A stretch of DNA of 64,000 bases, taken from assembly GCA_913065125.1 (NCBI GenBank), contig CAJYAG010000001.1, positions 186,001 to 250,000 on the forward strand, written 5' to 3'. The notes below the pieces were generated by a model that saw only the letters and a program-made list of their open reading frames with translations, was not told where the DNA came from and ran no database searches. The translations under genes and the position numbers were made by a program. Positions 1 to 64,000 of this stretch are shown in pieces (position 1 is the stretch's first letter; every line of letters starts with the position of its first letter). Origin of the DNA: an uncultured Flavobacteriaceae bacterium (lineage in GTDB: Bacteria; Bacteroidota; Bacteroidia; Flavobacteriales; Flavobacteriaceae).

Positions 1-1376
1 AAAAGTCATTTCATATAGACATTTCCGAAAGAAAATTATTACTTAGAACTTTTGATGTCGTTTCAATGCTCTTAAGTTTAATTATTGCATCCAAATATAC
101 AAGCTTTACTTATATAGATGTAAATAGTGATTTAATATATAGTTGGTTTTTTATTTTAGCTATTTATTTTTTACTCTTTGGTCAAATATTTCAGCTTTAT
201 AATTTAAAAGTTTCAAACAATAGATTTTTAGTAATTAGAAGTGTATTTGTTACTGCTTTAATTACGACACTGTTTTATATTTTTTCACCTTTTATTACCC
301 CTTCTTTACCAACCAATAGGCTTCAGATAATTTATTTTTTCTTACTCATAACTTTACCGGTTATCTTATGGAGATTTTTATATATTGCCCTTTTATTTTC
401 ACCTAGATATTTTAAAACCATAATTGTCATTGGTCATACTTCAAGAACAGAAAAGTTGATAGAATTAATACAATTTAAAAACTATCACAACATTGCAACT
501 TATGTTTCTAATGCAGAGATTGAAGGATTAAATAACTTTAACGATGTAAAAACTGTAGATTTAATTGAATTAGTTAGCGCTAATTTGGCTTCAGAAATTG
601 TAATATCAACATCAGGTTTTTCTGGAGACACCATTAGTAGGTTAAACAAACAATTAATTTTTCTATTTGAAACAGGTGTCAATATAAAAAGTTTTGAAAC
701 GTATTATGAAGAGGTTACCAATAGAATTCCAAAAGAGTATTTAGATTTTAATTTTTATAAAAATATTAATTTTAGTGTTAACAATGACAATCAGTTTTTT
801 CATTTTATGCAAATAGTAATTGATGTCTTAATTTCTTTAATTGGAATCACATTTTTTATTTGTATTATCCCATTAATTCTTATTGGTAATTTAATAGGAA
901 ATAGAGGACCATTATTTTACACTCAAGATCGTGTAGGTTTTAAAGGAGAGGTTTTTAAAATATACAAACTGAGATCTATGGTTAAATATGCCGAAATAGA
1001 TGGAGCCGTTTGGGCCAAAAAAAACGATAAAAGAATTACTTCTTTTGGGAAGCTTCTAAGAAACACTAGATTGGATGAATTTCCTCAGTTTATAAATATT
1101 CTAAAAGGAGAAATGAGTTTAATTGGCCCTAGGCCAGAAAGACCTGAATTTGTTTCTGATTTAGAAGAGAAAATTCCGTTTTATGCAATAAGACATATAG
1201 TTAGACCTGGTTTAACAGGCTGGGCACAAGTTAATTACCCGTATGCAAACACTATTGAAGAGCAAGAAACTAAATTAAGATATGATTTATACTATATAAA
1301 AGAAAGAAGTTTCTTTTTAAATTTCAAAATACTTATCAAAACAGTTTCTACAGTTTTATTTTTTAAAGGTCAATAA
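1..1376 (+). CDS. Polyprenyl-phosphate sugar transferase (exopolysaccharide initiation), 5'-truncated
   Basis: Membrane enzyme that moves a sugar-1-phosphate from a nucleotide sugar to undecaprenyl phosphate, the first step of exopolysaccharide or O-unit synthesis. An internal ATG lies at 66, but the frame is open back to nucleotide 3 and the upstream codons read HIDISERKLLLRTFDVV, the usual N-terminus of this family, so the gene starts outside the window. Visible parts: hydrophobic N-terminal segments, a central region like the CoA-binding/NAD-like domain, a TM helix (LIGITFFICIIPLILIG), then the bacterial sugar transferase domain with FKIYKLRSM, GPRPERPEF and RPGLTGWAQVNY. The C-terminus appears complete. 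Its 3' end overlaps the convergent DUF4105 gene by 21 nt. The sugar specificity cannot be read. Confidence 0.93.
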   Translation, partial: KSFHIDISERKLLLRTFDVVSMLLSLIIASKYTSFTYIDVNSDLIYSWFFILAIYFLLFGQIFQLYNLKVSNNRFLVIRSVFVTALITTLFYIFSPFITPSLPTNRLQIIYFFLLITLPVILWRFLYIALLFSPRYFKTIIVIGHTSRTEKLIELIQFKNYHNIATYVSNAEIEGLNNFNDVKTVDLIELVSANLASEIVISTSGFSGDTISRLNKQLIFLFETGVNIKSFETYYEEVTNRIPKEYLDFNFYKNINFSVNNDNQFFHFMQIVIDVLISLIGITFFICIIPLILIGNLIGNRGPLFYTQDRVGFKGEVFKIYKLRSMVKYAEIDGAVWAKKNDKRITSFGKLLRNTRLDEFPQFINILKGEMSLIGPRPERPEFVSDLEEKIPFYAIRHIVRPGLTGWAQVNYPYANTIEEQETKLRYDLYYIKERSFFLNFKILIKTVSTVLFFKGQ

Positions 1377-2534
1377 CACTTTATTTAGAAAGAAAAAACG
1401 AATCCCTAATAGCATTACAAAAGGAAGAATTGCAAACGGTAACAATTGTATTTTTCCAATCCAAATTATTGGAATAATTAAAAGTAAAACAATGAGCACC
1501 TTTACATACGTTTTTATCCACAATCTAGGGGTTTCTTTTACAATATAAAATGCAACAATTAGATTAGGTGCAAATGCCCATAAAAAATTAAAGTTGTTTG
1601 GAGTAGTAGAATGATCGGTAAAAAACCACAAGAATGCAATTAGAGCTCCAATTATTCCTGTAAAAAAGAACAGTAAAAAATCAAACCATTTTGTTCTTTG
1701 GTTTCTTTTTATATCTTTATAGGTGATAAAAATTCCAAGCAATAAAATGAATGTAAAAACGATAAACGGATTGAAAAAGGAAGGTGAAATTTTTAATTCT
1801 TCAAACTTTAAAATATAACGATCGTTTTTAATTAAATTTTCAGAAATAGCGCCTCGCTTCACAGTGGCATTTTTAAACCCGCTATACACATAATCTGGTA
1901 AATACATGTGTTGTTTTGCAGTTGCTACTTTATCTAATTTACTTCCTAAAGCTAAATTTATTCCGAAACTTCCCCAAGTGTTCCAAGGTATTTCAGCATT
2001 CATTAGTTGTCTAAAAGATTGATTTTTTTCAATATGTTCATTCTTAAAATTAGCTTTATCTTTTAGAACCGTCTCTGTTATTTCTCTTAAGATAGTAGCA
2101 CAATTATTAAAAAAAGGATCATATAAATACGTTGCATTTTCTGGTGTTGCATTGTTCTCTAAATATTCAAAAAAATGTTGCTTTTCTTGTTGATTAAGAT
2201 TCAGAACTTGCTCTTTAATCCAACGTTTATCTTTTTGATAACTTCTCACAAAATAGTGAAAAGGATAACTTTGCAGTTTGTATAATAATTTTCCTTTTGT
2301 AAAATTTAAGTAAAAATTTGGTGCATCAAAATCAAAAATCCCATAATTGTAGGCGGTATCAAAATCGGTGTCTTTTACTCTTATTGTACTATGTCCAAAG
2401 CCTTCGTACAATACTTTCCCAGGTCCTGCAGTGATAATGCTAACTTCTGCTTTTTCTGATAATTTTTTATGTTGAGAAAAGGTAAGTTGAATTACAAACA
2501 ACATCAGAAGTAAAGCAATAATTTTTGTTTTCAT
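1356..2534 (-). CDS. DUF4105 domain membrane protein
   Basis: 392 aa with an N-terminal signal peptide (MKTKIIALLLMLFVIQLTFS), a periplasmic DUF4105-type domain (GPGKVLYEGFGHSTIRV, YNYGIFDFD, and later NNCATILRE), then about four to five hydrophobic helices at the C-terminus. DUF4105 is related to papain/NlpC-like folds. The H of GFGHS and the C of NNCAT are plausible active-site residues, but no reaction is established. It begins 5 nt downstream of the PorV/PorQ-like gene on the same strand, so the two are probably co-transcribed and may share an envelope role. It overlaps the sugar transferase tail to tail. Confidence 0.85.
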   Translation of the reverse strand: MKTKIIALLLMLFVIQLTFSQHKKLSEKAEVSIITAGPGKVLYEGFGHSTIRVKDTDFDTAYNYGIFDFDAPNFYLNFTKGKLLYKLQSYPFHYFVRSYQKDKRWIKEQVLNLNQQEKQHFFEYLENNATPENATYLYDPFFNNCATILREITETVLKDKANFKNEHIEKNQSFRQLMNAEIPWNTWGSFGINLALGSKLDKVATAKQHMYLPDYVYSGFKNATVKRGAISENLIKNDRYILKFEELKISPSFFNPFIVFTFILLLGIFITYKDIKRNQRTKWFDFLLFFFTGIIGALIAFLWFFTDHSTTPNNFNFLWAFAPNLIVAFYIVKETPRLWIKTYVKVLIVLLLIIPIIWIGKIQLLPFAILPFVMLLGIRFFFLNKVLLTFKK

Positions 2535-2539
2535 AATTC

Positions 2540-3610
2540 TTAATTTCTAAAAAATTTATAATCAATCTTGATTGAAAAGATATTTGAATACAGTGCATTT
2601 CCAACACTTCCAATATTTGTTAATGCATAATCTATATGAATTCCGTTGTACTTAAATCCAACGCCAAAATTTGGCTGTAAAGAGATTGATTTACTTCCGT
2701 CAAATTGAGTTGTGTTTTGAATATTTCCAATTCCGCCACGTAGATAAACCAAATCTGTATAATCTAATTCGAATCCAAATGTTGGGTCAATACTTACAAC
2801 GCTTGATGAAATAATGTCGTTAGTCTGCGCAAATCGCATGTTTAAATTAACTTCTGTTAATAGATGGAAATCTCTTGCTACTCTAAACTTACGTGCAACA
2901 CCGAGCTGTATTTTGGGGTTTGTAATTTCTGAAGTTTCTGGTAACTCTTGATTTTGACCAGGAATCGAATTTTTAATTTTATCAAATTCAGTTTCGTTAA
3001 TATTCCAAGTATTATATGTTGTTGTGATATCACGAACCATTAATCCAAATTTCCAATCGTTTCTTTCGAACTGAATTCCGGCATCAAATCCAAATCCCCA
3101 CGAAGAAGCAAAATCGCCAATAACTCTTCTAAGAACTTTGGCATTTACACCAAAATACATGTCTTTAAAAATTAAGTTTCTAGCGTAGGAAAACGTAAAA
3201 GCATAATCAGCAGCAGAAAATAAACTAATTCTATTAAAATTAATATTTCCCTGACTGTCAATAAGTTCAGTGGTGTTTAGAATATCGTCAACTCCAAATC
3301 TTATGATAGAAATTCCAACTGCACTTTCATCATCAATTGGTAATGCAATTGCGGCAAAATTATAATTTGCCATTCCTGCAAAATAAGAAGCATGCATTAA
3401 AGAACCTTCGTAGTCTTCTAAATTTACTAAACCTGCAGGATTCCAATAAATTGCATTGACATCATTACTTGTTGCAACAACCGATTTACTCATACCTAAA
3501 GCTCTAGCATCAACACCAATATTTAAAAATTCGTTCGAATAATTTCTAAAGGTTTGCGCAGTTATTTGAAATGCACAGAAAAAGAACAGAAAGAAATAAT
3601 GTTTTTTCAA
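2540..3610 (-). CDS. PorV/PorQ family outer-membrane beta-barrel protein
   Basis: 356 aa with a cleavable signal peptide (ends ITAQ) and repeated amphipathic strands of a FadL-like barrel, ending in an aromatic residue near the C-terminus (KIDYKFFRN). The motif LNIGVDARALGMSKSVVAT, followed by NAIYWNPAGL, is the hallmark of the PorV/PorQ family. PorV is an outer-membrane component of the type IX secretion system, and PorQ works at the attachment/shuttle stage. Which subfamily this copy belongs to is not clear from sequence alone, and no other T9SS gene is in the window. First gene of a probable two-gene operon with the DUF4105 protein. A weak -7-like box (GATATTTG on the minus strand, 3637-3644) lies upstream. 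Confidence 0.8.
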   Translation of the reverse strand: MKKHYFFLFFFCAFQITAQTFRNYSNEFLNIGVDARALGMSKSVVATSNDVNAIYWNPAGLVNLEDYEGSLMHASYFAGMANYNFAAIALPIDDESAVGISIIRFGVDDILNTTELIDSQGNINFNRISLFSAADYAFTFSYARNLIFKDMYFGVNAKVLRRVIGDFASSWGFGFDAGIQFERNDWKFGLMVRDITTTYNTWNINETEFDKIKNSIPGQNQELPETSEITNPKIQLGVARKFRVARDFHLLTEVNLNMRFAQTNDIISSSVVSIDPTFGFELDYTDLVYLRGGIGNIQNTTQFDGSKSISLQPNFGVGFKYNGIHIDYALTNIGSVGNALYSNIFSIKIDYKFFRN

Positions 3611-3667
3611 AATAAACGGTTGCTTGTTACAAATATCTTAAATCCTATTGTAATAACCATTGTTAAC

Positions 3668-4663
3668 TTAAGATATTGTTTGTGTAACTAGGATTTGAAT
3701 ATTCTCATCGATAAAACGACTAATTCGTTTTTCTAGCCATCTACTTTCTTGTTGTTTAAATGTTGATATAAATCCAACATGACCACCATATTTTGTGGCT
3801 TCAAGAAAAAAAAATTCTGAATCTCCTGCTTCTTCAAACGGAAAACATTCAGGACTTAAAAACGAGTCATCTTTGGCATTTATTAATAAGGTAGGCTTAT
3901 TTATTTTTGATAAATAAGGCTTTGAACTTGCTTTTTGCCAATAATCTTCTGGACTTTCGAAACCAAAAACAGGAACCGTATATAAATGTTCTAAGTGTTT
4001 AAATCGTTTTGCTTTAAAAAGTTTGTCTTTATCTAATCTAAAATCTGGAAATTTATATGATTTTTCTAGTATTTTTAATCGGATGGTTTTTAAAAATTCT
4101 TCGAGATATAGTTTGTTTTTTAATTTGTCCATTTCGCGTTCTGAACTTGTAATGTCGATTGGAACTGAAGTTGCAATGGCACCTTTTATTTTTGGAGAAA
4201 GTTTTTCTGAATATTCTCCCATATACTTCAACGTTAAATTTCCGCCTAAACTAAAACCGATAATAAGGATGTTTTCATAGTAATAATTATTTAATAAATG
4301 CTTAACAACAAAATCTACATCTTCTGTTTTTCCGCTGTGATAGGTTCCTAACAACCAATTGTCTTCTCCGCTACAACCACGCAAATTAAATGATACAGTA
4401 TCAATTCCTTTACCATTTAACTCGTTTGCTGTAGAAAGTATGTATTTAGATTCTGAGCTTCCTTCTAAACCATGAATTAAAATTGCCAAGGTATTTGAGT
4501 TTACTTTAGAAAAATCTAAGTCGATAAAATCGTTGTCCCATGTAAAAACTCTTTTGCGAGAATAAGCACAGGTTTCTTTCATAAATAATGGACGATACAT
4601 TGTGTTAAAATGGCCATTTTTAAATGGTAGAGAAGGATTATAATCCGAAGTAAATAGCGGCAT
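3668..4663 (-). CDS. YheT-family alpha/beta hydrolase
   Basis: 331 aa alpha/beta-hydrolase. The oxyanion-side motif IHGLEGSSES lies at residues 64-73, the nucleophile elbow GFSLGGN has Ser138, and the C-terminal GGHVGF supplies the catalytic His near residue 295. The start FNTMYRPLFMK and the overall length fit the YheT/ABHD1-3 family of carboxylesterase or thioesterase-like proteins, whose substrates are poorly defined. No signal peptide, so probably cytoplasmic. It is divergent from pssA. A near-consensus minus-strand -7 box (CAtcTTTG, 4692-4699) could drive it. Confidence 0.87.
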   Translation of the reverse strand: MPLFTSDYNPSLPFKNGHFNTMYRPLFMKETCAYSRKRVFTWDNDFIDLDFSKVNSNTLAILIHGLEGSSESKYILSTANELNGKGIDTVSFNLRGCSGEDNWLLGTYHSGKTEDVDFVVKHLLNNYYYENILIIGFSLGGNLTLKYMGEYSEKLSPKIKGAIATSVPIDITSSEREMDKLKNKLYLEEFLKTIRLKILEKSYKFPDFRLDKDKLFKAKRFKHLEHLYTVPVFGFESPEDYWQKASSKPYLSKINKPTLLINAKDDSFLSPECFPFEEAGDSEFFFLEATKYGGHVGFISTFKQQESRWLEKRISRFIDENIQILVTQTIS

Positions 4664-4716
4664 AGAACTTTTTTAAAACAGTATTTGAATACAAAGATGA
4701 TAAAAAAAGAAGTAAA

Positions 4717-4750
4717 TTGAAACAAGAGCAAACGGATTTCCTTATTTTTG
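4717..4750 (+). promoter_or_regulatory. Putative pssA promoter
   Basis: TTG at 4717-4719 and TAttTTTG at 4743-4750 match the Bacteroidota primary sigma factor pattern (-33 TTG, -7 TAnnTTTG), 25 nt before the pssA ATG. Spacing is 23 nt, at the long end of the usual range. Confidence 0.5.
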
Positions 4751-4774
4751 CTTTACACAAATCCGAAAATCAAG

Positions 4775-5518
4775 ATGAAAAAACACATTCCGAATATCAT
4801 AACTTTAGGAAATTTATTATTTGGGACTATTGCGGCAATTGCTGCTGTAAATGGAAATTTTGAAATTGCAGCTTTGTCTGTTACAATTGGAATTCTACTT
4901 GATTTTTTTGATGGTTTTTTTGCACGAATCTTAAATGTTTCTGGAGAATTAGGAAAACAATTAGATTCTTTAGCAGATATGGTTACAAGTGGAGTAGTGC
5001 CTGGAATTGTAATGTACACATTGTTACAAGAAAACGCATTGAATTTGTTTGAAAGAAAAGCAGATACTTTACATATTGCTTCTTTTAGCACTGGATATTT
5101 ACCTTATTTTGGTTTGTTATTAACCTTGGCAGCTTGTTATCGTTTGGCAAATTTTAATATTGATGAACGCCAATCTGATTCTTTTATAGGAATGCCAACT
5201 CCGGCAATGAGTTTGTTTGTACTTTCATTCCCGTTAATTCCGATTTATTCTGACAATCAATTTTTTATTGATTTGGTACAGAACAATTATTTTTTGATTG
5301 GAATTACGTTAGTATTAAGTTTTTTAATGAATGCGGAAATTCCGTTATTCTCTTTAAAGTTTAAGAATTATGGAATAAAAGAAAATCTTTTGAAATACGT
5401 TTTTTTAGTAGCTTCTATAGGTATGATTTTAACCTTGGAAGTTATTTCTATTCCGTTAATAATTATTTTATATGTGCTACTTTCTGTGGGAAGTAATTTG
5501 AATAAGAAAAAAGCCTAG
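4775..5518 (+). CDS. pssA: CDP-diacylglycerol--serine O-phosphatidyltransferase
   Basis: 247 aa integral membrane enzyme making phosphatidylserine from CDP-diacylglycerol and serine, the precursor of phosphatidylethanolamine. The CDP-alcohol phosphotransferase motif DGx2ARx8Gx3Dx3D is present: [29 protein letters not shown]. About seven hydrophobic helices follow, typical of type II bacterial PssA. The ATG at 4775 ([13 protein letters not shown]) is preferred over the in-frame TTG at 4748, because that TTG lies inside the -7 box and the family starts with this motif. The 3' end overlaps the convergent lptB gene by 4 nt. Confidence 0.95.
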
Positions 5519-6249
5519 AATTTTCTCTTTTTTAATTCGAAATCTTTACCAAGATATACTTTACGTACAGTTTCATCAGCAGCCAATTCTTCTGGAGTTC
5601 CGCTTTTAAGAATACTTCCTTGATACATTAAAAAAGTTTTATCGGTAATAGCTAATGTTGCTTGTACATCATGATCGGTAATTAAAATACCAATATTTCT
5701 GTTTTTAAGTTGCGCAACAATACTTTGAATATCTTCTACCGCAATTGGATCAACTCCAGCAAAAGGCTCATCTAATAAAATAAATTTTGGATCAGAAGCT
5801 AAACATCGCGCAATTTCTGTTCTTCTTCGTTCTCCACCAGATAATAATTCTCCTTTATTTTTACGAACATGACCTAAACTAAATTCTTCAATTAAAGATT
5901 CTAGTTTTTCTTTGCGTTCTTTTTTTGTTCTATCCGTAAATTCCAATACAGACATAATGTTTTCTTCTACAGATAACTTTCTAAATACAGATGCTTCTTG
6001 CGCTAAATAACCAATTCCTTTTTGAGCACGTTTGTACATCGGATCGTTGGTAATTTCTTCATCATCTAAATAAATATGACCAGCGTTGGGTTTTATCATG
6101 CCAACAATCATGTAAAAAGAAGTGGTTTTTCCTGCGCCATTTGGACCTAATAAACCAACGATTTCTCCTTGAGATACTTCCAAAGAAATTCCTTGAACCA
6201 CCTTTCGGCTTCCATAAATTTTTTCAATGTTATCTGCTCTTAATATCAT
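5515..6249 (-). CDS. lptB: LPS export ABC transporter ATP-binding protein
   Basis: 244 aa ABC ATPase that powers LptFG extraction of lipopolysaccharide from the inner membrane. Walker [10 protein letters not shown] is at residues 35-43, the signature is LSGGERRR, and Walker B is [25 protein letters not shown] is the LptB-type H-loop region. Length and ends match the family. It is the last gene of a minus-strand run kdsD-tatC-AhpD-like-lptB. Kdo isomerase and LptB together point to LPS assembly. Its stop overlaps the stop of pssA. Confidence 0.95.
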
Positions 6250-6292
6250 GTATCAAATATACAAATTGAGATTTAGTGAACTCTTAAATTAA

Positions 6293-6643
6293 TTATAAAT
6301 CGTTTTGCTCTAAAGCTTCCCAGAATTCGTATGCTCTACGTAAATGTGGAATTACAATTGTTCCGCCAACCAATGTTGCGATAGACATTGTTTCCATCAT
6401 TTCTTCTTTTGTAACCCCTTTTTTATAGGCTGTTTCTAAATGATATGCAATACAATCATCACAACGTAAAACAGCAGATGCAACCAAGCCTAACAATTCT
6501 TTGGTTTTTACAGGTAAATGACCTTCTGTAAAAGCGTTGGTATCTAAATTAAAAATTCTCTTAATAACTTTATTGTCATTGCTTAAGAGTTTATCGTTCA
6601 TTTTTTGACGATATGTGTTAAATTCTTCAACTTTATTTGGCAT
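6293..6643 (-). CDS. Carboxymuconolactone decarboxylase / AhpD-like protein
   Basis: 116 aa with the AhpD-like fold signature: CDDCIAYH, where Cys61, Cys64 and His68 form the redox CxxC...H motif, followed by KKGVTKEEMMETMSIA. The family includes alkylhydroperoxidase-type thiol reductants and gamma-carboxymuconolactone decarboxylases. The CxxC favours a redox role, but the substrate is unknown. Its start overlaps the 3' end of tatC by 11 nt, so it is translationally coupled. Confidence 0.88.
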   Translation of the reverse strand: MPNKVEEFNTYRQKMNDKLLSNDNKVIKRIFNLDTNAFTEGHLPVKTKELLGLVASAVLRCDDCIAYHLETAYKKGVTKEEMMETMSIATLVGGTIVIPHLRRAYEFWEALEQNDL

Positions 6644-7445
6644 TTTTTAATTGTTTTTTTAAAACAAAACCAGAAATATAAATACTGATTTCATATAAAA
6701 TTAATATTGGAATTGAAACAATTATTTGACTCGCAACATCTGGAGGTGTAATAATTGCGGATAAAATTAATACTAACACCAACGCATGTTTTCTGTATTT
6801 TCTTAAAAATTCTGGAGTAACCAATCCTAATTTTGATAAGAAATAAATGACAACGGGTAATTCAAAAACTAAAGAAATACCCAACATGGTATTGGTAAAT
6901 AAACTGATATAAGAATCTAATGTGAAATTATTAACGATGTTATCACTAATTTGATATCCGTAGAAAAACGAAACAGACATTGGCATGATCACATAATAAC
7001 TAAAAGCAACTCCAATAAAGAAAAGAAACGACGCTATAAATAAAAATCCTCTCGATTTTCTTCTTTCTGTTTTGTGTAATCCAGGAGCAATAAAACGCCA
7101 CATTTCCCATAATAAATAAGGAAATGCAAGGATAACGCCTAAAATTATTGACACCCAAAGAGAACTCATTAATTGCTGAGTTAACGATAAAGCTTGCAGT
7201 TTACTTGGAATTTCAACGGCACAAAAACTACTATCTATGCCAATGCTTCCAAAAACATGACAGAAAAACCGATAGGTAACAAAATCTGAATGTGTATGTG
7301 CAATAATAAAATCATTATACACTTCTTCTCTAAAAACAAAAAGCACAATTGCAAAAACAAATATTACAGCAAAACTTCTAACTAAATGCCAGCGTAATTC
7401 TTCTAGATGTCCTAAAAAAGACATTTCTTTTTGTTCATAACTCAT
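6633..7445 (-). CDS. tatC: Sec-independent protein translocase TatC
   Basis: 270 aa, six hydrophobic helices. The family start motif MSFLGHLEELRWHLVRS and the conserved FRLPLLWEMWRFIAPGLHKTERR-like region (here SIILGVILAFPYLLWEMWRF) mark TatC, the twin-arginine signal receptor of the inner membrane. A loop of roughly 40 residues with two Cys lies between TM1 and TM2, as is common in Bacteroidota. No tatA/B is in the window. It starts directly after the kdsD stop (no gap) and overlaps the downstream AhpD-like gene. Confidence 0.96.
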   Translation of the reverse strand: MSYEQKEMSFLGHLEELRWHLVRSFAVIFVFAIVLFVFREEVYNDFIIAHTHSDFVTYRFFCHVFGSIGIDSSFCAVEIPSKLQALSLTQQLMSSLWVSIILGVILAFPYLLWEMWRFIAPGLHKTERRKSRGFLFIASFLFFIGVAFSYYVIMPMSVSFFYGYQISDNIVNNFTLDSYISLFTNTMLGISLVFELPVVIYFLSKLGLVTPEFLRKYRKHALVLVLILSAIITPPDVASQIIVSIPILILYEISIYISGFVLKKQLKNAK

Positions 7446-8414
7446 TTAAAAAATACCTTCTTTAATTAAATCGTGTAAATGCACAACACCTAAATAATCA
7501 CTTGTGTCGTTTGTTACTAAAATTTGTGTGATATCGTTGGCTTCTAATGTTTCTAAGGCATCAATTGCCATCGCATTTATAGAAATTGTTTTTGGGTTTT
7601 TAGACATAATATCATTTGCTGATAGCGAATTAATTTCTGTAGATTTACTCAGCATTCTACGAATATCTCCGTCGGTTATAATTCCAACAATTTTATCATT
7701 TTCAACAACAGCAGTAACGCCTAATCTTTTTTCTGTGATTTCTACAATTACTTTAGTAATACTACTGTCTTTATTAACTTTCGGAATTTCATTATTCTTT
7801 ATCAAATCAGAAACACGCAAATACAATCGTTTTCCTAACGCTCCACCTGGATGATATTTAGCAAAATCATTACTAGAAAAGCCTTTTAATTTCAATAAAC
7901 AAACAGCCAAAGCATCTCCCATAACTAATTGTGCGGTTGTGCTTGTAGTCGGAGCTAAATTATTTGGACAGGCTTCTTTTTCTACAAATGTATTTAAAGC
8001 GAAATCTGCATTAGTTCCTAAGAAAGAATCTACATTACCTGTAATTGCAATGATTTTATTTCCATAATTCTGAATTAACGGAACTAGAACTTTAATTTCT
8101 GGTGTATTACCACTTTTAGAAATACAAATTACAACATCATCATTTTGTATGGCTCCTAAATCGCCATGAATTGCATCAGCAGCATGCATAAAAATTGCTG
8201 GAGTTCCGGTAGAATTAAAGGTGGCAACAATCTTAGTAGCAATATTAGCGCTTTTACCAATTCCAGTTACTATAACTCTTCCTTTAGAGTTTAAGATATA
8301 TTTAACCGATGCTTCAAAATCGGCATCAATAAAATTTACTAAATTAGCAATAGCATTACTTTCTATAAGAATAGTTTCTTTTGCTGTAGTTATGATAGAA
8401 TTAAGGTCTTTCAA
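7446..8414 (-). CDS. kdsD: KpsF/GutQ family D-arabinose 5-phosphate isomerase
   Basis: 322 aa enzyme interconverting ribulose 5-phosphate and arabinose 5-phosphate, the first step of Kdo synthesis for LPS. N-terminal SIS domain (GRVIVTGIGKSANIATK, HAADAIHGDLGAI, ISKSGNTPEIK), then HPGGALGKRL, then two CBS domains (SDLI...ITDGDIRRML and DIMSKNPKTI...LHDLIKEG). First gene of the operon leading to tatC and lptB. A perfect TAaaTTTG box on the minus strand (8491-8498) lies about 77 nt upstream. Confidence 0.95.
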   Translation of the reverse strand: MKDLNSIITTAKETILIESNAIANLVNFIDADFEASVKYILNSKGRVIVTGIGKSANIATKIVATFNSTGTPAIFMHAADAIHGDLGAIQNDDVVICISKSGNTPEIKVLVPLIQNYGNKIIAITGNVDSFLGTNADFALNTFVEKEACPNNLAPTTSTTAQLVMGDALAVCLLKLKGFSSNDFAKYHPGGALGKRLYLRVSDLIKNNEIPKVNKDSSITKVIVEITEKRLGVTAVVENDKIVGIITDGDIRRMLSKSTEINSLSANDIMSKNPKTISINAMAIDALETLEANDITQILVTNDTSDYLGVVHLHDLIKEGIF

Positions 8415-8490
8415 CGTTTTATAATTTTAGTAGTAAAAAAAAAAGTTATATCTTTAAAATATTGTAGAAAACACTTTTAATTTGCTTCTA

Positions 8491-8498
8491 CAAATTTA
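8491..8498 (-). promoter_or_regulatory. Putative -7 box for kdsD operon
   Basis: The minus strand reads TAAATTTG, a match to TAnnTTTG, in the divergent recQ/kdsD spacer. No clear TTG was found at the expected upstream distance. Confidence 0.4.
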
Positions 8499-8575
8499 CT
8501 ATAAATAATGATAGACCCAAACCAAAACTTGGTTTTTAAACAGACACTAATAAATACCCAGATTGATTGATTGAT

Positions 8576-10771
8576 ATGAGTGATGAAATTGATTTATATG
8601 TACCGTTAAAAAAGTTTTTCGGATTCAATAAGTTCAAAGGTTTACAAGAAGAAGTTATTAAAAGTATTTTACGAAAGAAAGATACATTTGTAATAATGCC
8701 AACTGGAGGAGGAAAATCGTTGTGCTATCAATTACCAGCATTAATGAGTGAAGGAACAGCAATTGTTGTTTCTCCTTTGATTGCTTTGATGAAAAACCAA
8801 GTAGATGCAATTCGTGGTATCTCTGAACATAGAGGAATTGCTCACGTTTTAAATTCTTCATTAAATAAAACGGAAGTAGCTCAAGTTAAAAGTGATATTG
8901 AAAGCGGAATCACAAAATTATTATACGTTGCTCCAGAATCTTTAATCAAAGAAGAATATGTAGCTTTTTTAAGAACTCAAAAAATTTCTTTTGTTGCAAT
9001 TGATGAAGCACATTGTATTTCTGAATGGGGTCACGATTTTAGACCAGAATATAGAAATCTTAGAACAATCATCAAGCAAATTGATAATGTTCCTGTAATT
9101 GGTTTAACCGCCACAGCTACAGAAAAAGTACAAGAAGATATTTTAAAAACATTAGGAATTTCTGACGCTAAAACGTTTAAAGCTTCCTTTAATAGACCTA
9201 ATTTATTTTATGAAGTACGACCAAAAACAAAAGATGTTGATAAAGATATTATAAGGTTTGTAAAACAACGTATTGGTAAATCAGGAATCATCTATTGTTT
9301 AAGTAGAAAAAAAGTAGAAGAAATTGCACAGGTATTGCAGGTAAACGGAATTAAAGCTGTTCCGTATCATGCAGGACTAGATGCAAAAACAAGAGTAAAA
9401 CATCAAGACATGTTTTTGATGGAAGATTGTGATGTAGTTGTAGCAACGATTGCATTCGGAATGGGAATCGATAAACCTGATGTACGTTTTGTAATTCATC
9501 ATGATATTCCTAAAAGTTTAGAAAGTTATTATCAAGAAACGGGTAGAGCTGGTAGAGATGGAGGAGAAGGTTACTGTTTGGCATTTTATGCATATAAAGA
9601 TATAGAAAAACTAGAGAAATTTATGGCAAGTAAACCTGTTGCAGAACAGGAAATTGGTCATGCTTTGTTACAAGAAGTAGTAGGTTATGCAGAAACTTCT
9701 ATGAATAGAAGAAAATATATTTTGCACTATTTTGGAGAAGAGTTTGATGAAGTAAATGGATTAGGAGCAGAGTTGGATGATAACACAAAAAATCCGAAGA
9801 AAAAACACGAAGCGAAAGAGGAAGTTGTAAAACTACTTTCTGTAGTGAGAGATACGAAAGAAAAATACAAAGCAAAAGATATAGTTAGTACAATAATTGG
9901 TAAAGAAAATGCCATGCTAACATCTCATAGAACACACCGTCAGCCTTTTTTTGGAATTGGAAAAAACAAAGAAAACACATATTGGAAAGCGTTGATTAGA
10001 CAGGTTCTAGTTGCTGGATATTTGCGTAAAGAAATTGAGCAATACGGCGTTATAAAAATAACAAAAGAAGGGTTGGATTTTATTGATGCTCCTACATCAT
10101 TTATGATGACGGAAGATCATACATACACTAGCGACAACGATAATTCTATCATTACAAATACCAAAGGAAATGCTGGTGGAGTAGATGATAAACTAATGGC
10201 AATGTTAAAGGATTTACGTAAAAACATAGCAAAGAAACTAGGTGTTCCGCCTTTTGCAGTTTTTCAAGATCCATCTTTGGATGATATGGCGTTAAAATAT
10301 CCTATTTCTTTAGAGGATTTAGCAAATGTTCATGGAGTCGGAGAAGGAAAAGCACGTAAATATGGCGCTGAATTTATAAAACTAATTACAAAATATGTTG
10401 ATGAAAATGATATTTTAAGACCCGATGATTTAGTGGTAAAAAGTACTGGTGTAAATTCAGGTTTAAAATTATATATCATTCAGAACACAGATAGAAAATT
10501 GCCTTTGATTGATATTGCAAAATCAAAAGGATTGAGCATGGAAGAATTGATTAAAGAAATGGAAGCAATTATCTTTTCTGGGACCAAATTAAACATCAAT
10601 TATAGCTTAGACGATTTATTAGATGAAGAACAGCAAGAAGAGATTTTTGACTACTTTATGGAAGCTGAATCTGATAAGATTCAAGAAGCTTTAGATGAAT
10701 TTGATGGCGATTATGATGAAGAAGAACTTCGATTAATGCGAATTAAATTTATAAATGAAGTCGCTAATTGA
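8576..10771 (+). CDS. recQ: ATP-dependent DNA helicase RecQ
   Basis: 731 aa 3'-5' DNA helicase. Walker A MPTGGGKSLCYQ begins at residue 41 and the DEAH box is at 143-146 within the FVAIDEAHCISEWGHDFRPEY region. Helicase C-terminal motifs CDVVVATIAFGMGIDKPDVRFVIH and QETGRAGRDG, an RQC/winged-helix region, and a C-terminal HRDC domain (KNIAKKLGVPPFAVF, LANVHGVGEGKARKYG) follow. The acidic tail is typical of flavobacterial RecQ. The ATG at 8576 (MSDEIDLYVPLKK) is chosen over an in-frame TTG at 8567 because homologues start MSxEIDL. It is divergent from kdsD. Confidence 0.95.
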   Translation: MSDEIDLYVPLKKFFGFNKFKGLQEEVIKSILRKKDTFVIMPTGGGKSLCYQLPALMSEGTAIVVSPLIALMKNQVDAIRGISEHRGIAHVLNSSLNKTEVAQVKSDIESGITKLLYVAPESLIKEEYVAFLRTQKISFVAIDEAHCISEWGHDFRPEYRNLRTIIKQIDNVPVIGLTATATEKVQEDILKTLGISDAKTFKASFNRPNLFYEVRPKTKDVDKDIIRFVKQRIGKSGIIYCLSRKKVEEIAQVLQVNGIKAVPYHAGLDAKTRVKHQDMFLMEDCDVVVATIAFGMGIDKPDVRFVIHHDIPKSLESYYQETGRAGRDGGEGYCLAFYAYKDIEKLEKFMASKPVAEQEIGHALLQEVVGYAETSMNRRKYILHYFGEEFDEVNGLGAELDDNTKNPKKKHEAKEEVVKLLSVVRDTKEKYKAKDIVSTIIGKENAMLTSHRTHRQPFFGIGKNKENTYWKALIRQVLVAGYLRKEIEQYGVIKITKEGLDFIDAPTSFMMTEDHTYTSDNDNSIITNTKGNAGGVDDKLMAMLKDLRKNIAKKLGVPPFAVFQDPSLDDMALKYPISLEDLANVHGVGEGKARKYGAEFIKLITKYVDENDILRPDDLVVKSTGVNSGLKLYIIQNTDRKLPLIDIAKSKGLSMEELIKEMEAIIFSGTKLNINYSLDDLLDEEQQEEIFDYFMEAESDKIQEALDEFDGDYDEEELRLMRIKFINEVAN

Positions 10772-10882
10772 TTATGTATCAAAATTTTAAAAAATCTATT
10801 TTCACTTTTAACACTCTTTTGACATACTCTTAACATTTTTAAGGCACGATAATTGTACTTTTCGCTCCATAAAAATAATAAT

Positions 10883-12118
10883 ATGCTAATTAAAAGAAGT
10901 GCACTATTTATGTTGTTGTTATTTACAATAACATCAACTTTCTCTCAAGAAAAAGAATCAAAATTAAATGTTTTTCTAAACTGTAATTTTTGTGATCAAT
11001 CCTATATCAAACAAAATTTAGAACAAGCAGAATTTGTAAGAGACCAAGAATTTGCAGATGTGTATTTATTTTTCACCAACCAAAATAATGGTAGTGGTGG
11101 TAGAGTTTATGAAATTGATATTGTTGGCCAAAATGATTACAAAGAATTTAAAGATAAGATTACGTATTCTACAAACTCTGATACGTCAAGAGATGAAAGT
11201 AGAAGTTTAATGCTGAAAAATATCCGTTTAGGCTTGGTTCGTTTTTGGATGAAAGCAGGTTTGCAGGATAAAATTACTATTACAATTAAGAGATCAAAAC
11301 CAGAAGATGAAATTGAAGAAGTGGACCCGTGGAATAATTGGATTTTTAGTTTAGGTGCAAATGGTTTTTTTAACGGACAAGAAACATATAGCAGCAGCAA
11401 TTTAAATTTTAATGCATCCGCAAGAAGAATTACCGAAAAAAATAAATTTATTTTTAGATTGAGATATGGTAATAATAAACAAGTGTATAAATTTGATGGC
11501 GAACCAGATCAAATATATAATAACAGTAATAAAAACATAACATTATACAATGTGTTTAGTTTAGATAGTCATTGGTCGGCAGGTATATTTAGTTATTTCG
11601 GAGGTTCAGACTATTCTAATAAAAGTTTATACGCAAAACTAGCGCCAGCCATTGAATATAATTTTTTTGATTATAAAGAATCGTTTAAAAAACAATTAAC
11701 CATAGCCTATAGAATTGGTGGAGATTACACAGAATACATAGAGAAAACTGTTTTTGGTGAAACAGAAGAGTTTTTATGGAATCATTCTTTAGGTCTAGAA
11801 TCAAGTATTAGACAAACTTGGGGGAATATTAATGGATCTGTGAGGTATGAAAGTTATTTGCACGATACCGCATTGAACCAATTTTCTTTTAACTTAGGAG
11901 CGAGAGTAAGACTTTTTAAAGGTTTTTCTTTTAATATTGGAGGAAATTATAACATTACAAACAATCAAATTAATTTGCCAGCAGGTAATCTTACTGTTGA
12001 AGAAATTTTACTACAACAACAACAAATTAAATCTGGATATAATTATTTCTTTAACGTTGGTTTTAGTTACACATTTGGATCGATGTTTAACACCGCTGTA
12101 AATCCAAGATTTGATTAA
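10883..12118 (+). CDS. Outer-membrane beta-barrel candidate, unknown function
   Basis: 411 aa from the ATG at 10883 (MLIKRSALFMLLLFTITSTFS...), which gives a clean signal peptide; an upstream in-frame start at 10853 would spoil it. The mature N-terminal part (LNVFLNCNFCDQSYIKQNLEQAEFVRDQ) has a CxxC and a short alpha/beta-looking region. From about residue 150 on it reads as alternating amphipathic strands with many aromatic residues (DUF481-like barrel appearance), ending in a short non-aromatic tail (AVNPRFD). I do not recognise a characterised family. A -7-like TActTTTC sits at 10856-10863. It is convergent with the ZIP transporter, 7 nt away. Confidence 0.75.
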   Translation: MLIKRSALFMLLLFTITSTFSQEKESKLNVFLNCNFCDQSYIKQNLEQAEFVRDQEFADVYLFFTNQNNGSGGRVYEIDIVGQNDYKEFKDKITYSTNSDTSRDESRSLMLKNIRLGLVRFWMKAGLQDKITITIKRSKPEDEIEEVDPWNNWIFSLGANGFFNGQETYSSSNLNFNASARRITEKNKFIFRLRYGNNKQVYKFDGEPDQIYNNSNKNITLYNVFSLDSHWSAGIFSYFGGSDYSNKSLYAKLAPAIEYNFFDYKESFKKQLTIAYRIGGDYTEYIEKTVFGETEEFLWNHSLGLESSIRQTWGNINGSVRYESYLHDTALNQFSFNLGARVRLFKGFSFNIGGNYNITNNQINLPAGNLTVEEILLQQQQIKSGYNYFFNVGFSYTFGSMFNTAVNPRFD

Positions 12119-12125
12119 GTTATTA

Positions 12126-12803
12126 CTAAATTGTAACTATAGTTATTAAAATCCCTAATACAATAGCAATAAACTTCTGCAGATTGAATTTGTGATTTTC
12201 AGAACTTTCAAACAATATAATGGTAGAAATGTGTAAAAACACTCCAATTATCAATGCAGTTATCTCGGTGTGATAATCTGATATAAAAGCAATTTTATCA
12301 GCAACTAAGACACCTAACGGACTCATGAATGCAAATACACTTAAGAATGTTATTATTGTGCTTTTTGTGAATTTAGAATGAATTAAAAAAGTTGTTAAAA
12401 CGATGGCAATCGGAATTTTATGTACAACGATTGCTAATAATAAATTAGTGTCATCAGAATGAATTGGAATCCCTTCAGAAAAGGCATGAATACATAAGCT
12501 GATAAAAAGTAATATCGGAAATTTAGTTTCGTGAGAATGCACATGGATATGTCCGTGTTCTGCACCTTTAGAAAATGATTCTAAAACAGATTGAATTACA
12601 ATTCCGGCTAAAATAAAAACACCAACTCTTGTTGTATTATTTGTTTCAATAAAAACCTCTGGCATTAGGTGTAAAATGGTTACAGACAATAGATATGCAC
12701 CACTAAACGACAATAATAATCGTGTAATTTTGTTTGATGGTTTAAATAGTAAAACCACCAAAGCACCTACTAATACAGAAAGAATTAACAATATATAACT
12801 CAT
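12126..12803 (-). CDS. ZIP family divalent metal transporter
   Basis: 225 aa with about seven hydrophobic helices and a His-rich cytoplasmic loop (HGHIHVHSHE). The ZIP metal-site helices read HAFSEGIPIH and HKIPIAIVLTTFL. ZIP proteins import zinc, iron or manganese into the cytoplasm. Specificity cannot be told here. Its start codon overlaps the stop of the upstream methyltransferase by one base (TAATG on the minus strand), indicating translational coupling. Confidence 0.9.
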   Translation of the reverse strand: MSYILLILSVLVGALVVLLFKPSNKITRLLLSFSGAYLLSVTILHLMPEVFIETNNTTRVGVFILAGIVIQSVLESFSKGAEHGHIHVHSHETKFPILLFISLCIHAFSEGIPIHSDDTNLLLAIVVHKIPIAIVLTTFLIHSKFTKSTIITFLSVFAFMSPLGVLVADKIAFISDYHTEITALIIGVFLHISTIILFESSENHKFNLQKFIAIVLGILITIVTI

Positions 12804-13531
12804 TACGATACTACAAATATTAATCTATTAGAAGTTTCTTTATCAAAATCTGATAAAGAATAATTACCAAAAATATGATTTATTTTTAATCCTGCTTTTT
12901 TAAAATAAGAAGTAAATTTTTCTGCATCTAAATATTTAACTCTTTCAAAATAAGAGTGATTTTTTCTGTCAATTGTAAAGGTAATCTCTTTAATGATAAA
13001 ACCATTTTCAATTTTTCTATGGATCAAAAAATCAATTCCTTCGATTGATTTTACTTCATTTGCAACCAAATTCTTTTTTACATCAAAAACATTTAAAAAA
13101 TCGATGACTGCAACACCATTTTCTTTCAATCCTTTTTTTATGTTTTCTAAAACCTTGATGTCTTCTTCATCATCTTCAAAATAACCGAAACTAGTAAATA
13201 AATTAAAAATAGCATCGTACTTATGTACAATTGGACTTCTCATATCATGCTCAGCAAAATTCAATCTTTCGTTGGCAAAAGTTTTAGCAAAAGAAATGTT
13301 ATTTTCAGACAAATCGGCACCAGTTACTTTGTAGCCTAAAGAATTTAAAAACACCGAATGTCTTCCTTTTCCGCAAGCTAAATCCAAAATATGAGTTTTA
13401 GATTCTAATTGTAAAAACGAGGTGATATTTTTCATAAAAATACGCGCTTCAGTATCATCTCTATCTTTATATAGAATATGATAAAAAGGGGTGTCAAACC
13501 ACGATGTAAACCAGTCTTTTTTTGTGTTCAT
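12803..13531 (-). CDS. Class I SAM-dependent methyltransferase
   Basis: 242 aa Rossmann-fold methyltransferase. Motif I ILDLACGKGRHS is at residues 48-59, the acidic residue after strand 2 lies in KVTGADLSENN, and motif IV-like YDAIFNLFTSFGYF follows. N-terminal WFTSWFDTPFYHILYKDRD is typical of a group of small-molecule methyltransferases widespread in Bacteroidota. The substrate is unknown. Coupled to the ZIP transporter gene. Confidence 0.88.
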   Translation of the reverse strand: MNTKKDWFTSWFDTPFYHILYKDRDDTEARIFMKNITSFLQLESKTHILDLACGKGRHSVFLNSLGYKVTGADLSENNISFAKTFANERLNFAEHDMRSPIVHKYDAIFNLFTSFGYFEDDEEDIKVLENIKKGLKENGVAVIDFLNVFDVKKNLVANEVKSIEGIDFLIHRKIENGFIIKEITFTIDRKNHSYFERVKYLDAEKFTSYFKKAGLKINHIFGNYSLSDFDKETSNRLIFVVS

Positions 13532-13613
13532 AAGTAAAATTCGATTGCAAAAATACTGAATTTTAATAGCATAATTTTACTTTTCTTAAGAGATTCATTC
13601 ACAAATTAAAATG

Positions 13614-13621
13614 TATTTTTG
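13614..13621 (+). promoter_or_regulatory. -7 box immediately ahead of the THUMP methyltransferase
   Basis: TAttTTTG ends only 4 nt before the ATG at 13626. Transcription would start about at the first ATG, giving a leaderless mRNA or favouring the second ATG (13632). Confidence 0.5.
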
Positions 13622-13625
13622 CAGA

Positions 13626-14822
13626 ATGAATATGAATAAAGATTTTAAAATGGTGGCGACCACCATGTTTGGCTTAGAAGAGGTGTTGGCAACTGAATTA
13701 CGAAATTTAGGAGCACAAGATGTTGTAGTTGGAATCAGAAATGTTTCTTTTAAAGGCGATACCGGCTTTATGTACAAAGCAAATATTGCGTTAAGAACCG
13801 CTATTAGAATTTTAAAACCAATCAAATCTTTTAAAGTTTTTGATGAAGAAGATTTGTATGATAGTTTACAAAAGATTAAGTGGGAAAATTATTTAGATGT
13901 AGACGGAACTTTTTCTATTGGAGCCGTTGTAAATTCGAAGCATTTTACGACAAATTCTCATTATATCACCTTAAAATCTAAAGATGCTGTTGCAGATTAT
14001 TTTAGACACAAATATAGCAGAAGACCCAACGTAGATGTTAAATATCCAGATTTAAAAATTCATGTACACATTCAAAAAGAATGGTGTACCGTTTCTTTAG
14101 ATTCTTCAGGTGATTCGCTACACAAACGTGGCTATCGTTCTGCAACAAATATTGCACCAATTAATGAGGTTTTAGCAGCTGGTTTGGTATTGCTTTCTGG
14201 GTATACAGGTGATGAAAATTTTATCGATCCGATGTGTGGTTCTGGAACTATTTTAATTGAAGCAACCATGATTGCCAACAACATTCCTGCAAACATCAAC
14301 AGAAAACATTTTGGTTTTGAAAACTGGAAAGATTATGATGAAGATTTGTACTTTTTAATTCAAGATGTATTGTTGAAGAAAATACGCAGTTCTCATTTTA
14401 AAATTATGGGATTTGACAAAGCACCATCTGCGGTAAGAAAGGCTCAAGACAATATCGAAAATGCAAATTTAGATGAGTTTATTGGCGTGCATCACGTGAA
14501 CTTTTTCAATTCAAAAAAAGAAGTTTTTGGCAACACCACTATTTTGTTTAATCCGCCGTATGGAGAACGTTTAAATATTGATACCGAAGAATTTTACAAG
14601 AAAATTGGAGATACGCTTAAAAATGGATATCCAGATTCTAAAGTGTGGTTTATTACATCAGATTTAGAAGCTTTAAAGCATGTAGGATTGCGAACCTCTA
14701 AAAGAATTCCGCTTAAAAATGGTGACCTAGATTGTCGTTTGGTTCGTTATGATATCTATGCAGGAACAAGAAAAATTCGTTCTAACGAACGCGAATTGCC
14801 AGAAGCAGATTTAGAAGATTAA
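13626..14822 (+). CDS. THUMP-domain class I rRNA/RNA methyltransferase
   Basis: 398 aa. N-terminal THUMP RNA-binding domain (to about residue 160) and C-terminal RlmL/YpsC-like N2-guanine methyltransferase domain with DPMCGSGTILIEA (motif I), IMGFDKAPSAVRKAQDN and the catalytic NPPYGERL motif. The family methylates 23S rRNA or tRNA guanines at N2; by similarity to RlmL-type enzymes, 23S rRNA is likely. The start could be 13626 (MNMNKDFKMVA) or 13632 (MNKDFKMVA). Homologues keep the x-K-x-FKMVA motif, and the -7 box at 13614-13621 allows only a very short leader. Confidence 0.92.
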   Translation: MNMNKDFKMVATTMFGLEEVLATELRNLGAQDVVVGIRNVSFKGDTGFMYKANIALRTAIRILKPIKSFKVFDEEDLYDSLQKIKWENYLDVDGTFSIGAVVNSKHFTTNSHYITLKSKDAVADYFRHKYSRRPNVDVKYPDLKIHVHIQKEWCTVSLDSSGDSLHKRGYRSATNIAPINEVLAAGLVLLSGYTGDENFIDPMCGSGTILIEATMIANNIPANINRKHFGFENWKDYDEDLYFLIQDVLLKKIRSSHFKIMGFDKAPSAVRKAQDNIENANLDEFIGVHHVNFFNSKKEVFGNTTILFNPPYGERLNIDTEEFYKKIGDTLKNGYPDSKVWFITSDLEALKHVGLRTSKRIPLKNGDLDCRLVRYDIYAGTRKIRSNERELPEADLED

Positions 14823-14891
14823 TTAAAAAATAAGAATAAAAAGAAGGACAAAACAAGCTATTTTACTGCTAAATAATACAGATAAAATGCT

Positions 14892-14899
14892 TAAATTTG
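14892..14899 (+). promoter_or_regulatory. -7 box of pheT
   Basis: TAaaTTTG followed by C, 24 nt upstream of the pheT ATG, matches the Bacteroidota promoter consensus. Confidence 0.55.
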
Positions 14900-14923
14900 C
14901 CCCTGAAATTTGATAAAAGAAAC

Positions 14924-17350
14924 ATGAAGATATCTTACAATTGGTTGCGACAATTTTTACAGGTTGATTGGGAAGCACAAAAAGCAGGAGAATTATTAAC
15001 TGACTTAGGGCTTGAAGTAGAGGGAATTGAAACCAAAGAATCTATAAAAGGAAGTTTAGCCGGAATTGTAGTTGGAGAAGTATTGACTTGTGTTCAACAT
15101 CCAAATGCTGACAGATTAAAAGTAACTACAGTACATCTTGGTTCTGGTGAACCGGTTCAAATTGTTTGTGGAGCACCAAATGTTGCTCCCGGACAAAAAG
15201 TACCTGTTGCTACTATCGGAACAACTTTGTACGACGAAAAAGGCGAAGGATTTAAAATCAAAAAAGGTAAAATTAGAGGTGAAGAAAGTCATGGAATGAT
15301 TTGTGCCGAAGACGAATTAGGTTTAGGTAGTTCTCATGAAGGAATCTTAATCTTGGATGCGAATTTAAAACCAGGAACTCCAGCTGCTGAAGTTTTTAAT
15401 ATCGAAAAAGACGAAGTTTTTGAAATCGGCTTAACGCCAAATAGAGCAGACGCCATGAGTCATTTTGGTGTTGCAAGAGATTTGCGTGCTGGTTTAATAC
15501 AACAAGATATTCACATCGAATTAATTTCTCCTTCGGTAAGTGATTTTCACGTAGATGAAAGAAAATTAAAGATTGATGTTGAAGTAGAGGATAAAGATTT
15601 AGCGCCACGTTATTGTGGAATTTCAATTACAGATTTAGAAGTAAAAGATGCTCCTGAATGGATTCAGAATCGTTTAAAATCTATTGGAATTACGCCAAAA
15701 AATAATATAGTTGACATTACTAATTATGTATTACACGAATTAGGTCAGCCTTTGCATGCCTTTGATGCACAAAAAATAAAAGGAAATAAAGTGATTGTAA
15801 AAACCTTGCCAGAAGGAACAAAATTTACAACTTTAGACGAAGTAGAAAGAACATTAAGTGCCGATGATCTTATGATTTGTGATGCAGAATCAAATCCGAT
15901 GTGTATTGCAGGTGTTTTTGGCGGATTGGCTTCTGGAGTTACAGAAAACACAACAAGTATTTTCTTAGAAAGTGCTTATTTTAATCCTGTTTCTATTCGT
16001 AAATCTGCAAAAAGACACGCATTAAATACTGATGCTTCTTTCCGTTTTGAAAGAGGAATCGATATCAACTTAACAAAATATGCTTTAAAGCGAGCGGCTT
16101 TATTAATTGAAGAATATGCGGGAGGAACGTTGGCTTCAGACATCATGGATTTTTATCCAGAGAAAGTTGAAGATTTTCAAGTGTTTTTAGCGTACGAAAA
16201 TGTCGATCGTTTAATAGGCCAAGAAATTCCAAGAGAAACAATTAAAAATATTTTAGCTTCTTTAGAAATTAAAATTAGTAGTGAAACAGAAGGTGGATTA
16301 GGTTTAACAATTCCGTCTTACAGAGTTGATGTACAACGTGAAGCTGATATTATTGAAGAGATTTTACGTGTGTACGGATATAATAATATTGAGTTTTCTC
16401 ATAAATTAAATACCTCAATTTCTTTTGACATCAATAAAGAAGTTAAAGTTGAGAATGTGGTTGCCAACCAATTGAGTTCTTTAGGATTTAATGAAACGAT
16501 GGCAAATTCGTTGACAAAAGAAGATTATGTTGGTTTAACAGAGAATCTAAATGAAGAGCACAACGTAGAAATGTTAAATCCGTTGAGTAACGATTTAAAA
16601 GTAATGCGCCAATCTTTATTGTTTAGCGGACTAGAATCGGTTGCCTATAATATCAACAGAAAAAACAACGCATTAAAGTTGTATGAGTTTGGAAAAACGT
16701 ATCATAAATACAACGAAAAATATCAAGAAGACAAACATTTAACCTTGTTTGTAACCGGAAATAGAACAAAAGAGAGTTGGAAAACTGTTTCTCAAAACTC
16801 AGATTTCTTTTATGTAAAAGGAATTGTTACATCGATTTTAGAGCGATTAGGAATCAACAATGCTAAAACAACACCAACAAAAAATGATGTGTTTTCTGAA
16901 GGAATTACCTTGAGTTTAGGGAAAATTAAATTGGTAGATTTTGGAGTTGTAAAACGAAATGTTTTAAAAGAATTCGGAATTAAACAAGAGATTTTATTTG
17001 CAGATATCAATTGGGATAATGTTTTAAAAATGTGTGGTAACAAGAAAATTAAAGTATCTGATTTACCGAAATTCCCAGCAGTTAAAAGAGATTTAGCTTT
17101 GTTATTAGACAACGGAAAAACATTTAAAGAAATTTACAACTTGGCTTTTCAATCAGAAAAAAGCTTGTTAAAAGAAGTTGATTTGTTTGATGTTTACGAA
17201 GGCGATAAATTACCAGAGGGTAAAAAATCATACGCGGTGAGTTTTGTGTTGCAAGACGAAAACAAAACTTTAGAAGACAAACAGATTGATAAAATAATGC
17301 AAAAATTACAAGCAACTTTTGAGAAAAACTTAGAAGCTGTTTTAAGATAA
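14924..17350 (+). CDS. pheT: Phenylalanine--tRNA ligase beta subunit
   Basis: 808 aa subunit of the alpha2beta2 PheRS that charges tRNA-Phe. Domains in order: EMAP-like tRNA-binding domain (VGEVLTCVQHPNADRLKVT, about 40-150), B3/B4 editing region (ELGQPLHAFDA and FGGLASGV), B5 (YENVDRLIGQEIP), core (DASFRFERGID), and C-terminal FDX-ACB domain (DLPKFPAVKRDLALLLD). Length is normal. The ATG at 14924 (MKISYNWLRQFL) is the conserved start and lies 24 nt after a TAaaTTTG box; the longer reading from 14897 would start inside the leader. Followed by a strong terminator. pheS is not in the window. Confidence 0.97.
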   Translation: MKISYNWLRQFLQVDWEAQKAGELLTDLGLEVEGIETKESIKGSLAGIVVGEVLTCVQHPNADRLKVTTVHLGSGEPVQIVCGAPNVAPGQKVPVATIGTTLYDEKGEGFKIKKGKIRGEESHGMICAEDELGLGSSHEGILILDANLKPGTPAAEVFNIEKDEVFEIGLTPNRADAMSHFGVARDLRAGLIQQDIHIELISPSVSDFHVDERKLKIDVEVEDKDLAPRYCGISITDLEVKDAPEWIQNRLKSIGITPKNNIVDITNYVLHELGQPLHAFDAQKIKGNKVIVKTLPEGTKFTTLDEVERTLSADDLMICDAESNPMCIAGVFGGLASGVTENTTSIFLESAYFNPVSIRKSAKRHALNTDASFRFERGIDINLTKYALKRAALLIEEYAGGTLASDIMDFYPEKVEDFQVFLAYENVDRLIGQEIPRETIKNILASLEIKISSETEGGLGLTIPSYRVDVQREADIIEEILRVYGYNNIEFSHKLNTSISFDINKEVKVENVVANQLSSLGFNETMANSLTKEDYVGLTENLNEEHNVEMLNPLSNDLKVMRQSLLFSGLESVAYNINRKNNALKLYEFGKTYHKYNEKYQEDKHLTLFVTGNRTKESWKTVSQNSDFFYVKGIVTSILERLGINNAKTTPTKNDVFSEGITLSLGKIKLVDFGVVKRNVLKEFGIKQEILFADINWDNVLKMCGNKKIKVSDLPKFPAVKRDLALLLDNGKTFKEIYNLAFQSEKSLLKEVDLFDVYEGDKLPEGKKSYAVSFVLQDENKTLEDKQIDKIMQKLQATFEKNLEAVLR

Positions 17351-17355
17351 ATTTT

Positions 17356-17379
17356 AAGCTCCTTTTTGGAGCTTTTTTT
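17356..17379 (+). terminator. Rho-independent terminator after pheT
   Basis: AAGCTCC (17356-17362) pairs with GGAGCTT (17368-17374) around a TTTTT loop, followed by a T run. Confidence 0.8.
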
Positions 17380-17399
17380 ATAAATAATAATTAATAAAA

Positions 17400-17429
17400 T
17401 GTCACCTCGAGTGGAGTCGAGAGGTCATT
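17400..17429. repeat. REP-like intergenic repeat (TGTCACC...GAGTCGAGAGGTC type)
   Basis: An imperfect copy of the short repeat seen again at 20264-20290. It contains the inverted CCTCGA...TCGAGAGG core. Such elements recur between genes in Flavobacteriaceae genomes. Confidence 0.55.
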
Positions 17430-17481
17430 AAAATGTGTAAGCTTAAAATAGGTCTATACTCCGATCGACCAAACAAAGAAG

Positions 17482-18513
17482 ATGTACAAACTACTTATCA
17501 GACCAATATTATTTCTTTTTGATCCAGAAAAAGTACACTACTTTACGTTTTCGGTGATTAAATTCTTACATAAAATTCCGTTTGTACCAGGGATTATTAG
17601 AAGTATGTATCAGGTAAACGATAAACGTTTAGAACGAACTTTATTCGGAATTACTTTTAAAAACCCGGTTGGTTTGGCTGCGGGTTTTGATAAAAATGCA
17701 GTCATCTATAACGAATTGGCAAACTTCGGATTTGGTTTTATCGAGATAGGAACGGTGACGCCAAAAGGACAAATTGGAAATCCTAAAAAGCGTTTATTTC
17801 GCTTAAAAGATGATCAAGGAATTATCAATAGAATGGGGTTTAATAATGACGGAATTGAAGCTGCCATAACCAACTTAAAAAAGAATAAAGGTCAGGTTAT
17901 TATTGGTGGAAACTTAGGGAAAAACACAGCTACTTTACCAGAAAATTATACTTCAGATTATTGCGAAGTTTTTACAGCATTGCATCCGTATGTAGATTAT
18001 TTTGTACTGAATGTTAGTTGCCCAAATGTTGGAAGTCATGCAAAATTAAATGACAAAGCTTATTTAATTGAGTTGATTTCTGCTGTACAGAATTTAAACA
18101 ATAAACAAGAAAAACAAAAACCAATTTTATTAAAAATCGCACCAGATTTAAACAATATTCAATTAGATGAAATTATAGCATTGGTTGCAGAAACAAAAAT
18201 TGACGGAGTTATTGCATCAAATACATCAACAAATAGAAATCATTTAAAAGCGTCTACAGAACGTTTGCAAGAAATTGGAAATGGTGGAGTAAGCGGACAA
18301 CCAATTAAAGCACAAAGCACCAAAGTCATTAAATATTTAGCAGACAATTCTAACAAATCTTTTCCGATTATTGGAGTAGGAGGAATTCATTCTGCAGAAG
18401 ATGCTTTAGAAAAAATAAATGCTGGTGCAGATTTAGTACAGATTTACACAGGTTTTATTTATGAAGGACCGAGTTTAATTAAGAAAATTAACAAAGCGAT
18501 TTTAAAACAATAA
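17482..18513 (+). CDS. pyrD: Quinone-dependent dihydroorotate dehydrogenase (class 2)
   Basis: 343 aa membrane-associated flavoenzyme oxidising dihydroorotate to orotate in pyrimidine synthesis. The amphipathic N-terminal helix region ([21 protein letters not shown]) marks class 2. [38 protein letters not shown] and [15 protein letters not shown] are the FMN/substrate-binding motifs. The catalytic-base motif reads NVSCPNVG, with Cys180 where class-2 enzymes of E. coli type have Ser and class-1 enzymes have Cys. The ATG follows a REP-like repeat region. LysE-family gene begins 10 nt downstream. Confidence 0.95.
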
Positions 18514-18523
18514 CAATTCGTCA

Positions 18524-19138
18524 ATGATAGAAACCTTACTTTCATTTGCGTTGGCTACAACTGCATTGGCATTTTCTCCAGGACCAGACAATATGTATGT
18601 GTTAACACAAAGTATTGTCAATGGTAAAAAGTACGGATTGGCAACAGTTTACGGTTTAATTTCTGGTTGTATTGTGCACACAACTTTATTGGCTTTTGGA
18701 GTTTCAGCACTTATAAAACAAAGCGAATCGTTGTTTTTTGCGCTTAAATTATTTGGTGCCATCTATTTAATTTATTTGGCATACAAGGTTTATAAATCGG
18801 ATGCTTCTATTGCTTTTTCTGAAGACAATGTGTCTAAAAAATCGACCACACAATTGTTTAAACAAGGATTTATAATGAATGTATTAAATCCAAAAGTATC
18901 TATTTTCTTTTTGGCTTTTTTTCCTGGGTTTTTGTTTAGCGATTCTTTAAGTACCGTAATTCAGTTTTATGTGTTGGGACTTATATTTATGTTTGTTTCT
19001 TTACTTATATTTTCTACGATTGCAATTTTGGCGGGTAAAATTTCTACCTACATCAAAAGCCATAAAAATGTTGGTTTGTATTTAAAATGGACACAAATAG
19101 TAGTGTTTATTGCCATTGCAGTTTTTATTTTGAAGTAG
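18524..19138 (+). CDS. LysE/RhtB family amino-acid exporter
   Basis: 204 aa with about six hydrophobic helices. The N-terminal family motif ALAFSPGPDNMYVLTQS and later MNVLNPKVSIFFLAFFPGFL place it in the LysE/RhtB translocator family, which exports amino acids such as homoserine, threonine or lysine. The substrate is unknown. Only 10 nt after pyrD, so likely co-transcribed. Confidence 0.92.
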   Translation: MIETLLSFALATTALAFSPGPDNMYVLTQSIVNGKKYGLATVYGLISGCIVHTTLLAFGVSALIKQSESLFFALKLFGAIYLIYLAYKVYKSDASIAFSEDNVSKKSTTQLFKQGFIMNVLNPKVSIFFLAFFPGFLFSDSLSTVIQFYVLGLIFMFVSLLIFSTIAILAGKISTYIKSHKNVGLYLKWTQIVVFIAIAVFILK

Positions 19139-19182
19139 GTTTTTGGAGACTAACTTACTTATATGATATCGAACGTTTTAAT

Positions 19183-19201
19183 ACTGAAACTAGTTCAGCA
19201 T
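19183..19201 (-). repeat. REP-like element (ATGCTGAACTAGTTTCAGT type)
   Basis: The minus strand reads ATGCTGAACTAGTTTCAGT, matching the widespread flavobacterial short intergenic repeat with CTGAA...TTCAG arms. It lies in the 166-nt gap between the LysE gene and the HMG-CoA-lyase-like gene. Confidence 0.4.
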
Positions 19202-19288
19202 AAATGTTTTATATCAGTAGTAAGCGAAGTTACCGAAAAAGGATTTTAGAAACAAGTTAAATATATTTCTAAAATCGAAAGCTTTGGT

Positions 19289-19296
19289 TATCTTTG
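19289..19296 (+). promoter_or_regulatory. -7 box of HMG-CoA lyase-like gene
   Basis: TAtcTTTG, 8 nt before the ATG at 19305, implying an extremely short leader. Confidence 0.5.
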
Positions 19297-19304
19297 ATTC
19301 TTCG

Positions 19305-20162
19305 ATGAAAAAAGTCAAAATTATAGAATGTCCACGTGACGCAATGCAAGGCATAAAATCGCATTTTATTGCCACAGAAGACAAGGCAAACTATATCAAT
19401 GCGTTATTGCGTGTAGGTTTTGATACGATTGACTTTGGAAGTTTTGTTTCTCCGAAAGCGATTCCGCAAATGCGAGATACCGCAGCAGTACTTTCTCAAT
19501 TAGACTTGTCATCAACCAAAAGTAAATTGTTAGCAATTATTGCCAATGTTCGTGGCGCAAATGATGCAGCTCAGTTTGAAGAAATTGATTATTTGGGATA
19601 TCCGTTTTCTATTTCAGAAAACTTTCAAATGCGGAACACACACAAAACCATAGCAGAATCTATAGAAACCTTGGACGAAATTTTAAACATCGCCAACAAA
19701 ACCAATAAAGAAGTAGTGGCGTATTTATCAATGGGATTTGGAAACCCGTACGGAGATCCTTGGAATGTTGAAATTGTTGGAGAATGGACAGAAAAATTAT
19801 CGAGTATGGGTGTTAAAATATTATCACTTTCAGATACCATTGGTAGTTCAACTCCAGAAGTAATTGACTATTTGTTTTCTAATTTAATTCCTGCGTATTC
19901 ACAAATAGAATTTGGCGCACATTTACATACAACTCCAAACTCTTGGAAAGAAAAAGTTGATGCTGCGTACAAAGCTGGTTGTCATCGTTTTGATGGCGCA
20001 ATTATGGGATTTGGCGGTTGCCCAATGGCAAAAGACGATTTAACAGGGAACATGCCAACCGAAAAAATGTTGTCTTATTTTACTGAACAAAAAGTTGAAA
20101 CTGGCATCAAACCAATGAGTTTTGAAAGTGCTTATAATGTAGCAATGAATGTTTTTTCTTAG
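19305..20162 (+). CDS. Hydroxymethylglutaryl-CoA lyase family protein
   Basis: 285 aa TIM-barrel enzyme of the HMGL/DRE-TIM group. True HMG-CoA lyase splits HMG-CoA into acetyl-CoA and acetoacetate (leucine catabolism). The start MKKVKIIECPRDAMQG carries the Arg-Asp pair of the family (usually GPRDGLQ). The metal-binding HLHTT and catalytic GGCPMAKDDLTGN motif with the reactive Cys are present. The first-strand motif departs from the classic EVGPRDGLQN, so a related acyl-CoA lyase substrate is possible. The ATG at 19305 is preferred to an upstream alternative at 19284, which lies ahead of the -7 box. The stop is followed by an 8-bp tandem repeat array. Confidence 0.87.
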   Translation: MKKVKIIECPRDAMQGIKSHFIATEDKANYINALLRVGFDTIDFGSFVSPKAIPQMRDTAAVLSQLDLSSTKSKLLAIIANVRGANDAAQFEEIDYLGYPFSISENFQMRNTHKTIAESIETLDEILNIANKTNKEVVAYLSMGFGNPYGDPWNVEIVGEWTEKLSSMGVKILSLSDTIGSSTPEVIDYLFSNLIPAYSQIEFGAHLHTTPNSWKEKVDAAYKAGCHRFDGAIMGFGGCPMAKDDLTGNMPTEKMLSYFTEQKVETGIKPMSFESAYNVAMNVFS

Positions 20163-20163
20163 A

Positions 20164-20243
20164 GTTACAAAGTTACAAAGTTACAAAGTTGCAAAGGCTC
20201 AAAGGCTCAAAGGCTCAAAGTTGCAGAGTTGCAGAGTTGCAAA
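20164..20243. repeat. Array of ten 8-bp tandem units
   Basis: Ten consecutive 8-nt units: GTTACAAA x3, GTTGCAAA, GGCTCAAA x3, GTTGCAGA x2, GTTGCAAA. Variants occur in blocks, suggesting expansion by slippage. The array starts 2 nt after the stop of the HMG-CoA-lyase-like gene and ends 71 nt before the next start. Confidence 0.9.
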
Positions 20244-20263
20244 GGTTTATAAAGTTTAAAAAT

Positions 20264-20290
20264 TGTCACCTTGAGCGTAGTCGAAAGATC
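20264..20290. repeat. REP-like intergenic repeat, second copy
   Basis: TGTCACCTTGAGCGTAGTCG followed by AAAGATC. Same family as 17400-17429. Confidence 0.55.
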
Positions 20291-20314
20291 TTATACTACT
20301 AAATAAAAATCACA

Positions 20315-21808
20315 ATGAAATCAATCAAATCAATTTTATACTTTTTATCAATAATCTTATTTCTTTCTTGTTCTAAAGATGATGGAAAAATAGATTTTAC
20401 ATTTTTACAGTTAAATGATGTGTATGAAATTGCTCCAATTCAAGGTGGTAAATATGGCGGAATGGCACGAGTAGAAACGGTACATCAACAATTATTAAAA
20501 GAAAATAAAAACACGATGTTGGTGATGGCAGGAGATTTTTTAAACCCGTCTTTGTTAGGAACCGTAAAATATAATGGAGAAAGAATTCGTGGAAAACAAA
20601 TGATAGAAACTATGAATGCGATGCATTTTGATTTGGCTGCATTCGGAAATCACGAATTTGATTTAAGTGCCAATGATTTGCAAAAACGCATGGATGAAAG
20701 TAATTTTGATTGGATTACGGGTAATGTTTTAGAAAATAAAGACGGAAAAAAAGCTCCTTTTACAAACAAACACCATCGTGTAAACGAAACTTTTATCAAA
20801 GAATTTACAGACGCAGACGGAACCACAATAAAAGTAGGATTTATTAGTGTTTGTGTGCCTTCTAATCCTAGAAGTTTTGTTACTTATAAAGATATATTTA
20901 AAGAAGCAACACGTTCGTATAACGATTTAAAAGATAAAGTTGATGTTGTTTTTGGTTTGACTCATGTAACCATTGCAGAAGATACAAAAATTGCAAAATT
21001 ATTGCCAAACATTCCGCTAATTATGGGCGGACACGAACATACAAATATGCTAGTTCCTGTTGGGAATTCTTTTGTTGCAAAAGCAGATGCAAATGCTAAA
21101 ACTGCTTATATTCATAGAATTTCGTATGATACAAAAACAAAAAAAGCGATTGTCAAATCAGAATTAAAAGAAATCAATTCATCAATTGTTGCAGATAAAA
21201 GAGTAGGAGCAGTTGTAAAGAAATGGGAAACTATTTTAAGCAATAAAATAAAAGAAACCATAAAAAATCCAACGGAGGTTATTTTTAATGCAGAAACTCC
21301 ATTAGATGGAAAAGATAAATCAATTAGAGGCAAACAAACTAATTTGGGTGAATTAATTACAAAATCGATGTCTTTTTCTTTTGATAACAGCGTAGATTGT
21401 GCTTTGGTTAACGGCGGTTCTATTAGAATTGATGATGAACTAGAAGGAAATATTACAGCGGTTGATATTTTTAGAGTTTTGCCTTACGGCGGAGCAGTTT
21501 TAAAAGTAAAAATTAAAGGAAGTCTGTTGTTAAAAGTGTTAGAATATGGAAAAAATGCAGCAGGAACAGGAGCTTATTTACAACGATATAATGTTTCAAA
21601 AGCAACTACTACTTGGTTGGTGAAATCAAAGCCAATTAACCCAAATAAGATTTATACAGTAGCTTTTTCTGATTATCTTTTAAAAGGATTTGACATTCCG
21701 TTTTTATCAGATAAAAACAAAGAAGTACTTTCTATGTATCAACCAAAACCAAATGAAATTTCTTTTGATATTAGAAATGCTGTAATTTTATACTTAAAAT
21801 CTTTATAG
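20315..21808 (+). CDS. Lipoprotein bifunctional metallophosphatase/5'-nucleotidase (UshA-like)
   Basis: 497 aa. Signal peptide with a lipobox ending LFLSC (Cys about residue 20), so a lipoprotein. The metallophosphatase domain carries LNDVYEIAP (first metal motif), MAGDFLNPS, GNHEFD and GGHEHTN. The C-terminal 5'-nucleotidase domain has LVNGGSIRIDD and FRVLPYGGAVLKV. It probably hydrolyses nucleotides outside the cytoplasmic membrane for phosphate and nucleoside salvage. The NDVYE variant of the first motif is common in a bacterial subgroup. A porin follows about 140 nt downstream with its own promoter. Confidence 0.9.
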   Translation: MKSIKSILYFLSIILFLSCSKDDGKIDFTFLQLNDVYEIAPIQGGKYGGMARVETVHQQLLKENKNTMLVMAGDFLNPSLLGTVKYNGERIRGKQMIETMNAMHFDLAAFGNHEFDLSANDLQKRMDESNFDWITGNVLENKDGKKAPFTNKHHRVNETFIKEFTDADGTTIKVGFISVCVPSNPRSFVTYKDIFKEATRSYNDLKDKVDVVFGLTHVTIAEDTKIAKLLPNIPLIMGGHEHTNMLVPVGNSFVAKADANAKTAYIHRISYDTKTKKAIVKSELKEINSSIVADKRVGAVVKKWETILSNKIKETIKNPTEVIFNAETPLDGKDKSIRGKQTNLGELITKSMSFSFDNSVDCALVNGGSIRIDDELEGNITAVDIFRVLPYGGAVLKVKIKGSLLLKVLEYGKNAAGTGAYLQRYNVSKATTTWLVKSKPINPNKIYTVAFSDYLLKGFDIPFLSDKNKEVLSMYQPKPNEISFDIRNAVILYLKSL

Positions 21809-21899
21809 GTAAATATCAGGATTTCAATCTTTTATTTCATTTCATTATTTTTTATTTAAAATAATTCTAAATAAACTTTTTTAAATTAAAAAGAGATGC

Positions 21900-21907
21900 T
21901 ACTTTTG
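21900..21907 (+). promoter_or_regulatory. -7 box of porin gene
   Basis: TActTTTG followed by C, 40 nt before the ATG. It matches the Bacteroidota consensus. Confidence 0.55.
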
Positions 21908-21947
21908 CGGCATTATTTAAAACTATTTATAATTAATCTAAATAAAA

Positions 21948-23111
21948 ATGAAAAAAATTATATTTTTAGCAATCGTAAGTTTATCAATCGGATTAACAGC
22001 ACAAGTAAAACAAGATAGCATAACATCAGACCCTCAAAAACAGGTAAATGCTGCTCAAAGAATTTTAACTTCTAATTTAAATCAAAAGGGATTAACTATT
22101 GGAGGTTATGCAGAAGCACATTACAATAGTGCTTCAGGGAAAAACGCAATCTTAGATGTACACAGAGTTGTAATATTGCTTGGTTATAAATTTAATGAAA
22201 GAACTCAATTTATAACAGAATTAGAATTTGAACACGTTAAAGAAGTATATGTAGAACAAGCTTTTTTACAGTATTCTTTAACTGATAACATTAATTTAAG
22301 AGCTGGTTTAATGTTGGTTCCGATGGGAATTGTAAATGAATATCACGAACCAACCACATTTAACGGAGTAGAAAGACCAAGTATGGATAAATCTATTGTG
22401 CCAACAACTTGGAGAGAAATTGGTTTAGGACTTTCTGGAAAGTATAACGAAGCTTCTTTGCGTTATCAAGTTTATATGTTTAACGGATTTGCTTCTGATA
22501 ATGGAGGAAAATATTTAGGAGGTTCGAATGGATTGAGAAACGGTAGACAAAAAGGGGCAGAATCAACCATGAACCATGTAAATTTTTCTGGTAAATTAGA
22601 TTATTACGGATTGCCAGGATTGCGTTTAGGATTGTCTGGATATTTTGGTAGAACACAATCTGATAAATCGATTGAAGATATTGATGGAGCAGATGTTGGT
22701 GTTGCAATGCTTGGATTGGATGCTCGTTACGCGTATAAACGATTTTCGGCTCGTGGACAGTTTATCCACACAAACATTACAGACAGTGAAGCATACAATG
22801 CATATTATGGTTCAGATTTAGGTTCTTCGCTACAAGGTTGGTATGTAGAAGCTGCTTACAATTTATTATCTCAAGAAAAAGAACAAGAATTAGTAGGATT
22901 TGTACGTTTCGAGGATTTTAATACACACGCTTCAACTGAAGGAAATTTAGCACAAAATTTAAGTTATGATAGAAATGAAATCACTTTTGGTCTGACTTAT
23001 AAAGTTGCTTCTGGAGCAGCATTTAAAGCTGATTATCAATTTAAAAATACTGCAATTCCGGGTGCTGATACCGTAAAACAATTAAACTTAGGATTCGGAA
23101 TTTGGTTCTAA
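21948..23111 (+). CDS. Outer-membrane porin
   Basis: 387 aa with signal peptide (ends IGLTAQ). The mature protein begins with LTIGGYAEAHYN, then continuous beta-strands such as RTQFITELEFEHVKEVYVEQAFLQYSL and LRAGLMLVPMGIVNEYHEP, and ends in a C-terminal aromatic strand LNLGFGIWF that serves as an outer-membrane insertion signal. It resembles OprO/OprP-like phosphate-selective porins of Bacteroidota; selectivity is unproven. The nucleotidase upstream would fit phosphate uptake, and the FMN-binding gene downstream suggests a different, redox-linked context. Confidence 0.85.
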   Translation: MKKIIFLAIVSLSIGLTAQVKQDSITSDPQKQVNAAQRILTSNLNQKGLTIGGYAEAHYNSASGKNAILDVHRVVILLGYKFNERTQFITELEFEHVKEVYVEQAFLQYSLTDNINLRAGLMLVPMGIVNEYHEPTTFNGVERPSMDKSIVPTTWREIGLGLSGKYNEASLRYQVYMFNGFASDNGGKYLGGSNGLRNGRQKGAESTMNHVNFSGKLDYYGLPGLRLGLSGYFGRTQSDKSIEDIDGADVGVAMLGLDARYAYKRFSARGQFIHTNITDSEAYNAYYGSDLGSSLQGWYVEAAYNLLSQEKEQELVGFVRFEDFNTHASTEGNLAQNLSYDRNEITFGLTYKVASGAAFKADYQFKNTAIPGADTVKQLNLGFGIWF

Positions 23112-23135
23112 GAAAAAACAATTCGTTTAATGTTG

Positions 23136-23170
23136 AACTAGGATATTGTTTTAAAATAGTATCCTAGTTT
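23136..23170 (+). terminator. Probable terminator after porin
   Basis: AACTAGGATA (23136-23145) pairs with TATCCTAGTT (23160-23169) around a 14-nt loop, followed by a short T stretch. Confidence 0.55.
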
Positions 23171-23193
23171 TATCCGTTTTAAAAACATTCATC

Positions 23194-23201
23194 TATTTTT
23201 G
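23194..23201 (+). promoter_or_regulatory. -7 box of FMN-binding gene
   Basis: TAttTTTG followed by C; the ATG begins 5 nt later (23206), giving a leaderless or nearly leaderless transcript. Confidence 0.5.
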
Positions 23202-23205
23202 CAAC

Positions 23206-23742
23206 ATGAAAACTAGAAAATTTATATTTCTAATCATATTCTTTATAACAGCACAGTTATTTGCAGATCAATTACCAAAAAATATTGCAAAAAAAGTAAC
23301 TAAAGAGCTTGTAAGAAATTTTAATAAAGAAGATTTACAATTAGTAAGTGTTACAATTCCTGTTGAAATAAATAATCAACTCGGTAAAAAAATTGGAAGT
23401 GCCAATTTATTTAAAATTGTTGATGGTAAAAATGTTATGGGTTATGCGTATATTGATAAAGCTCCAAGTAAAACAGATGAATTTGATTATTTAATTCTAT
23501 TAAACAAAGAATTGATAATTCTTAAAACAAAGGTTTTAATCTATAGAGAAGATTATGGTGGCGAAATAGGAAGCAGACGTTGGTTGAAACAGTTTATAGG
23601 AAAATCATCTAAAGATCAATTAAAATATAAAAACAACATCATGGCAATTTCTGGCGCAACAATTTCTGCATTGTCTATGACCAATGCTGTAAATCAGTTT
23701 TTATTAGATGTTAGTATTCTTCACAAAAACAATATTTTATAA
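23206..23742 (+). CDS. Exported FMN-binding domain protein (covalent flavin)
   Basis: 178 aa with a signal peptide (ends QLFA) and an FMN_bind-type domain. The flavinylation motif SGATIS lies at residues 149-154, with Thr152 the expected acceptor of phosphoester-linked FMN. In this family ApbE transfers FMN from FAD to that Thr, and the protein acts in extracytoplasmic electron transfer. No ApbE gene is in the window. Its stop overlaps the next ATG (TAATG at 23740-23744), so the following 4-TM protein is translationally coupled and is the likely partner. Confidence 0.82.
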   Translation: MKTRKFIFLIIFFITAQLFADQLPKNIAKKVTKELVRNFNKEDLQLVSVTIPVEINNQLGKKIGSANLFKIVDGKNVMGYAYIDKAPSKTDEFDYLILLNKELIILKTKVLIYREDYGGEIGSRRWLKQFIGKSSKDQLKYKNNIMAISGATISALSMTNAVNQFLLDVSILHKNNIL

Positions 23743-24230
23743 TGCAAATTCACGGTAGTATTTCACAGTTTCCAAAAGAAGTAAAAGGCTTAATAATCGC
23801 ATTTATCATTACCTTAAGTATTGGATTTTATGCTGGAATTCGTTTTGTTGATGAAACTAGTAACTCTAATCCAACCGGTATTGAAGAACGTTATTTAGGA
23901 AACGAAAATGATGAAGATGCTACGGTAATGAAATTTAAAAAAAGCAACCAAGAAGTAATGACATTGGTTCATAATCATATTTTATCATTGTCTGTTATCT
24001 TTTTTTTATTAGGCGGAATAGTTGCTACAACCAGAATTAATAAAAAGTTAAAAGCATTTTTAATGATAGAACCTTTTGTTTCTATCCTCTGTACTTTTGG
24101 CGGAATTTATTTTATGTGGGCAGGAATTCTGTGGATGAAATATGTAATCATGATTTCTGGAATTTTAATGACCATCTCATTTACGGCCTCAGTTTTTTTT
24201 ATTTTAAAAGGTTTATTAATTAAAAAATAG
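23742..24230 (+). CDS. 4-TM membrane protein coupled to FMN-binding protein
   Basis: 162 aa, unrecognised. A TM helix at about 17-35 is followed by an extramembrane loop with acidic stretch GNENDEDA, then three further helices (about 78-97, 107-128, 132-158). His77 and His79 (LVHNHILS) sit at the edge of the second helix and could bind a cofactor, but nothing proves this. Translational coupling to the FMN protein suggests it passes electrons to or anchors that protein. Function unknown. Confidence 0.72.
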   Translation: MQIHGSISQFPKEVKGLIIAFIITLSIGFYAGIRFVDETSNSNPTGIEERYLGNENDEDATVMKFKKSNQEVMTLVHNHILSLSVIFFLLGGIVATTRINKKLKAFLMIEPFVSILCTFGGIYFMWAGILWMKYVIMISGILMTISFTASVFFILKGLLIKK

Positions 24231-24259
24231 ATTTTTAGTAGCATTCCAATTAATAATTG

Positions 24260-24267
24260 TAAATTTG
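24260..24267 (+). promoter_or_regulatory. -7 box of guaB
   Basis: TAaaTTTG followed by C, about 30 nt before the guaB ATG. Confidence 0.5.
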
Positions 24268-24297
24268 CCTGCAATTAATTTATAAGTTGATTGTACC

Positions 24298-25773
24298 ATG
24301 AAAGCTCACAATTCAAAACTTGTTGGAGAAGGTTTAACCTACGATGATGTACTTTTAGTACCTGCCTTTTCTGATGTGCTTCCTAGAGAAGTAAATATCC
24401 AAACAAAATTTACCAAAAACATAACGATTAACGTTCCAATTGTATCCGCAGCAATGGATACCGTTACAGAATCTGCTATGGCAATTGCTATTGCTAGAGA
24501 AGGCGGAATCGGTGTTTTGCATAAAAATATGACCATTGAGCAACAAGCTCAAGAAGTTAGAAAAGTAAAAAGAGCAGAATCAGGAATGATTTTAGATCCG
24601 ATTACATTGCCAATAACTGCAAAAGTTTTAGATGCAAAAAATAATATGCGTGAGCATAAAATTGGTGGAATTCCGATTGTTGATAAAAATGGATTTTTAT
24701 TAGGAATTGTAACCAACAGAGATTTGCGTTTCGAGAAAAATAACGAAAGACCAATTACAGAAGTAATGACTTTTGAAAATTTAGTAACTGCTGTTGAAGG
24801 AACTTCTTTAGATCAAGCAGAAGTTATTTTGCAACAAAATAAAATAGAAAAATTACCTGTTGTTACTAATGATAATAAACTTATTGGATTAATCACTTTT
24901 AGAGATATTACCAAAGTAACTCAAAAACCAACAGCAAATAAAGATACTTTTGGGCGTTTACGTGTTGCTGCTGCATTAGGAGTTACTCCAGATGTTGTAG
25001 ATAGAGCAGAAGCGTTGGTAAATGCTGGTGTTGATGCAGTTATTATTGATACAGCCCACGGACATACAAAAGGAGTTGTAAATGCGTTAAAAGCAGTAAA
25101 AGCAAAGTTTCCAACTTTAGATGTTGTCGTAGGAAATATTGCCACTGCAGAAGCGGCTCAATTTTTAGTTGATGCAGGCGCTGATGCAGTAAAAGTAGGC
25201 ATTGGACCTGGATCAATTTGTACAACGAGAGTAGTAGCAGGAGTTGGTTTTCCACAGTTTTCTGCAGTACTAGAAGTGGCAGCAGCAATCAAAGGTTCTG
25301 GTGTTCCAGTTATTGCGGATGGCGGAATTCGCTATACTGGTGATATCCCGAAAGCAATTGCAGCAGGAGCAGATTGTGTAATGTTGGGATCTTTATTAGC
25401 AGGAACCAAAGAATCTCCTGGAGAAACCATTATTTACGAAGGAAGAAAATTCAAATCGTATCGTGGAATGGGATCTATTGAAGCGATGAAACAAGGTTCT
25501 AAAGATCGATATTTTCAAGATGTAGAAGACGATATTAAAAAATTAGTTCCAGAAGGAATTGTTGGTCGTGTTCCTTATAAAGGAGAATTAGAAGAAAGTA
25601 TTCATCAATTTGTAGGCGGTTTAAAAGCAGGAATGGGATATTGTGGCGCAAAAGATGTGGCTACTTTAAAAGAAACCGGAAAGTTTGTTAGAATTACTGC
25701 AAGCGGAATCAACGAAAGTCACCCACACGATGTAGCAATTACTAAAGAAGCTCCAAATTATAGTAGGAGATAA
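24298..25773 (+). CDS. guaB: IMP dehydrogenase
   Basis: 491 aa. It oxidises IMP to XMP with NAD+, the committed step of GMP synthesis. The TIM barrel is interrupted by two CBS domains (about residues 95-210: [35 protein letters not shown]). The catalytic loop GPGSICTTR has Cys308. The flap and monovalent-cation region [17 protein letters not shown] and the C-terminal [17 protein letters not shown] follow. Full length, own promoter. A run of imperfect short repeats follows. Confidence 0.97.
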
Positions 25774-25775
25774 AA

Positions 25776-25830
25776 CAGTTATCAGTTTTCAGTTATCAAT
25801 TATCAATGATCAGTAATCAATTATCAATTT
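25776..25830. repeat. Imperfect short tandem repeat (CAGTTATCA/CAATTATCA type)
   Basis: About six degenerate 9-11-nt units built on A(G/A)TTATCA between guaB and the RDD gene. Low-complexity slippage product. Confidence 0.6.
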
Positions 25831-25867
25831 TTAGTGATTGTTGTAAAATGCACTCAATTGAATTAGT

Positions 25868-25910
25868 TGTCATTCCGAAATGAGTTAGTTGTAAAACGAT
25901 TGAGATTTTT
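25868..25910. repeat. Degenerate REP-like element (TGTCATTCCGAAATGAG type)
   Basis: TGTCATTCCGAAATGAG followed further on by ACGATTGAGATTTTT resembles a common flavobacterial intergenic repeat. The copy is decayed. Confidence 0.35.
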
Positions 25911-25932
25911 TTTAGAAAAGCTAAATATAATT

Positions 25933-26649
25933 TTATTGTTGTGTATAATAACTATAATCTTTCAATACAATTTCAATAAAATCCATTGCATTTAAATCCG
26001 TTTTTATTTGTGTTAAATTGATGATTTTTGCGTGCAATTTCATTAACACTTTATGATTGCGTTTTCTTTTTGCCTTATAATACACACTTTTTATGGTTTG
26101 CATATCTGCATCTGTTAAAACAGTAACTTGCGGAAAACGAGGAACGTAATTTTCTGGCAAATCTACTGCCACAGTTTGCGTTATACTTACTCTTTTCTTT
26201 TCACTAACTACAGTTGTTCCGGCAGCTAAATCTCCTAAACGTTGTCCTTTTCCAGTTAATAAAATACTAACTATTGCTACAGAACCTGATGACAAAGAAA
26301 AATCAATAAAATTCAACATCCAACGCAATAAATAACTACTAAATGTTGGTTTAGAACCGTCTAATTTAACAACACGAATTTTATTAAAATGTTTGCCAGG
26401 AGTTTGTCCGTTCATCAACATTTCAAAAATCAAGGTATAAAAAAAGATTGGCAAACCAAATAATAAATAAGCTACCCAAGCATCAAAACCATTGTCTAAA
26501 TTCGTTAAATTCATTATGATAACAATGATAATAACATAACCAACAATTATCAATCTATCGAGTAAGTACGAACCTATTCTTGTGGTTAGATGCGCAACAT
26601 TTTGATTGATAGAAATATTTTGAGCAGTTTCTATTTGAAAATTATCCAT
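25933..26649 (-). CDS. RDD family membrane protein
   Basis: 238 aa. The RDD domain has its Arg in RIGSYLLDRLII and the Asp residues in YLLDR and QRLGDLAAGTTVV, with three to four hydrophobic helices, then a cytoplasmic C-terminal tail of about 80 basic residues. RDD proteins are small membrane proteins of uncertain, sometimes transport-related, function. It is divergent from the SpoIIM-like gene, the standard arrangement in the Bacteroidota MoxR/DUF58 locus. Confidence 0.88.
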   Translation of the reverse strand: MDNFQIETAQNISINQNVAHLTTRIGSYLLDRLIIVGYVIIIVIIMNLTNLDNGFDAWVAYLLFGLPIFFYTLIFEMLMNGQTPGKHFNKIRVVKLDGSKPTFSSYLLRWMLNFIDFSLSSGSVAIVSILLTGKGQRLGDLAAGTTVVSEKKRVSITQTVAVDLPENYVPRFPQVTVLTDADMQTIKSVYYKAKRKRNHKVLMKLHAKIINLTQIKTDLNAMDFIEIVLKDYSYYTQQ

Positions 26650-26760
26650 TTTTGCCGTTATTTGTTAATCGTCTTTTTCATCTGAAAAGCGAATATAAAA
26701 AGATTCTATGACTACTTTGATTACTTTACAGATTTTGTTATTAAATAGGTTTTTTAGTTA

Positions 26761-27732
26761 ATGAGAGAAGCCGCATTTATAAAAAACAATAAAGAAAAGT
26801 GGCAACTCTTTGAAGCTGTTTTAGCAAAGAAAAAAAGTGTTTCTCCAGATAAATTATCAGATTTATATATAGAAATAACAGACGATTTAAGTTATGCTAA
26901 AACATTTTATCCAAATAGTAAAGTGGTTGCTTATTTAAACGGAGTAGCTGCTGCTGCACATTTAAAAATTTATGTCACTAAAAAAGAAAGTAAAAATAGA
27001 TTTATTACCTTTTTTAAAACGGAATTTCCTTTAGAGTTTTATCAGCATCAAAAACAATTATTAATTGCGTTTTCTGTGTTTTTATTTTTTGCTTTAGTAG
27101 GTGCATTTTCTGCTGCTAACGACGGTGATTTTGTGCGTGTAATTTTAGGAGATTCTTATGTAAATATGACTTTAGAAAATATTGCAAAAGGCGATCCGAT
27201 GGCTGTTTATAAACAGCAAGCAGAAATGGATATGTTTTTAGGAATTACCATTAACAATATTAGAGTTGCAATGATGGCTTTTGTATTGGGAATCTTGTTT
27301 TCTATAGGAACTTTATATGTATTGATGCAAAACGGAATTATGTTAGGTTCATTTCTGTACTTTTTTTATGATAAAGATTTGTTATGGGAATCGTCTAGAA
27401 CAATTTGGATTCATGGTACAATCGAAATTTCTGTAATTGTAATTGCTGGTTGTGCAGGAATGGTTTTAGGAAACGGTTTGTTGTTTCCGAAAACCTATTC
27501 GCGTTTAGAATCGTTTAAAAAAAGTATCAAAGCCGGATTAAAAATTATGGTCAGCACCATTCCGTTCTTTATCGTTGCAGGATTTCTAGAAGGTTTTGTA
27601 ACCAGACATACAGAAATGCCCGATTGGTTAGCAATTTTTATCATTGTATCATCCTTAAGTTTAATTATATTTTATTACATTATATATCCGATTAGAATCA
27701 CTAAAAAACTACAAAAAAATGAGCAACAATAA
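26761..27732 (+). CDS. Stage II sporulation protein M (SpoIIM)-like membrane protein
   Basis: 323 aa. A soluble N-terminus (MREAAFIKNNKEKWQLFEAVL) is followed by about five TM helices with the SpoIIM-like AFVLGILFSIGTLYVLMQNGIMLGSF and HGTIEISVIVIAG motifs. Despite the name, the organism does not sporulate. In Bacteroidota the family travels with RDD and MoxR/DUF58 genes and is of unknown envelope function. It overlaps the next gene by 14 nt. Confidence 0.87.
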   Translation: MREAAFIKNNKEKWQLFEAVLAKKKSVSPDKLSDLYIEITDDLSYAKTFYPNSKVVAYLNGVAAAAHLKIYVTKKESKNRFITFFKTEFPLEFYQHQKQLLIAFSVFLFFALVGAFSAANDGDFVRVILGDSYVNMTLENIAKGDPMAVYKQQAEMDMFLGITINNIRVAMMAFVLGILFSIGTLYVLMQNGIMLGSFLYFFYDKDLLWESSRTIWIHGTIEISVIVIAGCAGMVLGNGLLFPKTYSRLESFKKSIKAGLKIMVSTIPFFIVAGFLEGFVTRHTEMPDWLAIFIIVSSLSLIIFYYIIYPIRITKKLQKNEQQ

Positions 27733-28600
27733 CTACATTGAATTTAAAAAAGAAAGAGATTTAGGTGCAATAATTTCTGACACCTTTAAGTTTTTAAGAT
27801 TAGAATGGAAACCCTTTTTTGGGGCCATTTTAAAAACAGCATTTTTACCAATTATCATTGCTATTGGGGCTTTGTTTTTTTACATGTATTCCTTTCCATC
27901 TATTTTTGGAGGTTTAGAAGCTTCTGACTTTGGTGTTTCTGAAGAACCAAATTTTGGGCTGCTATTTATCTCAATTGCATTTATGACGGTTTTCTTTTTA
28001 ATTGCTTATGTGATAATGAATATTACAGCATTGTATTATGTAAAATCATACATAGAAAATAATGGAACTGTAGATTTTAATTTGATTCAAGATAGCGTTA
28101 AAGATAAATTCTGGTCTTTTACAGGATTGTTTTTATTGGTTGCATTAATTGTTTTAGCAAGTGCTTTGTTGTGTTTTTTTCCTGCAATTTATACAGGAAC
28201 CGTGTTAGCATTAGCTGCACCAATATTGGTGTACAATAATTTAGATGTAACAGAATCTATTAGTTATTCTTTTAACTTTATAAAAGGACATTGGTGGGAA
28301 ACTTTTGGAGTAATGTTAGTAGTTGGAATTATTGTAAACATTATTGGATACGTTTTTTCTGTACCAGCAATCATTTATTTTTTCATAAAAGCAGGAACTG
28401 TAATTGCATCAAATGACCCAACTGCTTATGCAGAATCGCTAACAGATCCCATTTATTTGATGTTAAACGGAATTTCTTATATCGGTCAGTTTATTTTGTA
28501 TGGAGTTACTTTAATATCAAGTGTTTTTATTTATTTTGATATTGATGAGCAGAAAAATGGAAGTGGAGCAATGGATAAAATTGATAGCTTAGGAAGTTAA
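27719..28600 (+). CDS. Multi-pass membrane protein of the MoxR/DUF58 locus
   Basis: 293 aa with about six hydrophobic segments. The N-terminus is soluble (IEFKKERDLGAIISDTFKFLRLEWKPF). No family is recognised with certainty; the FKFIRQ-like start resembles integral membrane proteins that commonly follow the SpoIIM gene. It begins inside the end of the SpoIIM-like gene and ends 5 nt before the DUF4129 gene, so it belongs to the same operon. Confidence 0.8.
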   Translation: MSNNNYIEFKKERDLGAIISDTFKFLRLEWKPFFGAILKTAFLPIIIAIGALFFYMYSFPSIFGGLEASDFGVSEEPNFGLLFISIAFMTVFFLIAYVIMNITALYYVKSYIENNGTVDFNLIQDSVKDKFWSFTGLFLLVALIVLASALLCFFPAIYTGTVLALAAPILVYNNLDVTESISYSFNFIKGHWWETFGVMLVVGIIVNIIGYVFSVPAIIYFFIKAGTVIASNDPTAYAESLTDPIYLMLNGISYIGQFILYGVTLISSVFIYFDIDEQKNGSGAMDKIDSLGS

Positions 28601-28605
28601 TTAAT

Positions 28606-29337
28606 TTGAAAAAAAACTTCTTATATATCGTTCTTTTTTTTATTATTTCAGGGATTTCTGGACAAGAAAAATTCCCTGAAGTAAAAATTGATACAACATC
28701 AATTATAAAAAAGCAGTTTGATAAAAACAGTATAGAAGATTACAAAAACGATGCAATTTTTGATTATTCTGTCAATACATCTGGACCTTCTTTGTATGAG
28801 CAAATTTCTAATTGGTTGAATAGAGTTTTGCAAAAAATACTCTCTTGGTTTTTTGATGATATTGAAGCTCCGTTTGGGTTTATAAAGAGTTTTTTAAAAC
28901 TACTGCCATACATTATTGCAGTTGTTGTTTTATATTTAATTATCAACTTTTTCTTAAAAATTAACTCAAGAAACATCATTAGCGGAAAAAGTAATAAAGA
29001 AATTGTACACTTACAAGTTGATGAAGAATTGTTACATAGTAAAGATTTACCAACTTTGATACACGCTGCAGTAGCATCAAAAAACTACAGGTTAGCAACA
29101 AGATACCAATATGTTTTATTGTTGCAGAAATTATCAAATAAAGAGCTAATTGTTTGGGAGCAACAAAAAACAAACGAAGATTATAGTAAAGAACTTCAAG
29201 ATAAAAATATTCATGTAGAGTTTGATAAAATAACCCAACTTTACGATTATGTTTGGTACGGAAATTTTGAAATTAATGACAAACAATATTTAAAAGGAAT
29301 GGAAAATGTTCAAAAAATAGAACATAAAATTAAATAG
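28606..29337 (+). CDS. DUF4129 domain protein
   Basis: 243 aa with a signal peptide, a TM helix at about 102-120 and a C-terminal DUF4129-like helical domain (LPTLIHAAVASKNYRLATRYQYVLLLQKL). It begins with TTG at 28606: the codons that follow (AAA AAA AAC) give a proper signal peptide MKKNFLYIVLFFIISGISG, and no ATG fits. Third gene of the operon. Function unknown; DUF4129 often accompanies transglutaminase or MoxR genes. Confidence 0.85.
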   Translation: MKKNFLYIVLFFIISGISGQEKFPEVKIDTTSIIKKQFDKNSIEDYKNDAIFDYSVNTSGPSLYEQISNWLNRVLQKILSWFFDDIEAPFGFIKSFLKLLPYIIAVVVLYLIINFFLKINSRNIISGKSNKEIVHLQVDEELLHSKDLPTLIHAAVASKNYRLATRYQYVLLLQKLSNKELIVWEQQKTNEDYSKELQDKNIHVEFDKITQLYDYVWYGNFEINDKQYLKGMENVQKIEHKIK

Positions 29338-29339
29338 AT

Positions 29340-30536
29340 TTGGATAAGAAACTAAAAATATATTTTTCGGTTTTCATACTCATGTTTGCACTCATCATTT
29401 TTATGGAAGCAAGCAAGCCAAAACCTATCAATTGGTTTCCTAGTTATGCAACTAATCATACGATTCCGTACGGAACTTTTGTGTTTACTGAAGAATTTAA
29501 AAAACTATTTAAAGACACAGAATTTAAAACGATTACCGAACCACCATATCAATTTTTAAAAGATACAACTCAAAAAGGAACCTATTTTTTTGTAGACGAA
29601 ACTTTAAATTTTGGAAAAGTAGAATTTGAAGAATTGCTACAATTTGTAGCACGTGGAAACGAAGTTTTTATGTCAACAAACGGTGTAAACATTGATACAC
29701 TTAACCTTAAAACAAAACAATTAGCAACACATTTTTTTAAAGAAGCATCCTTTTATAAACTACTCAATAAAAACCTAGATACTACAGAATATAAGTTCGA
29801 TAGAAAAAACAGCAATCTTGTTTTTTCTGAAATAGATACTTTAAAAACAACGGTTTTAGGGAAGTTAATCATTAAAGGTTCTGATTCAATAAAAGGAGCA
29901 GAAGGCGTCAATTTTATTAAATACAAACACGGAAAAGGACAATTTTATTTTCATACATTTCCGTTGGCTTTCACTAATTACAGCATGTTAAAAGATGCAA
30001 ATCATCAATACATTTCTTCGGTGTTATCTTATATTGACGAAAGCAAACCGATATTTTATGATGGTTATTATAAAACAGGAAAATCAAAAATAACATCACC
30101 AATGCATTATATTTTAAGTTCATATAATTTGCGTTGGGCGTATTATACGGCTTTAATTGGTGTGCTATTTTTTGTTGTTTTTAAAGGAAAAAGAACTCAA
30201 AGAATTATTCCGGTTATTGCATCATTAAAAAATCAAACAGTAGCTTTTACAAGAACTATTGCGATGATGTATTATCATAAATCAGAACATAAAAATATTG
30301 CAGAACATAAAATTAATTATTTCTTAGAATACATTAGGTCTCAATTACATATTTCAACGCTAACTATTGATACAGCGTTTTACAAAACTGTTGCATTAAG
30401 AAGTGGAAATGCGTTCGAAGATGTTCAAGATTTATTTAAAAATATATACACAATACAAAACTTGAAAGTAATTTCTAAAGAGCAATTAATCGCATTAAAT
30501 TCTCAGATAGAGCAATTTAAAAAACAAAGAGTATAG
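29340..30536 (+). CDS. DUF4350 domain protein
   Basis: 398 aa with an N-terminal TM anchor (KIYFSVFILMFALIIFME), an extracytoplasmic domain of about 230 residues (KPINWFPSYATNHTIPYGTFVF, FVARGNEVFMSTNG), a second TM helix (AYYTALIGVLFFVVFKG) and a cytoplasmic tail. It starts with TTG 2 nt after the preceding stop. DUF4350 resembles a class-I glutamine-amidotransferase-like fold without known activity. Its place between DUF4129 and MoxR is conserved in Bacteroidota. Confidence 0.87.
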   Translation: MDKKLKIYFSVFILMFALIIFMEASKPKPINWFPSYATNHTIPYGTFVFTEEFKKLFKDTEFKTITEPPYQFLKDTTQKGTYFFVDETLNFGKVEFEELLQFVARGNEVFMSTNGVNIDTLNLKTKQLATHFFKEASFYKLLNKNLDTTEYKFDRKNSNLVFSEIDTLKTTVLGKLIIKGSDSIKGAEGVNFIKYKHGKGQFYFHTFPLAFTNYSMLKDANHQYISSVLSYIDESKPIFYDGYYKTGKSKITSPMHYILSSYNLRWAYYTALIGVLFFVVFKGKRTQRIIPVIASLKNQTVAFTRTIAMMYYHKSEHKNIAEHKINYFLEYIRSQLHISTLTIDTAFYKTVALRSGNAFEDVQDLFKNIYTIQNLKVISKEQLIALNSQIEQFKKQRV

Positions 30537-30551
30537 TATAAAAAACATCAT

Positions 30552-31556
30552 ATGGAAACACAATCAGAACAAAACCCAGAAGAAAACCACCAATTTTCTA
30601 GCAGAATAGATTTGTCGAAATTAAAAGAAGCTGTCGATAAAATTAAAGAGCAATTAGGTAAAGTAATTGTTGGTCAAGATGAATTTGTAGAGCTATTATT
30701 AGTTTCTTTATTAGCAGACGGACATGTTTTAATTGAAGGCGTTCCTGGTGTTGCAAAAACAATAACTGCAAAATTGCTTTCTAAAACGGTTCATACAGCG
30801 TTTAATAGAATTCAGTTTACACCAGATTTAATGCCTTCGGATGTATTAGGAACTTCTGTTTTAAACATGAAAACGTCTGATTTTGAATTTAAAAAAGGAC
30901 CCATTTTTTCGAACTTAGTATTGATTGATGAAATTAATAGAGCGCCAGCAAAAACGCAAGCTGCGTTGTTTGAAGTAATGGAAGAAAAACAAATTACAAT
31001 TGATGGAAATCAGTATAAAATGAAACCTCCATTTATGGTGTTGGCAACTCAAAACCCAATTGAGCAAGAAGGAACATACGCATTGCCAGAAGCACAATTA
31101 GACCGATTTTTATTTAAAATTAATGTTGGGTATCCAAATTTAGAAGAAGAAGTTACAATTATTAATAATCATAATAATAGAAAAGGAACATCTGTAGAAT
31201 CTGTAATAGAAGCGGTTTTAACAGAAGAAGAATTAATTTTATTTAGAGCAAATGTTCACGATATTCTTGTAGAAGAAAAGATTGTAAAATACATCGCAGA
31301 AATTATTTTAACTACCAGAACACATCCGCATTTATTTTTAGGCGGATCGCCAAGAGCAAGTATTGCAGTTTTAATGGCTTCAAAGGCTTTTGCAGCCATA
31401 AACGGAAGAGATTTTGTAATTCCTGAAGATGTAAAGAAAAGCTTATTTCCTGTGCTAAGACACAGAGTAATGTTAACTCCAGAAAGAGAAATGGAAGGAT
31501 ATACAACAGATAAAGTGATTGAAATGATTATTCAAACCATAGAAGTTCCAAGATAA
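30552..31556 (+). CDS. MoxR-type AAA+ ATPase
   Basis: 334 aa cytoplasmic AAA+ ATPase. Walker A is GVPGVAKT (63-70), Walker B LVLIDEINRAPAK, and sensor 1 ATQNPIEQEGTYALPEAQLDRFLF. The C-terminal lid contains GGSPRASIAVLMASKA. MoxR proteins act as chaperones that mature partner complexes, commonly with the DUF58 protein encoded next (2 nt downstream). Confidence 0.95.
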   Translation: METQSEQNPEENHQFSSRIDLSKLKEAVDKIKEQLGKVIVGQDEFVELLLVSLLADGHVLIEGVPGVAKTITAKLLSKTVHTAFNRIQFTPDLMPSDVLGTSVLNMKTSDFEFKKGPIFSNLVLIDEINRAPAKTQAALFEVMEEKQITIDGNQYKMKPPFMVLATQNPIEQEGTYALPEAQLDRFLFKINVGYPNLEEEVTIINNHNNRKGTSVESVIEAVLTEEELILFRANVHDILVEEKIVKYIAEIILTTRTHPHLFLGGSPRASIAVLMASKAFAAINGRDFVIPEDVKKSLFPVLRHRVMLTPEREMEGYTTDKVIEMIIQTIEVPR

Positions 31557-31558
31557 TT

Positions 31559-32890
31559 TTGACAATCTTTAAACAAATACATATTCACAATAGGTTCTTT
31601 ACTTATATAGCAATACTGTCCGGTGTGTTTTTACTTTCGTATTGGATTCCTGTTTTATTGGTTGTTGCTTGGTTTTTAGCAATTACTTTTACAACAATTG
31701 CTATCATTGACATCGTACTGTTATTTAGATTTAAAAATGGAATTTCAGCAAATAGAGTAGTGCCAGAAAAATTTTCTAATTCTGATGAAAATAAAGTCAC
31801 CATTATATTAAATAATCAATATCCGTTTGCAGTACAATTAACAACAATAGATGAATTACCAATACAGTTTCAAAAGCGAGATTTTTTTTATTTTAAGAAT
31901 TTAGAAAAACACGCAGCGGATACTTTCGATTATACAGTAACCCCTTTTGAGAGAGGCGAATACCATTTTGGAAGTTTAAATGTATTTGCAGCAACAGCAT
32001 TATCATTTTTTTCTAGAAGATTTCGATTTAATGTTGATAAAATGGTAGCTGTGTATCCGTCGTATATTCAAATGAAAAAGTACGAATTCTTAGCAATCAG
32101 CAATAAATTAAATGCAGTTGGCTTAAAAAAAATAAGGAGAATTGGACATACTTTAGAGTTTGAACAAATTAAAAATTATGTTGTTGGCGATGATGTTAGA
32201 ACGATAAACTGGAAAGCTACTGCGAAGAAAGGTGAATTGATGTTGAATCAATATCAAGATGAAAAATCGCAACCAATATATTCTATTATTGATACTGGTC
32301 GAGTAATGAAAATGCCGTTTAATGAATTAAAATTATTAGACTATGCCATTAATGCAACCTTGGCTTTTTCTAATATTGCATTGCTAAAAAACGATAAAGC
32401 CGGAATGTTAACGTTTTCAAAATCAGTAGATAACATGCTTTTGGCAAGCAATAAAAAAACAAATTTATCTGTTATAAATGAAACCTTGTACAATATCAAT
32501 ACAGAATATTCAGATTCTGATTTTGGGCTGTTATACGGAACCATTAAACGTAAAATTACCCAACGAAGTTTATTGATTTTATATACAAATTTTGAACATA
32601 TTTCGGCTTTAAAAAGACAATTGCCTTTTTTATTAGCACTTTCAAAAAAGCATTTATTAATTACGGTGTTTTTTGAAAATACAGAATTGGATGAATTAAT
32701 TGAAAACAATGCAAATAATTTACAAGAAGTATATCATAAAACCATTGCAGAAAAGTTTTCTTATGATAAAAAACTTATTGTTAAAGAGTTGGAAAATAAG
32801 GGTATAAATACAATTTTAACAAAACCAGAACAGCTATCTATTAATGTTATTAATAAATATTTAGAGTTTAAATCTAAAGGATTGATATAA
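31559..32890 (+). CDS. DUF58 domain protein
   Basis: 443 aa. Two N-terminal TM helices (about 15-60), a beta-rich region, then the DUF58 core RRIGHTLEFEQIKNYVVGDDVRTINWKATAK and a VWA-like domain (IYSIIDTGRVM). TTG start at 31559, 2 nt after the moxR stop; the M-x-x-F-K-Q start matches relatives. Works with MoxR; the biological process in this phylum is undefined. The operon ends at a strong bidirectional terminator. Confidence 0.9.
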   Translation: MTIFKQIHIHNRFFTYIAILSGVFLLSYWIPVLLVVAWFLAITFTTIAIIDIVLLFRFKNGISANRVVPEKFSNSDENKVTIILNNQYPFAVQLTTIDELPIQFQKRDFFYFKNLEKHAADTFDYTVTPFERGEYHFGSLNVFAATALSFFSRRFRFNVDKMVAVYPSYIQMKKYEFLAISNKLNAVGLKKIRRIGHTLEFEQIKNYVVGDDVRTINWKATAKKGELMLNQYQDEKSQPIYSIIDTGRVMKMPFNELKLLDYAINATLAFSNIALLKNDKAGMLTFSKSVDNMLLASNKKTNLSVINETLYNINTEYSDSDFGLLYGTIKRKITQRSLLILYTNFEHISALKRQLPFLLALSKKHLLITVFFENTELDELIENNANNLQEVYHKTIAEKFSYDKKLIVKELENKGINTILTKPEQLSINVINKYLEFKSKGLI

Positions 32891-32920
32891 AAAAACCAGC
32901 ACACTTGTGCTGGTTTTTTT
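32891..32920. terminator. Bidirectional terminator between DUF58 gene and ompH
   Basis: CCAGCAC/GTGCTGG stem (8 bp with flanking A:T) and loop ACTT, flanked by an A run on the left and a T run on the right, serving both convergent genes. Confidence 0.85.
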
Positions 32921-32937
32921 CGAATTGTACAAAGCGT

Positions 32938-33444
32938 TTATTCTTTAATTTCTAATTTGGCTAAAACCAATTTAGTTATGTCATGATTGGTGTCTAAATA
33001 CGCAAAGTTATTTCCTGATACGGTTAAAATTTGTGTGTATCCTTTTTCTTTAGCAATTCCTTCAATAATTTCATTTACTTTTTGATACAATGGACGCATA
33101 AAGTCGTTTCTTCTTAATTGCATCATGGTAGTTCCATTTTTTTGGAACTGAGAAATTTCTTGTTTTAGTTTTGAAATTTCTGTAAATTTTGTTTTTTTAT
33201 CAGTTTCTGATAAGTTTTTTATATTATCGTTAAAAACTTTTACAGCTGCATCATGTTCTGCAACTTTTGTTTTATTAATTGAGTCAAGTCTAGCCCCATA
33301 TTTACTAATACGTTCTTGCACAGTTTTTAATTGTGGTAATTTTGCTATAATAAATTCTCTATCAACAGTTCCAACTTTAGTTTGTGCTGTTGTAGCAAAG
33401 CAAACAAAAAAAGTTGCAATGATTAATGTAATTTTAGTTTTCAT
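32938..33444 (-). CDS. OmpH/Skp family periplasmic chaperone
   Basis: 168 aa with signal peptide (ends ATTAQT). Mature protein starts KVGTVDREFIIAKLPQLKTV, as in Skp/OmpH, then a long coiled-coil region (KLKQEISQFQKNGTTMMQLR). It is a trimeric holdase for outer-membrane proteins. A perfect minus-strand TAtaTTTG box at 33461-33468 gives it a promoter of its own. Confidence 0.92.
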   Translation of the reverse strand: MKTKITLIIATFFVCFATTAQTKVGTVDREFIIAKLPQLKTVQERISKYGARLDSINKTKVAEHDAAVKVFNDNIKNLSETDKKTKFTEISKLKQEISQFQKNGTTMMQLRRNDFMRPLYQKVNEIIEGIAKEKGYTQILTVSGNNFAYLDTNHDITKLVLAKLEIKE

Positions 33445-33460
33445 TTTTATAAGTTTTTGG

Positions 33461-33468
33461 CAAATATA
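33461..33468 (-). promoter_or_regulatory. -7 box of ompH
   Basis: The minus strand reads TATATTTG followed by C, 17 nt before the start codon. Confidence 0.5.
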
Positions 33469-33495
33469 AGAAAGCGAGTGCTTTTACCTAATTTA

Positions 33496-34428
33496 TTAAG
33501 AGTTTTTATCTGCTTTAACGTCTTTTTCTAACCAATTAAGGATTGATGTTACTTCTGTTTTATAATCAAACCAAGCTATGTTAGTATCCTTTTTAAACCA
33601 TGTTATTTGCCTTTTGGCAAAACGCCTGGTATTCTTTTTTATCTCTTCAATAGCAAATTCTTTAGATATTGCTCCGTCAAAAAAAGAAAATAATTCTCTG
33701 TACCCAACGGTTTGCAATGCATTTAAGTTTTTATTTGGATAGAGTTTTTTTGCTTCTTCTAACAATCCGTTAGCAACCATAAGAGCTACTCGACAGTTAA
33801 TTCTATCATAAATAATTTCTCTTTCTGCAGTTAAACCAATTTTTATCGATGTAAAATCTCTAGGAGTTTTTGGTTTATTTTTAAAACTCGAATACGTTTT
33901 TCCTGAACCAATACATATTTCTAAGGCTCTAATCACTCTGTGCGGATTATCTATTGCTATAGTTTGGTAGGTTTCTAAATCTAACTCTTTTAGTTGTTGC
34001 TGTAAACTTTCTATTCCGTTTTGTAGCAAATTTTGATTTAATTGTTCTCTAATTGATGGATCTACATCCGGAAATTCATCTAAACCATTGATTACAGCAT
34101 CAACATATAAACCGCTTCCGCCAACCATAATGACAACATTGTTTTTTAAAAAAAGTTCTGATAATTTTTTGAGCGCATCACGTTCGAACTCACCAACATT
34201 GTAAGCATCAAAAATACTTCGATCTTGTATAAAGTGATGTTTTGCGGCGTTTAATTCTTCTTTAATTGGAGCAGCAGTTCCAATAGTCATTTCTTTATAA
34301 AACTGACGAGAATCACAGGAAATTATCTCTGCATTAAAGTAATTTGCCAATTGAATGCTTAAAGCAGTTTTTCCAATAGCAGTTGGACCGACAATGGTAA
34401 TTAAGTAGTTGTTTTTTTGCGAAGACAT
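33496..34428 (-). CDS. miaA: tRNA dimethylallyltransferase
   Basis: 310 aa. It adds dimethylallyl to A37 of tRNAs that read UNN codons. P-loop IVGPTAIGKTALS near the N-terminus, then ISCDSRQFYKEMTIGTAAP, VGGSGLYVDAVINGLDE, NPHRVIRALEI and AKRQITWFKKD. Length is normal. It begins directly after the ion-channel gene (no gap). Confidence 0.97.
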   Translation of the reverse strand: MSSQKNNYLITIVGPTAIGKTALSIQLANYFNAEIISCDSRQFYKEMTIGTAAPIKEELNAAKHHFIQDRSIFDAYNVGEFERDALKKLSELFLKNNVVIMVGGSGLYVDAVINGLDEFPDVDPSIREQLNQNLLQNGIESLQQQLKELDLETYQTIAIDNPHRVIRALEICIGSGKTYSSFKNKPKTPRDFTSIKIGLTAEREIIYDRINCRVALMVANGLLEEAKKLYPNKNLNALQTVGYRELFSFFDGAISKEFAIEEIKKNTRRFAKRQITWFKKDTNIAWFDYKTEVTSILNWLEKDVKADKNS

Positions 34429-35250
34429 TTAGAAAATTTTACTTCCGCAATTATAGCAAAACTCAGCCTTGTCTTTATGTTTATCGGCTAAACAGTTTGG
34501 ACACGATTGTGTATTGGTGTTTATGCTATCCATTTTAGTCATTTCTGAACTTACAATTCCTGTTGGGATGGCAATAATTCCGTATCCTAGAATCATAATA
34601 ACACTAGCAATTAATTGTCCTAATGGAGTTTGAGGTGCAATATCTCCAAAACCAACAGTGGTTAATGTTACAATAGCCCAATACACACTTGTAGGAATAC
34701 TTGTAAATCCGTTTTCTTCTCCTTCAATCATGTACATTACAGTTCCTAAAATGGTACAAACAATAATAATAAAAAATATAAAAACGGCAATTTTTGCTTT
34801 ACTTGCTCTTAAAGCAATTAACAATTTATTTGATGCCCCAATATATCTTGCCAATTTTAAGATTCTAAAAATTCTTAACAAACGCAATGCTCTTAAAGCA
34901 ACCAAGCTGTGAGAACCAACAAGTACAAAAGATAAATATTTAGGAAGTGTAGATAGTAAATCTATAATTCCGTAAAAACTAAAAACATATTTTAATGGTT
35001 TTTTTATTGAAACCAATCGTAAAATATATTCAATTGTAAATAAAATGGTGATTATCCATTCAGAGATATTTAAAATATCATGATATTTAGTATCTATACT
35101 AGCAACACTTTCGAGCATTACCAATAAAACACTTGTAATTATAACAATAAGAAGTATAAGGTCAAAAATTTTACCTGCTTTTGTGTCTGCTTCATAAATA
35201 ATTTCATGAAGTCGGTGTTTCCAAAAAGTTGTTGGTTTTTGATCTTTCAA
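34429..35250 (-). CDS. Voltage-gated-type ion channel with C-terminal zinc ribbon
   Basis: 273 aa, six-TM subunit. S4-like voltage sensor with basic residues every third position (R120, R123, R126, R129, K132, R135), pore helix and selectivity filter TTVGFGD (198-203 for TVGFGD), as in potassium channels. After S6 comes a short cytoplasmic tail with two CxxC pairs (C250/C253 and C265/C268), a zinc-ribbon-like module, which may sense metal or redox state or aid assembly. Co-transcribed with miaA, with which it has no obvious functional tie. Confidence 0.9.
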   Translation of the reverse strand: MKDQKPTTFWKHRLHEIIYEADTKAGKIFDLILLIVIITSVLLVMLESVASIDTKYHDILNISEWIITILFTIEYILRLVSIKKPLKYVFSFYGIIDLLSTLPKYLSFVLVGSHSLVALRALRLLRIFRILKLARYIGASNKLLIALRASKAKIAVFIFFIIIVCTILGTVMYMIEGEENGFTSIPTSVYWAIVTLTTVGFGDIAPQTPLGQLIASVIMILGYGIIAIPTGIVSSEMTKMDSINTNTQSCPNCLADKHKDKAEFCYNCGSKIF

Positions 35251-35298
35251 GGTTAAAATATTTTGTGCTAATTTACTATAAATTCTAATTTATAAAGA

Positions 35299-35333
35299 AA
35301 AAAGCACTAGTTTAATATTCAACTAGTGCTTTT
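35299..35333 (-). terminator. Terminator of the papain/caspase operon
   Basis: Perfect 12-bp stem AAAGCACTAGTT (35301-35312) / AACTAGTGCTTT (35321-35332) with 8-nt loop. On the minus strand it is followed by a T run. Confidence 0.85.
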
Positions 35334-35352
35334 AGATATTTTTAAAATTTAG

Positions 35353-38300
35353 TTATTGCTTTTTAATAAAAATAAAATCACCACCTTCATCTCCGATTCC
35401 GTATATAGTTCCGTATTGTGGAGTATTTGGGCTGTTGTTCATTACTGGCTCTTCTATTTTATCAAATAATTGTCGCGCAGATAAATAATTACTGGTATTA
35501 GTTTCTAATCTATTTAGTAAGTATTTTAAGAACATACTTTTATTTGGAACCGTTTTTAATGTTCCACTTGTAATGGCTTTTCTACTTGTTAATTCGAATT
35601 TCTTTTGAATAGATTTTGGCGATTTTTCAAAAGAACGTGTTTTAAAAATGCTACCACTAAAACAAGCATCAGAAATTAATAAAGTGTGTTTAGATCTAAT
35701 CGATTTTAAGAAATCTACCACTTGTGAGTTGCTGATTAAATTTAGCTCATATTCCATATCTGCATCCGAAGGCAACCAATGCCCAATCTGACTAACTTCA
35801 TCATAAACACCATGACCCGCATAGAAAACTAACAAATTGTCTTTATTGGTAACTTTCTTTTTTAACTTGCTAAATTCTTTAATGATGTCATTTTCAGTCG
35901 GACTCTTATTTAGGATAACTACATTTTCTCTTTTAAAGCTGTATTTGTTGATCAAAACATTTCCTAAGTCTTGTGCATCTTTTGTAGGCAATCCACCCAA
36001 ATCTGTAATGGCTCCGTCACCATAATCACTAACACCAATTAAGAGCGCATAATATTCACCAAACCCTTTATTATCATTATTGTTGTTATTAACAATAATT
36101 ACATCGTCTTTAACATCGACTACATCTGGAGATTTTCTTTTAATTGTAAATGTTTTGGTTGATGATGCCTGTTTTAAATCAGTAGCTTTTACAATTAAGT
36201 CATTTGTACCAATTTTTAATGGAACGTTTGCAGTAAAAGTTCCGTCTTCTTTTACAGATGCATCTACACCATTAATTGTAATTTCGTAAATACCATCTTT
36301 ATCTGTAGCTTTTCCACGAACTAAAATCTTTTTAGTTTTTACAATTTTAAATCCACGTTCTACAACGGGCTCTGTAATTACAACTTCTGGCGGAGTATTA
36401 AAGCTTGATGATGGGTAGGTAACATTTAAATAATCGATAGATATTTCTTGTTTGTTATAAACGCTAAACCCAATATAATCGCCAAAAAATTTAGAATAAG
36501 GAGCTTCATTAACATATTGATCGTTGATGTAAATTCTCAATAAATTTTTTGTTTTGACAATTTTTATTTTATTTGGTTGATATGCTTGGGTATTTAAAGC
36601 AGCAGTTTCTGTCCAAGGAATTAATTTATTAGAAACATCGTTTTCTAGCTTTCTAAACAAATAACTACCTCCTTTAGATAAAAATAAATCGAATTCGTTT
36701 GTGTTATTTTGACGCCCAAAAACAAAAGCAATAGAACCGTCAGAAGCACTTGTAAGCCTTGTTAGTGATGTTTCTATAATAAAGTCTCTACTTGTATCTA
36801 TTCCTACCTTTTTACTGATAAATGCCCCACCTTTTTCATTGTTGCTTTTAAGGTATAATTTACCATTGTTAATTCTACTTTTTACGTTAGTGTCATCAGA
36901 TAAATTCCAACCATTTGTGTTGCTTGCAAAACTTTCGTTTAATGGAACTGTCAACGTGTTAGATGTAACAATTGTATTCTTTGATTTTTTTAGATATTTT
37001 ATGGTAATATTATCTACACCAATTTTTTGCTTGTTAAAAACCACATATCCTAATCGGTGTCCAAAAAAGGCTTCAAAATCAGATTGAGCCACAAAAGTAT
37101 TATTGACATAAAATTTGTATTGATCACTTTCTTTTCTAATCTTTAGCGTATTCAATGCTCCATTTCCGGTTTTTACAGCAGACGATTTTGTAAACTTTTT
37201 AATCAACTCTTCTTTGTCGTCAATAACACGGGCAATTTTATAGTAACCGTTTCCTGTGATGTAAAAGCGAAAACTATTTTTCCCTTCTTTTCCCCATTGA
37301 AAACCATAAGAAATGTTATTAACTCCACTAATTTTTTTAATTGCAGTTGTAATCTCAAAATCTCTAGAAGTATCTATAGTTTTAGGAATATTCACTGCCC
37401 AACCACCATTTTCTTTTAAATGTTCAAAATTATAATAGCTGTTTGAAACACTCATTATTGTAGTTCCACTTGAGTTAGTTGTAGGCCAGTTATTATTGTT
37501 ATTTGTAAAATAATCTGTCAATACATTTTCTCCGTTAGCAACAACTACGTTATCATTTTTATCATTTTGATTTATATATTTTATGTTTAAATCTTCTATT
37601 GCAATCTTTTGTTTGTTGTATACAACAAAACCAAAACGGTTTCCCATAAAAGGTTTGTGAGTGTATAGCGTTAAATACATATTGTTAACATAAAACTTTA
37701 TAAAACCTCTTTCTTTCTTTATTTTTAAAGTATTATAGGCATTATTTCCAGTTTTTATATAAGAAGATTTTGTCCAATCTTTAATTGCTGTAAATTTACC
37801 ATCAATATACTGGTCAACAGAATAAGAACCGTTAGCAGTTATGGTAAAAACAAATTGATTATTACCATCTTTTCTTCCAAAAACAAAACCATACCCATTA
37901 TTGCTGATTCCATCAATTTTTAAAATTCTAGATTCAATTTCAAAATCTTTATTGGTATCGATGTCAACTACTTTGGTACTAGACCAACCACCAGATGTTC
38001 GTTTATGATCAAAATAATATTTGCCATTACTAACCTCTAATTTTGCGCTAGAATCAGAAGATTCTGCCCAACTATTTTTATTTGAAGAAAAATCATCATT
38101 TAAAATTACACTACTGCTGGTTGTTGTTGTGGTAGTTATGTTGTCTTTGACAGTAACATTGCTTTGATTGATGTATTTTATTTTCAAATCATTTACAGCA
38201 ATCTTTTGATCATTATAAACAATAAAACCAAAACGATTTCCTGCAAAAGGTTTATGGGTGTATAATGTGAGATATCGATCGTTTACATAAAACTTAATAA

Positions 38301-39357
38301 AACCTCTTTCTTTTTTGATTTTTAAGGTATTGTAAGCATAATCACCAGTTTTGATATGTGCAGATTTTGTCCATTCTTTTAATGCAATATATTTTCCGTC
38401 TTTATATTGATCAATCGAGTAAGAACCATCTGCTGTGATTGTAAAAACAAATTGATTGTTTCCATCTTTTCTCCCAAAAACAAATCCGAAGCCATTGTTT
38501 TTAATCCCGCTAATTTTTAAAAATTGAGCTTCAATTTCAAAATCTTTATTGTCATCAATATCAACAACTTTTGTACTAGACCAACCACCAGAGGTTCTTT
38601 TGTGTTCAAAATAGTACCTGTTGTTTTTTACTTCTAAAACGGCATCACTTGTTGATGATTCTGCCCAATTGTTTTTATTTGAGGAAAAATTATCCTCTAA
38701 AATTATACTCCCATTTGTTGTGGTAGTGTTGGTTACAACAGTGCTTCCACTTAATTGTGTAGCTTTTATATAATCTATCGCAATTTTTTGTTTGTCGAAA
38801 ATATAAATGCCTAATCTATTGCCTGTAAAAGCGTTGTAGTCTTTACTCTCTAAAAATTGGTCATTTATATAAAAGGATATAGTACGGCCAACCTTTTTTA
38901 CTTTAAATTTATTGGTTGCATAAGTTCCTGTATTTATTGCGCTAGAAGTTTTCCAACCTTTATAGTTAACATATTCATCATTTCTCTTATCAGAAACTCT
39001 GTATTGATCATTACTCAAATAAAAATGAAAGGTATTTTTATCATCTTTATTACCAAACATAAAACCAAAAGCATGGTTTGCGTTATCAAAAGAAATTCTT
39101 TCTATAGATGTTTCAAGCTCAAAATCGCCATTTAAATTAATTTTAAGCTCTGGAGTTCTTACATTCCAATTTTTATCTTTTCTTTTATGTTCAAAATAAT
39201 ATTTTCCGTTTTTAACTATTAATTCTCGGGTAGTATTATTTCCTTCTGGCCAACCATTTGTACTAGAATACGTTTCGTTATAAATTACTTGTTGTGCCGA
39301 GACAATAAAAGTAAATGTTAGAAAGAAGAAAGCTAAGAATACGTGTTTAGTTTTCAT
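35353..39357 (-). CDS. Secreted caspase-family protein with five tandem beta-sandwich-like repeats
   Basis: 1334 aa. Signal peptide 1-21 (ends VSAQ). Five homologous repeats of about 182 residues at 21-203, 216-397, 416-597, 610-791 and 803-984, each with a W-containing start (NxW), a GF(x)FGRKD/N-like strand, an IKFYVN strand and a final KQKIAID strand. This resembles LamG/DUF1080-type concanavalin folds and may bind glycans. An Ig-like module at about 988-1075 is followed by an Asn/Asp-rich linker and a peptidase C14 (caspase) domain at about 1100-1334, with the dyad His1182 (FYAGHGVY) and Cys1232 (ISDACFSG). No type IX sorting domain is seen. It lies 8 nt downstream of a C1 peptidase gene and ends at a terminator. 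Substrate and role unknown. Confidence 0.9.
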   Translation of the reverse strand: MKTKHVFLAFFFLTFTFIVSAQQVIYNETYSSTNGWPEGNNTTRELIVKNGKYYFEHKRKDKNWNVRTPELKINLNGDFELETSIERISFDNANHAFGFMFGNKDDKNTFHFYLSNDQYRVSDKRNDEYVNYKGWKTSSAINTGTYATNKFKVKKVGRTISFYINDQFLESKDYNAFTGNRLGIYIFDKQKIAIDYIKATQLSGSTVVTNTTTTNGSIILEDNFSSNKNNWAESSTSDAVLEVKNNRYYFEHKRTSGGWSSTKVVDIDDNKDFEIEAQFLKISGIKNNGFGFVFGRKDGNNQFVFTITADGSYSIDQYKDGKYIALKEWTKSAHIKTGDYAYNTLKIKKERGFIKFYVNDRYLTLYTHKPFAGNRFGFIVYNDQKIAVNDLKIKYINQSNVTVKDNITTTTTTSSSVILNDDFSSNKNSWAESSDSSAKLEVSNGKYYFDHKRTSGGWSSTKVVDIDTNKDFEIESRILKIDGISNNGYGFVFGRKDGNNQFVFTITANGSYSVDQYIDGKFTAIKDWTKSSYIKTGNNAYNTLKIKKERGFIKFYVNNMYLTLYTHKPFMGNRFGFVVYNKQKIAIEDLNIKYINQNDKNDNVVVANGENVLTDYFTNNNNNWPTTNSSGTTIMSVSNSYYNFEHLKENGGWAVNIPKTIDTSRDFEITTAIKKISGVNNISYGFQWGKEGKNSFRFYITGNGYYKIARVIDDKEELIKKFTKSSAVKTGNGALNTLKIRKESDQYKFYVNNTFVAQSDFEAFFGHRLGYVVFNKQKIGVDNITIKYLKKSKNTIVTSNTLTVPLNESFASNTNGWNLSDDTNVKSRINNGKLYLKSNNEKGGAFISKKVGIDTSRDFIIETSLTRLTSASDGSIAFVFGRQNNTNEFDLFLSKGGSYLFRKLENDVSNKLIPWTETAALNTQAYQPNKIKIVKTKNLLRIYINDQYVNEAPYSKFFGDYIGFSVYNKQEISIDYLNVTYPSSSFNTPPEVVITEPVVERGFKIVKTKKILVRGKATDKDGIYEITINGVDASVKEDGTFTANVPLKIGTNDLIVKATDLKQASSTKTFTIKRKSPDVVDVKDDVIIVNNNNNDNKGFGEYYALLIGVSDYGDGAITDLGGLPTKDAQDLGNVLINKYSFKRENVVILNKSPTENDIIKEFSKLKKKVTNKDNLLVFYAGHGVYDEVSQIGHWLPSDADMEYELNLISNSQVVDFLKSIRSKHTLLISDACFSGSIFKTRSFEKSPKSIQKKFELTSRKAITSGTLKTVPNKSMFLKYLLNRLETNTSNYLSARQLFDKIEEPVMNNSPNTPQYGTIYGIGDEGGDFIFIKKQ
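36406..39297 (-). repeat. Five in-frame repeats of about 550 bp inside the caspase gene
   Basis: Units at 38749-39297, 38167-38712, 37567-38112, 36985-37530 and 36406-36951. Units 2 and 3 are much closer to each other than to the rest, with long identical stretches such as NTLKIKKERGFIKFYVN, indicating a recent duplication. Confidence 0.88.
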
Positions 39358-39365
39358 AATATTTT

Positions 39366-40832
39366 TTATTGGTGATTCATTTCTATAAAGATAGGTACAA
39401 CTTTAGCAGTTCTATTTGAAGATTTAGTTGTAAAAGCAATTTTATTACTATCAAATTTAATGTCAGATCCTTTATATATTTTAGATTGCAGTGCTTTTTT
39501 AACTCTAGAAACAAAATCTCCAGAACCATATCTTGTAGTACTTACAATTTTATCAATATCTAATTTTTCTTTGCTATATAAAACACAAAGTACATCTCTA
39601 CCTGGTTTTTCGTCAAACTCAATAAAATAGTCTTCGTTAGGCAATGCAATTTCGCTATTTATGTAGCTAAAATAATCGCTAAATTTTTCAAATGGATATA
39701 ATTTACTAACAGATTTATCAGCAGAACCATATCCAATTAAATAGACATAACCTTTTTGTTTGCTTTTTAAGTAAATTCTAAACTGAGTTCCAGAACCATA
39801 ACTTTTAGCAATGCTATAAGTTGTTTCTGATGCTTTTACAACATTAAAATTTCTTGAAGCTCCTTTTGCTAAAATAGGAGTCATGTTTTCACCGTTGCTT
39901 AACTTTAAAGTAAGTTCTCCTGCTAAAGTAGTTTCATTATTGGTTACCACCACGTCATCATTATCATCTGGAGAAACAATAACTTTAGGTTTTGGACTTT
40001 TATCAACTAAAACATAGGCTGTTTTTGTGTTCTTTTTAAAATCATCATACCGCACCCAAATATATCCGTTGTTTCCCCAGTTTGTTCCCCAAGAATTTAA
40101 CAACTCAAAAGAACCTCCATACTTATCATCATCATAACCAATAACAACCATTGCATGTCCGCCAGGTTTACTCGTATGAATTCCATTCCAAGCTCCCTTA
40201 GCTTTAAAAAAAGTAGAAGAAACTTGCATACCAATAACAACAGGATTTTTATTCGCGATTGCTTTTTTTACTTTTCCAACTAAATTAGAAGGGTTGTCCC
40301 ATTTTGCTAATCTTTCGTAAGTTAAAATTGTGTTTTGTTTTGCTTTTTGTAAACCGTATGTAGACGGACTTTTTACACAGTTTGTTTGATCGTAAGTGAA
40401 ATCTTTTAATGCTAATACACCGTATGTATTTAATAATTTCATTGCGTCAGCAATATATGATCCACGTTTACAATCATTATCTCCTTTAAATTTAATTAAG
40501 TTGTATACAAATGCAGGAGAAAATGTGTTTTGGTTGATTTTTGTAGTATTATTTGCCCAGCCATTTTTTATTGCATTTGCAATGGTTCTTGCTCCATAAC
40601 CACTTGCCCAACCAACACATGATGGTTGACGGCCTTGATTACCAGGAGTAGGAGAGTATGCCTTTATACTATAACTTCTTGGAACAGAGGTTACACTTCT
40701 TGTAATTAAAGGAACCGTTTCTGTAACATTTTCGTATTTTTCTTTGCTAAACTCTAATCCCGTTACAAATTCTTGTGCATAGAATGTTGTACTTAGTAGC
40801 GTTAAAAACACAATTAGTGAAAACTTTTTCAT
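39366..40832 (-). CDS. Secreted C1 (papain-fold) peptidase with C-terminal DUF4384 domain
   Basis: 488 aa. Signal peptide ends FYAQ. The papain-like domain at about 50-280 keeps the full catalytic set: Gln66 (GNQGRQ oxyanion), Cys72 (PSCVGWA), His226 (GGHAMVV), Asn246 (NSWGTNWG). After an Asp-rich linker (about 285-300) comes a DUF4384-like beta domain (about 305-420, FRIYLKSKQKGYVYLIGYG) and a basic tail. DUF4384 is often found with caspase-like proteins, so finding it on the papain gene next to a caspase gene supports a functional pair. Only 8 nt separates the two genes, with promoter upstream at 40857-40887. Confidence 0.88.
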   Translation of the reverse strand: MKKFSLIVFLTLLSTTFYAQEFVTGLEFSKEKYENVTETVPLITRSVTSVPRSYSIKAYSPTPGNQGRQPSCVGWASGYGARTIANAIKNGWANNTTKINQNTFSPAFVYNLIKFKGDNDCKRGSYIADAMKLLNTYGVLALKDFTYDQTNCVKSPSTYGLQKAKQNTILTYERLAKWDNPSNLVGKVKKAIANKNPVVIGMQVSSTFFKAKGAWNGIHTSKPGGHAMVVIGYDDDKYGGSFELLNSWGTNWGNNGYIWVRYDDFKKNTKTAYVLVDKSPKPKVIVSPDDNDDVVVTNNETTLAGELTLKLSNGENMTPILAKGASRNFNVVKASETTYSIAKSYGSGTQFRIYLKSKQKGYVYLIGYGSADKSVSKLYPFEKFSDYFSYINSEIALPNEDYFIEFDEKPGRDVLCVLYSKEKLDIDKIVSTTRYGSGDFVSRVKKALQSKIYKGSDIKFDSNKIAFTTKSSNRTAKVVPIFIEMNHQ

Positions 40833-40856
40833 GATGTTTGTTTTTAGGTTATTCTA

Positions 40857-40887
40857 CAAAAATGAGGGATTTGAGTAGAAAAAACAA
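40857..40887 (-). promoter_or_regulatory. Promoter of the papain/caspase operon
   Basis: On the minus strand: TTG (40885-40887), 20-nt spacer, then CATTTTTG (40857-40864), one mismatch from TAnnTTTG. The start codon is 24 nt further on. It separates this operon from the upstream DUF3857 gene. Confidence 0.5.
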
Positions 40888-40956
40888 TACGCATTTTTTC
40901 GTATATTCTATAAAAATAACAAAAAAGTTTAACTCTTTAAATAAACTAGAAAAAGA

Positions 40957-42915
40957 TTATTTGATTTTGGCTAAAGTAATCATAGTAGATTGAGCTTTAA
41001 CAATTTGATGAAAGAACTCTTTTAAAGCAAAATATTCTTGATTTGTATATGCAACTTTGTTGAGTTGAAATTTATAAAAGATGGAAATTTTAGCATTTAG
41101 TTTCTTTATATTAAAAATAAAACTACCACCATTATTGGGTAAAGAAAAAGCTCTGCTTTTTGGCAATTCTCCAATAGAATAATTCTCTGGTAAATGAATA
41201 CTTGCTCTATAAATGTAGTTTCTTTTATAACCAAAATTAACAGGGTATAAGCGCTCTGTTAGTTTAAATGGGTTCGTTTGTGCTTTCTCATGAAAAAAGG
41301 GATTGAGATATATTTTATCTTGTAAACCCTCATTGATTGCCTCAAAATTAAAGTTAAAAGTTTGTGTAATTTGATTGCTATTTCTTTCCAATCCAGAAAC
41401 CTTATAGTCATTTACTTCTAAGCTATTGTTAGCTTCATATTTCTCCAAATAATTTTCTTGACTAGTAGAATTTAATTCAGACTTTAAATTATAGGCGTCA
41501 TAACCAGAATTAAAGACTCTTAACAAACCTTTTATTTCTCCATCTTCTGAAATAGTTACACTGAGGTTTATTTTTTCATTTGATTCATATTTAGGAGCTA
41601 ACGATTTCCAATAGCTTCCCTTTTTAAAATCCATTACACGAACATTGCCATTTAATGTAGAAAATGGAGTAAGACCAAAAGTTAATTGTTTGTTAGTTGC
41701 ATCTAGAAAATATTCTTCTTCATCTATTTTTAAGAGTACAATTACATAATTAAAATCTGTAATTACAGGATATATTTTAGTTGGTAAACCATTGCTTCTG
41801 GTAGACAATAACGCAATTTTGACATCTAAATCTGCTGCTTTTAAAGCATTAAACAAAGAAATGTTTATGTCTGCAAGTGTACCAACTTTATCATTAAAAG
41901 ATTTTTTTGTGTCAATTTTACTATACGAAAAACTTTTACCATTGTTTGTATAATGGTTCTGTATAAAATAATAAATGTTTTTTGCTTTTTCTAAGGTATT
42001 CTTTTCGGAAATTAATTCTTGTGGTAAATTCTTTTTAAAGAAATTAGATTTTCTTAATTCTGAACCAAAATAATCTCCAGATTTAAATCTTTTATCTGTT
42101 GATTTCCATGTATCTGTATATCTTATTTTACTTCCACTTGCTGATGTAAAGGATTCTAATTCAAATGTAACTCTAGAAATAAAATTCTTCTTACTAGTCA
42201 TATATCCTTCTTCTTTAAAAGCAGGTATGTGGTTCATTCCCAATGATAAAACCGTACATCCGCCTTGAGTTAGTCCAGGAATATTTACACATCTTTTAAT
42301 TACCGAAGGATTATTTTTATCTAACTTTAAAAAACCTCTTAAACCCACATTGTACATGTAATTCCCTAAGATTGCCGATTCATATTCGCTTTTAACTTTA
42401 GGAATATCAGATTGAAAATACCAATCTTCTAACCCTTGAAAATAAGGAGTTGTATAGGTATAAGAATATTCTATTACAGAACCTACCTTAATGTCTGGTA
42501 AGGTAAATGTTAAGGTGGTCCAATTTTCAGTTTCTTTATTTTTAAAAATATCTTTTTCTAATACATTTTTTTTTTGGATGGAGTTTGCAACTATATTATA
42601 AGTAATCGCTTTGATATTGTCTACAGATTCATTTTTATAAAAAGGAATTTGAACTATCCCTTTGTCAAAACCTTCTTTTTTTAGTATTTTGATTCTGTAA
42701 TAATAGTTGGTACTTAAATTGTGGTCTTTTGCTGGATTCATAAATGTATTCCCTTGCTCGTACAATACAACAGCAACTGCTGTAGAATCTTTGTCGTAAA
42801 CGGTCATTTTTAATTCCTCTAAAGTAGCCTGTCCCATTTTTACTGACTTAGATCTTTGAGAAAAAGAAAAAGTCGTGATTAATAAAAAAACAATCAATAA
42901 AAAAACTTTTTTCAT
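40957..42915 (-). CDS. DUF3857 / transglutaminase-like secreted protein
   Basis: 652 aa. Signal peptide (MKKVFLLIVFLLITTFSFSQ), N-terminal DUF3857 beta domain (about 60-260), a transglutaminase-like core (about 300-400) and a C-terminal beta domain. In the core the usual catalytic Cys position reads GTLADINISLFNAL (Leu/Thr instead of Cys) and the expected His strand reads DFNYVIVLLKID, so it is predicted to lack transglutaminase activity; a structural or binding role is more likely. It follows the DnaQ-like gene by 3 nt and so probably ends that long operon. Confidence 0.86.
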   Translation of the reverse strand: MKKVFLLIVFLLITTFSFSQRSKSVKMGQATLEELKMTVYDKDSTAVAVVLYEQGNTFMNPAKDHNLSTNYYYRIKILKKEGFDKGIVQIPFYKNESVDNIKAITYNIVANSIQKKNVLEKDIFKNKETENWTTLTFTLPDIKVGSVIEYSYTYTTPYFQGLEDWYFQSDIPKVKSEYESAILGNYMYNVGLRGFLKLDKNNPSVIKRCVNIPGLTQGGCTVLSLGMNHIPAFKEEGYMTSKKNFISRVTFELESFTSASGSKIRYTDTWKSTDKRFKSGDYFGSELRKSNFFKKNLPQELISEKNTLEKAKNIYYFIQNHYTNNGKSFSYSKIDTKKSFNDKVGTLADINISLFNALKAADLDVKIALLSTRSNGLPTKIYPVITDFNYVIVLLKIDEEEYFLDATNKQLTFGLTPFSTLNGNVRVMDFKKGSYWKSLAPKYESNEKINLSVTISEDGEIKGLLRVFNSGYDAYNLKSELNSTSQENYLEKYEANNSLEVNDYKVSGLERNSNQITQTFNFNFEAINEGLQDKIYLNPFFHEKAQTNPFKLTERLYPVNFGYKRNYIYRASIHLPENYSIGELPKSRAFSLPNNGGSFIFNIKKLNAKISIFYKFQLNKVAYTNQEYFALKEFFHQIVKAQSTMITLAKIK

Positions 42916-42918
42916 AGT

Positions 42919-43998
42919 CTAGTAACGTATTATTTTTAAAACAGATTTATTTTTTAAATAATTTTTGATAATAGTTTTGGCCAAACTTTTATTTAAAATA
43001 GGTGTGAGCATTTCTTTTAAAATACTCATTTGATTTTCTTGAAAAGCCAAATTGGTAAAACAGTATCCTAAAACTTCATTATTTTCTATAACAATTATCG
43101 AGCTTTCATCTATAGTTCTTCCTTTATCAACCAATAACATATTATCGCTATTAAAACCTTCGGATAAAATTCTTTTTTTACTTCTCAAATTATATTTCGG
43201 TTTGTTAGCATCTAATTCTAAAAAATATTTTAAACTGGTTAGTAGCATATTTCCAGTAAGTTCATAACTTATTGACGCAGTTTTTTCTTGAATTTTTACG
43301 CTTCGTTTTGTTGTTTTTATAAACTGATTTATAAGATCGCTTTTTATATTATTTCCTTTGCCCATAAAAATAATTTCTCCATCATCTTTATGTAAATAAT
43401 AGACCCCCATAATTGTTGGAACTTCTTCGACCAAACTAGTTAGTTTTTCTGCAGTTTTCTTACAATCAAAATGTTTTATTGTGCTTTTTATGATGGTCTT
43501 ATCAATATCTTTATCTAATAATAATTTAAAAAGTTGAATGGTAGCTAAGGCATCACCTGAAGCTCTATGTCTATCGCTCATCGGAATTCCGAGCGATTTA
43601 CATAACTTGCCTAAACTGTAAGAAGGTTTGTCTGGAATCAATTTTCTGCTTAATTCAACTGTACACAACGTATCTCTTTTAAACAGATATCCTAAACGTT
43701 TGTATTCTGTCTTTAAAATACGATAATCAAAACTTGAGTTGTGAGCAACAATAATACAATCTTCAGTAATTTCTAAGATTCTTTTTGCCACTTCGTGAAA
43801 TTTTGGAGCATTTCGCAGCATTTTATTATTGATTCCTGTAAGTTGAACCACAAAAGGCTGAATGTCTTTTTCTGGATTTACGAGCGTAATAAGTTGATCT
43901 ACAACTGTATGTCCGTCGAACTTATAGATTGCAATTTCAGTAATTCCTTCTTCGTTAAATTTTCCTCCGGTAGTTTCAATATCTAAAATTGCGTACAA
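42919..43998 (-). CDS. DnaQ-type exonuclease fused to degenerate GIY-YIG domain
   Basis: 359 aa. Residues 1-165 are a DEDDh 3'-5' exonuclease like the Pol III epsilon subunit: AILDIETTGG (Asp6, Glu8), VAHNSSFDYRIL, and HRASGDALAT. Residues about 195-230 (IMGVYYLHKDDGEIIFMGKG) match the UvrC-type GIY-YIG start, but the motif is FMG rather than Y(V/I)G and the Arg normally found in the following helix is replaced in KSDLINQF. The second domain is therefore likely inactive as a nuclease. The fusion is known in Bacteroidota; its role is presumably in DNA repair. Confidence 0.85.
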   Translation of the reverse strand: MYAILDIETTGGKFNEEGITEIAIYKFDGHTVVDQLITLVNPEKDIQPFVVQLTGINNKMLRNAPKFHEVAKRILEITEDCIIVAHNSSFDYRILKTEYKRLGYLFKRDTLCTVELSRKLIPDKPSYSLGKLCKSLGIPMSDRHRASGDALATIQLFKLLLDKDIDKTIIKSTIKHFDCKKTAEKLTSLVEEVPTIMGVYYLHKDDGEIIFMGKGNNIKSDLINQFIKTTKRSVKIQEKTASISYELTGNMLLTSLKYFLELDANKPKYNLRSKKRILSEGFNSDNMLLVDKGRTIDESSIIVIENNEVLGYCFTNLAFQENQMSILKEMLTPILNKSLAKTIIKNYLKNKSVLKIIRY

Positions 43999-44021
43999 AC
44001 TCTTTTTCTTTTTTAGTAAAA

Positions 44022-44681
44022 CTAAGCAATATAATTTCGAGCACCAAAAATAGCACTTCCAACTCTAACCATATTACTGCCATTTTTTATTGCCAATTGA
44101 TAATCTCCACTCATTCCCATCGATAAAACTCTAAGTGTAGAATGCTGTAATTTAAGTACATCAAAAAAGTTTTTTAATGCAGAAAACTCTGTTATTAGTT
44201 GTTCTTGATTGTCTGTAAATGTTGCCATTCCCATTAAACCAACAATTTTAATATTTTTTAATTCTGATATTTCCTCAGATGAAATAATTTCTTCAATATC
44301 TGAAAAAGACAATCCAAACTTCGTGTCTTCTTTTGCAATTTTTGCCTGCAATAAACAGTTGATAATTCGATTGTGTTTTTTTGCTTGCTTGTTTATTTCT
44401 TTCAAAGTTTTAAAACTATCTACACCGTGAATTAAATCAACAAAATGCGCCATGTATTTTACTTTATTTCGCTGTAAATGTCCAATCATATGCCATTGAA
44501 TATCTTTTGGCAATTCATCATATTTAGTGGCCATTTCTTGAATTTTATTTTCGCCAAAAACACGCTGTCCAGCATTGTATGCTTCTAAAATAGCTGAGTT
44601 TGGTTTGGTTTTAGAAACCGCAACTAAAGTTACATAGTCTGGTAAGTTTTCTTTTATTTGATGTAGGTTTTTAGCAATCAT
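44022..44681 (-). CDS. YggS/PLPBP family pyridoxal-phosphate homeostasis protein
   Basis: 219 aa single-domain alanine-racemase-like TIM barrel. The PLP lysine is in VTLVAVSKTKP. FGENKIQEM, WHMIGHLQRNK, LMGMATFTDN and SMGMSGDYQLAI are family motifs. Family members bind PLP and keep B6 and amino-acid pools in balance, without proven catalysis. Its start lies 2 nt after the DUF1015 stop. Confidence 0.94.
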   Translation of the reverse strand: MIAKNLHQIKENLPDYVTLVAVSKTKPNSAILEAYNAGQRVFGENKIQEMATKYDELPKDIQWHMIGHLQRNKVKYMAHFVDLIHGVDSFKTLKEINKQAKKHNRIINCLLQAKIAKEDTKFGLSFSDIEEIISSEEISELKNIKIVGLMGMATFTDNQEQLITEFSALKNFFDVLKLQHSTLRVLSMGMSGDYQLAIKNGSNMVRVGSAIFGARNYIA

Positions 44682-44683
44682 AA

Positions 44684-45922
44684 TTAAAACTCGTAAATAG
44701 TTAAAGCGCTTCTTAATTTTGGTTCGATATACGTAGTTTTTGGAGGCATTAACAAGTCTGCGTCAACGATATTTTTAAGTTCTTCGATAGTTGTTGGTAA
44801 CATTCCAAATGAAACTTTAAAATCACCAGCATCTACTTTTGTTTTTAATTCTAAACTATCAGATTTATTTTGAGAATAAATAATTTTAGAATCATTTCTA
44901 ATATCTAAAATTCCTAAAATGGGTTTTAATATTGCTTGGTATAAAATTTCGGCATCTAGTTCGCTAAGTGCATCCGTAAATTTATAAATAGTCTTCCTTA
45001 AATATAACGCATAAAAATCACCATTTAAATACATGCTAAAATGATGTTTTTCTTTTGGTTTGTATAATTCTTGTCCGCGATTTTCGATTCTAAAATACGT
45101 GTCTAATTCAATTAAAAATTCGTCTGGTGTTAACCCGTTTAAATCTTTAATAAAGCGATTAAATTCATAAATGCTAAGTTGGCTTTCAGGCAATAGATAA
45201 CTCATAAAAAAGTTATAATCTTCTTTACCTGAATGGTTTGGATTCTCTTTTGCCAAGTTTTCTGCCAATAAACACGAAGATGTAGATCGGTGATGACCAT
45301 CTGCAATATATAAAGTATCAACTTCTTTAAAAGCTTTAGTAATTAGATCAATATCTTTCTGATTATTTACTATCCAAAGCAAATGAGTATCTTTATCTGT
45401 TGTAGAAAATTCATATTCTGCCCTGGTTTGTTGATGTTTTTTAATGATGTTTGTAACCACCTCATTATCTGGATAGGTTAGGAGTACAGGTTCTGCGTTA
45501 AAGCCAGTATTTTTCAAATAATTTTCAAACAACAATTCACGTTCTTGTAAAGTACCTTCGTGTTTTTTGATGACATTATTATTGTAATCATCTACAGAAG
45601 TTGCTGCAATAATTCCACAAAAAGAATTTGTTGCAGTTGTTTTCTGATAAATATAAAAAGCGGGAGTTTCGTCTTGAGTAAAAATACGATTCTCTTTAAA
45701 TTCTAAATACCTATTATGCACTAATTTAAAACGCAAATCTCCGCTTACATCTTGTTGATGATATTTATAGCCAGGATTTATGACATGTAAAAACGTAAAA
45801 GGATTAAAAGCCAATTTTGCATTTAACATATCTGGAGTATAAATTTCGCGTGATTTTGTGGAAACCAACGCAACTTTATCTCTTGTTGCTCTTACTGCTT
45901 TAAAAGGTTTTAGTATTGCCAT
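44684..45922 (-). CDS. DUF1015 family protein
   Basis: 412 aa, no signal peptide. The start MAILKPFKAVRATRDKVALV and motifs FLHVINPG, YIADGHHRSTSS and NFFMSYLLPESQLSI mark DUF1015, a conserved bacterial family with HKD-like residues and unknown activity. It regularly sits next to serA and serC in Bacteroidota, as here (7 nt after serA), suggesting a link to serine metabolism. Confidence 0.92.
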   Translation of the reverse strand: MAILKPFKAVRATRDKVALVSTKSREIYTPDMLNAKLAFNPFTFLHVINPGYKYHQQDVSGDLRFKLVHNRYLEFKENRIFTQDETPAFYIYQKTTATNSFCGIIAATSVDDYNNNVIKKHEGTLQERELLFENYLKNTGFNAEPVLLTYPDNEVVTNIIKKHQQTRAEYEFSTTDKDTHLLWIVNNQKDIDLITKAFKEVDTLYIADGHHRSTSSCLLAENLAKENPNHSGKEDYNFFMSYLLPESQLSIYEFNRFIKDLNGLTPDEFLIELDTYFRIENRGQELYKPKEKHHFSMYLNGDFYALYLRKTIYKFTDALSELDAEILYQAILKPILGILDIRNDSKIIYSQNKSDSLELKTKVDAGDFKVSFGMLPTTIEELKNIVDADLLMPPKTTYIEPKLRSALTIYEF

Positions 45923-45929
45923 GTTACTT

Positions 45930-46880
45930 TTAAGAAAGTAATTGTATAATTTGTTCGGCTAATTCTTTACCAATTCTATCTTGTGCTTCTACAGTTGCTG
46001 CTCCAATATGTGGAGTTAAAGAAATATCAGGATTCATTAATAATTGAATTTCTGGGGTTGGTTCTTTTTCAAACACATCTAAACCAGCATATTTTACTTT
46101 TCCAGTTTCAATTGCGTTAACCAAAGCAACTTCGTCAATTACTCCACCACGAGCAGCATTTATGATTCCAACACCATCTTTCATCAAACCAAATTGCTTT
46201 TCTCCAATAATATATTCATCTTGATTTGGAACGTGTAACGTAATAAAATCTGCTTGTTTTATAACTTCATCAAAAGATTCAGTTTCTATTTTTACATCTA
46301 TAGATTGCCCGTTGTAAAAAGGAACATTAATAATGGCTTCACCAACATAACCATCATTTGCAATTACTTTCATCCCAATTCCTAATGCAATTTTAGCAAC
46401 CTCTTTTCCGATTCTACCAAAACCGATAATACCAAGAGTTTTTCCTCGTAATTCAGTTCCATCAGCAAAACCTTTTTTTAAATCTTTAAATCGAGTATCA
46501 CCTTCTAAAGGCATTTCTCTATTTGCTTGATGTAAAAAACGAACCATTCCGAATAAGTGCGCAAAAACCAATTCTGCTACCGAACTAGAAGAGGCGTTTG
46601 GTGTATTAATTACATGTAAACCTTGATTTTCTGCATATTCAACATCAATATTATCCATTCCAACACCACCACGACCAATCAATTTTATACTCGGACAAGC
46701 ATCGATTAGTTCTTGACGGACTTGAGTTGAACTTCTTACTAAAATTACATCTATTGAGTTTTCGTTGATAAAATTTTCTAATTGATTTTGAGCAACTTTT
46801 GTGGTGATAACTTCAAATCCTCCGTTTTCAAGTGCTTCAATTCCACTTTGTGAAATTCCGTCGTTTGCTAATACTTTCAT
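45930..46880 (-). CDS. serA: D-3-phosphoglycerate dehydrogenase family (D-2-hydroxyacid dehydrogenase)
   Basis: 316 aa short-form enzyme. NAD-binding GKTLGIIGFGRIGKEVAKIALG, catalytic Arg-Glu-His set in INAARGGVIDEVALVNAI, LDVFEKEPTP and TPHIGAATVEAQDRIG. It lacks the C-terminal ACT domain of long SerA, as is usual in this phylum. Sequence alone would allow other 2-hydroxyacids, but serC directly upstream supports 3-phosphoglycerate oxidation, the first step of serine synthesis. The ATG at 46880 (MKVLANDGIS) is the conserved start; the frame is open 36 nt upstream. Confidence 0.9.
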   Translation of the reverse strand: MKVLANDGISQSGIEALENGGFEVITTKVAQNQLENFINENSIDVILVRSSTQVRQELIDACPSIKLIGRGGVGMDNIDVEYAENQGLHVINTPNASSSSVAELVFAHLFGMVRFLHQANREMPLEGDTRFKDLKKGFADGTELRGKTLGIIGFGRIGKEVAKIALGIGMKVIANDGYVGEAIINVPFYNGQSIDVKIETESFDEVIKQADFITLHVPNQDEYIIGEKQFGLMKDGVGIINAARGGVIDEVALVNAIETGKVKYAGLDVFEKEPTPEIQLLMNPDISLTPHIGAATVEAQDRIGKELAEQIIQLLS

Positions 46881-46951
46881 TCTTCTATTTAAATATTCAA
46901 AAATTGAAAAACTCAAAAATTGTTACATTTTCAAACTTTTAAATTGTTACA

Positions 46952-48016
46952 TTAATTATTTCTTTCTAATTCTTGCATTACATCAACCAACGCTTGTACG
47001 CTGTATAAAGGTAATGCGTTGTACATGCTTGCTCTATAGCCACCAACACTTCGATGGCCGTTAATTCCGTTTATGCCAGCTTCTGCACATAAATTGTCAA
47101 ATGTTTCTTTTAAACTTTCATCAACAAGTGTAAAAGTAGCATTCATATTGCTTCTGTCTTCTTTTACAGCAAAACCTTTGAACAACGGATTTCTATCAAT
47201 CTCATTATAAATCAATTCCGCCTTTTTGTTGTTTGCTTTTTCAATAAATGGTATTCCGCCTACATCTTTTAGCCATTCTAATGTTAACATAGAAACATAA
47301 ATTGCAAACACAGATGGTGTATTAAACATGCTGTCTTTATCAATATGGACTTGGTAATTTAACATTGATGGAATTGTTCTGTCAACGTTTCCTAAAATTT
47401 CTTCTTTAATAACAATTAAGGTAGTTCCGGCTGGACCAATATTTTTTTGAGCACCAGCGTAGATTAAATCGAATTTTGAAAAATCTAATTGGCGAGAAAA
47501 AATATCTGAACTCATATCGCAAACAGTAACGCCATCAAATTTTGGAAATTCTTTTATTTGAGTTCCAAAAATGGTGTTGTTACTTGTGCAGTGAAAATAA
47601 TCTGCATCTTCAGGGATTTGATATCCTTTAGGGATAAACGTAAAATTATCGCCTTTTGACGATGCAACTTCTACTAGTTCTCCAAATAATTTTGCTTCTT
47701 TAATGGCTTTTTCAGACCAAGTTCCGGTGTTTAAATAGGCTGCTTTTTTATGTAATAAATTATAAGCAGACATTAAAAATTGAGTGCTTGCGCCTCCTTG
47801 TAAAAATAAGACTTTATACCCTTTGTTTTCTAAGTTTAATAACTCTAAAACTAAGCTCTTTGCCTTTTCCATTACAGCAATAAAAGACTTGCTTCTATGT
47901 GAAATTTCTAATATTGATAAACCTTCGTTATTAAAATTTAGAACAGCTTCAGAAGCTTTTTTTAAGACTTCATCAGTTAAGATAGATGGTCCTGCGCTAA
48001 AATTATGTTTTTTCAT
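46952..48016 (-). CDS. serC: 3-phosphoserine/phosphohydroxythreonine aminotransferase
   Basis: 354 aa PLP aminotransferase converting 3-phosphohydroxypyruvate to phosphoserine; also serves B6 synthesis. MKKHNFSAGPSILTDEVL start, LFLQGGASTQFLM, TGTWSEKAIKEAK, DMSSDIFSR, the PLP lysine in FDLIYAGAQKNIGPAG, and C-terminal GHRSVGGYRASMYNALP. The ATG at 48016 is chosen since the family begins with this motif; an upstream in-frame ATG at 48046 adds an unconserved MCYKQQHNTI. serB is not in the window. Confidence 0.96.
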   Translation of the reverse strand: MKKHNFSAGPSILTDEVLKKASEAVLNFNNEGLSILEISHRSKSFIAVMEKAKSLVLELLNLENKGYKVLFLQGGASTQFLMSAYNLLHKKAAYLNTGTWSEKAIKEAKLFGELVEVASSKGDNFTFIPKGYQIPEDADYFHCTSNNTIFGTQIKEFPKFDGVTVCDMSSDIFSRQLDFSKFDLIYAGAQKNIGPAGTTLIVIKEEILGNVDRTIPSMLNYQVHIDKDSMFNTPSVFAIYVSMLTLEWLKDVGGIPFIEKANNKKAELIYNEIDRNPLFKGFAVKEDRSNMNATFTLVDESLKETFDNLCAEAGINGINGHRSVGGYRASMYNALPLYSVQALVDVMQELERNN

Positions 48017-48073
48017 AATTGTGTTGTGTTGTTGTTTGTAGCACAAATATCCTACTTTTTGATGAGTATTTTT

Positions 48074-49554
<1,481 letters not shown>

Positions 49555-49588
49555 ACAAGAGATTCTCGAAAATAGAATAAAGACTTTT

Positions 49589-49616
49589 AAACCTCGATTT
49601 AATTCGAGGTTTTTTT
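49589..49616 (+). terminator. Terminator after ferredoxin
   Basis: AAACCTCGA (49589-49597) pairs with TCGAGGTTT (49604-49612) around a 6-nt loop, followed by TTTT. Confidence 0.8.
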
Positions 49617-49628
49617 GTGAATAAAATC

Positions 49629-49636
49629 TATATTTG
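49629..49636 (+). promoter_or_regulatory. -7 box of ychF
   Basis: TAtaTTTG followed by C, 58 nt before the ychF ATG. Confidence 0.5.
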
Positions 49637-49693
49637 CACTCGCAAAAATCAAGTCTTGATGCTTGTGTCTTTTATCTAAATATCTAAAGAAAT

Positions 49694-50785
49694 ATGAAAG
49701 CTGGAATTGTAGGATTACCAAACGTAGGAAAATCAACCTTATTTAATTGTTTATCAAATGCAAAAGCGCAAAGTGCAAACTTTCCTTTTTGTACGATAGA
49801 ACCAAATATTGGAGTTGTAAATGTGCCTGATGAAAGATTAGAAAAACTAGAAGAATTAGTAAATCCAGAAAGAGTTGTGCCAGCAACTGTAGAAATAGTT
49901 GATATAGCAGGATTGGTTCGTGGTGCAAGTAAAGGGGAAGGATTGGGAAATCAATTTTTAGCAAATATTAGAGAAACAGATGCGATTATTCATGTATTGC
50001 GTTGTTTTGATAACGACAATATTATTCATGTTGATACTACCATCGATCCGATTAGAGACAAAGAAACTATTGACATAGAATTGCAATTAAAAGATTTAGA
50101 AACTGTAGAAAAACGTTTAGAAAGAGTAAAACGTACTGCAAAAACAGGAAACAAAGAAGCGCAAGCTGAATTGGTTATCTTGCTAAAAATACAAGAAACA
50201 TTATTGCAAGGAGTATCAGTAAGAACCATCGATTTTACAGAGAAAGAAGATGAGTTTGTAAAAACATTACAATTGATAACATCTAAACCTGTTTTGTATG
50301 TGTGTAATGTTGATGAGAATTCAGCCGTTACAGGAAACGCTTATGTTGATAAAGTAAAAGAAGTTGTTGCCAACGAAGATGCAGAAATTATTATTTTGGC
50401 TGTTGGTACAGAAGCAGATATTAACGAATTAGACGATTATGAAGAGCGTCAAATGTTTTTAGCTGACATCGGATTAGACGAGCCAGGTTCATCAAAACTG
50501 ATTAGATCTGCATATAAATTATTAAAACTACAAACGTACTTTACAGCCGGAGTAAAAGAAGTAAGAGCTTGGACGATTAATATCGGAGATACTGCGCCTC
50601 AAGCGGCAGGAGTAATTCATACTGATTTTGAAAAAGGTTTTATTAGAGCAGAAGTAATTAAATACGAAGATTATGTTGCTTTTGGTAGTGAAGCGAAAGT
50701 GAAAGAAGCTGGAAAATTATCTATTGAAGGAAAAGAATATATTGTTCAAGATGGTGATATGATGAACTTTAGATTTAACGTTTAG
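49694..50785 (+). CDS. ychF: Redox-regulated ATPase YchF (Obg-like)
   Basis: 363 aa P-loop NTPase of the Obg family that prefers ATP and binds ribosomes. G1 GLPNVGKSTLFN (5-16), switch/G3 DIAGLVRGASKGEGLG, the G4 position NVDE altered from NKxD as expected for an ATPase, and a C-terminal TGS domain (TYFTAGVKEVRAWTI, HTDFEKGFIRAEV). Full length; ends at a perfect palindromic terminator. Confidence 0.96.
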   Translation: MKAGIVGLPNVGKSTLFNCLSNAKAQSANFPFCTIEPNIGVVNVPDERLEKLEELVNPERVVPATVEIVDIAGLVRGASKGEGLGNQFLANIRETDAIIHVLRCFDNDNIIHVDTTIDPIRDKETIDIELQLKDLETVEKRLERVKRTAKTGNKEAQAELVILLKIQETLLQGVSVRTIDFTEKEDEFVKTLQLITSKPVLYVCNVDENSAVTGNAYVDKVKEVVANEDAEIIILAVGTEADINELDDYEERQMFLADIGLDEPGSSKLIRSAYKLLKLQTYFTAGVKEVRAWTINIGDTAPQAAGVIHTDFEKGFIRAEVIKYEDYVAFGSEAKVKEAGKLSIEGKEYIVQDGDMMNFRFNV

Positions 50786-50794
50786 ATTAAAAAG

Positions 50795-50822
50795 AATAGC
50801 TCTATAAATTTATAGAGCTATT
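50795..50822. terminator. Palindromic bidirectional terminator
   Basis: A perfect 28-nt palindrome (AATAGCTCTATAAA and its complement) between convergent ychF and the 135-aa gene. Confidence 0.65.
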
Positions 50823-50840
50823 TACTGAAATAGAATAATG

Positions 50841-51248
50841 TTATACAGGTTGTAAACTTATTCCAGTCAATTCATTTGTGGCCTTTAAATCTATAGTTAA
50901 TTTAAAATTTGTGTTTTGAGCACCACTCCATAAAGACACTTGGTTATTTGGATATGGTTTTGGCGAAGTGACACATTGAGCAAGTATATTGGCTATTCCA
51001 GAAGCCATAGTAAAATATAATTGATACTGACCAGATTGACAAGTTATTTGTAAGTAACTTACTCCGTTGTTTGATGACCCTTGTTCAAGGATGGGATAAT
51101 TATTTACCTGATTATTTAATGTTGAACAAATTGTACCCCATTCGAATCCGTTTTTTGAATAAGCATACACAATTGGGCTCCAATCATTTCCTGTAGTACC
51201 AGGATTAGTAATTACAATTTCAGAGATTGCAAAAGATAAATTAGACAT
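50841..51248 (-). CDS. Hypothetical 135-aa protein
   Basis: 135 aa, not recognised. It has no signal peptide or TM helix. Composition is beta-like and rich in Asn, Ser, Thr and Gln (SEIVITNPGTTGNDWSPIVY, YLQITCQSGQYQLYFTMASG), with three Cys and an N-terminal MSNLSFAISE that looks like a compact beta-sandwich. Start supported by a perfect minus-strand TAatTTTG at 51277-51284 and ended by the palindromic terminator. It is a single-gene unit between ychF and parE. It could be a lectin- or toxin-like beta protein; no evidence allows a function. Confidence 0.7.
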   Translation of the reverse strand: MSNLSFAISEIVITNPGTTGNDWSPIVYAYSKNGFEWGTICSTLNNQVNNYPILEQGSSNNGVSYLQITCQSGQYQLYFTMASGIANILAQCVTSPKPYPNNQVSLWSGAQNTNFKLTIDLKATNELTGISLQPV

Positions 51249-51276
51249 AATTTTAGGTTTTAAGTTAATACTAATA

Positions 51277-51284
51277 CAAAATTA
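51277..51284 (-). promoter_or_regulatory. -7 box of the 135-aa hypothetical gene
   Basis: The minus strand reads TAATTTTG, 28 nt before the start codon. Confidence 0.45.
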
Positions 51285-51543
51285 TGATGATAAATATTTA
51301 AAAAAAAGAGTATAAATACCTGTTTTTTAGGTGTTTTGAAGTTTTTTTTAGTAATCTGCTGTTGTATTTTGTTATTAATAAAACCAAAATAAAAGATAAG
51401 AATCCTTATTTGTAAGAATATTTTAGGTTTTATTAAACTTCCAAAAAAAACACTTTAAAAATCTGTTGATAACTAATTCAATAGAGTTTTTTATTTTTTA
51501 CGCTTATTGCTATTTTAGCAAGGCATTCAATCCGCAAAATTTT
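51285..51543. other. Intergenic spacer upstream of parE
   Basis: 259 nt of AT-rich DNA with homopolymer runs. A TAttTTaG sequence near 51512 could be the parE -7 box. No open frame, RNA structure or repeat was recognised. Confidence 0.4.
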
Positions 51544-53397
51544 ATGGCACAAGAAACAAAATATACCGAAGATAATATTCGATCTCTCGACTGGAAAGAA
51601 CACATTCGAATGCGTCCTGGAATGTATATTGGTAAATTAGGTGATGGCTCTTCTCCGGATGACGGAATCTATATTTTATTAAAAGAAGTTTTAGATAATT
51701 CAATCGATGAATATGTGATGGGCGCTGGAAAAACCATCGAAATTTCTATTAGAGACAAACAAGTTACCGTTCGCGATTATGGTCGTGGAATTCCGTTAGG
51801 AAAAGTGGTAGATGTTGTTTCTAAAATGAATACGGGTGGTAAATATGATTCGAAAGCTTTTAAAAAATCGGTTGGCTTAAATGGAGTTGGGACAAAAGCT
51901 GTAAATGCTTTGTCAGAATACTTTAAAGTGCAATCTATAAGAGAAAATAAAACTGCTTGGGCAGAATTTAATCAAGGAAATATAGTTGAAGTAGAGGATG
52001 CACACGAATCATCGTTAAGAAAAGGAACAAAAGTGCAGTTTATTCCTGATGAAACTATTTTCGGAAAATATAAGTTCAGAAATGAATATGTTGCCAAAAT
52101 GTTGAAAAACTATGTGTATTTAAACACAGGTTTAACCATTTTGTTTAATGGTGAAAAATTTCATTCAGAAAACGGTTTAAAAGATTTGCTAGAAGAAAAT
52201 ACTTCGGCATCAGATTTATTATATCCGATCATTCATCTAAAAGAAGAAGATATTGAAATTGCAATTACACATAGTAAAACACAATATTCAGAAGAATACC
52301 ATTCGTTTGTAAACGGACAGCATACAACGCAAGGAGGAACGCATCAAGCGGCCTTTAGAGAAGCAATTGTAAAAACAATTCGCGAGTATTTTGGTAAAAA
52401 TTACGAATCTTCTGATGTTCGTAAATCCATTATCTCTGCAATTGCCATTAAAGTAATGGAACCTGTTTTTGAAAGTCAGACAAAAACAAAATTGGGTTCT
52501 ACAGAAATGGGCGGAGGTTTGCCAACCGTTAGAACTTTTATCAACGATTTTGTAAAAACGAATCTAGATAATTACTTGCATAAAAATACCGATGTTGCAG
52601 AAGCAATTCATCGTAAAATTTTACAAGCAGAACGTGAGCGAAAGGAATTGTCAGGAATTCGGAAACTAGCAAAAGACAGAGCTAAAAAAGCAAGTTTGCA
52701 TAACAAGAAATTACGTGATTGTAGAGTGCATTTTGATGACATCAAAAAAGAAAATTATTTAGATACAACACTTTTTATCACCGAGGGAGATTCTGCTTCT
52801 GGTTCTATTACAAAATCTAGAAACGTAAATACACAAGCGGTTTTTAGCTTGAAAGGAAAACCTTTGAATTCGTACGGATTGTCAAAGAAAATTGTGTACG
52901 AAAACGAAGAATTTAATTTACTACAAGCAGCTTTAAATATTGAAGACGGAATAGAAGGATTGCGTTATAATAATATTGTTATCGCAACTGATGCCGATGT
53001 AGACGGAATGCACATTCGGTTATTATTGATTACGTTCTTTTTACAATTTTTTCCTGAAGTGATCAAAGAAGGACATTTGTATATTTTAGAAACGCCGTTG
53101 TTTAGAGTTCGAAATAAAAAAGAAACCTATTATTGTTATTCTGATGAAGAGAAAAAAGAAGCCATAGAGAAGCTAAGAGGGAAGCCAGAAATAACTCGAT
53201 TTAAAGGATTGGGTGAAATTTCTCCAAATGAATTTGTTCATTTTATTGGAAATGACATTCGTCTAGCTCCTGTAATGTTAGACAAAGAAATGTCGGTTGA
53301 AGAAATGCTTTCATTTTATATGGGTAAAAACACACCAGATAGACAAAAGTTTATTATTGAGAATCTGAAAGTTGAATTAGATTTAGTTGAGGAATAG
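51544..53397 (+). CDS. parE: DNA topoisomerase IV subunit B
   Basis: 617 aa GHKL ATPase subunit. [14 protein letters not shown] (ATP Mg site), [31 protein letters not shown], the TOPRIM motifs TEGDSASGS and [12 protein letters not shown], and [13 protein letters not shown]. The short length without the GyrB insert, plus a parC-like partner downstream, favours topoisomerase IV over gyrase. The ATG at 51544 ([20 protein letters not shown]) is the conserved start; the frame is open to 51466 but that extension is not conserved-looking. Two small intervening features separate it from parC. Confidence 0.93.
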
Positions 53398-53406
53398 TGT
53401 TAGATT

Positions 53407-53574
53407 ATGGGTGAAAATATTAGATTTATAATTGCTGCTTTAGCTGGAATTTTAATAATAGTTCATTTTTTTAGGATTAATTTTAAAAATTTGTCTTGGA
53501 AAGAAAATGGTTCATCTTATTTAGGAATCATAAGTATGATTTTGATAATAATTGCAATGTTATTATCTAAGTAA
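53407..53574 (+). CDS. Small two-helix membrane protein
   Basis: 55 aa from ATG 53407 to TAA 53574. Two hydrophobic segments (FIIAALAGILIIVHFF and YLGIISMILIIIAMLL) flank a short polar loop (KNLSWKENGSS). It starts 9 nt after the parE stop and is likely co-transcribed. Unrecognised. The two well-formed helices and the tight spacing support a real gene. Confidence 0.55.
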   Translation: MGENIRFIIAALAGILIIVHFFRINFKNLSWKENGSSYLGIISMILIIIAMLLSK

Positions 53575-53604
53575 ATTGAGAAAAGAGAAAAAGAATTAAA
53601 ATGA

Positions 53605-53922
53605 AGGTCACAATTTGTGACCTCAAGTTGAGGAGGAAGTAGATATTTGCCTTTGTTCTTTACAGAACAAGGCGTTGCAATGTTGTCAAGTGTGTTAAAT
53701 AGCGATAGAGCAATTGCTGTAAATATTAAAATTATCAGAATATTTACAAAAATGTGTCAGTTATTAAGTGATAATTTATCGCTACAATTTGAAATAGAAA
53801 ACATTAAAAAGAAATTAACCAATAATTCTAAAAATATTGAATTGGTTTTTAATTATTTAGATGAATTGGTTGAGAAGAAAGAAAAGATATCAGACAGAAA
53901 TATAATAGGCTATAAAAAGTAG
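53605..53922 (+). pseudogene. ORF6N-domain protein, decayed remnant
   Basis: In-frame remnant of the second half of an ORF6N (phage-type DNA-binding) protein. Codons from 53605 read RSQFVTSS, then TGA (53629-53631) where the family has TGG (Trp), then GGSRYLPLFFTEQGVAML. From there the frame is open to 53922 (SSVLNSDRAIAVNIKIIRIF, then a coiled C-terminus ending IIGYKK). The N-terminal half, roughly 80-90 residues, is missing; upstream in-frame codons hold another TGA at 53602. A downstream TTG could still translate about 91 aa. It probably came from a mobile or phage-like source and now decays between parE and parC. Confidence 0.72.
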
Positions 53923-53968
53923 CTTTTATAAAATAAATAAACTCTTAAACGAATAAACGTTTTTTTAA

Positions 53969-56686
53969 ATGAGTGAAGAAATAAACGAACACGAAGAAAT
54001 AAATCATCCAGTAGAAAATACGGAGACCATCACAAAAGTTACAGGAATGTACAAAGAATGGTTTTTAGATTACGCTTCGTATGTAATTTTAGAAAGAGCA
54101 GTTCCTGCAATTGATGACGGATTTAAACCTGTACAGCGTAGAATTTTACATTCTATGAAAGATTTAGACGATGGTCGTTACAATAAAGTAGCAAACATTG
54201 TTGGTCATACGATGCAATATCATCCGCACGGAGACGCTTCTATTGGTGATGCAATGGTGCAAATTGGTCAGAAAGAATTGCTGATTGATATGCAAGGAAA
54301 CTGGGGAAATACATTAACCGGTGATCGCGCAGCTGCATCAAGATATATCGAAGCACGTCTTTCTAAATTTGCGTTAGATGTTGTTTTTAATCCGAAAACT
54401 ACAGAATGGCAATCTTCTTATGACGGACGTAGAAAAGAGCCTGTAAATCTTCCTGTAAAATTTCCGATGCTTTTAGCTCAAGGTGGAGAAGGAATTGCAG
54501 TTGGTTTATCAACCAAAATATTACCGCATAATTTTATTGAATTAATTGATGCTTCCATCAAACATTTAAAAGGGAAGAGCTTTAAAATTGTTCCAGATTT
54601 TTTAACGGGTGGAGTAGCAGATTTTACCAATTATAACGAAGGAAAACGTGGAGGTAAAGTTCGAGTTAGAGCCAAGATTTCTCAGTTAGATAAGAAAACC
54701 TTAGTTATTACAGAAATTCCGTTTAGTACAACAACCACAACACTGATTGAAAGTATTATTAAAGCGAATGAAAAAGGAAAAATAAAAATTAAAAAAATAG
54801 AAGATAATACGGCAGCAAATGTAGAAATACTTGTGCATTTGCCATCTGGAATATCGCCAGATAAAACCATTGATGCATTGTTTGCTTTTACCAATTGTGA
54901 AACTTCTATTTCGCCTTTGTGTTGTGTTATTGAAAACAACAAACCAGTATTTATTGGAGTGCAAGAAGTATTGCGTAAATCGACTGATAATACCGTTGAA
55001 TTATTAAAGTTAGAATTAGAAATTCAGTTAAATGAGTTAGAAGAGCAATGGCATTTTGCTTCGTTAGAGCGTATTTTTATTGAAAATAGAATTTATCGTG
55101 ATATTGAAGAAGAAGAAACTTGGGAAGGTGTTATTGCTGCTATTGATAAAGGATTACAGCCGCATATCAAACATTTAAAAAGAGCCATTACAGAAGAAGA
55201 TATTGTGCGTTTAACAGAAATCAGGATTAAAAAGATTTCCAAGTTTGATATTGATAAAGCAAAACAGCATATTGAAAGTTTAGAAGATAAAATTGCAGAG
55301 GTAAAAAACCATTTGGCAAATTTAATTGAATTTGCAATCGCCTTTTTTAAACGTTTAAAAGAAACCTATGGAAAAGGGAAAGAACGCAAAACAGAAATCA
55401 GAATTTTCGACGACATTGTTGCAACTAAAGTAGTAATGCGTAACACAAAACTCTATGTGAATAGAGAAGAAGGTTTTATAGGAACATCTTTACGTAAAGA
55501 CGAATATGTAACCGATTGTGCCGATATAGACGATATTATTGTCTTTAGAAAAGATGGCGGAATGATAGTTACTAAAGTAGACGCTAAAACTTTTGTTGGT
55601 AAAGACATCATTCATGTTGCTGTTTTTAAGAAGAAAGACAAAAGAACTGTATATAACTATATGTATAGAGATGGTACAAAAGGAGTTTCTTATATGAAAC
55701 GCTTTAATGTAACTTCAGTAACTCGTGACAAGGATTATGACTTGACTAATGGAAGCAAAGGTTCAAAAGTGTTATATTTTTCAGCGAATCCAAATGGAGA
55801 AGCAGAAGTTGTTACCATCAATTTAAGAGCTGTTGGAAGCATTAAAAAACTAAAATGGGATATCGATTTTGCTGATTTAGCAGTAAAAGGTAGAGCTGTA
55901 AGAGGAAATACAATAACAAAATACCCAATTAAGAAAATCGAATTTAAATCGGCAGGAGTTTCAACATTAAAACCACGTAAAATATGGTTTGATGACACCG
56001 TTCAGCGTTTAAATGTGGATGGAAGAGGTGAGTTGTTAGGAGAATTTAGAGCAGAAGATAAATTGTTAATTGTGCATCAATCTGGAAAAGCAAAAGCGGT
56101 TACGCCAAATTTAGCAAGTAGGTTCGAAGATGATATGATTGTCCTAGAAAAATGGAAACCAAAGAAGCCTTTGTCAGCAATTTATTTTGATGGAGAAAAA
56201 GAACGTTATTTTGTAAAGCGCTTCTTAATTGAAAGCGTAGATAAAGAAGAGTTGTTTATTTCAGAGCATCCAAAGTCGCAATTAGAAATTGTTGCAACAG
56301 ATTACAGACCTGTTGCAGAAGTTCAATTCTCTAAAAGAAGTTTAGACAATCTTGAAGTTAATTTTGAAGATTTTATAGCAGTAAAAGGAATAAAAGCACA
56401 AGGAAATCAATTAACTACGGATAAAATTAAACAAGTGAACTTATTAGATTCTTTGCCGTATGAAGAACCTGAAGAGTTGACTTCTGAAGAAATTGAAGTA
56501 GTAGAAGAAGAGGTTGTTTCTGATGAAACTTTACCTTTAGAAATTACAAATTTAGAAAAGTCTTCAGATAAACCAACGCTATTAAGTAGTGAAGAAAAAG
56601 CAGAAAGAGCTTTGCAAAAAACCATTGAAAAGAAAAAGGCCGATCTGAAAGCAAAAGATGATGAAAGTCAAACTACATTATTTTAG
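53969..56686 (+). CDS. parC: DNA topoisomerase IV subunit A
   Basis: 905 aa. The breakage-reunion domain starts with WFLDYASYVILERAVPAIDDGFKPVQRR. Catalytic Tyr126 is in RAAASRYIEARL. The quinolone-determining region reads HPHGDASIGDAM, so the site equivalent to GyrA Ser83 is Ala90. A long coiled coil (about 360-470), beta-propeller-like C-terminal domain and an acidic Glu-rich tail (about 825-905, SEEIEVVEEEVVSDE) follow. Pairs with parE upstream to decatenate chromosomes. Confidence 0.93.
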   Translation: MSEEINEHEEINHPVENTETITKVTGMYKEWFLDYASYVILERAVPAIDDGFKPVQRRILHSMKDLDDGRYNKVANIVGHTMQYHPHGDASIGDAMVQIGQKELLIDMQGNWGNTLTGDRAAASRYIEARLSKFALDVVFNPKTTEWQSSYDGRRKEPVNLPVKFPMLLAQGGEGIAVGLSTKILPHNFIELIDASIKHLKGKSFKIVPDFLTGGVADFTNYNEGKRGGKVRVRAKISQLDKKTLVITEIPFSTTTTTLIESIIKANEKGKIKIKKIEDNTAANVEILVHLPSGISPDKTIDALFAFTNCETSISPLCCVIENNKPVFIGVQEVLRKSTDNTVELLKLELEIQLNELEEQWHFASLERIFIENRIYRDIEEEETWEGVIAAIDKGLQPHIKHLKRAITEEDIVRLTEIRIKKISKFDIDKAKQHIESLEDKIAEVKNHLANLIEFAIAFFKRLKETYGKGKERKTEIRIFDDIVATKVVMRNTKLYVNREEGFIGTSLRKDEYVTDCADIDDIIVFRKDGGMIVTKVDAKTFVGKDIIHVAVFKKKDKRTVYNYMYRDGTKGVSYMKRFNVTSVTRDKDYDLTNGSKGSKVLYFSANPNGEAEVVTINLRAVGSIKKLKWDIDFADLAVKGRAVRGNTITKYPIKKIEFKSAGVSTLKPRKIWFDDTVQRLNVDGRGELLGEFRAEDKLLIVHQSGKAKAVTPNLASRFEDDMIVLEKWKPKKPLSAIYFDGEKERYFVKRFLIESVDKEELFISEHPKSQLEIVATDYRPVAEVQFSKRSLDNLEVNFEDFIAVKGIKAQGNQLTTDKIKQVNLLDSLPYEEPEELTSEEIEVVEEEVVSDETLPLEITNLEKSSDKPTLLSSEEKAERALQKTIEKKKADLKAKDDESQTTLF

Positions 56687-56711
56687 CAATTTGTAATCAA
56701 GATAAAAGAAG

Positions 56712-56759
56712 CGTCAACTTTTTTTAGAAATTAATTCATTTTTTCGAAAAAAGTTGGCG
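56712..56759. terminator. Possible bidirectional terminator, parC/btuF-like
   Basis: CAACTTTTTT (56715-56724) pairs with AAAAAAGTTG (56747-56756), extended by three more pairs with one G-U. The loop is 22 nt. The right arm lies in the end of the BtuF-like gene. Confidence 0.4.
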
Positions 56760-57867
56760 TGTACTCTTTAAGCAATTCTGGATGCGTAATTTTAATAATA
56801 TCTTTTAATACTAAATCTGGCCTTGTCGGGCCTAATTCAAAGTAAAGTACGCCACCCGTTTCTCCAGTTTTGGTAGCAAAAGTATATAGTTGATCATTTT
56901 TAAAAGCCGTAAACTCCTTATAATAAGCGTTCTTTTCTAACATTTGTTTTTTTGATGAAAAATAACCTGGAGCAATCCAAATTTCAGCAGATTTCCCTTT
57001 GTCTAAAATACTTTCAAAACTAATAGATAAACTTCCTTTTCCTTTAGAATCTTTCCATAAATAATGGGTGTTTGCATCGGTTAAAAACTGCGCTACAAAG
57101 CTTTCTCCTGCTGGTAAATTCCAAATGTCTTTACTCATAATGGCACCAGATAAAACTGTAGGTTTTTTAGTAGTTTTATTAGCGAGTTCTTTAGCAGCTT
57201 TATAGTTGGCTTCAATTACATTAAAAATACTGTCGGCTTCTTTTTCTTTGTTGTACAAAACACCAAAGAATTTAATCCATTCTGCTCTTCCAAGCGGAGT
57301 ATCTTCTAGCCAATCTCCGTTTAACACAACCGGAATTCCTGATTTTTCAATTAAATTTAAAGACTTGTTGGTTTTTGTCATGCTGTATCCGATAACAACA
57401 TCAGGATTTAAGTCCAATAAAATTTCTGTATTTAAAGCATCTTTTACGCCAATTTCTTTGACCAAATTAGCAGCAATTAATTTTCTTGTTTTGGTTGATG
57501 AAATGTATTTTGTATGCGGAAAACCAATCAAAGAAGTTTCTACACCAAGCAATTCTAACATCGGAATATGCGTAGTAGAAGTTACCACAACTTGCTGAAC
57601 TGGAGTTGTGATTTTAGTTCCTTTAATTGATGCAATTTCCTTGTTTGTGGAGTTGCTTAAAATGTACTCAAATTGTTCTTTTGAATTCTGATATGGTGAT
57701 TTTATGATTAGTTTTTTATAATCATTAAGATATTCAATATCAAAGCCTTTAGCGTACTTTATCTTCTCTGATTGTTTAACTTTTAAATTTGCTATTTCAG
57801 AACTGTTTTTTTCTTTACAATTGACTAAAATTAATGATAAAACAAATACTCTAACTAAAAATTTCAT
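56731..57867 (-). CDS. BtuF-like ABC transporter substrate-binding lipoprotein
   Basis: 378 aa. Lipobox LILVNC, so a membrane-anchored lipoprotein. The periplasmic binding domain (type III, as in BtuF/FhuD) shows TSTTHIPMLELLGVETSLIGFP, NPDVVIGY, and a C-terminal FELGPTRPDLVLKDII. The Gly-Trp-rich NLPAGESFVAQFLTDANTHYLW region is typical of Bacteroidota cobalamin/siderophore binders. The divergent, riboswitch-controlled BtuB-like receptor points to vitamin B12. No BtuC or BtuD is in the window. Confidence 0.85.
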   Translation of the reverse strand: MKFLVRVFVLSLILVNCKEKNSSEIANLKVKQSEKIKYAKGFDIEYLNDYKKLIIKSPYQNSKEQFEYILSNSTNKEIASIKGTKITTPVQQVVVTSTTHIPMLELLGVETSLIGFPHTKYISSTKTRKLIAANLVKEIGVKDALNTEILLDLNPDVVIGYSMTKTNKSLNLIEKSGIPVVLNGDWLEDTPLGRAEWIKFFGVLYNKEKEADSIFNVIEANYKAAKELANKTTKKPTVLSGAIMSKDIWNLPAGESFVAQFLTDANTHYLWKDSKGKGSLSISFESILDKGKSAEIWIAPGYFSSKKQMLEKNAYYKEFTAFKNDQLYTFATKTGETGGVLYFELGPTRPDLVLKDIIKITHPELLKEYTPTFFEKMN

Positions 57868-57887
57868 GTGTACATAATTTGAACTGC

Positions 57888-57895
57888 AAGGTTAC
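57888..57895 (-). promoter_or_regulatory. Possible -7 box of BtuF-like gene
   Basis: The minus strand reads TAACCTTG followed by C, one mismatch from TAnnTTTG, about 20 nt before the start codon. Confidence 0.4.
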
Positions 57896-57939
57896 AAAAT
57901 TGTTGTGAATAAAATTTCACTAATGATGATAAATGAGTT

Positions 57940-57947
57940 ACATTTGT
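57940..57947 (+). promoter_or_regulatory. -7 box upstream of the cobalamin riboswitch
   Basis: TAcaTTTG; transcription from here would include the complete riboswitch beginning about 57985. Confidence 0.5.
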
Positions 57948-57984
57948 TGCGAAATTTGGTTTTATCAACTTTATAAATTAGTTG

Positions 57985-58180
57985 ATGAATTAAAAGGGAA
58001 TTTGGTGCCACAATTTATATTGTTATCCCAAAGCTGTTCCCGCAACTGTAAGCTTCGTTCTTTTAGAAAGAATGCTTGTAATTATTCTTTAAACCACTGT
58101 TAAAAATGTTGAAAATTTAATCAGCATAAAATGGGAAGGTAAATTACAAGACGCGAGCCAGGAGACCTGCCATAATCACT
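57985..58180 (+). ncRNA. Cobalamin riboswitch
   Basis: Conserved elements in order: GGGAATTTGGTGCCA (from about 57997), AAGCTGTTCCCGCAACTGTAA (from about 58030), CCACTG (near 58094), GGGAAGG (near 58133) and the B12 box GCCAGGAGACCTGCC (58157-58171). This is the standard adenosylcobalamin aptamer. It precedes a TonB-dependent BtuB-like receptor, so cobalamin is expected to repress the receptor. Confidence 0.93.
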
Positions 58181-58184
58181 GAGT

Positions 58185-58231
58185 AAAAACTTTCGGGATA
58201 AAAGTTTTTGTACAATTCATTTCGTACAAAA
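58185..58231 (+). promoter_or_regulatory. Candidate riboswitch expression platform, overlapping hairpins
   Basis: Hairpin A: AAAAACTTT (58185-58193) with AAAGTTTTT (58201-58209). Hairpin B: TTTTGTAC (58206-58213) with GTACAAAA (58224-58231). They share 58206-58209 and so cannot form fully together. The ATG follows at 58267. Confidence 0.4.
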
Positions 58232-58266
58232 TTTCCTGATTTATTTGTTAAATTAAATCATTAGTA

Positions 58267-60177
58267 ATGAACAAACAATTAAGTATTGTTGGTTTGCTAA
58301 CTTTCATTCTAGTTGGCACAACAGCGTATTCGCAAAAATCAAAAGAAAAAGAAATTGAATTAGAAGAGGTTGTAATTTCTGCAACAAAGTTCAAGTTAAA
58401 AAAGGAAAAAGTAGGGAAGGTGATTCATAAAATCACTCAAGAAGAAATTCGAAATAATGCTGGTAGAACAGTGTTAGAATTGCTAAATGCAATTCCTGGA
58501 ATAGAAATTAAAGGTTCAAATTCTGTTTTAGGAGAAGTCAAAGGAACTTATATTAGAGGAGGAAGAAATAGACAAGTGTTGGTATTAATTGATGGTGTTC
58601 CACTAACAGATCCAACAGGAATTAGTTTGGAGTATGATTTGCGTTTGCTAAGTTTAAATCAAATTGAATCTATTGAAGTTATGAAAGGAGCATCGAGCAC
58701 AATGTATGGTTCTGGAGCTGCAACGGGTGTAATTAATATCGTCTTAAAAAAAGCGTCAACAAATGCAATTTCAGGCACTTACCAAGTGAGCTTGGGAACA
58801 AACAATTCGGCAATTTCAAAAAGTAATGGCTTGTTGGATAAAAATCAAACGGCAACAGTTAGAGGTACAATTGATAATTTTAATTATTTAGCTTCCTTAA
58901 GTTTTACTGGTGTCGATGGACTTTCAGCAGCAAAAAGCAATACAAGCCAAGAATTTTCAACAGACCCATTTTACAGTGAAAATGGTTTGGTAAAATTAGG
59001 TTATGCATTTTCTGATAAACTAAATATTGCAACGTTTTTTAACATCGATAACTTAGAATATAGTTTTGACGCTGGCACAAATAGTGATTCTAAAACAAGT
59101 GAAGCTACTCAAAAACAACTGCGAATTGGTATACAACCAAATTATAAGTATAAAAACGGAAATCTAGTCGCTACTGCTTCATTAAACAGGGTAAAAAGAA
59201 TTTTGTATGACGATACTTTTGAAGGGAATTCTACCAATATTGAAGTGATAAATAAATGGGATATCAATTCAAAAACACAACTAATCTCTGGTATTAATTA
59301 TCAAAAACACTTTAATCAAACAAATTCTCCTTGGGGAAATATAGACGAAGATGTTGCTAATTTTAATACGTTAGATGTCTATGGAGCTGTTGTGTTTACC
59401 ACGGATTTTGATTTGACAATAAATACAGGTGGAAGATTAAATAAGCATAGTAATTACGGAAATCATTTGGTATATCACATCAATCCGTCGTTGCGACTTT
59501 TTACTTCGGATGACACTTCATTAAAAGTGCTAACCTCTTATAGTACTGCTTTTATTGCGCCAAGTTTATATCAGTTATTTTCTGTGTACGGAAATACAAA
59601 TTTAGAGCCAGAAACTAGTAATACAGCTGAGTTTGGCTTTGAGTCTACTTATAAAAGATGGTTAGAATTTAATGTGGTTTATTTTAACAGAACAGAAAAT
59701 AATGCGATTATCTTTCAAGGACTTTCTGTTGCTCCTTGGGGACAGTATGGCAATTCAAATGTTACAATACAAGCAAAAGGAATTGAGTCGATAATTGAGT
59801 TAAAACCAATTTCGGAAGTTAATTTTGCAATTGGCTATACGTACACCGATAAAGATGCAGAAGCAGATTATCTTCCAAAAAATAAAATTACAGCGCAAAT
59901 AGATTATAAACCTTCAGAGAATCTGTTTGTATCTTTAGCTTATAAAAATGTTGGCGAAAGAACAGGAAGATATTACGATGCTACAACATTTACAACTGTT
60001 GAAAAGCAATTGCCAACGTATCAATTGTTAGATATTAATGCAAATTATAGATTGCTAAATGGTAAAGTTATATTTTTTGGCTCGTTGACGAATTTATTTA
60101 ATGAAGATTATGAAGAAACTATTGGTTATACAACCAGAGGAAGAAATTATAAATTCGGAATTCGTTTACAATTTTAA
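58267..60177 (+). CDS. TonB-dependent outer-membrane receptor (BtuB-like)
   Basis: 636 aa. Signal peptide (ends TTAYSQ), then the plug domain with ELEEVVISATKFKLKKEKVGK (TonB-box region), RTVLELLNAIPGIEI, TYIRGGRNRQVLVLIDGVPLTDP and SSTMYGSGAATGVINIVLKK. A 22-strand barrel ends in the aromatic strand NYKFGIRLQF. Expression behind a cobalamin riboswitch and the divergent BtuF-like gene identify the substrate as vitamin B12 or a related corrinoid. Confidence 0.92.
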   Translation: MNKQLSIVGLLTFILVGTTAYSQKSKEKEIELEEVVISATKFKLKKEKVGKVIHKITQEEIRNNAGRTVLELLNAIPGIEIKGSNSVLGEVKGTYIRGGRNRQVLVLIDGVPLTDPTGISLEYDLRLLSLNQIESIEVMKGASSTMYGSGAATGVINIVLKKASTNAISGTYQVSLGTNNSAISKSNGLLDKNQTATVRGTIDNFNYLASLSFTGVDGLSAAKSNTSQEFSTDPFYSENGLVKLGYAFSDKLNIATFFNIDNLEYSFDAGTNSDSKTSEATQKQLRIGIQPNYKYKNGNLVATASLNRVKRILYDDTFEGNSTNIEVINKWDINSKTQLISGINYQKHFNQTNSPWGNIDEDVANFNTLDVYGAVVFTTDFDLTINTGGRLNKHSNYGNHLVYHINPSLRLFTSDDTSLKVLTSYSTAFIAPSLYQLFSVYGNTNLEPETSNTAEFGFESTYKRWLEFNVVYFNRTENNAIIFQGLSVAPWGQYGNSNVTIQAKGIESIIELKPISEVNFAIGYTYTDKDAEADYLPKNKITAQIDYKPSENLFVSLAYKNVGERTGRYYDATTFTTVEKQLPTYQLLDINANYRLLNGKVIFFGSLTNLFNEDYEETIGYTTRGRNYKFGIRLQF

Positions 60178-60198
60178 GCACTTATTTAATCAGAATAA

Positions 60199-60228
60199 AA
60201 AAAGCTCTAAAGAAACTTAGAGCTTTTT
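60199..60228. terminator. Bidirectional terminator
   Basis: AAAAAGCTCTAA (60199-60210) pairs with TTAGAGCTTTTT (60217-60228) around AGAAAC; A and T runs on either side serve both convergent genes. Confidence 0.85.
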
Positions 60229-60230
60229 TA

Positions 60231-60737
60231 TTAGATAATTTTTTGAATATCTTTTTTTAGATAAGCAATTGCTGTATCTGTTGCAGGCGCGGTATTTTGA
60301 TAAACGATCATCATTTTTTCTCTAAAATCTTGCGTGTTTTCACTCGTTGATGCAACGCTTTTCAACTTGTTGATAATTGCGCTTTTAGAAGTGATGATAA
60401 CATTCCAACATTCATCAGAAATATATAACTGTTGCACCAAATTGTGTTCAAATTCTTGTTCAATGTTCTGCAATAAAAGGAATAAGTAATCTTCTACAAG
60501 ATTAGATTTTGGTTTTACTCTCACCAACATTTTTATTGGATTTATTCGCTCGCAAAACAATAACATTCTTTCGTATGCTTGCAACTTTATAGGCAAAGCG
60601 TCTTTTTTTCTCTCTGCAAACAATTCAACTTTATGTTGACCATTTTGTGATTTTAACTGAGCTTTAAAAAAATAAAATCCAATAACTCCGATTAGTAAAA
60701 CAACTCCGATTACTTCTAAAAAACTAAAATCCATCAA
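60231..60737 (-). CDS. Hypothetical membrane-anchored protein, 168 aa
   Basis: 168 aa. One N-terminal TM helix (LEVIGVVLLIGVIGFYFF) then a cytoplasmic, mostly helical domain (KLQAYERMLLFCERINPIKML, LQNIEQEFEHNLVQQLYIS). It resembles a conserved Bacteroidota family of unknown function with the KLQAYERL start. It follows the DsrE-like gene directly (no gap), so the two form an operon. Confidence 0.75.
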   Translation of the reverse strand: MMDFSFLEVIGVVLLIGVIGFYFFKAQLKSQNGQHKVELFAERKKDALPIKLQAYERMLLFCERINPIKMLVRVKPKSNLVEDYLFLLLQNIEQEFEHNLVQQLYISDECWNVIITSKSAIINKLKSVASTSENTQDFREKMMIVYQNTAPATDTAIAYLKKDIQKII

Positions 60738-61277
60738 TTAAAATTTTATGAATTTGTACCCGTTATTCTGGTATTGTAATAAAGCTGTCATCGCGGAAAG
60801 TGCAAACTTAACTTCTGGATTCACAATAGTTCTATCCATTTCTCTGAAATTTGCTGTTTGTCCACAAATGATAACATCTACGCCAGCATTGCTCAATTCT
60901 TTGATAAGTTGCGTGTTTGGATTTACAACACCAAATTTCTTTTTGTAGGCTTCATCACTTAAAACATCTTTCCAGGCACTACCGTGTATTGTAATGGCAA
61001 CCTTTAATTGATTGGGTTTCATCCCTGCATTTGCATGCATATTTAAAAATCGAGCAGCAGTAACAATGTTTTTGTTGATGACATTATTGCTTGATGAAGT
61101 AGCAGAAACATCAAAAATTACTTTTAATTCGGCAGAAGTATCTGTTTTTATATCTGGATTATCAACTTTAAAAGTTTCTCCGAAGTTTTTAATTATTTTT
61201 CCTTTAGCCCTATTATTTTGTGAAAAAACAACAGTCGAGAGTATTGTAAACACAAGTAAAATGATATATTTTTTCAT
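60738..61277 (-). CDS. Exported DsrE/DsrF-like protein
   Basis: 179 aa. Signal peptide (ends VFSQ) and a DsrE-like domain with LKVIFDVSA, AARFLNMHANAG, KVAITIHGSAW and VDVIICGQTANFRE, where Cys138 and His98 are at conserved positions. DsrE-fold proteins carry sulfur on a Cys in cytoplasmic systems; this exported group is of unknown role. Upstream partner of the 168-aa membrane protein. Confidence 0.83.
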   Translation of the reverse strand: MKKYIILLVFTILSTVVFSQNNRAKGKIIKNFGETFKVDNPDIKTDTSAELKVIFDVSATSSSNNVINKNIVTAARFLNMHANAGMKPNQLKVAITIHGSAWKDVLSDEAYKKKFGVVNPNTQLIKELSNAGVDVIICGQTANFREMDRTIVNPEVKFALSAMTALLQYQNNGYKFIKF

Positions 61278-61349
61278 GAAAAAAAATTTAATGTTGTAAA
61301 TGTATTTATAATTTTATGAATCTAATAAATAAAATCGATGAACATTGCC

Positions 61350-61357
61350 TAAATTTA
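61350..61357 (+). promoter_or_regulatory. Possible -7 box of uvrD-like gene
   Basis: TAaaTTTA, one mismatch from consensus, 19 nt before the TTG at 61376 and downstream of the ATG at 61316. Confidence 0.35.
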
Positions 61358-61375
61358 CGCTTTAAAATTTTTCAA

Positions 61376-63700
61376 TTGTCAAACTATTTAGATTCTTTAA
61401 ACCCTGCTCAAAAAGATGCGGTTTTACAAAAAGACGGCCCCATGATTATTATTGCTGGTGCTGGTTCTGGTAAAACGCGTGTGTTAACCTATCGCATTGC
61501 GCATTTAATGCAACAAGGCGTAGATCCGTTTAATATTTTATCGCTAACCTTTACTAATAAAGCGGCTAGAGAAATGAAAGAACGTATTGCTGGTGTTGTC
61601 GGTGCAAGCGAATCCAAAAATCTTTGGATGGGAACTTTTCATTCTGTTTTTGCTCGGATTTTACGCTCAGAAGCAGATAAATTAGGATTTCCATCAAACT
61701 TTACTATTTACGACACACAAGATTCTGTTCGTTTAATTGCTGCTATTATCAAAGAAATGCAATTGGATAAAGACCGATACAAGCCAAAGCAAATATTAGG
61801 TAGAATATCGTCTTTAAAAAATAGTTTGATAACGGTAAACGCCTATTTTAACAATTCAGATTTGGTTGAAGCTGATTTGCATGCAAGCAGACCAAAAGTG
61901 GGTGATATTTATAAAGAATATGTGGCGCGATGTTTTAAATCTGGTGCCATGGACTTTGATGATTTATTATTAAGAACCAATGAGTTATTAGCGCGTTTTC
62001 CAGATTCATTAGCGAAATATCAAGACCGATTTAGATATATCATGGTAGATGAGTATCAAGATACCAATCATTCGCAATATTTAATTGTAAGAGCGTTGGC
62101 AGATCGTTTTCAGAACATTTGTGTAGTTGGAGATGATTCGCAAAGTATATATAGTTTCCGTGGTGCAAACATCAATAATATTTTAAATTTTCAAAAGGAT
62201 TATCCAGATGTGAGAACTTTTAAATTAGAACAGAATTATCGTTCTACGAAGAATATTGTGAATGCAGCAAACTCCGTCATCGAAAAGAATAAAACACGTT
62301 TAGACAAAGTAGTTTGGACATCTAATGATGAAGGAGAAAAGATAAAAGTAATGCGTACAATTTCTGATGGGGAAGAAGGGCGTTTTGTAGCACAGTCTAT
62401 TTGGGAAAACATGATGACCAAACAACTCACTGCAGATGCATTTGCTATTTTATACAGAACGAATTCTCAATCAAGAGCATTAGAGGATGCGTTGCGAAAA
62501 AAAGATATTAAGTATAAAATTTACGGAGGAATTTCATTTTATCAACGAAAAGAAATCAAAGATTTATTGTCGTATTTACGCATGTTAATCAACCCAAACG
62601 ATGAAGAAGCATTCAAAAGAGTGATCAATTACCCTGCAAGAGGGATTGGGCAAACAACAATTGATAAATTAACGATTGCAGCAAATCATTATAAAAAGTC
62701 AATTTTTGAAATTCTAAAACATATTGATAAAGTCGATTTAAAAATAAATGCTGGGACAAAAAATAAATTGCAAGATTTTGTAAACATGATTTTGCGTTTG
62801 CAAATAGAATCGCAAACAAAAAATGCTTTTGAAATTGCAGATGTTGTAGTAAAGCAAGTTCGTTTGATCAAAGATTTAGAAAAAGACGGAACGCCAGAAG
62901 CGGTCAGTAAAGTAGAAAATGTTCAAGAATTATTAAACGGAATAAAAGATTTTATCACGGATAAAATAGAAACAGGAGAAGATGCTTCATTAACATCATT
63001 CCTAGAAGATGTTGCTTTGGCTACGGATTTTGATTCTGATAAAAAAGACGATACACCAAGAGTTTCTATGATGACGATTCATCAATCTAAAGGATTGGAA
63101 TATCCGTATGTGTATATAGTTGGTTTAGAAGAAAATTTATTTCCTTCAGGAATGAGCATGAACACAAGGAGCGAACTAGAAGAAGAGCGTAGATTGTTTT
63201 ATGTAGCATTGACTAGAGCAGAACATCAGGCGTATTTGAGTTATGCTCAAACTCGTTATCGCTGGGGAAAATTAACCGATGCAGAACCGAGTAGGTTTTT
63301 AGAAGAAATTGAAGAAAGCTTTTTAGAATATTTAACTCCTAAAAAACAAGAACCGTCTGTAAATCGATTTGTAGATGCAAGTTTATTTGATACGCCATCG
63401 AAAACCATTCGTTTTCAAAAACCCATTCAGCGTAAAAAAAAGGAATTCAAAGCAAAAAAAGAAGAACCATTTATTCCGCCTAAAAAATTAAAAAAAATAC
63501 CGAATACCACTTCAGAAAACACCAATCTTTTTGATGCCAATATTACAGTTGGAACATTAGTAGAACACAATAGATTTGGCGCTGGAGAAGTATTGAATTT
63601 AGAAGGAAATGGCCCAAATAAAAAAGCAGAAATTAAATTCGGTACAGTAGGAAAGAAAAAATTATTATTGCAGTTTGCCAAGTTAAAAGTAATCGGATAA
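61376..63700 (+). CDS. UvrD/PcrA-type 3'-5' DNA helicase
   Basis: 774 aa from TTG 61376 (SNYLDSLNPAQKDAVLQ). SF1A motifs: Q-motif LNPAQKDAV, Walker A IAGAGSGKTRVLTYR, LTFTNKAAREMKER, motif II YIMVDEYQDTNHSQY, GDDSQSIYSFRGA, LEQNYRST, and motif VI EERRLFYVALTRA. The C-terminal tail with VGTLVEHNRFGAGEVLNLEG is the PcrA/UvrD RNAP-binding Tudor-like domain. An ATG at 61316 in the same frame would add 20 residues, but relatives start at the NYLDxLN motif and a -7-like box lies between the two starts. Acts in nucleotide-excision and mismatch repair. Confidence 0.92.
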   Translation: MSNYLDSLNPAQKDAVLQKDGPMIIIAGAGSGKTRVLTYRIAHLMQQGVDPFNILSLTFTNKAAREMKERIAGVVGASESKNLWMGTFHSVFARILRSEADKLGFPSNFTIYDTQDSVRLIAAIIKEMQLDKDRYKPKQILGRISSLKNSLITVNAYFNNSDLVEADLHASRPKVGDIYKEYVARCFKSGAMDFDDLLLRTNELLARFPDSLAKYQDRFRYIMVDEYQDTNHSQYLIVRALADRFQNICVVGDDSQSIYSFRGANINNILNFQKDYPDVRTFKLEQNYRSTKNIVNAANSVIEKNKTRLDKVVWTSNDEGEKIKVMRTISDGEEGRFVAQSIWENMMTKQLTADAFAILYRTNSQSRALEDALRKKDIKYKIYGGISFYQRKEIKDLLSYLRMLINPNDEEAFKRVINYPARGIGQTTIDKLTIAANHYKKSIFEILKHIDKVDLKINAGTKNKLQDFVNMILRLQIESQTKNAFEIADVVVKQVRLIKDLEKDGTPEAVSKVENVQELLNGIKDFITDKIETGEDASLTSFLEDVALATDFDSDKKDDTPRVSMMTIHQSKGLEYPYVYIVGLEENLFPSGMSMNTRSELEEERRLFYVALTRAEHQAYLSYAQTRYRWGKLTDAEPSRFLEEIEESFLEYLTPKKQEPSVNRFVDASLFDTPSKTIRFQKPIQRKKKEFKAKKEEPFIPPKKLKKIPNTTSENTNLFDANITVGTLVEHNRFGAGEVLNLEGNGPNKKAEIKFGTVGKKKLLLQFAKLKVIG

Positions 63701-63711
63701 AATAGCTGATT

Positions 63712-63738
63712 ATTAATTTTTGATTACTTAAAATTAAT
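63712..63738 (+). terminator. Weak hairpin after uvrD-like gene
   Basis: ATTAATTTT (63712-63720) pairs with AAAATTAAT (63730-63738); an all-A/T stem, so termination is uncertain. Confidence 0.3.
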
Positions 63739-63820
63739 CCTTAATTTGCAAGCTTTAAGATACTTCAAAAACAAACAGAGATAAAAAGCGTTACAGCTAT
63801 ATATTTCAATAAACTTTAGA

Positions 63821-64000
63821 ATGGAATTCGAACTAGAATACAACTCAGAAAGACCGTTAATGATTATACCAGAATACGGCAGACATATCCAAAAATTAGT
63901 AGATCATTGCGTAGCTTTAGAAGATAAAGAAGAAAGAAATGTAATGGCCAAAGCAATTGTTGATGTTATGGGAAACTTGCAACCACATTTGCGTGATGTT
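63821..64000 (+). CDS. DUF4290 domain protein, 3'-truncated by window end
   Basis: First 60 codons: MEFELEYNSERPLMIIPEYG, followed by RHIQKLVDHCVALEDKEER and NLQPHLRDV. This is the conserved start of the Bacteroidota-specific DUF4290 family, of unknown function, cytoplasmic, usually about 200 residues. The rest lies beyond 64000. Confidence 0.85.
   Translation, partial: MEFELEYNSERPLMIIPEYGRHIQKLVDHCVALEDKEERNVMAKAIVDVMGNLQPHLRDV

Follow-up and report, generated by a model that had tools for sequence, protein, structure and literature searches.

In an uncultured Flavobacteriaceae bacterium, a gene for a papain-type peptidase is followed at once by a gene for a caspase-type peptidase, and both products begin like exported proteins. 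This raises the question of whether the two enzymes form a functional unit and, if so, which of them would act on the other. The window that we analysed is the whole stretch of 64,000 nucleotides in which the pair lies, and all features given below with coordinates are on its minus strand.

The gene pair and its two enzymes

The papain gene (39366..40832, an ORF of 488 aa) and the caspase gene (35353..39357, an ORF of 1334 aa) are 8 nt apart (gap 39358-39365). The sequence-only reading, made earlier on this DNA, had described such a pair with intact catalytic residues, and ORF coordinates and alignments bear this out, including its residue numbers: Q66, C72, H226 and N246 are kept in 55/55 aligned papain relatives, and His1182 (35812..35814) and Cys1232 (35662..35664) in 27/27 caspase rows. 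It had also given the pair its own promoter and terminator, the second of which is the better supported. The terminator, 3' of the caspase gene (35300..35333), is a good one, with a 13-bp perfect stem; among 500 shuffled versions of the intergenic stretch, 1 did as well or better. A generic terminator scan found 2 terminators against 2.0 by chance, that is, no excess. The promoter candidate TTG-N20-CATTTTTG (40857..40887) has one mismatch to the Bacteroidota -33/-7 consensus, and we grade it as weak because the same match arises in 17% of shuffles. Neighbours of the pair include miaA, an ion channel gene and an exonuclease-domain gene, and in Polaribacter the surroundings of the locus are constant and of a housekeeping kind. 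A DUF3857 (transglutaminase-like) gene was considered as a third member and rejected, because 12 of the 25 loci L086-L110 show no match to it next to the pair.

The 488-aa protein is a C1 papain by its Gln-Cys-His-Asn set and its papain fold (Pfam Peptidase_C1 at residues 116-263, 1.5e-13), and it carries a DUF4384 domain (residues 345-422, 2.2e-7; 39567..39800). Its model matches known folds with Z 23.7-28.5 among the 50 matches listed, the best being xylellain (3ois; Z 28.5, profile E 1.4e-23). Like xylellain and C1A zymogens, it has a short N-terminal segment where a propeptide would be; unlike them, it has the additional DUF4384 domain, an Arg at the junction and a caspase partner. A signal peptide-like stretch (residues 1-19, MKKFSLIVFLTLLSTTFYA; 40776..40832) is followed by a putative pro-segment (residues 20-45, ending in T44-R45; 40698..40775) over which pro-forms of papains align, and by the catalytic domain (residues 50-280; 39993..40685). 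Papain pro-forms and xylellain align from model residues 5-25, whereas residue 50 aligns with residue 1 of mature papain, actinidin, ficin and chymopapain; for mature Der p 1 and Der f 1 the alignment starts at residue 36, not 50. In the papain model, Arg45 falls at the pro/mature junction, and the putative activation site T44-R45/S46-V47 (40692..40703) lies 5 residues ahead of the point where mature papains usually begin.

The 1334-aa protein is a C14 caspase/orthocaspase by its His-Cys dyad and its Pfam score (Peptidase_C14 at residues 1103-1306, 3.6e-14, 53.5 bits against a cut-off of 21.4; 35440..36051). Its signal peptide-like residues 1-21 (39295..39357) end in ...A-Q, as does the corresponding stretch of the papain, both read directly from the residues. 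Five repeats of 182-199 aa each occupy residues 24-985 (36403..39288); the second and third are 75% identical and the remaining pairs 27-44%, and a model containing the fifth gives CBM66 fold matches. Fold matches of this model also include the lectin-like domains of clostridial neurotoxins (query TM about 0.2-0.25, rmsd about 17-20), a likeness that we take to be a jelly-roll in common and nothing further. An Ig-like domain follows (Glucodextran_B, residues 990-1075, 7.1e-12; 36133..36390). At E 0.01, NCBIfam, which presumably contains models of type IX tails, gave no match to a type IX C-terminal sorting domain in either protein.

The caspase profile has five matches among PDB sequences at E 0.01, all of them metacaspases, and the nearest folds of the caspase model are metacaspase 4 (Z 22.5) and MALT1 (Z 21.6), with human caspases and legumains close behind (Z 19-20). 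This points to a resemblance to the Arg/Lys-specific metacaspases and MALT1, and predicts a basic P1 residue. Asp1230, two residues before the catalytic Cys (D-x-C), is present in 27/27 rows, and we take Asp211 of the metacaspase TbMC2 to sit likewise two residues before its Cys. TbMC2 holds basic residues via this Asp211 (PMC6426788).

Recurrence of the pairing

The sequence-only reading had named rare co-occurrence of the two genes in relatives as the observation that would speak against it; what we found is a conserved unit. The papain is carried by 29 of 146 Polaribacter genomes and adjoined by the caspase, in identical order and strand, in 27 of these 29, while in the other two it runs into a contig end; three remnants mark the site of the pair within the genus. 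Such n/n counts are not independent, because Polaribacter relatives share ancestry. A bulk scan with PF00656 overlooked the window genome, which another search recovers, and none of its counts are used here.

Outside Polaribacter, phylum and class scans placed a C14 ORF within 6 kb of 11 of 14 full-length papains of this subfamily, compared with 0 of 41 members of the sister papain subfamily (Fisher p = 3e-9). This comparison excludes hits under 100 bits and 'short' rows (4 near a caspase and 13 not, over both scans), defines class 'A' by a profile match starting at 13 or later, enters L258, which may belong to class 'A', as full-length without a caspase, and counts two papains of L209 among the 11; some fetched stretches stop at contig ends, where caspases were possibly overlooked. 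A caspase is near 13/23 full-length subfamily papains in the named set and 3/5 in the family set, and the pairing is not universal within the subfamily. Beyond the genus it recurs in further families, in either gene order, and also in two treponeme MAGs; many Bacteroidota and some treponemes keep a papain and a caspase, both of secreted type, adjacent. In a tree without support values, the papains of the two treponemes group as sisters, whereas their caspases do not.

The caspases beside this papain subfamily vary in domain composition: CBM66-like, MORN, WD40, DUF7477+TPR, TPR, WG, Ig-only, C14+PEGA and C14+TPR architectures were all found, and some loci have several caspase ORFs per papain (four in L205, three in L153).

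Motifs common to the two proteins

The pattern R-[SNG]-[FV] occurs at four places in the window pair. In the papain these are Arg45, present in 25/25 Polaribacter/Lutibacter rows, and the motif S-R327-N-F-N-V-V-K-A (39831..39857; residues 328-334 with pLDDT under 50). In the caspase protein they are E-R1001-G-F-K-I-V-K-T, close to where the Ig domain begins (36334..36360; R-G-F in 27/27 rows, residues 1001-1003 with pLDDT under 50) and T1240-R1241-S1242-F1243 in the post-Cys loop (35629..35640; Arg1241 in 27/27 rows, residues 1240-1253 with pLDDT under 50). Because adjacent enzymes of secreted type share motifs that resemble cutting sites, a two-enzyme switch outside the cell membrane is suggested.

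Beyond Polaribacter, the Arg motif, scored by our own rule, is not universal: it is found in 17 of 25 caspase-paired papains and in 3 of the 8 unpaired papains scored. In 26 pairs tallied by eye, it was present in both partners 13 times, in the papain only 4 times, in the caspase only 4 times and in neither 5 times (Fisher p = 0.19); this tally omits the close relatives L128, L129 and L168 as well as L165, L172 and L231, and takes the third C14 ORF of L226, since the nearest showed no D-x-C. A test on flanking residues gave p = 0.0035 over 12 lineages, post hoc, with Lys entered for L166 and the nearest caspase for L205, and with L091, L097 and L105 (congeners of the window genome) and L153, L154, L157, L127, L209a, L210, L212 and L213 (one side without Arg by the rule) omitted; when the test was repeated as specified beforehand, a single new pair was usable. 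Comparison of 5-mers between the papain pro-region and the caspase loop was mixed: in 7 of 32 rows, the window row not being one of them, the loop is unequalled by any other stretch of the caspase, and the window pair itself is unremarkable, as 47% of the other stretches of its caspase do equally well. The longest ungapped segment common to a papain and its own caspase is mostly within the null, the exceptions being L152 (null as high in 0.3%), L127 (0.8%), the window (1.3%), where the segment is a low-complexity linker, and L105 (1.9%). Other lineages share different motifs between papain and caspase (TRNLVVEDDV/ARNLVVEDDV), and in L127 the papain has TRNLVVEDDVPG and the caspase ARNLVVEDDVPS, at rank 1 of 2157 ORFs.

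The shared motifs might instead be docking or strand-swap peptides, with an insert in the DUF4384 region of the papain mimicking a loop of the caspase Ig domain in binding to the same site or to each other; we consider this rather unlikely. The insert peptide of the window papain has C14 proteins as 10 of its 25 top matches, compared with 43 of 437 overall (p = 3e-5; ORFs of at least 450 aa outside Polaribacter and Lutibacter), but this enrichment outside the genus is weak over all ORF lengths (4/25, p = 5e-3), and the L127 and L210 peptides show none in the length-matched test (5/25, p = 0.3). In the caspase-free sister clade, where the papain shares a motif with its neighbours at three loci, the motif is QDVV and has no Arg, and therefore docking fits it better than cleavage after Arg. 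Places such as the junction at Arg45 and the post-Cys loop at Arg1241 are, however, where zymogens are normally cut. DUF4384 also appears as accessory to 23 cyanobacterial orthocaspases in a published table (PMC8283722).

A candidate protease relay and its relation to known systems

A relay between the two proteases is the best-fitting reading, as had been supposed from the sequence alone, whereas the direction then supposed, from papain to caspase, is probably the wrong way round. We favour the direction from caspase to papain as the more likely one because the papain has an Arg motif at its pro/mature junction and the closest kin of the caspase are specific for Arg or Lys. Our proposal, tentative and of somewhat under even confidence, is that of a two-protease zymogen module outside the inner membrane in which a caspase tied to a sensor would process itself and activate the papain. 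Both proteins would be exported, as their signal peptide-like starts suggest, and the caspase, being of metacaspase/paracaspase type, would cleave behind Arg or Lys residues. The array of repeats may be an anchor or sensor, glycan-binding-like here and represented by other modules elsewhere. Upon a signal, the caspase would cleave itself in the post-Cys loop (TR1241/SF), possibly also near the Ig domain (R1001/GF), and would cleave the papain at TR45/SV, removing the 26-residue pro-segment and freeing an active papain for broader degradation.

In the opposite direction, which we regard as unlikely, the papain would activate itself and then cut the loops of the caspase. Classic papain zymogens are activated autocatalytically, one type of motif occurs in both proteins, and the three sister-clade loci suggest that recognition of the motif may lie with the papain throughout; it could itself be the cutter of the Arg-motif sites. 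Papain-type enzymes, however, mostly read a hydrophobic P2, whereas the genus and Lutibacter rows have Thr or Ser at P2 and Arg at P1 in 25 of 25 cases, and the affinities of the caspase count against this direction as well. It is quite improbable that the two are independent housekeeping proteases, for periplasmic quality control or nutrition, and merely neighbours in an operon: the constant housekeeping locus within the genus and the patchy, decaying presence of the papain there would suit this, but the pairing recurs in other families, in either order and with different caspase types, and the motifs are common to both proteins. Nothing points to the role in defence that had been suggested for the pair, as its neighbourhood in the genus is one of constant housekeeping genes and a model called 'caspase' is all that PADLOC matches.

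Carried across lineages, the relay from caspase to papain would become an extracytoplasmic zymogen cascade with plug-in sensors and a lineage-matched motif, working likewise through QDVV in the sister clade; we hold this extension to be possible, if doubtful. If it is true, a constant papain-DUF4384 executioner is served by caspase initiators that swap sensing repeats between lineages, a motif in both non-homologous partners sets cleavage or docking, and the caspase-free sister clade follows the same scheme with the QDVV motif and other secreted partners. The relay would amount to bacterial initiator-executioner proteolysis outside the cytoplasmic membrane. Most bacterial caspase homologues have no known natural substrate, and a neighbouring protease with a predicted pro/mature cut site would give a bacterial caspase a concrete one, an idea testable with genes from a relative in culture such as Lutibacter oricola DSM 24956.

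In the parts of the literature that our search covered, we found no account of papain-caspase pairing. C11 proteases belong to clan CD. The fragipain-fragilysin system of Bacteroides fragilis, in which a C11 protease is reported to activate fragilysin (PMC6964027), resembles the proposed relay in that a protease activates another secreted enzyme. Its enzyme families differ from those of the papain-caspase pair. Nor is that system known to be an adjacent pair with sensor repeats. Prokaryotic orthocaspases and metacaspases (C14) share their catalytic domain, His-Cys dyad and D-x-C with the window caspase, which differs in its signal peptide-like start and its place beside a C1 papain. WD40, TPR and DUF4384 are on record as accessory modules of cyanobacterial orthocaspases (PMC8283722), and so is a MORN-metacaspase from Baltic Sea metagenomes (PMC4933709). 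At E 0.01 the window caspase matches a single NCBIfam model, caspase_w_EACC1 (NF047832; 1.3e-19). We do not assign the protein to the EACC1-associated caspases, because it scores 70.5 bits against a cut-off of 140, and it differs from these caspases of bacterial conflict systems in its signal peptide-like N-terminus.

The papain-caspase gene pair and its conservation within Polaribacter

The papain gene (ORF at 40832..39366, minus strand, 488 aa) is separated by 8 nt from the downstream gene for a 1334-aa protein whose last domain is a caspase (ORF at 39357..35353, minus strand). Pfam profiles identify C1 and DUF4384 in the former and an Ig domain (Glucodextran_B) and C14 in the latter; the window's genome has one C14 match. 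Between the signal peptide-like start and the Ig domain of the caspase protein lie five repeats of 182-199 aa each, none of which matched a Pfam family above its cut-off, with repeats 2 and 3 being 75% identical. A structure model of a fragment containing repeat 5 matched CBM66, a carbohydrate-binding module, and the size of the match and the fold suggest that it belongs to repeat 5. The sequence-only reading had the pair delimited by its own promoter and terminator: the terminator after the pair is sound, and the promoter proved to be a weak match. A DUF3857/transglutaminase-like gene (40957-42915) lies directly upstream and was matched at 13 of 25 Polaribacter loci.

Papain matches were found in 34 of 146 genomes of the window's genus, taken here to be Polaribacter, and 29 were retained after exclusion of four distant short papains (33-37% identity) and a 97-residue remnant in genome G309. 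The pair is conserved as a unit: in 27 of these 29 genomes the two genes share a contig, the caspase lying downstream with gene order and strand unchanged (25 fetched loci, L086-L110, plus the window and G311, whose papain is split across two contigs). In G271 and G325 the papain extends to the contig end and caspase sequence is found on a different contig. The papain frame of G275 is open, its caspase broken. All 25 fetched loci share an exonuclease-domain gene upstream, and an ion-channel gene is located downstream in 15 of the 25 stretches, not always adjoining the caspase. Three remnants (genomes G309, G312 and G243; loci L115, L117 and L118) are situated at this site, between the exonuclease-domain and ion-channel genes, and point to repeated loss of the pair.

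The number of repeats varies among the 27 orthologous caspases (five in 8, four in 17, three in 2). Two other members of the genus encode 820-830-aa proteins with the same repeats and no caspase end (L119 9074-11536, L120 8641-11133), and in another genome of the family a similar repeat appears by eye to be fused to an OmpA-like C-terminus (L143 8343-10418).

Pairing outside the genus

The search across named genomes yielded 32 loci, in which 13 of 23 full-length papains are near a caspase (three of the 13 being Polaribacter loci); seven of the ten unpaired ones come from a sister papain clade without nearby caspase, which we call the QDVV clade. The family set contains five full-length papains, three of them near a caspase. 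Papain and caspase genes are neighbors in Lutibacter, several Bacteroidales or Bacteroidetes MAGs, two Saprospira grandis genomes, a Bacteroidaceae MAG and two Treponema MAGs, one of the latter with an intervening gene; outside the genus, either gene order occurs. In scans of the phylum (296 genomes) and class (395 genomes), a C14 ORF was found within 6 kb of 11 of the 14 papains outside the genus having a pro-region, C1 and DUF4384; none of 41 papains from a second papain-DUF4384 subfamily had one at that distance in the sequence retrieved. This subfamily (L211, L214-L218, L237, L240-L274 except L258) is probably membrane-anchored, judging from the seven N-termini inspected, which are Gly-rich, then hydrophobic, and have no plain signal peptide.

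Partner caspases carry MORN, WD40, TPR, DUF7477, WG, Ig or PEGA modules. At one locus (L205 73-10351) a tandem run of four caspase ORFs, each 690-736 aa long, follows a single papain; the N-terminal parts differ among the three caspases scanned. Papain and caspase trees are correlated across 26 lineages (Mantel r 0.39, a value reached in none of 5000 permutations), a correlation that species relatedness alone can yield. They also differ: the two treponeme papains group as sisters, which the caspases of these loci do not. No account of the pairing was found in the open-access literature searched; MORN-, WD40- and TPR-bearing caspases, as well as DUF4384 fusions, have been described before (PMC8283722, PMC4933709).

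Putative maturation sites, predicted caspase specificity and shared motifs

In the fold comparison the papain model, whose mean pLDDT is 89.9, matched xylellain best (Z 28.5). Papain pro-forms align from model residues 5-25 and the mature allergens Der p 1 and Der f 1 from residue 36; in many alignment rows, the first residue of mature plant papains falls at model residue 50, which places Arg45 close to the usual pro/mature junction. Arg45 is present in 25 of 25 Polaribacter/Lutibacter rows, and 17 of a further 25 papains with a caspase partner have a junction Arg under a scoring rule that accepts Lys. An Arg also occurs in the papains of L150, L151 and L155, whose contigs show no caspase partner. 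The motif [ST]R[SDN] is missing in the four QDVV-clade papains and the four class A papains (profile match starting at 13 or later) of the papain alignment A2.

At E 0.01 the caspase profile matched five solved sequences, all metacaspases, and the fold ranking placed metacaspase 4 and MALT1 on top, with human caspases and legumains next (about Z 19-20). Arg1241 lies nine residues past the catalytic Cys1232, in a low-confidence loop, a position at which caspases usually get cut. Asp1230, invariant in 27 rows, is two residues before Cys1232, which we take to be the position of Asp211 in TbMC2. One report lists Asp211 among the residues holding basic substrates (PMC6426788), and orthocaspases are reported to cleave after basic residues.

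Both proteins of the window pair contain similar motifs (R45-S-V, R327-N-F, R1001-G-F, R1241-S-F); R1001 and R1241 fall within stretches of pLDDT <50, R327, in the papain insert of the DUF4384 region, borders one, and R45 is in an ordered helix. At L127-L129 and L210 the insert resembles TRNLVV[ED]{2}, and the corresponding stretches of the WD40-type caspases are ARNLVVEDDV, NRNLLVEDDV, TRNLYVDDD, TRNLLVEDDE and SRNLVVEDD; at L205 the papain has TRGLTVV and the caspases SRGLKV[VI] (two of four), QRGLKV and NRGLKI. When 2157 ORFs were ranked against the insert peptide, the partner caspase came 1st (L127), 3rd (L128), 5th (L129) and 9th (L210), 19th for the window (31 ties) and 53rd for Lutibacter. 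With the window peptide, C14 proteins, own orthologues included, made up 9 of the top 25 among all ORFs (83/2157 overall) and 21 of the top 25 when the set was restricted to ORFs of at least 450 aa (76/514); outside Polaribacter/Lutibacter these figures are 4/25 and 10/25. The L127 and L210 peptides gave no C14 enrichment among ORFs of at least 450 aa (5/25, p 0.3). Since the peptides were picked after looking, the motif p values are descriptive.

We tentatively favor a mechanism in which a sensor-linked caspase would mature both itself and the papain. That the shared motifs serve instead for docking is a live alternative, which we regard as unlikely; cleavage in the reverse direction, with the papain acting on the caspase, is live as well and about as unlikely. 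Candidate roles of the pair include surface remodelling, nutrition, quality control and killing.

The QDVV clade

The papain-DUF4384 proteins without a nearby caspase (L125, L126, L158-L162, L169, L170, L206) have QDVV in the insert at 10 of 10 loci and at the junction in six, with a background frequency of 2 in 33,118 aa. At L126, L160 and L161, QDVV is also found just past the signal peptide in both neighbors, a small lipoprotein-like protein and a protein of ~600 aa.
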